From positions 1 through 34,864 of the forward strand of contig CACYCE010000001.1 in assembly GCA_902772915.1 (NCBI GenBank): a stretch of DNA of 34,864 nt, read 5' to 3'. Source of the stretch: an uncultured Erysipelotrichaceae bacterium. Its GTDB lineage: Bacteria > Bacillota_I > Bacilli_A > RFN20 > CAG-288. The position numbers and the translations under genes were made by a program. Below the pieces are notes generated by a model. It saw nothing but the letters and a program-made list of their open reading frames with translations, was not told where the DNA came from and ran no database searches. This document shows positions 1 to 34,864 of this stretch, in pieces. Positions within the stretch are counted from its first letter, which is position 1. Each line of letters begins with the position of its first letter.

Positions 1-68
1 AGGAGATATTGATAGAATTTACGTCTGATAATTTTATCGTTTCTGATAGTACCGATGGTAGAATTCAT
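1..68 (-). CDS. N-terminal fragment of an unidentified protein (runs off the left edge)
   Basis: Only the first 22 codons are in the window. The start is well supported: a strong Shine-Dalgarno AGGGAGG (76-82 on the minus strand) lies 7 bases before the ATG at 68-66. The gene begins 19 bases after the stop of the phosphopantetheinyl transferase and on the same strand, so the two are probably co-transcribed. The visible peptide is polar and basic, with several Arg and Lys and no signal peptide in what can be seen. I cannot assign a function. Confidence 0.6.
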   Translation of the reverse strand, partial: MNSTIGTIRNDKIIRRKFYQYL

Positions 69-87
69 ATATTAACCTCCCTGGATT

Positions 88-687
88 TTACAACAAATCT
101 ACAAATTTTAATTCGTTAAGGACAGCTCTAGTGCAACATTTACTACAAATAGAGATAACATAATCTTCCTTGTAGTCGAGAGAAATGAAATTCACTTTAT
201 TTTTAAGTAAATCAACGTCGTATTTGTTAGGTTTCTTTTTAAAACCTGTTCCAAGATATTTGACGTAAGCTTCTTTTTTGGTCCAATAGTAAGTGAAATC
301 TTTACTAGATTTAATATTCTTTAATTCGTTTAAAGAAGAAGAGAAATTAATTAATTCTTTTTCGTAATCTTTAATTATTTCAATATCTACACCAATTTTA
401 TATTTACATAAAGAAATAACTACGTAATCAGAAGAATGCGAGATATTAAATTGAACTCCACCTTTTTTATAAGGCTTACCTTCTTTAGAGTATCTAAGTG
501 TAGATTTAGAAGTGAATTTATCGATTAACAAAGAAGAAATTAGACATCTAATTTGATCATCTCTATTTTTGTAGTAGTTGACTTTCTTTCTTCTATCTTC
601 ACTAATAAATTTTAGACCGTATTTGAAAAGTTCGTCATTTACATCTTTAATAGAGACAATATACAAATTAATTATGTCATCACTCAT
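88..687 (-). CDS. 4'-phosphopantetheinyl transferase, Sfp/AcpT-like
   Basis: This 199-residue protein should transfer the phosphopantetheine arm of CoA to a serine of a carrier protein. Family signatures are visible: the GVDIE block (Asp101 and Glu103, Mg ligands), the W-x-x-K-E-A-x-x-K block at 135-143 (Glu139 third Mg ligand, Lys143 CoA contact) and an N-I-S-H-S motif at 81-85. The length suits a compact Sfp-type enzyme. The only carrier protein in the window is the one at 15281-15529, a plausible but unproven target. No Shine-Dalgarno is visible. A TATAAT lies only about 6 bases before the ATG (694-699, minus), so the message may be leaderless. The next gene downstream (1-68) is probably in the same operon. 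Confidence 0.88.
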   Translation of the reverse strand: MSDDIINLYIVSIKDVNDELFKYGLKFISEDRRKKVNYYKNRDDQIRCLISSLLIDKFTSKSTLRYSKEGKPYKKGGVQFNISHSSDYVVISLCKYKIGVDIEIIKDYEKELINFSSSLNELKNIKSSKDFTYYWTKKEAYVKYLGTGFKKKPNKYDVDLLKNKVNFISLDYKEDYVISICSKCCTRAVLNELKFVDLL

Positions 688-723
688 AATTATATTATAA
701 ATATTTTAGAGTTTATTTATGAA

Positions 724-754
724 CAAAAAAAGTCATTTCGAAATAAAATGACTT
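724..754 (-). terminator. Rho-independent terminator of the deaminase-permease operon
   Basis: Inverted repeat AAGTCATTT (730-738) and AAATGACTT (746-754) with a 7-base loop, followed on the minus strand by seven Ts. It overlaps the stop codon of the permease. Confidence 0.85.
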
Positions 755-2261
755 ATTGATTGTTATTATTTTCTTTATTCTTTTTCTTATGTAAGAAGGA
801 GATGTGCATTGAATCTGGTAGAACCCAAGAGAGGATTATAGAGATTATGAACATATTCAATACGCAATTGGAGAGGAGTTCTCCTAACCATCCTACACCA
901 ATTTTATCGAATATCTCGGTAATGAAATGGACCCCGTTATTAGTAGATATACTCGCTATAGATAAACCAAAACCTAAGCAAGTTGTAATAGATAAAATAA
1001 GAATATTCTTATCAGAAAAACCAATTTGAGAAATTTCTTTCATACCTATAATAGCTATAGATCCAAACAGAATTACCATCGTACCCCCGATTACTGCATC
1101 AGGAATGGTGTAGATGAAATTTGCAATAGGAGGGAATAAAGAGACTATTACTAAAAATAAAGCCCCTGTAAAGATTGTAAATCTATTGACGACTTTAGTC
1201 TGAGCTACGATTCCGACATTTTGAGCAAAGGTGGTTAAAGGTAAGGCTCCAAATAAAGCTCCAAATGATGAATTCAAACCATCGAAAATAAGAGTTCCAA
1301 TATATTCTCTTTTTGTAGGTTCTCTAGATAATCCTGCGCTAGTTAAAGCCGATATATCTCCTATAGCTTCAACTATAGCGATAATAAAACAAATGGTAGT
1401 TAAAGCGATAGAAGTACCATCAAATTTCAATTGAGTAAAATCTAAGAATTTAGGGAAAGAAAAGATTCCTTTAGGACCTAATAAATTTGCCGTATCAATC
1501 TTAAGAATAGAGAAGTCGACCATATTAGGAATACAAATAGAGATTATATAACCTACAGCAATGCCTATAAAAATGTAGATGTTTTTCCACACTCCTTTGA
1601 CAAATAATTGCCATAATATCGCGGAAATTAAGGTGGCAAAAGCAACCAATATATAAGCGTAATAAGGAACGTTATTAGGAGTGGTACCAGTTTCAATCAA
1701 AGCTTTAATTACATTAGCTCCACCCATGAATTGACTAGCTCCTGATGAGAGTAATGAAAAACCAATCGCAAGAACAACTATCGCAGGAACGATCGGTTTA
1801 ATTATTTTACCCCAGAAGCGGTAGAAGATTGATAAGAAGGCAGCGATTAATCCTCCTACAATTATCGCACCCATAATAGTGTAATAAGCATCACTTCCTC
1901 CACCGGCCTTTAAACCAATATTGATTAATATTGGAACGAAAGTGAAACTGGTTCCAATAACTATAGGTAACCTAGCACCGATTAGAAGTTGAATAATGGT
2001 TCCTATTCCTGCCATAAATAGAGCACCTGACATTGCGTATGTAGCAAAAGATGTTCCGTATAAGCCTATGGCGGAGAAGACGATGATTATAGGAGTGACG
2101 TTAGCAGCAAACATGGCTAAAACATGTTGAATACCAAAAGGAATAGCTTTTAATAAAGGCGTTCTTCCATTCAATTCAAAAAGGTTATCTTCTTTAGTTT
2201 GACCTTTAAAAACTGAAGTTATTCCACTTCCTAAATCACGAAAAAAATTATTGATGCTCAT
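753..2261 (-). CDS. NCS2-family nucleobase permease (xanthine/uracil type)
   Basis: A 502-residue polytopic membrane protein with about 12-14 hydrophobic segments. It carries the NCS2 signature around Q-N-V-G-I-V-A-Q-T-K, in the form seen in bacterial xanthine and uracil transporters, and family-typical glycine/proline-rich segments early in the protein (residues about 90-110). It should import a purine or pyrimidine base with protons across the cytoplasmic membrane. It starts 3 bases after the stop of a guanine-deaminase-like gene, so the two form an operon; a purine (xanthine or guanine) is therefore the likelier substrate than uracil. Substrate specificity within NCS2 cannot be fixed by eye. 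Confidence 0.88.
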   Translation of the reverse strand: MSINNFFRDLGSGITSVFKGQTKEDNLFELNGRTPLLKAIPFGIQHVLAMFAANVTPIIIVFSAIGLYGTSFATYAMSGALFMAGIGTIIQLLIGARLPIVIGTSFTFVPILINIGLKAGGGSDAYYTIMGAIIVGGLIAAFLSIFYRFWGKIIKPIVPAIVVLAIGFSLLSSGASQFMGGANVIKALIETGTTPNNVPYYAYILVAFATLISAILWQLFVKGVWKNIYIFIGIAVGYIISICIPNMVDFSILKIDTANLLGPKGIFSFPKFLDFTQLKFDGTSIALTTICFIIAIVEAIGDISALTSAGLSREPTKREYIGTLIFDGLNSSFGALFGALPLTTFAQNVGIVAQTKVVNRFTIFTGALFLVIVSLFPPIANFIYTIPDAVIGGTMVILFGSIAIIGMKEISQIGFSDKNILILSITTCLGFGLSIASISTNNGVHFITEIFDKIGVGWLGELLSNCVLNMFIISIILSWVLPDSMHISFLHKKKNKENNNNQ

Positions 2262-2264
2262 TTA

Positions 2265-2723
2265 TTAATAAATCTTTTTATCTTTTATATTTACGTATTC
2301 TTCGTAGAGCTTTAAGCATGCCTTTCTATCTAATTCGACAAGCATGTTAGATTTATCTCTATTTTGTAAAAATTCGTGAAATTTCTTGTCTCTGAACCCT
2401 ATTTCTTCGGTATCTGCCATCGAGCAGCCGTAGTAGACTTTGTCTATATTTGCCCATAAAATCGCTGACATACACATAGGGCAGGGATCACCGGTAGTGT
2501 AGAGTTCACATCCACTTAAATCGTAAGTTCCTAAATTCTTACAGGCCTTGTGAATCGCCATGATTTCACCATGGCAAGTAGGATCGTTATTTTTTAAAAC
2601 TTGGTTATGTCCTTTACCGACGACTTTTCCGTCTTTGACAATGACCGCTCCAAAAGGTCCGCCATGACCATTTCTAATACCTTTTTTAGCTTCGTTAATA
2701 GCCATTCTCATAAACTTATTCAT
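2265..2723 (-). CDS. Cytidine-deaminase-superfamily nucleobase deaminase, guanine deaminase (GuaD)-like
   Basis: A 152-residue zinc deaminase. His51, Cys81 and Cys84 (in P-C-P-M-C) are the zinc ligands and Glu53 is the proton shuttle. The usual H-A-E is H-G-E here. The N-terminal G-G-P-F-G-A-V-I-V block and the C-terminal extension resemble Bacillus GuaD more than tRNA deaminase TadA. It would convert guanine to xanthine and ammonia in the cytosol. A GAGGT Shine-Dalgarno precedes the ATG at a good distance. The gene is first in an operon with the base permease, which supports purine salvage. A more general deaminase (cytosine, adenosine-like bases) is the alternative. Confidence 0.8.
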   Translation of the reverse strand: MNKFMRMAINEAKKGIRNGHGGPFGAVIVKDGKVVGKGHNQVLKNNDPTCHGEIMAIHKACKNLGTYDLSGCELYTTGDPCPMCMSAILWANIDKVYYGCSMADTEEIGFRDKKFHEFLQNRDKSNMLVELDRKACLKLYEEYVNIKDKKIY

Positions 2724-2764
2724 ATATATACCTCGTATCCAAACACGTTGAGTGCTTTAATAGT

Positions 2765-2784
2765 ATAGTTAAAAAATTAACTAT
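2765..2784. promoter_or_regulatory. Perfect inverted repeat in the promoter region of the deaminase-permease operon
   Basis: ATAGTTAA and TTAACTAT flank a 4-base A loop, 42-61 bases upstream of the deaminase start, next to a minus-strand TATACT -10-like hexamer. It could be an operator or an RNA hairpin. No purine riboswitch core was recognised in this leader. Confidence 0.4.
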
Positions 2785-2830
2785 TTAATATCTATTATTA
2801 AAAAATGCTGCCATTTTTAGTATTGCAGTC

Positions 2831-2862
2831 CAAAAATAAAGGTCACTACTACAATAGTGACC
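2831..2862 (-). terminator. Rho-independent terminator of the ABC exporter operon
   Basis: Stem GGTCACTA (2841-2848) / TAGTGACC (2855-2862) with a 6-base loop, followed on the minus strand by TTTATTTTTG. It lies directly after the stop of the second ABC gene. Confidence 0.85.
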
Positions 2863-2869
2863 TAATAAA

Positions 2870-4723
2870 TTACGTATCCAAACCTTGGAATTGAGTATCG
2901 TAGAGTTTCTTATAAACTCCATCTATAGCTAACAATTCTCGATGATTACCTTTTTCGACTATCTGACCTTGATCGAGAACTAAGATTAAGTCTGCATCTT
3001 GAATGGTAGATAATCTGTGAGCGACGATAATAGAAGTTCTATTTTTCATCAATCTAACCATAGCGTCTTGGATGTTCTTTTCAGTTCTAGTATCAACTGA
3101 AGAAGTCGCTTCATCTAAGATTAAGATCTTCGGGTCAGAAATAACCGCTCTAGCGATAGTTAATAATTGTCTTTGACCTTGGGAAATATTTGTAGCACCT
3201 TCGTTAAGAATAGTCTTCTTACCTTCAGGAAGAGCTTCTACAAAGGAAGAACAATTCGCAAATTCTAAGGCTGCATCAATTTCTTCATCAGTAGCACCTT
3301 CTCTTCCATAACGGATGTTATTTTCTATAGAATCACCAAATAAGACAGGATCTTGTAAGACTATAGAAATCGAATCTCTAAGGTCTTTTTTAGAGATGTT
3401 TTGAATGTTGATACCATCGATTTTTATGGAACCAGAGTCGATATCGTAGAATCTTAAAAGCAAATTGACAATAGTAGTTTTACCTGAGCCAGTCGCCCCG
3501 ACTAAAGCGATCTTATGACCAGCTCTTAAATCGATAGAGAAGTTATTTAAGACTTTCTTTTCAGGAGTGTAAGAGAAATTGACATTCTCAAAATCAATAT
3601 TGCCTTTAACTTTCTCGACTGGGAATTCTTCTTTCTTAGAGAAGTCTTCGCTCTTTTCATCTAAGACTTTGAAAACACGTTCTGCACCTGCTAAAGCGGA
3701 AAGCAAAGAAGAATACAATTGCGCAATTTCATTTATAGGTCTAGTAAATTGCTTGGTGGTTGTTAAGAACATGATGACTATTGAGACATCTATAGGTTGA
3801 CCACTCAAGGTATAAGAAATGTGATTTAAGACTAATAGAGAACCAAATATACATACTAAGAAATAACCGACATTTCCAACGAAATTCATAACAGGACCCA
3901 TCGAACCTGCTATGATTTGCGCTTTAATTGAGTAGTGAGTGAAATTATCGGAATATTTGTTGAATTCATCTATAGCCTTTTCTTGGTGATTGTAAACTTT
4001 AACTGTCTTAAAGCCATTGACCATCTCTTCAGTTTGACCATTCAATTGCCCTAAGACTTCTTGCTGCTTTTTAAATAGAGGTCTGACGAATTTACCAATT
4101 AAGAAAGTAACTAACAAAGTTAACAATAAGACAAAGAAACTTACTAGAGTTAATAAAGGTGAGTAATAAATCATTATACCTAAGCATCCTAAGATAGTTA
4201 GAACGCCGGATATCAATGAAGATAACGATTGAGTAATAGCGTTAGAGACATTATCTATATCGTTAGTCATTCTCGACATCAAATCACCATGTGAATTGTT
4301 ATCTAAATAAGAAATAGGTAGATAGATAATCTTATTAAATAACTCATTTCTCATCTTTCTTACGACTCTAACTGATAAGAATGAGCAGAATAGAGTCATA
4401 AAGTAATTAGATACAGAAATAGTGATATAAGTACCTAACAACAAAAACAGATACAAATAGAATTGTCCTTCGTTAGGATTCATAGTGAATTGTTTAGTTT
4501 CAACATCATAAGTGCCTAAGGAGGCGACTAAATTCTTAATGAAAATTGATGTAGCGATTGTTAAACCTGAATAGATTACTACAGACATAACAATACCGAC
4601 TAAAAGAATTCTATGTTCAGTTAAATAAGAGAGAAGTCTCTTGATAGTTTTCTTTCTATCTTTAGGCTTTTCTTGTGGTTGGGCAAATCTACCTCCCATA
4701 CCACCTCTTCTAGGTCCTGCCAT
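2870..4723 (-). CDS. ABC exporter half-transporter, catalytic-site subunit of a heterodimer
   Basis: A 617-residue type IV ABC exporter half: a Gly/Arg-rich N-terminus, six membrane segments (about 35-330), then a nucleotide-binding domain. Walker A is G-A-T-G-S-G-K-T-T (409-417), the Q-loop Gln is near 457, Walker B ends in Asp537-Glu538 (catalytic Glu present) and the H-loop is His569. The signature motif is degenerate, I-S-Q-G-Q (513-517) instead of LSGGQ. The partner gene ends 1 base upstream and has the complementary defects, so together they give one good and one degenerate ATP site, as in LmrCD, BmrCD and TM287/288. The substrate is unknown; drugs or lipids are usual. A strong AGGGAGG lies inside the upstream gene. 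Confidence 0.92.
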   Translation of the reverse strand: MAGPRRGGMGGRFAQPQEKPKDRKKTIKRLLSYLTEHRILLVGIVMSVVIYSGLTIATSIFIKNLVASLGTYDVETKQFTMNPNEGQFYLYLFLLLGTYITISVSNYFMTLFCSFLSVRVVRKMRNELFNKIIYLPISYLDNNSHGDLMSRMTNDIDNVSNAITQSLSSLISGVLTILGCLGIMIYYSPLLTLVSFFVLLLTLLVTFLIGKFVRPLFKKQQEVLGQLNGQTEEMVNGFKTVKVYNHQEKAIDEFNKYSDNFTHYSIKAQIIAGSMGPVMNFVGNVGYFLVCIFGSLLVLNHISYTLSGQPIDVSIVIMFLTTTKQFTRPINEIAQLYSSLLSALAGAERVFKVLDEKSEDFSKKEEFPVEKVKGNIDFENVNFSYTPEKKVLNNFSIDLRAGHKIALVGATGSGKTTIVNLLLRFYDIDSGSIKIDGINIQNISKKDLRDSISIVLQDPVLFGDSIENNIRYGREGATDEEIDAALEFANCSSFVEALPEGKKTILNEGATNISQGQRQLLTIARAVISDPKILILDEATSSVDTRTEKNIQDAMVRLMKNRTSIIVAHRLSTIQDADLILVLDQGQIVEKGNHRELLAIDGVYKKLYDTQFQGLDT

Positions 4724-4724
4724 T

Positions 4725-6476
4725 TTAGTTAGCCTCCCTCTTTAATTGCGAAGAATAGATATCTTGATAAATAAGATTGTTCTTCATCAAGTTCTCGTGG
4801 GTGTCAAAACCATTTATATTTCCATTATCTAAAACGATGATTTTATCGGCGTTTTTAGCTGTTGCAATTCTTTGAGCAATAATAATTTTTGTCGTGTTAG
4901 GCATCTCTTTTTTAAGAGCTTTATGCAATTTAGCTTCGGTAACTAAATCTAAAGCGGAAGTCGAATCATCAAAGATGATTATCTGAGGCTTTTTAAGTAG
5001 AGCGCGAGCGATAGATACACGTTGCTTTTGACCTCCGGATAACTCGTTACCTTGTTCACCTACGTAGGAATCTATACCTTGAGGTTTGCTAGTTATAAAA
5101 TCTTCTGCTTGCGAAATAGAAGCTACTTTATTTATTTCATCATCAGAAGCATCTTCGTTACCAAAAGCGATGTTTTCTTTAATAGAACCGGAGAATAATT
5201 CAGCTTTTTGTAAGCAGATAGATATAATATTTCTCAAATCTTTCTGTTTAAAATCTCTGACGTCTCTATTGTCTACTAAGATTTTTCCCTCAGACACATC
5301 GTAAAAACGAACTAATAAGTTAACTAAAGTTGATTTTCCACAACCTGTAGAACCGACTATAGCGATAGTTTCACCTTGTTTAATTTCAAAACTTATATTT
5401 TTTAATATGTCCTTTTCCGATTCTGGGTAGTGGAAAGATACATTTTCAAATTTAATAGTACCTTCTTCTTTTAAAGTAGATAATTCTTCCTTGCCATCTT
5501 CTAAATCTACAGGAGCATCGAGAATTTCATTGATTCTGCTTGCGGAAGCAAAAGCACGGGCTAGGGCAGCAAACATCATGCCTAGCATAACTATAGAAGA
5601 ACAAATCATCATAATGTAGGTGTTAGCTTGAGTAATTTGACCGACCATAATCATTTCATCTAAGCCTATTAAATCTTTATAAGCGGAAAAAATAGAACGC
5701 CCACCTAAATAATAGATGACGATTTGAGAACCGTAGACTAACAATGTAAATAGAGGCATAACTACAGCCATGACTTTGGCTATATATAAATTCTTTTCGG
5801 TATATTCATTATTAGCCACGACAAATCTATCGTATTCGTAAGGCTCTTTAGAGAAAGCTTTTACAACTCTGGCTCCAGAGACATTTTCATGGACGATAGT
5901 ATTAACTTTATCGAGCTTTTGCTGAATGATTTTGAATATGGGGAAGACTAGACGGACAAAGAAGACAATTAACAATACTTCTAAAGGTAATAAAACTAGA
6001 ATGACAATACCAAACTTAATAGAAATCATCAAAGTAAAGATAATACCTAGAACAAAAAAGGAAGTCGCTCTAATTAGTCCTCTAAGAACCATAGCGATCA
6101 TATTTTGAACTTGAGTAATATCGTTAGTGACTCTAGTTACTAAAGAACCAGTTTTAAAATCGTCAGATTGGTGAATAGATAATTTCATAATTTTAGCGAA
6201 GACTTCTTTTCTTAAATCATTAGAGAAGTTAAAGGCTGCTAAATTCGTAAAAACCCCTGAAAGTACACCTAATATGACACCAGCAAATACAATTGCTAAC
6301 ATAATTAAGCCGTATTTAACAACATTATCCATATTAGAGGTTTGGATACCAAAGTCGACCATTTTTTCCATGTATTGGGCAAGGATTAAATCCATTGCAA
6401 CTTCGCCAATCATACACAAAGGAGCTAAAATAGCGAAGAACCAATATTTCTTTATATAACGTAAGAGTTTAATCAT
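4725..6476 (-). CDS. ABC exporter half-transporter, degenerate-site subunit of a heterodimer
   Basis: A 583-residue ABC exporter half with six membrane segments (about 12-310) and a C-terminal ATPase domain. Walker A is G-S-T-G-C-G-K-S-T (375-383) and the signature is an intact L-S-G-G-Q (479-483). The residue after the Walker B Asp503 is Asp504, not Glu, and the H-loop His is replaced by Gln535. This is the classic non-hydrolysing half of a heterodimer; its intact signature completes the catalytic site of the 617-residue partner encoded 1 base downstream. It is first in the operon and has a GAGGA Shine-Dalgarno. No regulator gene is adjacent. Confidence 0.92.
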   Translation of the reverse strand: MIKLLRYIKKYWFFAILAPLCMIGEVAMDLILAQYMEKMVDFGIQTSNMDNVVKYGLIMLAIVFAGVILGVLSGVFTNLAAFNFSNDLRKEVFAKIMKLSIHQSDDFKTGSLVTRVTNDITQVQNMIAMVLRGLIRATSFFVLGIIFTLMISIKFGIVILVLLPLEVLLIVFFVRLVFPIFKIIQQKLDKVNTIVHENVSGARVVKAFSKEPYEYDRFVVANNEYTEKNLYIAKVMAVVMPLFTLLVYGSQIVIYYLGGRSIFSAYKDLIGLDEMIMVGQITQANTYIMMICSSIVMLGMMFAALARAFASASRINEILDAPVDLEDGKEELSTLKEEGTIKFENVSFHYPESEKDILKNISFEIKQGETIAIVGSTGCGKSTLVNLLVRFYDVSEGKILVDNRDVRDFKQKDLRNIISICLQKAELFSGSIKENIAFGNEDASDDEINKVASISQAEDFITSKPQGIDSYVGEQGNELSGGQKQRVSIARALLKKPQIIIFDDSTSALDLVTEAKLHKALKKEMPNTTKIIIAQRIATAKNADKIIVLDNGNINGFDTHENLMKNNLIYQDIYSSQLKREAN

Positions 6477-6615
6477 TTGTATTCCTCATTTATTAACATG
6501 TTTATATTATTAAACATTTCAACTTAAAAATATATAAAATATGATTAGTTTTTTATTGAGAAAAAACTTTAATTAAAAAAACTATATACAAAAAGTATCT
6601 AGACTTCAATTGTAT

Positions 6616-8007
6616 TTAGATTAGATTTACCGGAGCGTCAGTAATGACAACTTTCAACCAATATTTAGAAGTAGAGTAGGCTAAATAAGTATTTGAAGTT
6701 CCATTAACTAATTGGTAATGAGTAAATTCTATAGGAGACGTACTTACGTATTTCATAGTAACAGGATATTCTTTTAAATTTGTATTACTCGCAAGAGTAT
6801 AACTACTTAAATAAGAACTCATTTCTTCTTGTTCGGATTGATTAGGGAAGTAAGCGTAATATGTATCTACAGAATATTTATTACCCCTATTTAAGATTTC
6901 TTGATGGTCGTATATACCTCTTCCTGAGGTAGGAACTTTAAAAGAATAATTTGTCGCAGCAGATTTCAATAAAGAGTAATCTTCTTGGTTGTTATGAATA
7001 CCAAAAGAAGAGATACCTAAAGTTAAGCCTATAATAATAAATATAGATGAAATAGCTACGCTCGAACCGATTTTTATTCTCTTATCTTTGGAATGAGCGA
7101 TTAACAAATAAGCTAATAATAGGATATTTATACCTAAAATTACAAAGCCTAAATAGGAATATTTAATTATTGAAGAAGTGCAATCAATATCCGCATCCGT
7201 TCGACCTAAAACTGTGATGACGATTAATAGAATTACAGATATTAATAAAGAAAAGATTGAAAAGAAGAAATTAAGATTGTTTTTCTTGATAGATTTAACT
7301 AAATTTTCTTTCTCTTCAGGGTTAAATTCCAATTTGTTTTCAATATGTTTTTTAGAATAAATATCTTCTTCTAAACGAGGGAATTCCATGAATAAATCTT
7401 CGCGATTTAAATTAGTCTCTAATCCTTCTTCGATCTTATCGAACAAAGTTTTTAAAACTAATTTTCTCATCTCTAGGATGTAATTATTTGAGGGTTTATT
7501 AAAATATGCTAAATAGCGAACGTAATTTCTTTTAGCTTCGGCGTATTTATCTAGATAGAGAAGGCAAATTATTTCTGCGTGTAAATAGCTCATTCTATAA
7601 CGATCGTAAGTAGGATTGCCTTCAAAAATCGCAATAGCTTTATTAATTTCTCCTAAATTCATGTAGATAGTGGCTTTTTGATAGTTTTTTAAAGTCTGAT
7701 TGACGATGAATTTTCTTTTCAATCTCTCATCGATGAGGTTTAAACAGGATGTATAATCTTTCTTTTTAAATAGAGCGTTGTATTTCTTGGCAAAGTCTAA
7801 ATCGTAGAACATCACTATCATCATATAGATGTAAAATAATCCAATTACAACCGTGACAATAATAAAAACCATCAAGCTAGTTAATATGTAAAATAAAGCG
7901 GATAATAAGGCGCAAAATAAAGCAATGCTTACAGAACTAATTAACGTTCTTGTCTTGTTTAGTTTGTCGATGTAATCAATAGATTGTTCCCAAGTTTTAA
8001 GTTCCAT
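6616..8007 (-). CDS. Membrane protein with TPR-like cytoplasmic region, function unknown
   Basis: I do not recognise a family. The protein (463 residues from the chosen ATG) has two adjacent hydrophobic segments near the N-terminus (about 25-70), a helical middle with TPR-like pairs (about 75-210), a charged linker, two or three more membrane segments (about 245-340) and a C-terminal region of about 110 residues that looks extracytoplasmic, rich in Tyr, Ser and Asn. An upstream GTG in frame is possible, but AGGTG sits 6 bases before the ATG at 8007, so I prefer that start. It is transcribed alone and divergently from the next gene. Confidence 0.75.
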   Translation of the reverse strand: MELKTWEQSIDYIDKLNKTRTLISSVSIALFCALLSALFYILTSLMVFIIVTVVIGLFYIYMMIVMFYDLDFAKKYNALFKKKDYTSCLNLIDERLKRKFIVNQTLKNYQKATIYMNLGEINKAIAIFEGNPTYDRYRMSYLHAEIICLLYLDKYAEAKRNYVRYLAYFNKPSNNYILEMRKLVLKTLFDKIEEGLETNLNREDLFMEFPRLEEDIYSKKHIENKLEFNPEEKENLVKSIKKNNLNFFFSIFSLLISVILLIVITVLGRTDADIDCTSSIIKYSYLGFVILGINILLLAYLLIAHSKDKRIKIGSSVAISSIFIIIGLTLGISSFGIHNNQEDYSLLKSAATNYSFKVPTSGRGIYDHQEILNRGNKYSVDTYYAYFPNQSEQEEMSSYLSSYTLASNTNLKEYPVTMKYVSTSPIEFTHYQLVNGTSNTYLAYSTSKYWLKVVITDAPVNLI

Positions 8008-8050
8008 AAAATTCACCTATAGAGAATTATATAACAATGTTTTAAAAAGC

Positions 8051-8076
8051 GCATGAATATCTGAGCATATTCGTGT
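8051..8076. repeat. Inverted repeat between divergent genes
   Basis: GCATGAATAT and ATATTCGTGT pair over 10 bases (two G-T) around a 6-base CTGAGC loop. It sits between two divergently transcribed membrane-protein genes and could be an operator or a leader hairpin. Confidence 0.35.
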
Positions 8077-8094
8077 ATATTTTATCGAGCAAGT

Positions 8095-8132
8095 AGTAAA
8101 TTATTAGCATAAAAGTAAATTATTAACGTAAA
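8095..8132. repeat. Tandem 19-bp direct repeat upstream of the 8152 gene
   Basis: Two head-to-tail copies of a 19-base AT-rich unit beginning AGTAAATTATTA; 17 of 19 positions agree. The second copy ends just before the Shine-Dalgarno (AAGGAAGAG) of the 8152 gene. Confidence 0.6.
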
Positions 8133-8151
8133 AAAGGAAGAGATATATCTT

Positions 8152-8778
8152 ATGAATATTGCAAAAAAACAATTAGTATCATATTTACTTAACGCTTTGA
8201 TTTTCATTTTAGGTTTTACTGCAGTATTGAGATCGTTAATTTACCATAACACCGGATCGAATTTAGGTTACTATACTGAATTGAGTAATTTATTTGGCGG
8301 AATCGTGGCTTTGATGTACGTCTTAACTGCTTTTATTGATAATTCTATTTATAAGAGAGCAGTTACTTTTTTCAAAGTTGTCACTGTCACTATGTTATCT
8401 ATTACATTCCTAGTTTCTGCAGTTTATTTAGCCCCTACTTTTGGTAGCTATATCTTATTTGGAGAAAGATTAGTTTTAGTACATTTTATCATTCCTTTAA
8501 TCGCTCTAATTTCTTTTTTGTTATTCGATACTTACGAATTTAAGTTCTACGATACATTCAGTGGAGCTTGCGCTACTAGCGTATACGGATTAGCTTGGAT
8601 TATTAAAATGTTAGCTACTTCTAGCGATGTTGATGCTCCTTATCCCTTCTTGCAAATATTTAGACAACCGGGATGGCAATCAGCGCTGTGGTTTATTGGA
8701 TTAGTAGGTTTAGCCTATCTAGTTTCTTTCTTACTTTATCTAGGTAATAAGAAATTATCTAAATTAATCAACTTCTAA
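8152..8778 (+). CDS. Six-helix integral membrane protein, possibly Pr6Pr family
   Basis: A 208-residue protein made almost entirely of about six hydrophobic segments joined by short loops. The first helix is followed by an L-G-Y-Y-T-E-L-S-N block; this resembles the Pr6Pr (FAR-17a/AIG1-like) membrane family, but I am not sure. The ATG has an AAGGAAGAG Shine-Dalgarno about 10 bases upstream. The last 15 bases overlap the end of the convergent GH2 gene, and no terminator separates them. Function and substrate are unknown. Confidence 0.75.
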   Translation: MNIAKKQLVSYLLNALIFILGFTAVLRSLIYHNTGSNLGYYTELSNLFGGIVALMYVLTAFIDNSIYKRAVTFFKVVTVTMLSITFLVSAVYLAPTFGSYILFGERLVLVHFIIPLIALISFLLFDTYEFKFYDTFSGACATSVYGLAWIIKMLATSSDVDAPYPFLQIFRQPGWQSALWFIGLVGLAYLVSFLLYLGNKKLSKLINF

Positions 8779-10515
8779 AGAAGATAATAACTTCTCACAA
8801 GCTTCTTTAATTAGTTTTTCATCGCCTTTAATAACTTTTCTATCGAAAGTAACAAATCCGTTATATTCAGTTTCGACGTCGCTTAATTGAGTGAGAATTA
8901 AGCCCGATAAACCGAGACTTTGTACTTGCTTATAAAAAACTTTGGAGATTAATTTAACATTCTTTTTAGTAAAGGATTTAAAAGAGAAAGCCACTTGATG
9001 ACCAAAAAAACCTTTGAATAAGGAATGATTCTTAACTTTGTATGAAACCCCTCCTCCTTCCGAGATGATAAAACATCTATTTTTCTTATCTTTTCTTTTC
9101 AAGGAAGGAAGAGTATAGGTGTGAATAGAGAAAAAATCTGAATTAGCATCGTACCAACCTGAGGCGGTATCGAATAAGAAAGAAGGGTATTTAGCTTTCA
9201 ATTGGGAATAGATTAAAGAAGGATCGAATTCACCCCAGCCTTCGTTGAAGATAGTCCATATTAAAATCGAAGGGTGATTTTTTAAATTATCTAAATAAGA
9301 ATTGGCTTCAAATTTAAAATTTTCGCGCCCTTGTTTATCTTCTCTCGACATCTTTTTGTAATTGATATTTTCTTCTTTAGATTTAGAAGGAAATAGACGC
9401 GGTATAGCGATGTTGTAAAAATGATAAGACCTTCCTCCATTAGGGAAATCTTGAATTAGATAGATACCTTCTTTATCCGCGAGATAATAGAAATAATCCA
9501 TTTCTACTTTGACGTGGATTCTTAGGCAATTGAAACCTAATCTTTTAGCTAATTGGATATCTTTTAAGAAATCAGAATAGCTTTTAGGGGTTAAATTGCC
9601 ATCTAAATAATAGCCTTGATTTAATAAACCTAATAAGAATTGTGGTTTGTTATTTAAATATATCCTTCTTATCCCTTGTTTATCTTTTCTTATTTCAATT
9701 TTTCTCAAGCCGAAATAAGATTCGACTTCATCATCTTCAAGAACGACTCGCACTTTATATAAATAAGGGGAAGAGATATCCCAAGGAGAAAAGTGAGGTA
9801 AATCTATTTCCATATCCATATTAGTTATAAATTCATATTCTTTCTCATCTATATAAATTTTTCCTTCTTTTTCATCTTTGTTGGAATGAATATTAAATTT
9901 TAAAGTTCTCTTATCGTAAGAAGGATATAAATCTAATTTAGTTATATAAGTAGAGGGGACTGATTCCATGTAGACATTTTTGTAGATACCTGACGAGGAT
10001 GAATAGGAAAAAGAATGAGGCTTAAGAACCTGTTTACCTCGAGAATAATAAGATGAATCTGTGTAATCTTTCACTTCAACTCGCAAATTGAAAGAGCGTT
10101 TAAAAACTTCAACTTCCACTTGAAAAGGCAAATATGGAAAGTGGTTTTCTTTAACTTCTTTTTCGTCAACAAATACTTTGCAGACTTGATCAACACCTTC
10201 AAAATTAATGATTATTTTGTCTTTAGTAAAATTAGAAGGAACATTAATTTTTTTAGAATAGATGTAAGTAGCGCCTTTAGAAAAAGCTTTATTTACTCCT
10301 GAAAGAGATGATTCTATAGCGTAAGGAATCATGACATTGCCTTGATAAACTACTTTGCCATTCTCAATTATAGAAAGATCCCACTTACCATTTAAACAAA
10401 TGTAAGAATCTCTCTTAAATTGCATTCTGGGGTAGGAAGAAAGAGGAATAGAATTAAAATCAACTCCTTCTTGTAGAGAAGAATACAATTTACATTTGTT
10501 GATTTCTTTTTTCAT
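8764..10515 (-). CDS. Glycoside hydrolase family 2 (beta-galactosidase/beta-glucuronidase-like)
   Basis: A 583-residue GH2 enzyme with no signal peptide, so it should hydrolyse an imported beta-glycoside in the cytosol. Layout: jelly-roll sugar-binding domain (about 35-190), Ig-like domain (about 190-275) and TIM barrel (about 285-580). Asn424-Glu425 in F-N-E-G-W-G is the likely acid/base; Glu486 in I-S-E-G-G-G is the likely nucleophile. The T-Q-L-S-D-V-E block near the end is typical of Firmicute GH2 proteins. AAGGAGGT lies 5 bases before the ATG, inside the MFS gene, which this gene overlaps by 26 bases; translation is probably coupled. The sugar specificity (galactoside, glucuronide, mannoside) cannot be set by eye. 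Confidence 0.9.
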   Translation of the reverse strand: MKKEINKCKLYSSLQEGVDFNSIPLSSYPRMQFKRDSYICLNGKWDLSIIENGKVVYQGNVMIPYAIESSLSGVNKAFSKGATYIYSKKINVPSNFTKDKIIINFEGVDQVCKVFVDEKEVKENHFPYLPFQVEVEVFKRSFNLRVEVKDYTDSSYYSRGKQVLKPHSFSYSSSSGIYKNVYMESVPSTYITKLDLYPSYDKRTLKFNIHSNKDEKEGKIYIDEKEYEFITNMDMEIDLPHFSPWDISSPYLYKVRVVLEDDEVESYFGLRKIEIRKDKQGIRRIYLNNKPQFLLGLLNQGYYLDGNLTPKSYSDFLKDIQLAKRLGFNCLRIHVKVEMDYFYYLADKEGIYLIQDFPNGGRSYHFYNIAIPRLFPSKSKEENINYKKMSREDKQGRENFKFEANSYLDNLKNHPSILIWTIFNEGWGEFDPSLIYSQLKAKYPSFLFDTASGWYDANSDFFSIHTYTLPSLKRKDKKNRCFIISEGGGVSYKVKNHSLFKGFFGHQVAFSFKSFTKKNVKLISKVFYKQVQSLGLSGLILTQLSDVETEYNGFVTFDRKVIKGDEKLIKEACEKLLSSLEVD

Positions 10516-11863
10516 TTTTAACCTCCTTGAAATAGAAGAATAGAGGAATACAAGTTAACAATAAGAATAAAGAACCTACTAGGTAAGAATAATTAGAAGG
10601 AAGAGGAGATGACACTCCAAAATCTCCTATGTAGGTTTTACCAAAAGAGTTATTTAAGGCTGAGCCGATAAAAGGTCCTATACACATAGGTAAAGCTACC
10701 ACAAATAGCATTCTTATACCCATGAACGAACCTTCTTTTCCAACAGGGATATATTCTCTTACTAAAGCATTTAAAATAGTTGGTACTCCTATGCAACCAG
10801 TAATCATTATTAATCCTGCAAAACAGGCGTAAAAAGTCCTTAAAGAAGAATCTCCTACAAAAGGAATAAACATCATGATTAAAGTACCTGTGAACATAAT
10901 ACCTAAGCTAGGAATAATCATTTTGTTTTTACTAAATTTATCTCCTAGAATTCCAACTAATACTGATAGAGCACTCCCACCAATTAAAGCTACGGCCATA
11001 ACTATGACAAAAGGTGATAAGAAACTAGTTGAAGTAGAAGATATTTCACAAGTTTTTTCAATATAAACTAATAAATAAGGGAAGAAAATTTGCTGTGCGC
11101 AAGCGAAAATGAAGTAGATCGTAAGAATTAAATATAATTTCTTATTATTCACAACTGTCTTAGGTTTAAAACCATCTAAGACCGCTCCTAAATAAGTTGT
11201 ATCTTTCTTACCTTCATCTTTTTCTTTAGGTATTAAAAATAGGGAAATAATACCTACTAAAGAGACAATTCCTCCAAGAATATAGAAAAACAAATCCCAT
11301 CTATATCCACCTTGTTTAGTAGTTAAATTGTTAAATCCAACAAAGATTATTAACATCGAGATTAGAGAAAGAATCTGTAAAACTCCTTCAACTTTCCCTC
11401 TTTTTGCATCGTCAACGTGACTAGTTACATAAGCGTTGAATGCCGCGTCGTTACTACTTGAACCAAAGAAGGTCATCACGCAATCGATAATAACGACCAT
11501 CGTCGCTGCTAAAAATGAAGACATTACGATAAATGAAGTAGAAGAATTTACATTAAATAGACCAAATGAGGCGGTAGCGATACCCCAAATTATGTACCCT
11601 ATGGAAATGAATAATTTTTTCTTGCCGATTCTATCAGTTAAATTACCTATGAAGATAGTAGTTAACGTCGCCACTGCAGCTGAAGCAGCAGTAGTAATAG
11701 CAATCATCAAATTGTAATCAAAACCACCATCCTTAGAAGTAAAATTGAGATAAGTAATGTAAGTATTTAAATACATGTTCTCAATAGACCAAGCAAATTG
11801 ACCCGCTAGACCTACTAAGATGAAGACAAACCACATACGTACACCGACTGGGCTTTTTGACAT
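10490..11863 (-). CDS. MFS transporter, probable glycoside importer
   Basis: A 457-residue, roughly 12-helix protein of the major facilitator superfamily. The loop between helices 2 and 3 has the expected G-N-L-T-D-R-I-G-K-K motif. It resembles the sugar/glycoside cation symporters often paired with glycosidases, and it overlaps the GH2 gene by 26 bases, so the pair is likely a take-up-and-cleave unit for a beta-glycoside. I chose the ATG at 11863: GGAGG lies 7-8 bases upstream, and the in-frame GTG 15 bases earlier is part of that ribosome-binding region. A TATAAT (in GCATATAATTT) about 30 bases upstream is a plausible -10. Confidence 0.88.
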   Translation of the reverse strand: MSKSPVGVRMWFVFILVGLAGQFAWSIENMYLNTYITYLNFTSKDGGFDYNLMIAITTAASAAVATLTTIFIGNLTDRIGKKKLFISIGYIIWGIATASFGLFNVNSSTSFIVMSSFLAATMVVIIDCVMTFFGSSSNDAAFNAYVTSHVDDAKRGKVEGVLQILSLISMLIIFVGFNNLTTKQGGYRWDLFFYILGGIVSLVGIISLFLIPKEKDEGKKDTTYLGAVLDGFKPKTVVNNKKLYLILTIYFIFACAQQIFFPYLLVYIEKTCEISSTSTSFLSPFVIVMAVALIGGSALSVLVGILGDKFSKNKMIIPSLGIMFTGTLIMMFIPFVGDSSLRTFYACFAGLIMITGCIGVPTILNALVREYIPVGKEGSFMGIRMLFVVALPMCIGPFIGSALNNSFGKTYIGDFGVSSPLPSNYSYLVGSLFLLLTCIPLFFYFKEVKNEKRNQQM

Positions 11864-11974
11864 ATATTTATCCTCCACTGATTAAATTATATGCCTATAT
11901 TTAAATTAATTATTTTATTCTCAGCATAAAATATGGTTTTTTTATTGTAATCATTGATAAAAATATAAGATTAA

Positions 11975-12511
11975 TTATTCGAATTCGAAAATTAAAGGTT
12001 TAGTGTGACTCGCTTCAAAAGAGGAGAATTCTTGGTTAGTTAAATCCATAAAATAAGTGGAGATTATAGCCATAGCTCGAGAATGGCAGACTAACAATAT
12101 ATCTTGATTGCGATATTTATCTATTATTTCATCTAAAAAGTTATAGACACGTTGAGCTACATCTAGATAACTCTCACCATGAGGATATCTCAAAAAGAAA
12201 CTCTTTTTTCTTTCGATGTATTCAGGATCAATTCTCGAAGTAGATTCGTAATCGCCGTAATCCATCTCAATTATTCTATCGTCGATGATAGTCTTTAAAT
12301 CAGGATGGTAATTTTTAATCTCTTTCAAAGTCATTTGCGCTCTGGATAGAGAAGTTGTAAAAGAAATATCAAAGTGCACATCTTTCAAATTGTAAGCTAG
12401 TTCTTTAGCTTGTTTGATGCCGTTTTCATTTAAGGGAATATCGACTTGACCTTGGATAATTTCTCTCTTGTTCCAGTCAGTCTCCCCGTGTCTACAAACA
12501 TATATTTTCAT
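11975..12511 (-). CDS. Histidine phosphatase family protein (phosphoglycerate-mutase-like)
   Basis: A 178-residue histidine phosphatase. The catalytic R-H-G-E is at residues 7-10 (His8 phosphorylated), followed by T-D-W-N; Arg57, Glu82 and the second histidine His143 (V-C-H-S-R) complete the usual active site. The size and motifs fit the GpmB/CobC/PhoE-type branch, which acts on small phosphorylated metabolites; the substrate is not predictable. No Shine-Dalgarno is visible. It is transcribed alone and divergently from the Sel1 genes. Confidence 0.85.
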   Translation of the reverse strand: MKIYVCRHGETDWNKREIIQGQVDIPLNENGIKQAKELAYNLKDVHFDISFTTSLSRAQMTLKEIKNYHPDLKTIIDDRIIEMDYGDYESTSRIDPEYIERKKSFFLRYPHGESYLDVAQRVYNFLDEIIDKYRNQDILLVCHSRAMAIISTYFMDLTNQEFSSFEASHTKPLIFEFE

Positions 12512-12605
12512 AGGAGTTTTTTCTACAAAAAGATTGTAATATATTTTAGAATATAATTGCGCGTTATTTGGAAGATTAATTCATCTTCTTTAGAAAGAGG
12601 AAATT

Positions 12606-13163
12606 ATGAGTAGTAAGAAAAACAAGTTCAACGAAGAAGAATGTATAGCTCGAGCTAAAGAAGGCTCAGAAAAGGCTATGCTTGAATTAGCTAATAGATA
12701 TTCTTTAGGTATAGGTGTTAAAGAAGATGAATCCAAAGCTTATTATTATTCTTTACAAGCTTCCAAATTTAACCACGCTGATGGAGTATACGCTTTGGCC
12801 TGCTGCTACGATGGTGGAATAGGTATTGAAAAAGATGAAAAGAAGGCAGTTGAATTATTAGAAAAAGCTGCTTCTTTAGGCTCAAAAGAGGCTAAAACCG
12901 ATTTAGCTTCTTATTATTATTCGGGGACTAATACTTTAGAGATGAATAAACAAAAAGCTCTAGATTTATATAATCAAGCCGCTCAAGAAGGTGACTCTTT
13001 TGCTATGTACTTGTTAGGTACCTTCTATGAAAAAGGCGATATGGTCGAAAAGAATGTAGATAAAGCTATTGAATTTTATAAAAAGGGTTACGATTTAGGA
13101 GATGATTTATGTAAGGCATCTTTAGAAAAATTAGGCCTTATACCTGTTCAACTATATAGGTAA
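12606..13163 (+). CDS. Sel1-like repeat protein
   Basis: A 185-residue cytoplasmic protein built from about four Sel1-like (TPR-related) repeats, each with the alternating pattern A-x-x-x-L-A-x-x-Y ... G-x-G-V/I-x-x-D-x-x-K-A. Such repeats form a helical scaffold for binding other proteins. A Shine-Dalgarno AAAGAGG precedes the ATG, with a short GAAGAT/ATCTTC hairpin just upstream. The next gene starts 2 bases after the stop and is of the same type, so they form an operon. The partner or process is unknown. Confidence 0.85.
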   Translation: MSSKKNKFNEEECIARAKEGSEKAMLELANRYSLGIGVKEDESKAYYYSLQASKFNHADGVYALACCYDGGIGIEKDEKKAVELLEKAASLGSKEAKTDLASYYYSGTNTLEMNKQKALDLYNQAAQEGDSFAMYLLGTFYEKGDMVEKNVDKAIEFYKKGYDLGDDLCKASLEKLGLIPVQLYR

Positions 13164-13165
13164 AT

Positions 13166-15253
13166 ATGAAGAAATTAAGTCGTGAAGAATTAGCTTTTTA
13201 CATTAATAAATCTACTAATGGAGATGATAGTGCTTCTCTCTTTTTAGGTAACTATTATTATTCAATCAAAGATTTGTATATGAGTAATTATTTCTTAACG
13301 CGTAGTGCTGAACAAGGTAATAGAGAAGCTATAGAAAATATCCTAAATAACAACGGTACTTTAAATTTAAATATTAAATATCAAGAAAAAGATAAGCAAC
13401 TTTTTATTACCTGGGCTAAAAAAGGTTTGGAATTAGATGATTTTTCTATCGCTCCTTATTATTTATATAGCGCTTATTCCCTAGGGTATGGAGTGGAAGC
13501 AGATGGTAAAAAAGCTAAGGAATATTTAGATATGGCGTGTATGCAAGGTAATTTCTTTGCTTTTTTTGCTTTTGTAGCGGAAATGTACTCCTCATTAATG
13601 GCTTTTTCTACTTATCAATTTTTACCTTACATTCAAAAAGATAAACTTAGAGACGATCACGATTGTATGGAAGACTTCCAGAACTTGAAAAAATATTACA
13701 AAGCTTACACTCAACATTTAGATAGTAAATATTCATCTTCTGATGATTTTCAAAGAAACAGCGTTAAATTAACTCTAGCGAAAATCTATATAGACTTAGG
13801 TGAAAAAGACGATCAAAAAGAAGCTTTTGATATAATTGAAAAAATAATTAACGAGGGATTCTTCTACGAAGATTCATTCTATTTATACGCTACATGTCTA
13901 TATAGAGGTATAGGTACTAAAAAAGATGTCAAAAAGCTTAGAGAATTCTTTTTAAAACACAAGAAAAAATTACTTAAATCCGAGTCTTATGCAGCTTTTT
14001 GTGCGGAGAATAGAATCTGTTTACATTATCAGGAAGATGCTTCGATTTTAAAAATAGATAAATGGAATTTTAGAGCAGTATTTGAACATCATCTAAATCA
14101 TAAATATAAAGAAGATATTTACACCACTTTATTCAATTATTTATTAGGTGTTTATTTCTTTTATGGTTTCGGATGTGAAGTTAATTACGAATCCTCATTT
14201 AAATTGCTAAAAAAAGTTGCTGATGGAGTAGGATATCCTGATGCCATGTATTATGTAAGTTATATGTACAAGCATGGTTTAGGAACTAAATACAATTCTA
14301 AAGAAGGGCGCAAATATGAATCTAGAGGTATTACTTTAGGTTCAGATCTCTTAATCATGAACCTTAAAAAAGAATATCAAAATAGTTTTGACAATGAACT
14401 TTTAACCTTGCTTAAATACAATTACGGTCCGGCTTTAGTCTACCAAGGAAGCTATTATTTGCACGCTGATAAAGGAGGGAAAAAAGGAATTGAACTTGCT
14501 AGACAATATTATAAAAAAGCTATGTCTATAGGCTATAAACCTGGATATAAATATTACATTTTATCTTGGTTATACAAAATGGAAAATGATTCTGCTCTAT
14601 TAGAAGCTGAAAAAGGTATAGAAAAAGCCAAAAAGGATCACGCTGATGCCTATTATGCTTACGCTTTTTATGAAATGTTCAATTCTAATTATTTAGAAGC
14701 ATATAGATATTTAGCTCTAGGAGCTAGGCTACATTCGCGAAATTGCATAGATGCCATGATGGATTTCTTTTCGTCTTTTAATTACAAAGTTATGCTTAAA
14801 AGATACGGAAAGATTGCAGTTGAATGCAAAGCTACTTACGGGGAAGTAAAATATTACGAAGTTATCAACGCCGATGAAGAATCTGCTCAAGACTTAACTA
14901 AATTAATCGAGCATTCTGTTAAAAGGGACAATTTGAATTACGCTTATTTAGAAGCGGCCCTGCTTTCATCTAGTTCCGATCCTAAAGATCGTAAAATTGC
15001 AAAAAAGAACGCTGATTATTTAATAAAACACAACTCTTATTTAGGCTATATAATTAAAGGCTTTTTAGCTACTTACAAAGAAAATAATACTAAGGAAGTC
15101 GAAGAATCTATAAATATGGTAAGAAAATTGGCTGAAACTAGATTAGGAGTTAATTTAGCCACTCACTTCTATCAACAATATCAAAACGAATCAAAAAATA
15201 AGATTAGAGAAATAGAAGAAGAATTAAAAAAGTGCGCTGAAATCAAGTGTTAA
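13166..15253 (+). CDS. Large Sel1/TPR-repeat protein
   Basis: A 695-residue protein without signal peptide or membrane segment. Degenerate Sel1 repeats run along most of its length (clear ones near residues 90-125, 225-260, 320-385 and 420-480), and the last 150 residues are plain alpha-helical. It starts 2 bases after the smaller Sel1 gene and lacks its own clear Shine-Dalgarno, so translation is probably coupled. The two may form a scaffold complex. The stop codon sits in the loop of a bidirectional terminator. Confidence 0.82.
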   Translation: MKKLSREELAFYINKSTNGDDSASLFLGNYYYSIKDLYMSNYFLTRSAEQGNREAIENILNNNGTLNLNIKYQEKDKQLFITWAKKGLELDDFSIAPYYLYSAYSLGYGVEADGKKAKEYLDMACMQGNFFAFFAFVAEMYSSLMAFSTYQFLPYIQKDKLRDDHDCMEDFQNLKKYYKAYTQHLDSKYSSSDDFQRNSVKLTLAKIYIDLGEKDDQKEAFDIIEKIINEGFFYEDSFYLYATCLYRGIGTKKDVKKLREFFLKHKKKLLKSESYAAFCAENRICLHYQEDASILKIDKWNFRAVFEHHLNHKYKEDIYTTLFNYLLGVYFFYGFGCEVNYESSFKLLKKVADGVGYPDAMYYVSYMYKHGLGTKYNSKEGRKYESRGITLGSDLLIMNLKKEYQNSFDNELLTLLKYNYGPALVYQGSYYLHADKGGKKGIELARQYYKKAMSIGYKPGYKYYILSWLYKMENDSALLEAEKGIEKAKKDHADAYYAYAFYEMFNSNYLEAYRYLALGARLHSRNCIDAMMDFFSSFNYKVMLKRYGKIAVECKATYGEVKYYEVINADEESAQDLTKLIEHSVKRDNLNYAYLEAALLSSSSDPKDRKIAKKNADYLIKHNSYLGYIIKGFLATYKENNTKEVEESINMVRKLAETRLGVNLATHFYQQYQNESKNKIREIEEELKKCAEIKC

Positions 15254-15263
15254 CGCACTTTTT
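15227..15263. terminator. Bidirectional Rho-independent terminator between convergent operons
   Basis: AAAAAGTGCG (15227-15236) and CGCACTTTTT (15254-15263) form a stem that gives a T run on both strands. It ends the Sel1 operon (plus) and the ligase-ACP operon (minus). Confidence 0.85.
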
Positions 15264-15280
15264 ATGTTATTTAATAAAAA

Positions 15281-15529
15281 CTAATTAATCTTTTTAGCGA
15301 TGTATCTAACTAAGTCACCGATAGTAGAGAATTTGTTCATTTGGCGATCGGAGATTTTAATTTGATATTTGTTTTCTATCTTTGCGACGATGAGGACAAA
15401 TCCCATGGAGTCGATAGCAGTTTCGGTATTGACTTTAGTATCCATATTCAATTCTTTTCCTTCTGCTAAATCGGGAGCGTATTCTTTGATGATGGATACG
15501 ACATCGTTATATATTTCTTGTTCAGTCAT
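15281..15529 (-). CDS. Acyl carrier protein
   Basis: An 82-residue acidic four-helix carrier protein with the phosphopantetheine site D-S-M at Ser41. It begins 22 bases after the acyl ligase stop, with AAAGGAAAG as ribosome-binding site, and ends in TAG. Its direct linkage to an AMP-forming ligase, rather than to fab genes, suggests a dedicated carrier loaded by that ligase, as in D-alanyl, aryl or fatty-acyl carrier systems, rather than the housekeeping AcpP. Across the divergent promoter lie the isomerase/oxidoreductase genes, so the cargo may be a fatty acyl chain. That cargo is inference. Confidence 0.88.
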   Translation of the reverse strand: MTEQEIYNDVVSIIKEYAPDLAEGKELNMDTKVNTETAIDSMGFVLIVAKIENKYQIKISDRQMNKFSTIGDLVRYIAKKIN

Positions 15530-15551
15530 AGTCTTTCCTTTCTAATATTTA

Positions 15552-16922
15552 CTATTTGATCAAGTATCTCTGAAGCTTTCCAGTTTTGGTACGAGGAAGA
15601 GGCGAAGAGAGTTTCTTTACATTTTGTATTTTAGCATATAAAGGTTGTTTTGCATTATATTCGCTTACTTTTAAATTGACTATTAAATCGCTCGACTCTA
15701 CTCTAGAGAAGTATGCTAAACATATTTTTCCTTCCTCTTCATAAATACCTAAATCTATAGAAGGAAGAAGAGCCGATAGTTCACTTTCAGCTTTCAAAGC
15801 GTTGAATTTAGTTCCGTTATCGAGAACTAAAATATCATCTTTTCGACCTAGAATTTTAATTTCACCTTTAGAATTGATTTCTGCTAAATCTGAAGTGTGG
15901 AAGTAACCTTGAGAATCAATCATTTTCTTAGTTTCTTCCGGAAGATTATAATAACCTTTCATCAAAGTGTCAGATTTAATTGAAAGGGAACCATCTTCTT
16001 CCAATTTAAATTCATTACCTGGGCAAGGCCTCATAAAATAAGGATCCTCGCTATTGACAGAAATCGCTACACCAGAGCTAGTTTCTGTTAATCCGTATCC
16101 TAAAGCGAGAGTTAAACCTAGATCTCTGATCATTTTCGTGAAAACTTTAGGTAGAGGACCAGCCCCCACTAAAATTATTCTAGCTTCTTTATTTAAACCG
16201 GACTTAGTAATCAATAGCATAGTTAAATTAGGGATTAGAGGTAAGATTGTAGGCTTGAATAAATACGGATCTTTAAGTACGTATCTTAATCCTCTTCCTA
16301 AAGAGACAGTTGATGAATAGGCTAAAGGCCAAAGTAAAGTACAGACAAATCCAAATACGTGTGATAAAGGTAAAAGGGAAATGACATTATCATCAATAGT
16401 TGTTTGTAGCATCATTTGTCCACACCAAGCTGAACATAATAGTGAAGTGAATTCTAATTCTACTCCCTTGGAAGGACCACTAGTCCCTGAAGTGAAGAAA
16501 ACAATACTTCCTTCTTTATCTTTTTTAACATATTCTCTTTCTAAAACTAGTTCGTTTAGTTCAGCTTTTTCATCTTCGTCATATTCATCTTCGTCGTAGA
16601 CTAGACATTCAGTTTCAAAAGCTTTAATCATTTCTTCAGCTTTATCTAAAGGTTCGCTAGGATCGATGATACCAACTCTCATTCCACTTAGAATCGCACC
16701 GAAGATTTGATAAATTAGAGAAGGCTTTTTTTCAAGCATAAAAACTACAGAATTGACTTTAAGAGAGTCAAATTCTTCTTTTTCTTTGTAGACATTTTTA
16801 ATTAAATCCTGGTATGAAACAGATTTGATTAAATTATTTTCAGAATAAAGTAAGGCGGATTTAGAAAGACTCTTCTTATCTTCGAGAAGTTCTTTTAAAC
16901 TAATGTACTTTTTTTCTTTCAT
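15552..16922 (-). CDS. AMP-forming acyl ligase (ANL superfamily), probable acyl-ACP/acyl-CoA synthetase
   Basis: A 456-residue adenylating enzyme. Core motifs: T-S-G-T-S-G-P-S-K-G (144-153, phosphate loop), G-Y-G-L-T-E-T (275-281), T-S-D-L (343-346, Asp345 ribose contact), Arg360 in G-R-K-D-D, and the C-terminal catalytic Lys449 in T-K-T-G-K. It is shorter than typical fatty-acyl-CoA ligases (about 500-560), nearer to stand-alone acyl-ACP or DltA-like ligases. It would activate a carboxylic acid as acyl-AMP and pass it to a thiol, most simply the ACP encoded next. GGGAG precedes the ATG. It is divergent from the isomerase operon across about 150 bases that contain both promoters. Confidence 0.88.
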   Translation of the reverse strand: MKEKKYISLKELLEDKKSLSKSALLYSENNLIKSVSYQDLIKNVYKEKEEFDSLKVNSVVFMLEKKPSLIYQIFGAILSGMRVGIIDPSEPLDKAEEMIKAFETECLVYDEDEYDEDEKAELNELVLEREYVKKDKEGSIVFFTSGTSGPSKGVELEFTSLLCSAWCGQMMLQTTIDDNVISLLPLSHVFGFVCTLLWPLAYSSTVSLGRGLRYVLKDPYLFKPTILPLIPNLTMLLITKSGLNKEARIILVGAGPLPKVFTKMIRDLGLTLALGYGLTETSSGVAISVNSEDPYFMRPCPGNEFKLEEDGSLSIKSDTLMKGYYNLPEETKKMIDSQGYFHTSDLAEINSKGEIKILGRKDDILVLDNGTKFNALKAESELSALLPSIDLGIYEEEGKICLAYFSRVESSDLIVNLKVSEYNAKQPLYAKIQNVKKLSSPLPRTKTGKLQRYLIK

Positions 16923-17021
16923 AATTTTCTCCCTTATTTTTATTATACTCAGCTTTTATTACAAAAATTCAGATATTTTTGCAAATTGTTAAAACATAAT
17001 CTATTTTTTATGTATAATTTA

Positions 17022-17047
17022 ATTGTAAGGTCAAAAATACTTACATT
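17022..17047. promoter_or_regulatory. Inverted repeat in the leader of the isomerase operon
   Basis: ATTGTAAG (17022-17029) and CTTACATT (17040-17047) are imperfect inverted arms separated by 10 bases. They lie just downstream of a TATAAT (about 17013-17018) and upstream of AGAAAGG, so the site could be an operator or a leader hairpin controlling the fatty-acid-isomerase operon. Confidence 0.4.
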
Positions 17048-17070
17048 TATAGAAAGGCTTTTAGTTATAT

Positions 17071-18498
17071 ATGGCTAAAAATTTAGATGAACGCATCGCT
17101 ATTATCGGCGGTGGACCTGCTGGCATCTCTGCTGGTATGTATCTCCAATTAAAGGGGTACAAAAATTACACTATTTTTGAAAAGACAGATCACGTTGGTG
17201 GTAAATGTCACTCTCCTCACTGCGTAGGAAAAGGTGGGGATAGAAGATATGAAATGGGTGCTATCATGGGTGTCCCTTCATATTTCGCCGTTCACGATGT
17301 TGAACAATTCGCTGGAGTTACTCACGATGGACCTAAACTTCAAAGAGCTTATAAAAATTTAGATGGCTCTCCTGATACTAGATTCGACAAGAAGTTATGG
17401 AGAATCCCTCACTTATTAAAATTGAAGAAACAAATTAAGAAATTTGGTGAATTGTTAGAAAGTGAATATAAAGGTTACGATGTAGCTGGTCATAGAGGTG
17501 TCTGCGAAGGTAGATATGAAGGCTTTGCTGTCACTCCTGGTAGAGAACCTGTCTCTGGTAAGAATGAGAATTTAAAGAATTTATCAATGCCTTTTGACGA
17601 ATTCACTAAGATGGTTGGCTGTCCTTTAGTCCAAGAAATTTGGATTGGCCCTTTCACCTCCTTTGGTTATGGATATTTCGATGAAATTCCTGCTGCTTAT
17701 GTTTTGAAATATTTAGATTTCAGAACAATGATGGACTTCGTTAAAGTCAATTTATGGACTTGGAAAGAAGGTACTCAATCTATCTATGAAGCCGCTAACG
17801 CTAAATTGGCGAATCCCGCTAGATTAAATCAAAATATTACTAAGATTGAAAGAAGAGATGGAAAAGTTTTCGTTACTGCTAATGGTAAAGAAGAAGAATT
17901 CGACAAATTAATTTTGACCACTCCTTTACAAGTTGGTGAAATTAAGAATCCTGTTGCTCAAGGCTTAGATACCTACTTAGACGTTACTGAACAAGAAAGA
18001 GCATTGTTCTCAAGAATCGACTATGAAAGATACGATACTATGGCGTTTATCACTAAACCTGAATGCTATCCCGACACTTCTTATTACATTATGAGAAATA
18101 TGGAGCCCGATAGATTAGGTCACGTCATGGTTTTCTACAGAAGATGGGCTAATGAACCTGATCAACCTTTAGTTACTTATGTTTTGAGAAAACATAAAGA
18201 TAAGAATGAAACTGTCGAACAATACAAGGCTAAACCTGAAGTAGGTTACGAAGAAGCTAAGGCTATGGCTTTAAAAGATATCGAAGATTTCGGTGTTCCT
18301 GCGACTAAAGTAATTTACGAATTCCAAACCTACTATTTCCCTCATGTCTTTAGTGAAGATTACGCTAATGGTTGGTATGAGAAAGTCGAAGCTATGCAAG
18401 GTAAGTTAAATACCTTCTACGCTGGTGAAGTTATGTCTTTTGGCGATATGGATGAAACTGTCGAATATTCTAGAGATTTGGTCGAGAGATTCTTCTAA
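17071..18498 (+). CDS. Flavoprotein homologous to polyunsaturated fatty acid (linoleate) isomerase PAI
   Basis: A 475-residue FAD protein of the amine-oxidase fold. The dinucleotide motif G-G-G-P-A-G is at 13-18, then an acidic ribose residue near 37 and a G-G-K-C-H-S-P block (43-49). From memory of the Propionibacterium acnes linoleate 10E,12Z isomerase, several blocks match closely: E-M-G-A-I-M-G-V-P-S-Y (61-71), P-F-T-S-F-G-Y-G (194-201), A-A-Y-V-L-K-Y-L-D-F (208-217) and the C-terminal A-G-E-V-M-S-F-G. The PAI residues I recall as binding the fatty acid carboxylate and lining the pocket (Arg88, Phe168, Phe193) correspond to Arg92, Phe198 and Phe223 here. It has an insertion near residues 141-168 relative to PAI. 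First gene of a three-gene redox operon. Confidence 0.85.
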   Translation: MAKNLDERIAIIGGGPAGISAGMYLQLKGYKNYTIFEKTDHVGGKCHSPHCVGKGGDRRYEMGAIMGVPSYFAVHDVEQFAGVTHDGPKLQRAYKNLDGSPDTRFDKKLWRIPHLLKLKKQIKKFGELLESEYKGYDVAGHRGVCEGRYEGFAVTPGREPVSGKNENLKNLSMPFDEFTKMVGCPLVQEIWIGPFTSFGYGYFDEIPAAYVLKYLDFRTMMDFVKVNLWTWKEGTQSIYEAANAKLANPARLNQNITKIERRDGKVFVTANGKEEEFDKLILTTPLQVGEIKNPVAQGLDTYLDVTEQERALFSRIDYERYDTMAFITKPECYPDTSYYIMRNMEPDRLGHVMVFYRRWANEPDQPLVTYVLRKHKDKNETVEQYKAKPEVGYEEAKAMALKDIEDFGVPATKVIYEFQTYYFPHVFSEDYANGWYEKVEAMQGKLNTFYAGEVMSFGDMDETVEYSRDLVERFF

Positions 18499-18517
18499 TT
18501 AAAAAGGAATAAAACCT

Positions 18518-20092
18518 ATGGCATTTTACAAAGAAAAATATGATGCCATAGTAGTGGGCGGAGCGTTGGCCGGTATGGCCGCCGCCCTTACTTTGGCTAA
18601 TAAAGGAAAAAGTGTCTTAGTTTTAGAAAGACACAATTTACCTGGTGGCTTAACTACCTCTTTTGTAAGAGGTGGTACGGAAATGGAAGCGACTCTTCAT
18701 GAAATGATGTCTATTGGACCTGAAGAAGCACCTTTCAAGATTCGTACTTTCTTAGAAGAAATGGGGGTTAAAGTCAATTGGTTAAGAGTTCCTGAAGCTT
18801 ATAGATTAGTGGTACCTAAAGAAAAGATTGATATCACTTTACACGCAGGCTTTTCTGGTTCTACTCAAAATAATGTCTACGTTCCTGGAGACTATGTAGC
18901 CGCTAAGGAAATAGATAAACAATATCCTGGTACTTTTAGTGAAGTGAATAGATTGTTAAATCTTTGTACTGCAGTTTTCAATGCGGTCAATTATTTATCA
19001 ATCAATCACATGTCAAAAGCTCAAATGCTTTTAAAATTCCCTGAATTTGTCAAGACTTGTGGTTACTCAACTGACGAAGTCTTTGCCACTTTCAATTTAC
19101 CTAGTGAAGTAATAGATATCTTAAAAGCATATTGGATTTATGTAGGAAGTCCTACTAGCGAATTACCTTTTACTATCTATGCTGTCTTAATGGCTGATTA
19201 TTTAGGTGGTGGAAGTTACGTTGCGAAAGAATTTTCACATGAATTATCTGTTCGTATGGTTGAAGCTTGTAGGGCTAAAGGAGTTCAATACGAATATTGC
19301 CAAGATGTCGACAAAATTTTAGTTAAAAATGGTCATGTTTATGGCGTAAGGACTAAAAGAGGAGATGAAATCCACGCTGATTATGTCGCTTGTTCAGCTT
19401 ATCCAAATAGATGTTATGGCAATATGATTGAACCTAAGAGTGAAGTTCCTCCTATCGCTTTTAAGTCAGCGAATTTTAGAAAGATGGGTGTCACTTGTAC
19501 TTCGGTGGTTTTAACTTTAGATAAGTCTCCTGAAGAATTAAACATTAAAGATTATTCAGTTTTCTCATCTGAGACTGATATGGATTTAGATGCTCATTGG
19601 AAGAATCTTCACACTAAAGGACCTTACAATTATCTAACTACTATCTGTTTAAATTACGCTAATCCATCTTGTGTTCCTGAAGGGCAAACTAGTTTATCTA
19701 TTACTACTTTGCCTCTTCCTAGCGCATATATGGATGTTAAACCTAATGAATATCACGCTTTGAAAAGAAAAGTGGCTAGAAGTATGATTGAGACCGTCTC
19801 TAAGCATCTAGGCGTAAATTTATTTGATCACATCTTAGAAGTTGAAGTTGAGATGCCTCATACTATTGCTCATTATACTTCCAATTATTTAGGAGGTATC
19901 TATGGTTATCAACACGATATGGAAGACCACATAGTCGCAAGATTACAAATGAGCGATGATGAAAATTACATTAAAGGACTATCTTTCTGTGGTGCTCATG
20001 CAATTTCTGGAGATGGTATGTCACCTTGTATTACTAATGGTAGAAAAGCCGCTAAGATTCTCCTTGATCAAATGAGTGAGGAGGGAAGATAG
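18518..20092 (+). CDS. CrtI/RetSat-type FAD-dependent oxidoreductase
   Basis: A 524-residue flavoprotein. N-terminal dinucleotide fold V-V-G-G-A-L-A-G-M-A-A-A (13-24), E-R-H-N-L-P-G-G-L-T-T (FAD ribose and pyrophosphate contacts) and a C-terminal G-D-G-M-S-P-C-I-T-N-G-R-K-A-A block typical of phytoene desaturase and retinol saturase relatives. Such enzymes add or remove hydrogens at conjugated double bonds. It starts 19 bases after the isomerase and ends 1 base before the ferredoxin reductase, so it probably acts on the isomerase product using electrons from that reductase; a conjugated-diene reductase is my preferred reading. A desaturase working the other way is the alternative. No phytoene synthase is present, which argues against carotenoids. 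Confidence 0.85.
   Translation: MAFYKEKYDAIVVGGALAGMAAALTLANKGKSVLVLERHNLPGGLTTSFVRGGTEMEATLHEMMSIGPEEAPFKIRTFLEEMGVKVNWLRVPEAYRLVVPKEKIDITLHAGFSGSTQNNVYVPGDYVAAKEIDKQYPGTFSEVNRLLNLCTAVFNAVNYLSINHMSKAQMLLKFPEFVKTCGYSTDEVFATFNLPSEVIDILKAYWIYVGSPTSELPFTIYAVLMADYLGGGSYVAKEFSHELSVRMVEACRAKGVQYEYCQDVDKILVKNGHVYGVRTKRGDEIHADYVACSAYPNRCYGNMIEPKSEVPPIAFKSANFRKMGVTCTSVVLTLDKSPEELNIKDYSVFSSETDMDLDAHWKNLHTKGPYNYLTTICLNYANPSCVPEGQTSLSITTLPLPSAYMDVKPNEYHALKRKVARSMIETVSKHLGVNLFDHILEVEVEMPHTIAHYTSNYLGGIYGYQHDMEDHIVARLQMSDDENYIKGLSFCGAHAISGDGMSPCITNGRKAAKILLDQMSEEGR
20078..20085 (+). promoter_or_regulatory. Ribosome binding site that sets the reductase start
   Basis: GAGGAGGG at the very end of the CrtI-like gene, 8 bases before the ATG at 20094. 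It rules out the in-frame GTG at 20076, which would overlap this site. Confidence 0.75.
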
Positions 20093-20093
20093 T

Positions 20094-21308
20094 ATGAAAA
20101 TTAAATCTTTCTTAAAAGATGTAGGTGGTGCTTCTAGAGTTACTAAATTAAGAGGTCAAACTCTAAACAACGCTTCTTCTAAGAACTTATATATTGATCC
20201 TATCAATGCTACTGCTAAAGCCTTACATCCGGGACCTATTGAAGTTGTTTGCACTAAAGTTGAAGAAGTTTCTCCTACTGCAAAAAAATATACTTTCGCT
20301 CCGACTAATGGAGTCTTGCCTATATTTGAAGCAGGGCAATATGTTTCTTTCGATTTAGATATAGATGGAACTAAAACTACTAGACCTTATTCTATCTGTT
20401 CTGCTCCTTATCAAGCACAAGGTGAAAATCCTTTCTTTGAAGTAACTATTAGAAATGGTAAGAAAGGTACAGGTTACGTCTCAATTTGGTTCTATGAAAA
20501 TGTTAAAGAAGGGGATAAATTTATTGTTAATTTGCCTTTCGGACACTTCAACTATGAAGAATTAAGAGATTCTAATAATATCTTAGCTCTAGCTGGTGGG
20601 TCAGGAATCACGCCTTTCTATTCTATGGCTCAAGAAATTGCAAATGGAACTTTAGATGTAAATTTAACTATTCTTTATGGATCTGTTTCTCATAAAGACA
20701 TCATCTTAGAAAAAGAATTGAAAGAAATTACATCTAAGACTGATAAGGTTAAATTTATTAACGTCATATCTGGTGAAGGGGAAGAATTACAAGAAGGTGA
20801 TGAAAAAGGCTTTATTTCTAGAGAATTAATCAAAAAATATTCTGTTGAAAGCGATCCTACTAATGCCAAGACCAGCTATTTCGTTTGTGGACCTTTAGTT
20901 ATGTATCAGTTTGTTGAAAAGGAATTGAAAGCCTTAAATGTTCCTTTAAGAAGAATCAGAATGGAAGTATTCGGCGCACCTAGAGATATTAGTCAAGCTG
21001 AAGGTTACCCCAAAGAAAATATCAATAAAGTCTTTAAGTTAACTGTAAGAAGAGGTATCGATGAAGTAGTAATCGATGCGAAAGCTTGTGAGCCTTTAGC
21101 TGTCGCTTTAGAAAGAGCTGGAATCAAAAATAGAACTAGATGTAGATCTGGTGAATGTGGTTTCTGCCGTTCTAAAGTTGTATCTGGAGAATTCTTCGTA
21201 CCTAAAGTTGGAGATGGAAGAAGAGCTGCGGATAAGAGATTCAATTATGTCCACGCTTGTTCGACCTATCCTCTCTCTGATATAGTTTTGGAAATTCCTA
21301 TTCTATAA
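20094..21308 (+). CDS. NAD(P)H:2Fe-2S oxidoreductase (FAD, NAD and plant-type ferredoxin domains)
   Basis: A 404-residue electron-transfer protein. After a 45-residue leader come an FAD-binding barrel (about 46-160; R-P-Y-S at 97-100), an NAD(P)-binding domain (about 160-290; G-G-S-G-I-T-P at 168-174, and a C-G-P-x-x-M block) and a C-terminal [2Fe-2S] ferredoxin domain with Cys350, Cys355, Cys358 and Cys389. It should carry electrons from NAD(P)H through FAD to the 2Fe-2S cluster and on to a partner, most simply the CrtI-like flavoprotein encoded 1 base upstream. The arrangement recalls Hcr- and CDP-deoxyglucose reductase-type proteins. Last gene of the operon, followed by a strong terminator. 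Confidence 0.88.
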   Translation: MKIKSFLKDVGGASRVTKLRGQTLNNASSKNLYIDPINATAKALHPGPIEVVCTKVEEVSPTAKKYTFAPTNGVLPIFEAGQYVSFDLDIDGTKTTRPYSICSAPYQAQGENPFFEVTIRNGKKGTGYVSIWFYENVKEGDKFIVNLPFGHFNYEELRDSNNILALAGGSGITPFYSMAQEIANGTLDVNLTILYGSVSHKDIILEKELKEITSKTDKVKFINVISGEGEELQEGDEKGFISRELIKKYSVESDPTNAKTSYFVCGPLVMYQFVEKELKALNVPLRRIRMEVFGAPRDISQAEGYPKENINKVFKLTVRRGIDEVVIDAKACEPLAVALERAGIKNRTRCRSGECGFCRSKVVSGEFFVPKVGDGRRAADKRFNYVHACSTYPLSDIVLEIPIL

Positions 21309-21312
21309 ACAT

Positions 21313-21339
21313 AAAAAGGAAGCTTCGGCTTCCTTTTTT
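21313..21339 (+). terminator. Rho-independent terminator of the isomerase operon
   Basis: GGAAGC-TTCG-GCTTCC with a stable tetraloop followed by six Ts, directly after the reductase stop. Confidence 0.95.
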
Positions 21340-21401
21340 GTTGCATGAAACTATACAACAATCGAATTTTATTGCATAATTAAAGAAAGCAAATCTTTAA
21401 T

Positions 21402-23030
21402 ATGAGTGAGAAATTTTATAAAGACCACGTAGTGTATCAAATCTACCCTCGTTCTTTTTGTGATTCGAATTCTGATGGTATAGGCGATTTACAAGGTATC
21501 ATCTCTAAATTGGATTATTTAAAAGATTTAGGAGTGGATATTCTATGGCTTTCTCCTATCTATCCTTCACCTAATTTCGATTACGGTTATGATATTTCCG
21601 ATTATATGGATATCAACCCTGAATACGGCACCATGAAGGATTTCGATCAATTGATTGAACAAGCCAATAAAAGGGAAATGAAGATTGTCATGGATCTAGT
21701 TGTTAATCACACTTCTTCTGAGCATAGATGGTTTAAAGAATCTCAAAATAAAGGTAGCCCTTATCACGATTATTACATTTATAAAAAAGGCAAGAAAAAC
21801 AATAAAAAACCTCCTAATAACTGGACTTCTAACTTCATGGGAGAAGCGTGGACTTACGTTGATAAATGCGATGAATGGTATTTACATTTATTCGCTCCTG
21901 AACAAGTAGATTTGAATTGGAAAAACGAGGCGGTTTACCAAGAAGTTAAAAAAATATTAGAATTTTGGTATTCGAAAGGGGTTTACGGTTTTAGATGCGA
22001 TGTTATAAACCAAATCTATAAGACTTCTTTAGAGGATGGCAAGGGTAATTCATTAAATAGATTAAAAGGTGGAGAGCATTATATATCTCAAGAAGGCTGT
22101 CACAAGATTTTAAATAGATTTCACAATGAAGTATTTTCTAAGCAAAAAGATACTATGGTCGTGGGAGAAACTGTTTCTATTACTATTGATCAAGCTAAAA
22201 GATTTACTTCTGGTGATGAAATAGATATGGTATTTTCTTTTGAACATGAAGATGCTCCTACTTATAAATTATTACCTTTAGTCTTTAAGAGATTTAATCC
22301 CGAAAGATTTAAACAAATCATGATTAAATGGCAAAAGAACATCGATTGGAATGCCAATTATTTTGAAAATCATGATCAACTTCGCTCTATTGATCACTAC
22401 GGTTCGAGAAAATATCATAAAGAATCTGGTAAAGCTCTAGGGATGCTTCTTTTAACTTTAAGAGGAACACCTTTTATATTCCAAGGGGAAGAAATTGGTC
22501 AATTAGATTACGATGAATACGACGAAAAGAACGTCAAAGATATCGTTCCTATCAACATCAAAAAAATCATCTCTAAAATTCCTTTACCTAAGAAGATGAA
22601 AAATAACTTTCTATTCCATTATGATCGCGATAATGCTCGCGCTCCTTTCCAATGGGACAAATCTATCTACGCTGGTTTTTCCTCTGTAGAGCCTTGGAAT
22701 AAAGTTACTGAGACTAGTGCTCATATTAATTACGAACTTCAAAAGAACGATCCTGATTCTATATTTAATTTCTACAGAGATTTGTTAGCTTATAGAAAAA
22801 AGAACAAGGCTCTTTCTATTGGAAGTATAGAATTTGATCCTAAAGCTCCTAAAGGAGTATTTGCTTATTATAGAACTTTAAATAAAGATAAATTTAAAGT
22901 CATTATTAATTTGAATAAGAAAGAAGTTAAATATATCAATTTAGATATTGGTGAAGAAATATTAAAATCTAGATCTGATATGAAAGTAGGATATCTACTT
23001 CCTTACGAAGCTGTTTTAATTAAATTATAA
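21402..23030 (+). CDS. Oligo-1,6-glucosidase-like alpha-glucosidase (GH13 subfamily 31)
   Basis: A 542-residue intracellular alpha-glucosidase. The GH13 motifs are all present: D-L-V-V-N-H (98-103), G-F-R-C-D-V-I-N with nucleophile Asp200, G-E-T with acid/base Glu256 and N-H-D with Asp325. Val201 after the nucleophile is, in this family, associated with alpha-1,6 rather than alpha-1,4 preference, so isomaltose or isomalto-oligosaccharides are likely. DexB-type glucan glucosidase and trehalose-6-phosphate hydrolase are near relatives. No signal peptide. No Shine-Dalgarno is obvious before the ATG. It is transcribed alone; a TTGTTG/CAACAA inverted repeat (21338-21361) sits upstream. Confidence 0.88.
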   Translation: MSEKFYKDHVVYQIYPRSFCDSNSDGIGDLQGIISKLDYLKDLGVDILWLSPIYPSPNFDYGYDISDYMDINPEYGTMKDFDQLIEQANKREMKIVMDLVVNHTSSEHRWFKESQNKGSPYHDYYIYKKGKKNNKKPPNNWTSNFMGEAWTYVDKCDEWYLHLFAPEQVDLNWKNEAVYQEVKKILEFWYSKGVYGFRCDVINQIYKTSLEDGKGNSLNRLKGGEHYISQEGCHKILNRFHNEVFSKQKDTMVVGETVSITIDQAKRFTSGDEIDMVFSFEHEDAPTYKLLPLVFKRFNPERFKQIMIKWQKNIDWNANYFENHDQLRSIDHYGSRKYHKESGKALGMLLLTLRGTPFIFQGEEIGQLDYDEYDEKNVKDIVPINIKKIISKIPLPKKMKNNFLFHYDRDNARAPFQWDKSIYAGFSSVEPWNKVTETSAHINYELQKNDPDSIFNFYRDLLAYRKKNKALSIGSIEFDPKAPKGVFAYYRTLNKDKFKVIINLNKKEVKYINLDIGEEILKSRSDMKVGYLLPYEAVLIKL

Positions 23031-23099
23031 ATATAAAAGAATCCCAGTTTTAAACGTTAATTATAAATTTTTTTGATTTGGAAAAATTTCAATTATTTT

Positions 23100-23126
23100 T
23101 TAGCACTCAACACTTGAAAGTGCTAA
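23100..23126 (+). promoter_or_regulatory. CIRCE operator (HrcA binding site) of htpG
   Basis: TTAGCACTC, 9 bases, AAGTGCTAA: the CIRCE layout 9-9-9, with a single change from the consensus second arm GAGTGCTAA. It overlaps the -35 (TTGAAA, 23114-23119) of a promoter whose -10 TATAAT is at 23136-23141 with 16-base spacing. HrcA bound here would block RNA polymerase and release on heat shock. Confidence 0.9.
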
Positions 23127-23141
23127 AAAGAAGACTATAAT
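23114..23141 (+). promoter_or_regulatory. Sigma-A promoter of htpG
   Basis: TTGAAA (23114-23119), 16 bases, TATAAT (23136-23141). The -35 hexamer lies inside the CIRCE element. The start codon is about 24 bases downstream. Confidence 0.75.
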
Positions 23142-23164
23142 ATATCTTGAAAAGAGGTAAATAT

Positions 23165-25081
23165 ATGAAAGAAATAAAAGAATTCCAAACTGAATCTAAA
23201 CAATTGTTAAATTTAATGATTAACTCTATCTATTCTAATAAAGAGATTTTTTTAAGAGAGTTAATTTCTAACGCGTCAGATGCCATAGATAAATATAAAT
23301 TCTTAGCTTTTAAATCCGAAGGTAAATATCCTCAAAAAGATTATCAAATTGAACTGGAATTATCTAAGAAAGAGAAGTGCATATCTATTAGAGATAATGG
23401 TATAGGTATGAATAAAGAAGCTATTGAGAAGAATCTTGGTACAATCGCTTCTTCTGGTACAAAAGAATTTTTAGAAAAATACAAAGATTTTAAGGATAAG
23501 AAAGACATCGATCTAATCGGTCAATTTGGCGTGGGCTTCTATTCCGCCTTTATGGTTGGTAAGAAAATAGAAGTTTATACTAAAACTGTCGATGACAAAG
23601 AATATCTATTTACTTCTGATGGGGTAGATTCTTATTCTATTGAAGAAATTGATAAACCTGATTTAGGTGAAAGTGGAACTTTAATTAAGATATATTTAAA
23701 AGATGATGAAGAGGAAGAAAAATACTCTGAATATTTAGAAGAATACAAAATTAAATCTCTTGTTAAGAGATATTCCGATTTCATCAGATATCCTATAAAG
23801 ATGGAAGTTACTTCCTACAAACCTAAATTAGATAAAGATGGCAAAGAAATTAAGGGTGAGAGTCAAGAAGTTAAAGAAATTCAAACTTTAAATTCCATGA
23901 TTCCTATTTGGAAGAAGGCTAAAAAAGACGTTACTGATGAGGATTTAAATAACTTCTATAAATCTAGATTTAACGATTATGAAGATCCTCTAATATCTCT
24001 TTTCATTAAAGCTGAAGGGGCTATTGAATATAACTCTTTAGTCTTTATTCCTTCTCACGTACCTTATAATTTGTATTCAGCTAATTACGAAAAAGGATTG
24101 GCTTTATATGCTAAAGGAATTTTCATTGAGGAGAGAAATAAAGAATTAATACCTGACTTTTTGAAATTTACTAGAGGTCTAGTAGATTCGGAAGATATTC
24201 CTTTGAATATTTCTAGAGAGATGATTCAAAAGGCTCCTGTCTTAGATAAGATTGCTAACAATATTGAAAAGAAAATTGTGGATAAATTGAAGGAAATCAA
24301 GAAAGATGATTACGATAAATATCTCAAATTCTTCAAAGTTTACGGTGATTTTATCAAGTATGGTATCTATTCTTCATACGGCATCAAGAAAGATGAATTA
24401 GAAGATTTGTTAGTCTTCAATTCCTTGACTAGCGAGAAGGAAATATCTTTAGAAGATTACGTTTCTTCATTGAAAGAAGGAAATAAAGTTATATACTACG
24501 CTACTTCAGATAACTTAGATTCTATTAAACTTTTGCCCCAATTAGAAAAATATAGAAAAGATAATACTAATGTCTTATTCTTAGTAAATTCTATCGATGA
24601 ATTCTGCATTCAAATGATGCAAAAATATAAAGACTATGAATTTAAGAACATCGCTAGTGAGTCTCAAGATGACTTATCTAAGGAAGAAAAGGAAAAGTTA
24701 GATGATTTATCTACAACTTACAGAAGATTCTTAGATAATGTCAAAGAAAGCTTAAGTGGCAAAGTTGACGATGTAGTCTTCTCATCTAAATTAGTAGATT
24801 CTCCAGTTTGTTTAACTACTAAAGATGGTCTTTCCTTAAATATGGAACACGTATTAAATGAAGAAAATCCTGATAAGGAAGGAGAAAAAGTCAAAGCCAG
24901 CAAGATTTTAGAAATTAATCCAAACCATGAATTGTTCACTAAGATTAAAGATAATGGCGATGATGAATATGTTAAAAAGGTCGGTAAATTACTCTACCAA
25001 GAAGCCTTGTTATTAGAAGGATATGAAGTAGAAAATAAAAGTGAGTTCGTCAAGACTTTAAACGAGTTGTTGATTAAGTAA
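23165..25081 (+). CDS. htpG: Hsp90-family chaperone HtpG
   Basis: A 638-residue HtpG of the normal bacterial length. The N-terminal GHKL ATPase shows E-L-I-S-N-A-S-D-A-I-D-K, D-N-G-I-G-M and G-Q-F-G-V-G-F-Y-S; a middle domain with the conserved N-I-S-R-E catalytic-loop block and the C-terminal dimerisation domain follow. It is a cytosolic ATP-driven chaperone. I chose the ATG at 23165, since the protein then begins in the usual HtpG way and AAGAGGT lies 6 bases upstream; an in-frame TTG 18 bases earlier is inside that region. Expression should be heat-inducible through the CIRCE element overlapping the promoter. A bidirectional terminator follows. Confidence 0.97.
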   Translation: MKEIKEFQTESKQLLNLMINSIYSNKEIFLRELISNASDAIDKYKFLAFKSEGKYPQKDYQIELELSKKEKCISIRDNGIGMNKEAIEKNLGTIASSGTKEFLEKYKDFKDKKDIDLIGQFGVGFYSAFMVGKKIEVYTKTVDDKEYLFTSDGVDSYSIEEIDKPDLGESGTLIKIYLKDDEEEEKYSEYLEEYKIKSLVKRYSDFIRYPIKMEVTSYKPKLDKDGKEIKGESQEVKEIQTLNSMIPIWKKAKKDVTDEDLNNFYKSRFNDYEDPLISLFIKAEGAIEYNSLVFIPSHVPYNLYSANYEKGLALYAKGIFIEERNKELIPDFLKFTRGLVDSEDIPLNISREMIQKAPVLDKIANNIEKKIVDKLKEIKKDDYDKYLKFFKVYGDFIKYGIYSSYGIKKDELEDLLVFNSLTSEKEISLEDYVSSLKEGNKVIYYATSDNLDSIKLLPQLEKYRKDNTNVLFLVNSIDEFCIQMMQKYKDYEFKNIASESQDDLSKEEKEKLDDLSTTYRRFLDNVKESLSGKVDDVVFSSKLVDSPVCLTTKDGLSLNMEHVLNEENPDKEGEKVKASKILEINPNHELFTKIKDNGDDEYVKKVGKLLYQEALLLEGYEVENKSEFVKTLNELLIK

Positions 25082-25117
25082 AAAATAAGATGGATTTTCC
25101 ATCTTATTTTATTTTTA
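25082..25117. terminator. Bidirectional terminator between htpG and the DUF2974 gene
   Basis: AATAAGATGG and CCATCTTATT flank a short loop; T runs follow on the plus strand (TTATTTTT) and on the minus strand. Confidence 0.85.
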
Positions 25118-25126
25118 ATTTCAAAT

Positions 25127-26263
25127 TTAAGTATTTTTAACTTTCTTTTTTTTAGAATTATTTGGTAGAGAAGAGAAGCGGTACTTCAAGAATAATTTAA
25201 AAAGAGTTTGTGTAGCTTTATAAGCTGCCTTGCGATTGCTTTTTGGAACTGATTTATACAAGTTAGCAAGAGTACGCATTTGCTCAGTTATTGTATTTCC
25301 TAAATCATTGATAGCTTTGATACCAGACTTATCTAACAATTCGAAAATTTGATGAATTATGGTCTTGGCTTCTTCTTCGCTTACTGAATTGATCCAAGTA
25401 TTAAACGCTAAGGAGAAAGCAATGGAGTTTTTTGACAAAGAATCGGCTTTTATAAAGGAATTTTGATGACAATGCCAAGTGAATAAAGAGTGCTGAGAAA
25501 CTCCGTTAGAAGTATCAGCAACAACTACTTTATAATCAGAAAAGTCATTTAGCATTACACCTATAACATCATCGACAGGGATTAGTTTTAAGTACTTAGA
25601 TTTAATGTTTTTAAATCCTTCTTGTTGATATAGAGGAACCTTTCTTCCTGGACCATCAAAAGAAATGATTTTAGATATTCTGTTTTGAATATCCTTATTA
25701 GCGTAAGTTGAAGCGTATGAAGCTAGTTCTCCACCTTTAGAATGACCTACAACGTAGATTTTTTTGCCTTCAGGAATTATGGAAATAAATTTTATTAAAT
25801 CTTCCACAGCGAAAGATTCAGATTCAATTGAACCTATAAGCATTAATATGTCTTCTTCCCAGCCGTAGATAACGGGGGAAGTGCCTCTATAAGAAATAAC
25901 GTAATTATCTTCATCTAGTTTAAATAGGAACACCCCATATTGAATATAAGATTTAGGTATTTCTTCAATTCTATAATTTAAAATTTTAGTTTTCTTAAAG
26001 CGCTTAGATTTAAAGAAAGCTTTAGAAGTATTGAAAGCTTCTTTAGGAGAGATAGTAAGATTAGCCATCTTTTTAATGTATTTACCATTCTCTTTAGCAA
26101 AATCATCAAAAGAAGAATCAATATTCAATTTTGATTCTTCCGAATAGCAAAGTTGAAATTCTAAATATGAAGCGAAAGCAAAAAAGCCGAGATCTACCTC
26201 GTTTATAGGTTTATTTTTGATTGATTCGTGACCGTATTTTTCTATATAACCTTGTAAATCCAT
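25127..26263 (-). CDS. Lipase-class-3-like alpha/beta hydrolase (DUF2974, Mbeg1-like)
   Basis: A 378-residue protein with an alpha/beta-hydrolase core. The nucleophile elbow is G-H-S-K-G-G with Ser175, preceded by a S-Y-R-G-T block (124-128) that forms the oxyanion region in lipase class 3 relatives; W-H-C-H near residue 270 may supply the catalytic His. This layout matches the DUF2974/Mbeg1-like proteins common in gut Firmicutes. The C-terminal 90 residues are helical and basic. Substrate is unknown; an acyl ester or lipid is likely. There is no signal peptide and no Shine-Dalgarno. It is transcribed alone. Confidence 0.82.
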   Translation of the reverse strand: MDLQGYIEKYGHESIKNKPINEVDLGFFAFASYLEFQLCYSEESKLNIDSSFDDFAKENGKYIKKMANLTISPKEAFNTSKAFFKSKRFKKTKILNYRIEEIPKSYIQYGVFLFKLDEDNYVISYRGTSPVIYGWEEDILMLIGSIESESFAVEDLIKFISIIPEGKKIYVVGHSKGGELASYASTYANKDIQNRISKIISFDGPGRKVPLYQQEGFKNIKSKYLKLIPVDDVIGVMLNDFSDYKVVVADTSNGVSQHSLFTWHCHQNSFIKADSLSKNSIAFSLAFNTWINSVSEEEAKTIIHQIFELLDKSGIKAINDLGNTITEQMRTLANLYKSVPKSNRKAAYKATQTLFKLFLKYRFSSLPNNSKKKKVKNT

Positions 26264-26322
26264 ATATATAAAAACTAATAAATCGATAAGTTAAAGTCAA
26301 CTCTATAAAAAGAAATATTAAT

Positions 26323-26348
26323 AAAAAATCTGCGAATTTAATCGCAGA
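26323..26348 (-). terminator. Rho-independent terminator of the acyltransferase gene
   Basis: TCTGCGA (26329-26335) and TCGCAGA (26342-26348) with a 6-base loop, followed on the minus strand by six Ts. Confidence 0.85.
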
Positions 26349-26355
26349 ATATTTA

Positions 26356-27252
26356 TTAATTATCTTCTTTTATCTTCAATTCGACTGTTTTGTCATTCAA
26401 ATAAGAATCTTCGACTTCGTCGTAGTGATCTTCCATAAATTCTACTTTCTTTTTATATTCGGTAGCAGAGATGTAATCGTAATAAGCGTAGTTTTCATCG
26501 ATAGATGAACACTTTTCAATAAAGGAGGTATAAAGTTGTTGAAGTCTCTTTTCATCAATTTTTTCGACTGAACTTCTATTAGGATAAATAGGGTTAGATA
26601 AATAGATAACTACCTTAGGAATTCTGTGATTTTTAAATGGTCCTTTAGGCTTTCTAAAAGTGGTACAAGCGAAGACGACAGGTTTATTGAAAGTACGAGG
26701 ATATTTAAATGAACCTTCTCTAACTGGTCTTTGTTTAGTGTAATATGGCCAAATAGTTCCTTCAGGGCAGATGACTATAACTCTATTTTGATTTAGACGT
26801 GTTTTTAAAGCTTTCAAGAAGTTTTTCGCAGTTTTGATATTAGAGGGGAGAGGAATTGCTCCTAGAGCAATAACTATTTCTCCTAAGAATTTGTTTTTAG
26901 TAATAGTGTCAGTCTGAGAGACTATATAAGCTTTTCTAGGGAAAGTCGTAAAGACTTGATGATTCCAAGCGTCGGCCAACAAGGTGTGGTTAGAATAAAT
27001 AAAATAACCAGTATTCTTAAGTTCTTTTTTAATGGTTTTCTTATTGACTATTTTAGTTCTATAAATGATTTTAGAAAATAACCATAAAATAGGGACAGCG
27101 AGTAAATAATAAAAGCACCATGATAAAAACCTAACGATTAAGTTAGTTTTGATGAACTTGAAATCGTTAGGTAAAGGTTTTTCAGAATCTATTTGAATAT
27201 TTGCAAAATCTTGTGTTTTGTCTTCAGAATATATAAATGTTTTTCTCTTCAT
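26356..27252 (-). CDS. PlsC-like lysophospholipid acyltransferase
   Basis: A 298-residue glycerophospholipid acyltransferase of the PlsC family. The catalytic H-x4-D is His89-Asp94 (N-H-T-L-L-A-D) and the substrate motif P-E-G-T is at 163-166. A hydrophobic stretch at about 38-63 probably anchors it in the membrane. It would add an acyl chain to a lysophospholipid such as lysophosphatidate. The usual F-P-E-G-T-R is I-C-P-E-G-T-I here, and a long C-terminal tail (about 240-298) is acidic. There is no Shine-Dalgarno. Whether it uses the acyl groups handled by the ligase/ACP/isomerase locus is speculation. Confidence 0.85.
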   Translation of the reverse strand: MKRKTFIYSEDKTQDFANIQIDSEKPLPNDFKFIKTNLIVRFLSWCFYYLLAVPILWLFSKIIYRTKIVNKKTIKKELKNTGYFIYSNHTLLADAWNHQVFTTFPRKAYIVSQTDTITKNKFLGEIVIALGAIPLPSNIKTAKNFLKALKTRLNQNRVIVICPEGTIWPYYTKQRPVREGSFKYPRTFNKPVVFACTTFRKPKGPFKNHRIPKVVIYLSNPIYPNRSSVEKIDEKRLQQLYTSFIEKCSSIDENYAYYDYISATEYKKKVEFMEDHYDEVEDSYLNDKTVELKIKEDN

Positions 27253-27284
27253 ACACTAAAATATTAGCATTTTAGTCTTATTTT

Positions 27285-28931
27285 TTAAACATCTTTGAAA
27301 CAACTACCACCGATGAATTCTCTCATTAAAGAGTTGTTAGGGACTACAGATTCATCAATATCGGAGAAATATTTCAAGAACAACATCAATCTTCTACAAG
27401 TGACGTAAGTATCAGAATTTTTTTCAATCTTAGCTAAAAGAGGATATGCGTATTTCTTCATGACACATAGTTCATAAGGAAGCAAGGAATTGAAAACATA
27501 ATCAGCTTGCTCTTGAGTGGAATAAATCCAGTTGAATTCACCTCTTCTAACAGAAGGCCACATTTTGATGGTGTCTTCAGCAGAAGAACCTCTAAATTTA
27601 GAGTCTCTGACAATTCTTCTTAGCAATCTAATATCTGTCACAGAAATAGGTGAGTGATTATCGATGTTGATTTGAGCTTGAGGAGCGATGAAGATCTTAA
27701 ATTTGTTAGAGGAGTTGATAGATGAAGTCATAACTTCATTTAAAGCGTGAATACCTTCAACAATTAAAGGTTCGCCCGGTTTAAGTTGAAGTTTACGTCC
27801 TTCCTCTCTTTTACCTAGGGAAAAATTAAATTTAGGTAAAGTAACTTCTTGGCCATCCGCTAATTTTGCCATTTGCTCATTGAACAATTTAACATCGATA
27901 GCATCAATAGTCTCTAAATCGTAACTTCCATCAGGAAGGGGAGTCATATCTTTCTTTTCTTTGTAATAATCATCGCAAGAAATACGAATAGGATTTAGTC
28001 CTTTGCTCAATAATTCTAATCTAAGTCTATTTGCAAAGGTAGTTTTACCTGAAGAAGAAGGACCAGCGATACAAATTAATTTTATAGGAGATTGGGAGGA
28101 TAAGATTTGATTACCTAATTCCGATAATTGGTTGGAGATATGTGATTCGCACATCATAACAAAGTCTACGTTACCGTAGTTGTTAGCATAGTCATTAATT
28201 TGAGGAATAGTAGAAAGATTAACTTTTCTCGCCCAAACTTTTGTAGCTTCCAAGGTTCTTGCGTAGACAGTTTCAGGCTCAAAAGGAGGAATTTGTCCTT
28301 CGAAATCGTGACGAGGATATTGAACTAAGAAGCCAGGTGTAAACCAAATTAAATTGAATTGTTTAATATATCCAGAAGAAGGAACCATGTAAGAATAGAA
28401 ATAATCGAAATAGTCATCGCATTCATATAAGTGGACAGGTTCTTCATTTCTGTATCGTAAAATGTCTAACTTATCCTTCATATCAAGTTTTACATAATAT
28501 TCTTTTGCTTTAGAGATGGTTAAACTATGTCTCTTGATAGGAAAATCAGCTTGGATAATTCTATTTAATTCTAAAGAGATTTGTCTAAGCTCATTTTGAT
28601 TGATAGCTTGATTGGGATCCAAAGGAGTTACATATAATGAACGGGAAATAGAGTGATTAACTTTAATCTTTAATCCAGGGTGAACATTATGTATAGCTTT
28701 GCAAAGTAAATACATTAAAGAATTGCGGTAAATCAACATTGCTTCGGAATCCCCATTAAGAGGGAATAATTCAATTTTACAAGGCTTATTAACTGTGTAA
28801 GCAAGTTCTCTAAGTCTTCCGTCGACTTCAGCGCGGAAGAAGTGATATTTATATTCAGCAGGTATTAGAGATTCAATGGTAGCAGGAATATTTTCCTTGT
28901 AGTCGATTATCATCGTTTTAACATTACTCAT
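27285..28931 (-). CDS. TGS-domain nucleoside (uridine) kinase
   Basis: A 548-residue protein of the Firmicute nucleoside kinase family: an N-terminal TGS/threonyl-tRNA-synthetase-like region (about 5-230) fused to a phosphoribulokinase/uridine-kinase P-loop domain (about 280-490). Walker A is G-P-S-S-S-G-K-T-T (290-298); the D-D-Y-Y block and the R-R-I-V-R-D block follow as in uridine kinases. It phosphorylates a nucleoside, probably uridine or cytidine, with ATP. I prefer the ATG at 28931, with AGAAAGG 8-9 bases upstream, over an in-frame ATG 45 bases earlier that would place a leader hairpin inside the coding region. Confidence 0.85.
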   Translation of the reverse strand: MSNVKTMIIDYKENIPATIESLIPAEYKYHFFRAEVDGRLRELAYTVNKPCKIELFPLNGDSEAMLIYRNSLMYLLCKAIHNVHPGLKIKVNHSISRSLYVTPLDPNQAINQNELRQISLELNRIIQADFPIKRHSLTISKAKEYYVKLDMKDKLDILRYRNEEPVHLYECDDYFDYFYSYMVPSSGYIKQFNLIWFTPGFLVQYPRHDFEGQIPPFEPETVYARTLEATKVWARKVNLSTIPQINDYANNYGNVDFVMMCESHISNQLSELGNQILSSQSPIKLICIAGPSSSGKTTFANRLRLELLSKGLNPIRISCDDYYKEKKDMTPLPDGSYDLETIDAIDVKLFNEQMAKLADGQEVTLPKFNFSLGKREEGRKLQLKPGEPLIVEGIHALNEVMTSSINSSNKFKIFIAPQAQINIDNHSPISVTDIRLLRRIVRDSKFRGSSAEDTIKMWPSVRRGEFNWIYSTQEQADYVFNSLLPYELCVMKKYAYPLLAKIEKNSDTYVTCRRLMLFLKYFSDIDESVVPNNSLMREFIGGSCFKDV

Positions 28932-28953
28932 ATATTTATACCTTTCTATATCT

Positions 28954-28972
28954 ACCTCTAAAAAATAGAGGT
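28954..28972 (-). promoter_or_regulatory. Leader hairpin before the nucleoside kinase
   Basis: ACCTCTA and TAGAGGT with a 5-base loop, within the transcript leader and about 25 bases before the chosen ATG. No T run follows directly, so it is not a simple terminator. Confidence 0.4.
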
Positions 28973-28981
28973 GCATAAAAG

Positions 28982-29010
28982 AATATAATAGATTAATTAA
29001 TCGTTTTCAA
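28982..29010 (-). promoter_or_regulatory. Promoter of the nucleoside kinase gene
   Basis: Minus strand TTGAAA (29010-29005), 17 bases, TATATT (28987-28982). Confidence 0.65.
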
Positions 29011-29018
29011 GATAAAAA

Positions 29019-29032
29019 TGTAAGCGCTTAAT
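29019..29032. promoter_or_regulatory. cre-like site (possible CcpA site)
   Basis: TGTAAGCGCTTAAT matches 12 of 14 positions of the Bacillus cre consensus TGWAARCGYTWNCA. It lies about 8 bases upstream of the -35 of the nucleoside kinase promoter and overlaps the stop of the next gene. No CcpA gene is in the window. Confidence 0.35.
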
Positions 29033-29921
29033 CTAGTTGTATTTTGGACATAATATGCTCAACTAATTTTTCGGTAATATTGACTTTTGAAACAGCCTCT
29101 ATTTCATTAAAAAAGGCGTTGGAATTTACTTCAGAAAGGATAGGAGTATTATTTTCTCCTAGAAGAATATCTATACCAGCGTAATCTAAATCTAGAATTC
29201 TAGAAATCTTTTCCGCAGTTTCGATAAAAGAAGAAGGGGGAGGGGTTAGAATTCCTTTACCTCCTAAAGCGATATTCGAACGGAAATCATTTTTGTTAAC
29301 TCTAAGCATATAGGCTTGAACTTTGTGATTAATAGTAAAGATTCTATAATCCTTACCTCGGGAAGAAGAAATAAATTCTTGGTAAAAGTGAGGTTGAAGC
29401 TTCAATTTATCATAGGTTTTCTCTAATTCTTTTCTATTACTAATTAGAAAAACTTGCAAACCTAAAGAACCGTAATTGCATTTGCAAATCAAAGGAAAAG
29501 ATAATTCTTTTTCTATATTATCTAGATATTCTTTATTTTTAGAAGTTTCATATTCATTTTCTCTATAACAAATACGAGAGGGAATAGTTTTAGGAGTTTT
29601 AATTCCACTTCCTATTAATTCCATATAGGTTTTCATCTTGTCGTTACATTTAATTAAAGCAGAAGCGGAATTAAATAGAGGAATTTTATTTTCAATTAGC
29701 CTAGCTACTATTTCATCCTTATCTAAATAGATGCAAAAGGCATAACAATCTATAGAAGGAATAGAAACTTTACCATCTTTTAAGACAATATTTAGTTGAG
29801 TAGATTTTAAAACGTCAAGTCCAATTGAAAATTTGCTAAATTCTTCTTTAAGTCTATCTACTTTATATTTATTTTGATTTAAATCTCGATATGAATTTAA
29901 AACTATTAAACCTTTTTTCAT
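29028..29921 (-). CDS. ATP-grasp ligase, RimK-like
   Basis: A 297-residue ATP-grasp enzyme. An N-terminal preATP-grasp domain (about 1-95) is followed by the ATP-grasp fold: P-L-I-C-K-C-N-Y-G-S-L-G (first lysine and glycine loop, about 145-156), a Q-E-F-I hinge near 181, the D-Y-R-I-F-T strand and the metal-binding end E-V-N-S-N-A-F-F near 269-276. It should join a carboxylate to an amine through an acyl-phosphate, as RimK, LysX and related peptide-tailing ligases do. Substrate is unknown. No Shine-Dalgarno; a TATACT (29931-29936) lies so close to the ATG that the message may be leaderless. It is divergent from tRNA-Ala. Confidence 0.82.
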   Translation of the reverse strand: MKKGLIVLNSYRDLNQNKYKVDRLKEEFSKFSIGLDVLKSTQLNIVLKDGKVSIPSIDCYAFCIYLDKDEIVARLIENKIPLFNSASALIKCNDKMKTYMELIGSGIKTPKTIPSRICYRENEYETSKNKEYLDNIEKELSFPLICKCNYGSLGLQVFLISNRKELEKTYDKLKLQPHFYQEFISSSRGKDYRIFTINHKVQAYMLRVNKNDFRSNIALGGKGILTPPPSSFIETAEKISRILDLDYAGIDILLGENNTPILSEVNSNAFFNEIEAVSKVNITEKLVEHIMSKIQLD

Positions 29922-29959
29922 TCTTAGTAAAGTATATCATAGTAAATTAAACTTTTATC

Positions 29960-29988
29960 TTGAAACTAATTAGAAAAAAATGTAGATT
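29960..29988 (+). promoter_or_regulatory. Promoter of tRNA-Ala
   Basis: TTGAAA (29960-29965), 17 bases, TAGATT (29983-29988); predicted transcription start a few bases before the tRNA. Confidence 0.6.
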
Positions 29989-29998
29989 AAATAAGCAT

Positions 29999-30074
29999 GG
30001 GGCTGTAGCTCACCTGGGAGAGCGCCTGCTTTGCAAGCAGGAGGTAGCCGGTTCAAGCCCGGTCAGCTCCACCA
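29999..30074 (+). tRNA. tRNA-Ala (anticodon TGC)
   Basis: A full 76-base cloverleaf with an encoded CCA. The acceptor GGGGCTG pairs with CAGCTCC (one G-U), the D arm is GCTC/GAGC, the anticodon arm CCTGC-TTTGCAA-GCAGG and the T loop TTCAAGC. The discriminator is A. Confidence 0.97.
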
Positions 30075-30087
30075 TAATAGATTATTT

Positions 30088-30113
30088 GACTGGTATTCAT
30101 ATCAGTCTTTTTT
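30088..30113 (+). terminator. Terminator of tRNA-Ala
   Basis: GACTGGTA pairs with TATCAGTC (one G-U) around a short loop, followed by six Ts. Confidence 0.8.
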
Positions 30114-30173
30114 ATTAAGTTAGTTATAATAAGTGAAAAAAAGTGATTTTTTAGTATAATTGGAGAAACTAAT

Positions 30174-30389
30174 ATGAAAAAGATTAAGTTAATAAGTGCA
30201 GGAATAATTATATTTATGATTACTGCAATTATCTTTATAGCTATAGGCATGTCAAATAATACGATTACTTGGCCATTCTATGTTGGAATAGCCTTGTTAG
30301 GCGTATTACTGTTTGCGACTTTTTTAGTCTATAAAAAATCTAAGAAAGATAATATGTCTAAGAATGAATCATCAGATAAGACTGATTAA
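30174..30389 (+). CDS. Small two-helix membrane protein
   Basis: A 71-residue protein: a basic start, two hydrophobic helices (about 6-26 and 34-54) joined by a short turn with N-T-I-T-W-P, and a charged, Lys/Ser-rich cytoplasmic tail. GGAG precedes the ATG by about 9 bases, and a TATAAT-like hexamer (GTATAATT) lies about 20 bases upstream. I do not recognise the family. No terminator or partner gene is evident. Confidence 0.6.
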   Translation: MKKIKLISAGIIIFMITAIIFIAIGMSNNTITWPFYVGIALLGVLLFATFLVYKKSKKDNMSKNESSDKTD

Positions 30390-30786
30390 GATCAAAAGCT
30401 CTGGTAGTTACTTTTTATAACAGATTAAATAAGACTAATATATATATCGTCTCTGTTAAAAAATATATCTTACTAATAATAGCAGAGAAGTAAATTTTTT
30501 AATTTCTTAACTGTTTCGAGTATTATATTTAGAAGAATCATTTATTTCCATGTAGTACTATAATGCAAATAATTAATATATAATTAGTTGTTTTTCAGTG
30601 GTTTTACAGTATATATTTTGTAAATTAACGTTATTGTCCATTTTTTGCATTGTATTTTTATAACTAAATAAAGCTATTTAAATTATGTTAAAATTAAATT
30701 GGTTGAGAGATATCTTATATTTCTTAAGTACTGCGAGTATTTTGATAGTATATAATTTTTTGTAGAAAGGATTGAGGTTATTGTGC
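30390..30786. other. Gene-free AT-rich intergenic region
   Basis: About 400 bases with no credible reading frame. I see scattered AT-rich runs and a likely -10 (TATAAT, 30751-30756) for the next gene, and no clear -35. An octamer CGAGTATT occurs twice (near 30516 and 30734). Nothing else is recognisable. Confidence 0.5.
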
Positions 30787-31791
30787 ATGCCAGATGAAGT
30801 GACAACTAAAAAAACTCATTTGAAAAAAGTTGCAAAAGTTTTTTTGTGGATCTTTGTTGGTGTTGCAATTTTAATTACTGTTTTTTTAGGATTTGGTAAT
30901 ATTTTAAAGTTTGCTAACTATCACGACTTTTACTTTTCTAGTAAGGTTCATGGTCTTAACCTTATTAAAAATGGTTATGTGAACCAAGGTTTACATTATT
31001 TAAATGATAGCAACGAGTTTTTGATTTCGGCTTATAAAACTAACAAGCCTTCTGTTATTTACACAGTGTCTAGTGAGAATAAAGTAAATGAATGTTCTTT
31101 AATGTATACAGATTTTAATTATTCTTCTAAGGAATTGAGTTGTCATGCAGGTGGTGTTACTAGAGTTGGTAATGAAGTGCTTTTAACTGGTGATAATAAG
31201 GTCTTTTTCTTTAATCTAAATGATGTGAAAAATAATCGATTAGCTATCGCACATAAAATAGTGGAAACTGAATTAAGATGTGACTATATAAGTGTTTGTG
31301 ATAATGAATTATTTATAGGAGAATTTAGCTCAAATACATTTTCACAGAGAAATCATCCTTATTTGAATACAGATAATTATACTACTCACGCTATAGTTGA
31401 ATCGTTCGATTTAGGTGAGTTTTGTAATACTCCTGATGAAGAGATTGCTAAAGCTAAGGCGGTTTATGCTATTAGGGATTTAGCACAAGGTTTTGCTAAA
31501 ACTCCGGAAGGTCAATTTATAATTGATACTTCTTTTGGAATAATGCCTAGTTATTTGTGCAATTATACTGTACCGACTATTCCTGATGGCTTAGATGCTA
31601 ATAGCGTTCCTGTTTATTATCTGGACTCTAGATATTTACTTAAAGAAAGAATAATTATACCAGGATGTGAAGATATAGAGGTGTATGATGGTAGAGTTTA
31701 TTTCGCTTCTGAAACTCCCGCCTTTAAATTTGGTTATTATGGTAGATTCTTTAATTTTAATGGTATATATTCTATGCCTGCTAACGTATAG
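30787..31791 (+). CDS. Membrane-anchored extracytoplasmic protein, function unknown
   Basis: A 334-residue protein with a short basic N-terminus, one hydrophobic segment (about 16-40, an uncleaved anchor) and a large outside domain rich in Tyr, Asn, Asp and Ser. The repeated pattern of short strands (such as N-E-V-L-L-T-G-D-N-K-V-F-F-F) suggests a beta-propeller-like fold, but no family is recognised. The ATG at 30787 with GAGG 9 bases upstream is the best start; two in-frame TTG codons upstream are alternatives. It ends in TAG, which runs into the Shine-Dalgarno of the next gene, so the two are an operon. Confidence 0.7.
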   Translation: MPDEVTTKKTHLKKVAKVFLWIFVGVAILITVFLGFGNILKFANYHDFYFSSKVHGLNLIKNGYVNQGLHYLNDSNEFLISAYKTNKPSVIYTVSSENKVNECSLMYTDFNYSSKELSCHAGGVTRVGNEVLLTGDNKVFFFNLNDVKNNRLAIAHKIVETELRCDYISVCDNELFIGEFSSNTFSQRNHPYLNTDNYTTHAIVESFDLGEFCNTPDEEIAKAKAVYAIRDLAQGFAKTPEGQFIIDTSFGIMPSYLCNYTVPTIPDGLDANSVPVYYLDSRYLLKERIIIPGCEDIEVYDGRVYFASETPAFKFGYYGRFFNFNGIYSMPANV

Positions 31792-31799
31792 GAGGAAAT

Positions 31800-32036
31800 A
31801 TGAAAAAAGTATATTTTAAAATATGGTTGCCTTCTATAATATCTACTTTAGCGACACTAATTACTTTTATAGTGGTTTTGTTTTTAGAGTTAAATAAAGT
31901 TTGCTTAAATGAACTTTGGTTAAATTTCTCTAATATTTTAATAATTGTAGAAGTAGTGGTAAGTGTTGTCTTCATTACAATTTCTTTGGCTAGAACTTTC
32001 AATATTATTTCTTCTAATCACGATAACACAAATTAG
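31800..32036 (+). CDS. Small two-helix membrane protein
   Basis: A 78-residue protein with two hydrophobic helices (about 8-29 and 42-64) and short polar ends. AGGAGG, shared with the end of the preceding gene, lies 4-5 bases before the ATG, so both are translated from one message and may form a complex in the membrane. I do not recognise the family. Confidence 0.65.
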   Translation: MKKVYFKIWLPSIISTLATLITFIVVLFLELNKVCLNELWLNFSNILIIVEVVVSVVFITISLARTFNIISSNHDNTN

Positions 32037-32085
32037 AAATAAGTCTTGTTTATAAGGCGAATTTTATATTTCTTTATTCTTTAAA

Positions 32086-32107
32086 GCCGATAGCTCTTCC
32101 ACTGAGC
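32086..32107 (-). repeat. Inverted partial copy of tRNA-Asn
   Basis: These 22 bases are the reverse complement of positions 32190-32211 of tRNA-Asn (D arm to the 5' side of the anticodon stem), with one mismatch (21 of 22). Similarity stops on both sides, so it is a fragment and not a tRNA gene. Confidence 0.85.
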
Positions 32108-32120
32108 AAAAAAGTTTAAA

Positions 32121-32150
32121 AACATCTTGCAACGGAGTTGCATAGATGTT
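32121..32150. repeat. Strong hairpin upstream of tRNA-Asn
   Basis: AACATCTTGCAAC pairs with GTTGCA-T-AGATGTT: 13 base pairs with one bulged T and a GGA loop. It lies between the inverted tRNA fragment and the -10 of the tRNA-Asn promoter. Confidence 0.6.
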
Positions 32151-32152
32151 AA

Positions 32153-32158
32153 TATAAT
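32153..32158 (+). promoter_or_regulatory. -10 element of the tRNA-Asn/tRNA-Glu promoter
   Basis: TATAAT 23 bases before the tRNA. A good -35 at 17 bases is not seen; TTGCAA (32127-32132) is at 20 bases and lies inside the hairpin at 32121-32150. Confidence 0.55.
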
Positions 32159-32161
32159 TAA

Positions 32162-32176
32162 GCGCTTGTAAAGCGC
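32162..32176 (+). other. Hairpin in the 5' leader of pre-tRNA-Asn
   Basis: GCGCTT-GTA-AAGCGC, a perfect 6-bp stem ending 4 bases before the mature 5' end of tRNA-Asn. Confidence 0.5.
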
Positions 32177-32180
32177 GGGT

Positions 32181-32255
32181 GCCCAGTTAGCTCAGTGGTA
32201 GAGCTATCGGCTGTTAACCGATCGGTCGTAGGTTCAAGCCCTACACTGGGCGCCA
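32181..32255 (+). tRNA. tRNA-Asn (anticodon GTT)
   Basis: A 75-base cloverleaf with encoded CCA. The acceptor GCCCAGT/ACTGGGC is perfect, the anticodon arm is ATCGG-CTGTTAA-CCGAT, the T loop TTCAAGC, and discriminator G is as expected for Asn. It is followed after 6 bases by tRNA-Glu, probably co-transcribed. Confidence 0.97.
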
Positions 32256-32261
32256 TTAGTT

Positions 32262-32338
32262 GGCCCGTTGGAGAAGTGGCTTAACTCACATGCCTTTCAC
32301 GCATGCACTCATGGGTTCGAATCCCGTACGGGTCACCA
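32262..32338 (+). tRNA. tRNA-Glu (anticodon TTC)
   Basis: A 77-base tRNA with encoded CCA. The acceptor GGCCCGT/ACGGGTC has one G-U, the anticodon arm is CATGC-CTTTCAC-GCATG and the T arm ATGGG-TTCGAAT-CCCGT. The sequence looks like a normal Firmicute tRNA-Glu. Confidence 0.96.
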
Positions 32339-32350
32339 TTTGATTCGAAT

Positions 32351-32381
32351 GCGAACACTTTATTTAGTTGTTCGTTTTTTT
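32351..32381. terminator. Terminator of the tRNA-Asn/tRNA-Glu unit
   Basis: CGAACA (32352-32357) and TGTTCG (32369-32374) followed by seven Ts. The same hairpin overlaps the 3' end of the decayed minus-strand gene. Confidence 0.75.
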
Positions 32382-32640
32382 GTTTATTGAGTCAGTATTA
32401 TTACAAATGATAATTACATGCCTATCTTCAGTAATAATTACTTGCTTTAAAATAGATTTAATAATACTTTAATGTTGGCTGGATTATTATAATCTAGCTT
32501 TTTAAATTTTTCTAAATATCTCATAACCTTTTCAGGTGAAGCTGTGTTTGTAAGAAAATAAAAAGCTGGGTATCCCAGTTCTTTAGGATATTAGTGGTGC
32601 GAGCAATGGTGTCCACTCTTATCCTGTTTGCGTAAAACAT
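32364..32640 (-). pseudogene. Decayed 3' fragment of a probable serine recombinase
   Basis: The minus strand reads through about 47 codons (32590-32450) ending in E-K-F-K-K-L-D-Y-N-N-P-A-N-I-K-V-L-L-N-L-F and then TAA. Restoring one deleted base gives a seamless continuation I-K-Q-V-I-I-T-E-D-R-H-V-I-I-I-C-N to a natural stop at 32364. The pattern 'L-x-x-F-I/V-x-x-I/V-x-x-x-x-D/E-x-x-V-I-I' is what I recall from the C-termini of large serine recombinases. Upstream the frame is broken again by a stop near 32591 and others. No catalytic domain remains. The family call is tentative; the frameshifted, non-functional state is clear from the sequence. Confidence 0.45.
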
Positions 32641-32905
32641 ATAATTTTCATATAAAAGAGTTATCTATATATTGGGATGAACTGTAAAGAATTAGATTAT
32701 GATTATGACAAAGATAATATATTAGGTAATTTTTAATTATCTAATGATGCTATGGTATTAGTAGATGGTAAATAGGATGCTATGGCAACAATAAATTTAT
32801 TTAAAAAGATAATATGAATGAAAATGGAGGTGCTTCTAATTGTTCAATTTCATGATATAATATATAATAAATATTTGCGATTTTTATTATGAGGGAAGTA
32901 ATTAA
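32641..32905. other. Gene-free stretch, possibly a second decayed reading frame
   Basis: No intact gene. On the plus strand 32671-32817 reads as one frame interrupted by TAA, TAG and TGA (for example N-D-A-M-V-L-V-D-G-K-stop-D-A-M-A-T-I-N-L-F-K-K), which looks like a mutated gene remnant but has no recognisable family. The end holds GAGGGAAG, the ribosome-binding site of the next gene. Confidence 0.3.
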
Positions 32906-34675
32906 ATGACTAAAGGTCTAATATTCACTAATAATAAATGTATAAGTTGTAATAAATGTGTAAGAATATGTAGTTCGTTTGGCGCAAGTATTTCTTATAA
33001 TCGACCTAACAAGAATTCAATAAAAATTGATTCATCACGTTGTATTAATTGTGGAGCGTGTTTAGATATTTGTGAGAAGAAAGCTAGAGATTACATTGAT
33101 GATACCAATACTTTTTTTAACGATTTAAAAAATAATGAAGAAATCTCATTACTTGTTGCGCCATCATTTATGGCTAAATATAAAAACCAATATAAAAAAA
33201 TACTTAGTGCTTTAAAGCATTTAGGAGTTAAAAAGATATATCCAGTATCACTTGGTGCTGATATATGTACTTGGGCCTATCTAAAACTAATTAAGGAAAA
33301 AGGATATGTTGGTAGAATTTCTACAACTTGTCCTGTTGTAGTATCTTATATTGAGCATTGGCACAAAGAATTAATTCCTATGCTTATGCCTGTAAAAAGT
33401 CCACTCATGTGTTTGGCTACATATTTAAGAAATGTTCTTGGTACTAAAGAAAATTTAGCTTTTATCGGACCTTGTATTGGCAAAAAAAGTGAAATGGAAA
33501 TATTTCCATCTTTAGTAAAATACAATATCACATTCCCAAAATTAATAGAATACATAGATAATAACAATATTACAGCTGATGAACAATTTGATGGTTTTGA
33601 TGAAACATTAGGATCTTTTTATCCAGCACCAGGGGGTCTTGCGGATAATTTAAGATGGTTCTTAGGTGATGATATTCCAATTAGAATAATATCAGGGAAA
33701 ACATATTTATTTCAGTATTTAGATAAATTAAATATTAATGATATAAAAGTTAAGAATTATATTTTATATGATTTATTAAATTGTCAAGAAGGTTGTTTAG
33801 AGGGTACAGCAAAATCATATATTGATTCTATTGATGATTTAAGTGTATTAGAAATCAATGAAATAAAGTCTAAAGCTAAAAATCAGGATCCTAAATCTCC
33901 GTTTAATAAAACATTATCAACAGAAGATAGATACAATAATTTATGTGAACAGTTTTCTATGCTTGACTTGAATGATTATTTGATGGAATTTAAAGATTTA
34001 ACTTACAAATGTAAAGTATCTATCCCTAAAAAGGAAGAAGAGGAAATAATATATAAATCATTACATAAGGAAGATCAAAAATCTAGAAATATTAACTGCT
34101 CTTTTTGTGGGTATAATACATGTAGAGATATGATGCTTGCAATATATAATGGTTTTAATACTAAACATAATTGTTGTTATAGTGAAAAGGAGGAAGCAAT
34201 TTATTTATCTAAAATGTCTTTTTCAGATACTCTTACAAGTGTAATGAATAGAAATGCATATGAAAGAAAAATAAAATCATTGTATGCAAATAAAAAATCT
34301 TTATCTGTAATAGTTGCTGATGTCAATGGCTTAAAAATGACAAATGATAATTTTGGACATCAGGCTGGAGATAGACTGATAATTGAAACTGCTAAATCTT
34401 TTGCAAATATATTTGGTGTTGAGAATGTATATAGGGTTGGTGGAGATGAATTTTTAACAATTTTAGGTGATTATACAAAGCTTGAAATAGATCATGATTT
34501 AAAGCTAGTCAAAGAATACTTAAAAAGTCAAAATGTCAGTGTTTCAATTGGATATTCATATATTAATAAATATGATGGAGAATTTAATAATTTATTGGAA
34601 ATTGCTGATAAACTAATGTATAAAGATAAAGAACTATATTACGAAACAAATGGTTTGAAAAGAAGAATAAATTAA
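32906..34675 (+). CDS. Sensory [FeFe]-hydrogenase-like protein with C-terminal GGDEF (diguanylate cyclase)
   Basis: A 589-residue four-part fusion. Residues 1-60: two [4Fe-4S] ferredoxin motifs (Cys12/15/18/22 and 46/49/52/56). Residues about 75-305: [FeFe]-hydrogenase large-subunit domain with reduced H-cluster motifs T-T-C-P (Cys142), G-P-C-I-G-K-K (Cys190) and C-Q-E-G-C (Cys293, Cys297). Residues about 395-425: another Fe-S motif (Cys398/401/406/423). Residues about 438-585: GGDEF domain with D-T-L-T, metal Asp472 and an intact G-G-D-E-F (512-516); no RxxD inhibitory site is seen just upstream. It probably senses H2 or redox state and makes c-di-GMP. GAGGGAAG precedes the ATG. Its ATA-rich codon use looks different from the left half of the window. 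Confidence 0.9.
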   Translation: MTKGLIFTNNKCISCNKCVRICSSFGASISYNRPNKNSIKIDSSRCINCGACLDICEKKARDYIDDTNTFFNDLKNNEEISLLVAPSFMAKYKNQYKKILSALKHLGVKKIYPVSLGADICTWAYLKLIKEKGYVGRISTTCPVVVSYIEHWHKELIPMLMPVKSPLMCLATYLRNVLGTKENLAFIGPCIGKKSEMEIFPSLVKYNITFPKLIEYIDNNNITADEQFDGFDETLGSFYPAPGGLADNLRWFLGDDIPIRIISGKTYLFQYLDKLNINDIKVKNYILYDLLNCQEGCLEGTAKSYIDSIDDLSVLEINEIKSKAKNQDPKSPFNKTLSTEDRYNNLCEQFSMLDLNDYLMEFKDLTYKCKVSIPKKEEEEIIYKSLHKEDQKSRNINCSFCGYNTCRDMMLAIYNGFNTKHNCCYSEKEEAIYLSKMSFSDTLTSVMNRNAYERKIKSLYANKKSLSVIVADVNGLKMTNDNFGHQAGDRLIIETAKSFANIFGVENVYRVGGDEFLTILGDYTKLEIDHDLKLVKEYLKSQNVSVSIGYSYINKYDGEFNNLLEIADKLMYKDKELYYETNGLKRRIN

Positions 34676-34696
34676 AGTCTCGTTTGAGACTTTTTT
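34676..34696 (+). terminator. Terminator of the hydrogenase-like GGDEF gene
   Basis: AGTCTC-GTTT-GAGACT followed by five more Ts, directly after the stop codon. Confidence 0.92.
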
Positions 34697-34701
34697 ATCG
34701 T

Positions 34702-34730
34702 TATAATCTAATTGTCGCGACAAGTCGCGA
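34702..34730 (+). promoter_or_regulatory. Promoter -10 with a GTCGCGA repeat and palindromes before the DUF1016 gene
   Basis: TATAAT (34702-34707) is followed by TTGTCGCGACAA (34712-34723), a perfect 12-bp palindrome, and a second GTCGCGA (34724-34730). The two GTCGCGA copies start 10 bases apart; TCGCGAC and GTCGCGA also pair as a hairpin. The position across the expected transcription start suggests an operator. Confidence 0.5.
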
Positions 34731-34745
34731 AAATGAGGTGAAACA

Positions 34746-34864
34746 ATGAAAAACGAATTACAAATCATACATATTTGTGATACAGTTTCTTCTATTATAG
34801 AACAACGAAAAGTTAAAGCTAAAGTTGCAATTAATTCAGAGATTCTTGCAATGAATTGGAGTAT
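34746..34864 (+). CDS. N-terminal fragment of a DUF1016 (YhcG-type) protein, runs off the right edge
   Basis: Only 39 codons are present. The pattern R-x-K-x-x-x-A-I/V-N-x-E-x-L-x-x-x-W-x-I resembles the start of the DUF1016 N-terminal domain, which in YhcG-type proteins precedes a PD-(D/E)XK nuclease domain. Such genes are often found near restriction-modification systems. GAGGTG lies 5 bases before the ATG. The nuclease domain, if any, lies outside the window, so the call is provisional. Confidence 0.6.
   Translation, partial: MKNELQIIHICDTVSSIIEQRKVKAKVAINSEILAMNWS

Follow-up and report, generated by a model that had tools for sequence, protein, structure and literature searches.

The label 'putative' is attached to the sensory [FeFe] hydrogenases of groups C and D since, to our knowledge, no signal output has been demonstrated for them. 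Among the [FeFe] subtypes distinguished by HydDB, C1 is associated with a kinase, C2 with chemotaxis and C3 with a phosphatase, the C2 type being the MCP-linked hydrogenase designated 'chemotactic (putative)'; the only class linked to a diguanylate cyclase in the same scheme, 2c, belongs to the [NiFe] and not to the [FeFe] enzymes (PMC5037454). The sensory HydS proteins of groups C and D have, moreover, been described as carrying a Cx2Cx4Cx16C motif (PMC8163306). Here we describe a gene, located within the 34,864-nucleotide stretch of DNA analysed (the window), whose product joins a sensor of this kind to a GGDEF domain in a single chain and probably translates the hydrogen or redox status of the cell, with no intermediate, into a second messenger. 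The source is a rumen bacterium reported as a member of the order Acholeplasmatales, with an assembly of 1.27 Mb in 58 contigs that is 93% complete.

Architecture of the fusion protein

Table 1. Position of the fusion gene, its signals and its predicted domains in the window
Feature	Position	Strand	Basis
Hydrogenase-like sensor/diguanylate cyclase gene, complete, monocistronic, 589 aa (start ATG 32906, stop TAA 34673-34675)	32906..34675	+	ORF and Pfam
Shine-Dalgarno-like GAGGGAAG, 7 nt 5' of ATG	32891..32898	+	Sequence reading
Two [4Fe-4S] ferredoxin motifs, residues 9-60	32930..33085	+	Pfam Fer4_7, cysteine positions
H-domain, residues 83-300	33152..33805	+	PF02906 and alignment with group A/B/C/D relatives
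C-terminal Fe-S motif Cx2Cx4Cx16C (C398, C401, C406, C423)	34091..34177	+	Motif spacing
Linker from Fe-S motif to GGDEF, about 15 residues, without PAS	34178..34219	+	
GGDEF diguanylate cyclase domain, residues 439-576	34220..34633	+	PF00990
Intrinsic terminator of the fusion gene	34674..34693	+	
tRNA-Asn and tRNA-Glu, upstream of the fusion gene; context, no working part	32181..32338	+	

The product of the fusion gene (Table 1) is predicted to consist, in this order, of two [4Fe-4S] ferredoxin motifs, an H-domain, a Cx2Cx4Cx16C motif and an intact GGDEF domain. This agrees with a preliminary description of the locus, which had proposed two ferredoxin motifs, an H-cluster domain with a complete set of cysteines, a further Fe-S motif and an intact GGDEF domain with no RxxD site nearby. 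The ferredoxin region is recognized by Fer4_7 (residues 11-60, 34.1 bits; Pfam) and contains four plus four cysteines (C12/15/18/22 and C46/49/52/56), all eight of which also occur in a relative from Acetoanaerobium noterae (see below). The H-domain is matched by Fe_hyd_lg_C (PF02906, residues 83-300) with 90.8 bits against a gathering cut-off of 22.1, and its three motifs, L1 STTCP (C142), L2 GPCIGKKSE (C190, K193) and L3 LNCQEGC (C293, C297), align C142, C190, C293 and C297 with the H-cluster cysteines at group A positions 300, 355, 499 and 503; the CN-contacting lysine (K358) is retained, as is the bridging cysteine. The alignment with group C/D hydrogenases that had been suggested brings out the hallmarks of these groups, as listed in PMC8163306, with C299 replaced by T (STTCP), M353 by G and M497 by L.

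The spacing of the C-terminal Fe-S motif is exact, and a PF04060-like FeS match to residues 396-424 scores 17.3 bits, under the cut-off of 23 (Pfam). The PAS domain that follows this motif in the C1/C3 type is absent here, Pfam assigns nothing to the stretch from residue 424 to residue 439, and the chain continues into a GGDEF domain that scores 73.2 bits (PF00990, cut-off 23.8) and has intact cyclase motifs (DVNGLK 472-477, GHQAGD 484-489 and GGDEF 512-516). An RxxD I-site was not found just upstream of GGDEF; this inhibitory site is optional, being absent from some active diguanylate cyclases. An AlphaFold2 model of the protein calculated from the single sequence was not usable (pLDDT 33.6). 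Elsewhere in the window, two neighbouring genes contain Sel1 repeats (12606-15253) and bear no relation to the fusion gene.

Relationship to MCP-linked sensors

The best relative of the fusion protein found by tblastn in a plasmid collection is the A. noterae protein (261 bits vs 125), which consists of 631 aa (L214:8004-9887) and in which a Fer4-H-FeS sensor is followed by an MCPsignal domain (90.8 bits). The two proteins are 36% identical over residues 10-423, have all 16 cluster cysteines in common and share the LNCxEGC and PCIGK motifs; they also pair with 100/100 support in a tree that includes sequences of groups A, B, C3 and D. In this tree, the MCP-linked lineage has the A. noterae protein as its one representative, and the references were given their group letters from neighbourhood and motifs instead of by the HydDB classifier. 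Because its partner is MCP-linked, which is the architecture of HydDB C2, we assign the sensor to a C2-like lineage with an exchanged output: judging from the sequences compared, GGDEF has replaced MCP on a C2-type sensor. The MCP output that characterizes C2 is accordingly absent from the fusion protein, and a motif scan of the source genome found no MCP, flagellin or histidine-kinase motifs; in a genome of this content, a GGDEF output fits better than an MCP. The preliminary description had regarded a direct GGDEF output as unusual for a family usually linked to PAS or kinase modules; the kinase, chemotaxis and phosphatase outputs of the HydDB subtypes bear out its judgement of the output, but the sensor belongs with the MCP-linked (C2-type) lineage and not with a PAS-type one.

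Most members of the Acholeplasmatales searched have hydrogenases, including a Fer4-H-FeS protein of ~560 aa with a PAS-like C-terminal region; in Monoglobus and Ruminococcus albus, this group C3 type is accompanied by a group-B-like hydrogenase and by a SpoIIE phosphatase. Placement of the fusion protein in PAS-type group C (C3) is ruled out by its lack of PAS, its low identity to the group C3 proteins of the order (26-32%) and its position in the tree, where it forms a long branch outside them. Placement in group B1, suggested by the best NCBIfam match (TIGR04105), is rejected too, as this match reaches 125 bits against a cut-off of 450 and the aligned group B sequences are without the C-terminal cluster.

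As read from translations, the MCP-linked hydrogenase gene of A. noterae is flanked by a GGDEF/HD-GYP-like gene (L214:3929-6358) and a GGDEF/EAL-like gene (10024-12351), so that a connection between the C2-like sensor lineage and c-di-GMP may exist in this organism also. NZ_CP154629.1 (2.63 Mb) is listed as a plasmid and, given its size, is probably the A. noterae chromosome.

Proposed redox gating and the supply of the H-cluster

The reading that we favour, with a probability of roughly 0.55, is that the protein is a cytosolic one-component diguanylate cyclase gated by Fe-S/redox state (H2 or ferredoxin), with a sensor drawn from the MCP-linked C2-type lineage. Provided that the clusters are loaded, electrons would enter either through the H-domain, with H2 as the donor, or through the Fer4 clusters, with reduced ferredoxin as the donor, and would oxidize or reduce the C-terminal [4Fe-4S] cluster indirectly, this cluster serving as a relay; the change at this cluster would travel through the short linker and alter the pairing of GGDEF domains in a presumed dimer, so that c-di-GMP synthesis would track, in one direction or the other, the H2/redox poise of the cell. 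Product feedback on the cyclase is probably absent, since there is no I-site. In TamHydS, reduction by H2 in the physiological pH range was confined to the N-terminal cluster, a stronger reductant being required for the C-terminal one (PMC13104023); the relay proposed here may therefore need a different cluster potential.

Redox gating is ranked above strict H2 sensing because the supply of the 2Fe cofactor is uncertain. That H2 binding itself is the signal, with a complete H-cluster supplied through a maturation route that is as yet undescribed or was overlooked here and the protein an [FeFe] counterpart of [NiFe] 2c, is possible but clearly less probable. The four H-cluster cysteines and the CN-contacting lysine are consistent with it, as is TamHydS, which is also without the usual proton path and is still active (PMC8163306). 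In addition, the source genome retains an intact operon for a canonical, bifurcating HydCBA (TSCCPGW, MPCTAK, MACPGGC) as well as a group-B hydrogenase, for which reason an H-cluster source would be expected. Group-A-strength matches to PF02906 (E<=1e-70) occur in 215 of 273 genomes of the order. Against strict H2 sensing stands the search for maturases, in which HydG (TIGR03955) was detected neither in a chosen set of 15 genomes nor in any of the 273 genomes of the order. HydF (TIGR03918) passed its curated cut-off in none of the 15, and 147 genomes of the order gave no match to it at E<=1e-40; both searches detected the Thermotoga maritima control. For HydE, which was checked by motif in the source genome only, a radical-SAM motif scan found no HydE-like ORF and no HydG-like one, the six radical-SAM ORFs of this genome resembling RlmN, MtaB, MiaB, RimO, HemW and a PflA-type activase when assigned by eye.

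As HydG, HydF and HydE-like genes were not found, strict H2 sensing is only putative, and the fusion protein may always lack the 2Fe part of its H-cluster: the binding residues would allow an H-cluster in the H-domain, whereas the genome content says perhaps not. The H2 or redox input originally proposed fares accordingly, its redox part being backed by the 16 conserved cluster cysteines and its H2 part weakened by the missing maturases. For the order as a whole, the [FeFe] hydrogenases either receive a 2Fe cofactor from another route or work without this cofactor. [FeFe] hydrogenases without maturases have been described in a few species (PMC3226654) and in Desulfitobacterium (PMC9888536); Izemoplasma has hydEFG (PMC8397711).

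Directly 3' of HydCBA, the source genome has a gene for an Mrp/NUBPL-type Fe-S P-loop ATPase (L064:14510-15349); at twelve further loci from the order, whose sequences extend little past HydA, no such gene was seen after HydA. The HydA of the source genome retains TSCCPGW, unlike 7 of the 12 sampled HydA proteins of the order (L103, L105-L110), in which TSCSPGW carries a serine in place of a cysteine that, in group A, is a ligand of the H-cluster cubane (CpI C300). This replacement fits the idea that some HydA proteins of the order may no longer carry a normal H-cluster. We consider it unlikely that all of the furthest-reaching elements hold together, namely a C2-type sensor re-wired from chemotaxis to c-di-GMP, direct H2-to-c-di-GMP signalling and maturation of the [FeFe] hydrogenases of the order independently of HydE/F/G.

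c-di-GMP signalling in the source genome

The source genome is predicted to possess a c-di-GMP signalling pathway. GGDEF is found in eight of its proteins (the fusion included), EAL in four and an HD-GYP-type domain in one; no PilZ receptor was found in the genome, and a c-di-GMP-I riboswitch is detected with 60.2 bits (G000:C41:12437-12517, minus strand). The preliminary description had named two gaps that would speak against its proposal, of which the first, a lack of maturases, is real for HydG, HydF and a HydE-like gene, whereas the second, a lack of any c-di-GMP receptor or phosphodiesterase, is contradicted by the EAL and HD-GYP-type proteins and by the riboswitch. On its 3' side, the latter is directly followed by an operon whose predicted products are secreted or membrane proteins (putative), an AAA-type protein, a SipW-like signal peptidase (NF046067, 9e-10, under the cut-off) and an EAL protein; just 5' of it, two genes encode secreted proteins whose signal peptide is of the TYAW type and resembles those of SipW substrates. 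The region (L149:3294-14802) has the appearance of a matrix-fibre locus under c-di-GMP control in a Mollicute, the fibre part being our interpretation, and the product of the fusion cyclase, if linked to this riboswitch as we presume, would act through it on the SipW-like/fibre-protein operon and hence on matrix or biofilm.

A second copy and the rarity of the fusion

A second copy of the gene is present in a goat-rumen MAG labelled Acholeplasmatales (contig JAFSWG010000039.1, L009). It covers residues 236-589, spans the H-domain/FeS/GGDEF junctions and is 96% identical in protein sequence; at the DNA level it matches the window from 33609 to 34694 with 97.9% identity, exactly to the end of the terminator, beyond which the flanks are unrelated. 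The neighbouring genes of the goat-rumen copy have best protein matches of 44-55% in the source genome. Because identity stops at the terminator and the flanks are unrelated, the gene seems to have passed recently, as one unit, between species of rumen Acholeplasmatales, although the position of both copies near contig ends calls for caution. Viral spread was considered and rejected, there being no relative in viral contigs.

No other fusion of GGDEF to an H-domain or FeS motif was found in 279 genomes of the order, in 395 genomes of the class or in 392 phylum-level genomes, where all matches came from the same class. A scan of 84,980 species genomes, sensitive to close relatives only, returned the goat-rumen copy alone; fusions outside the class may exist. 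The full-text literature searched, which includes few subscription journals, yielded no description of an [FeFe] hydrogenase/GGDEF fusion, and the locus is apparently an output exchange on a known sensor type that has so far gone undescribed.

Between the two copies, the H/FeS part differs by 10 nonsynonymous and 2 synonymous changes and the GGDEF part by 5 and 5, a difference that is not significant (p = 0.17); the sensor part thus appears to evolve fast. This ratio, the long branch and the occurrence in two genomes only would suit a decaying sensor whose GGDEF domain is constitutive or controlled by expression level alone, yet every cluster cysteine has been kept despite the divergence, all 16 also in the A. 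noterae protein, and decay seems to us rather improbable. An assembly chimera of a hydrogenase fragment with an unrelated GGDEF gene, which the distance of 190 bp from gene end to contig end and the start of the second copy at a contig edge might suggest, is ruled out for practical purposes by the goat-rumen MAG, as the junctions recur in two different MAGs at the identity given above and the reading frame is unbroken. Since the second MAG has the junctions too, the fusion is no one-off assembly join; it is real, and chance is excluded.

Discussion

If the protein is indeed a redox-gated diguanylate cyclase, H2/redox control extends to c-di-GMP in gut Mollicutes. Because a single chain joins the sensor to an enzyme whose product, c-di-GMP, is simple and quantitative, output switching can be measured in one tube, so that the question of whether the H2/redox state at the H-domain or at the C-terminal cluster switches the output becomes addressable. 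The missing maturases raise a separate question, that is, how, or whether, the [FeFe] hydrogenases of this genome become active.

Group D HydS proteins (TamHydS type) resemble the fusion protein in having a C-terminal 4Fe-4S motif without PAS and the M497 to L replacement, but are distant from it in the tree and have no output domain in the same polypeptide. The PAS-bearing C3 HydS proteins, with SpoIIE phosphatase output, share its two Fer4 motifs, H-domain, Cx2Cx4Cx16C motif and M353 to G replacement; at identities of <=32%, they differ by a PAS-like region after the FeS motif and by a phosphatase encoded in a separate gene. The putative [NiFe] group 2c follows the same proposed logic, a hydrogenase sensor controlling c-di-GMP synthesis (PMC5037454), but belongs to an unrelated hydrogenase class, whereas sensor and cyclase form one polypeptide here. 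The nearest system is HydDB C2, as represented by the A. noterae protein, which is taken as C2 on the basis of its MCP domain and not of the HydDB classifier: it has the same two Fer4 motifs, the same H-domain with LNCxEGC and PCIGK and the same Cx2Cx4Cx16C motif, and differs in its output, which is MCPsignal there and GGDEF in the fusion protein.
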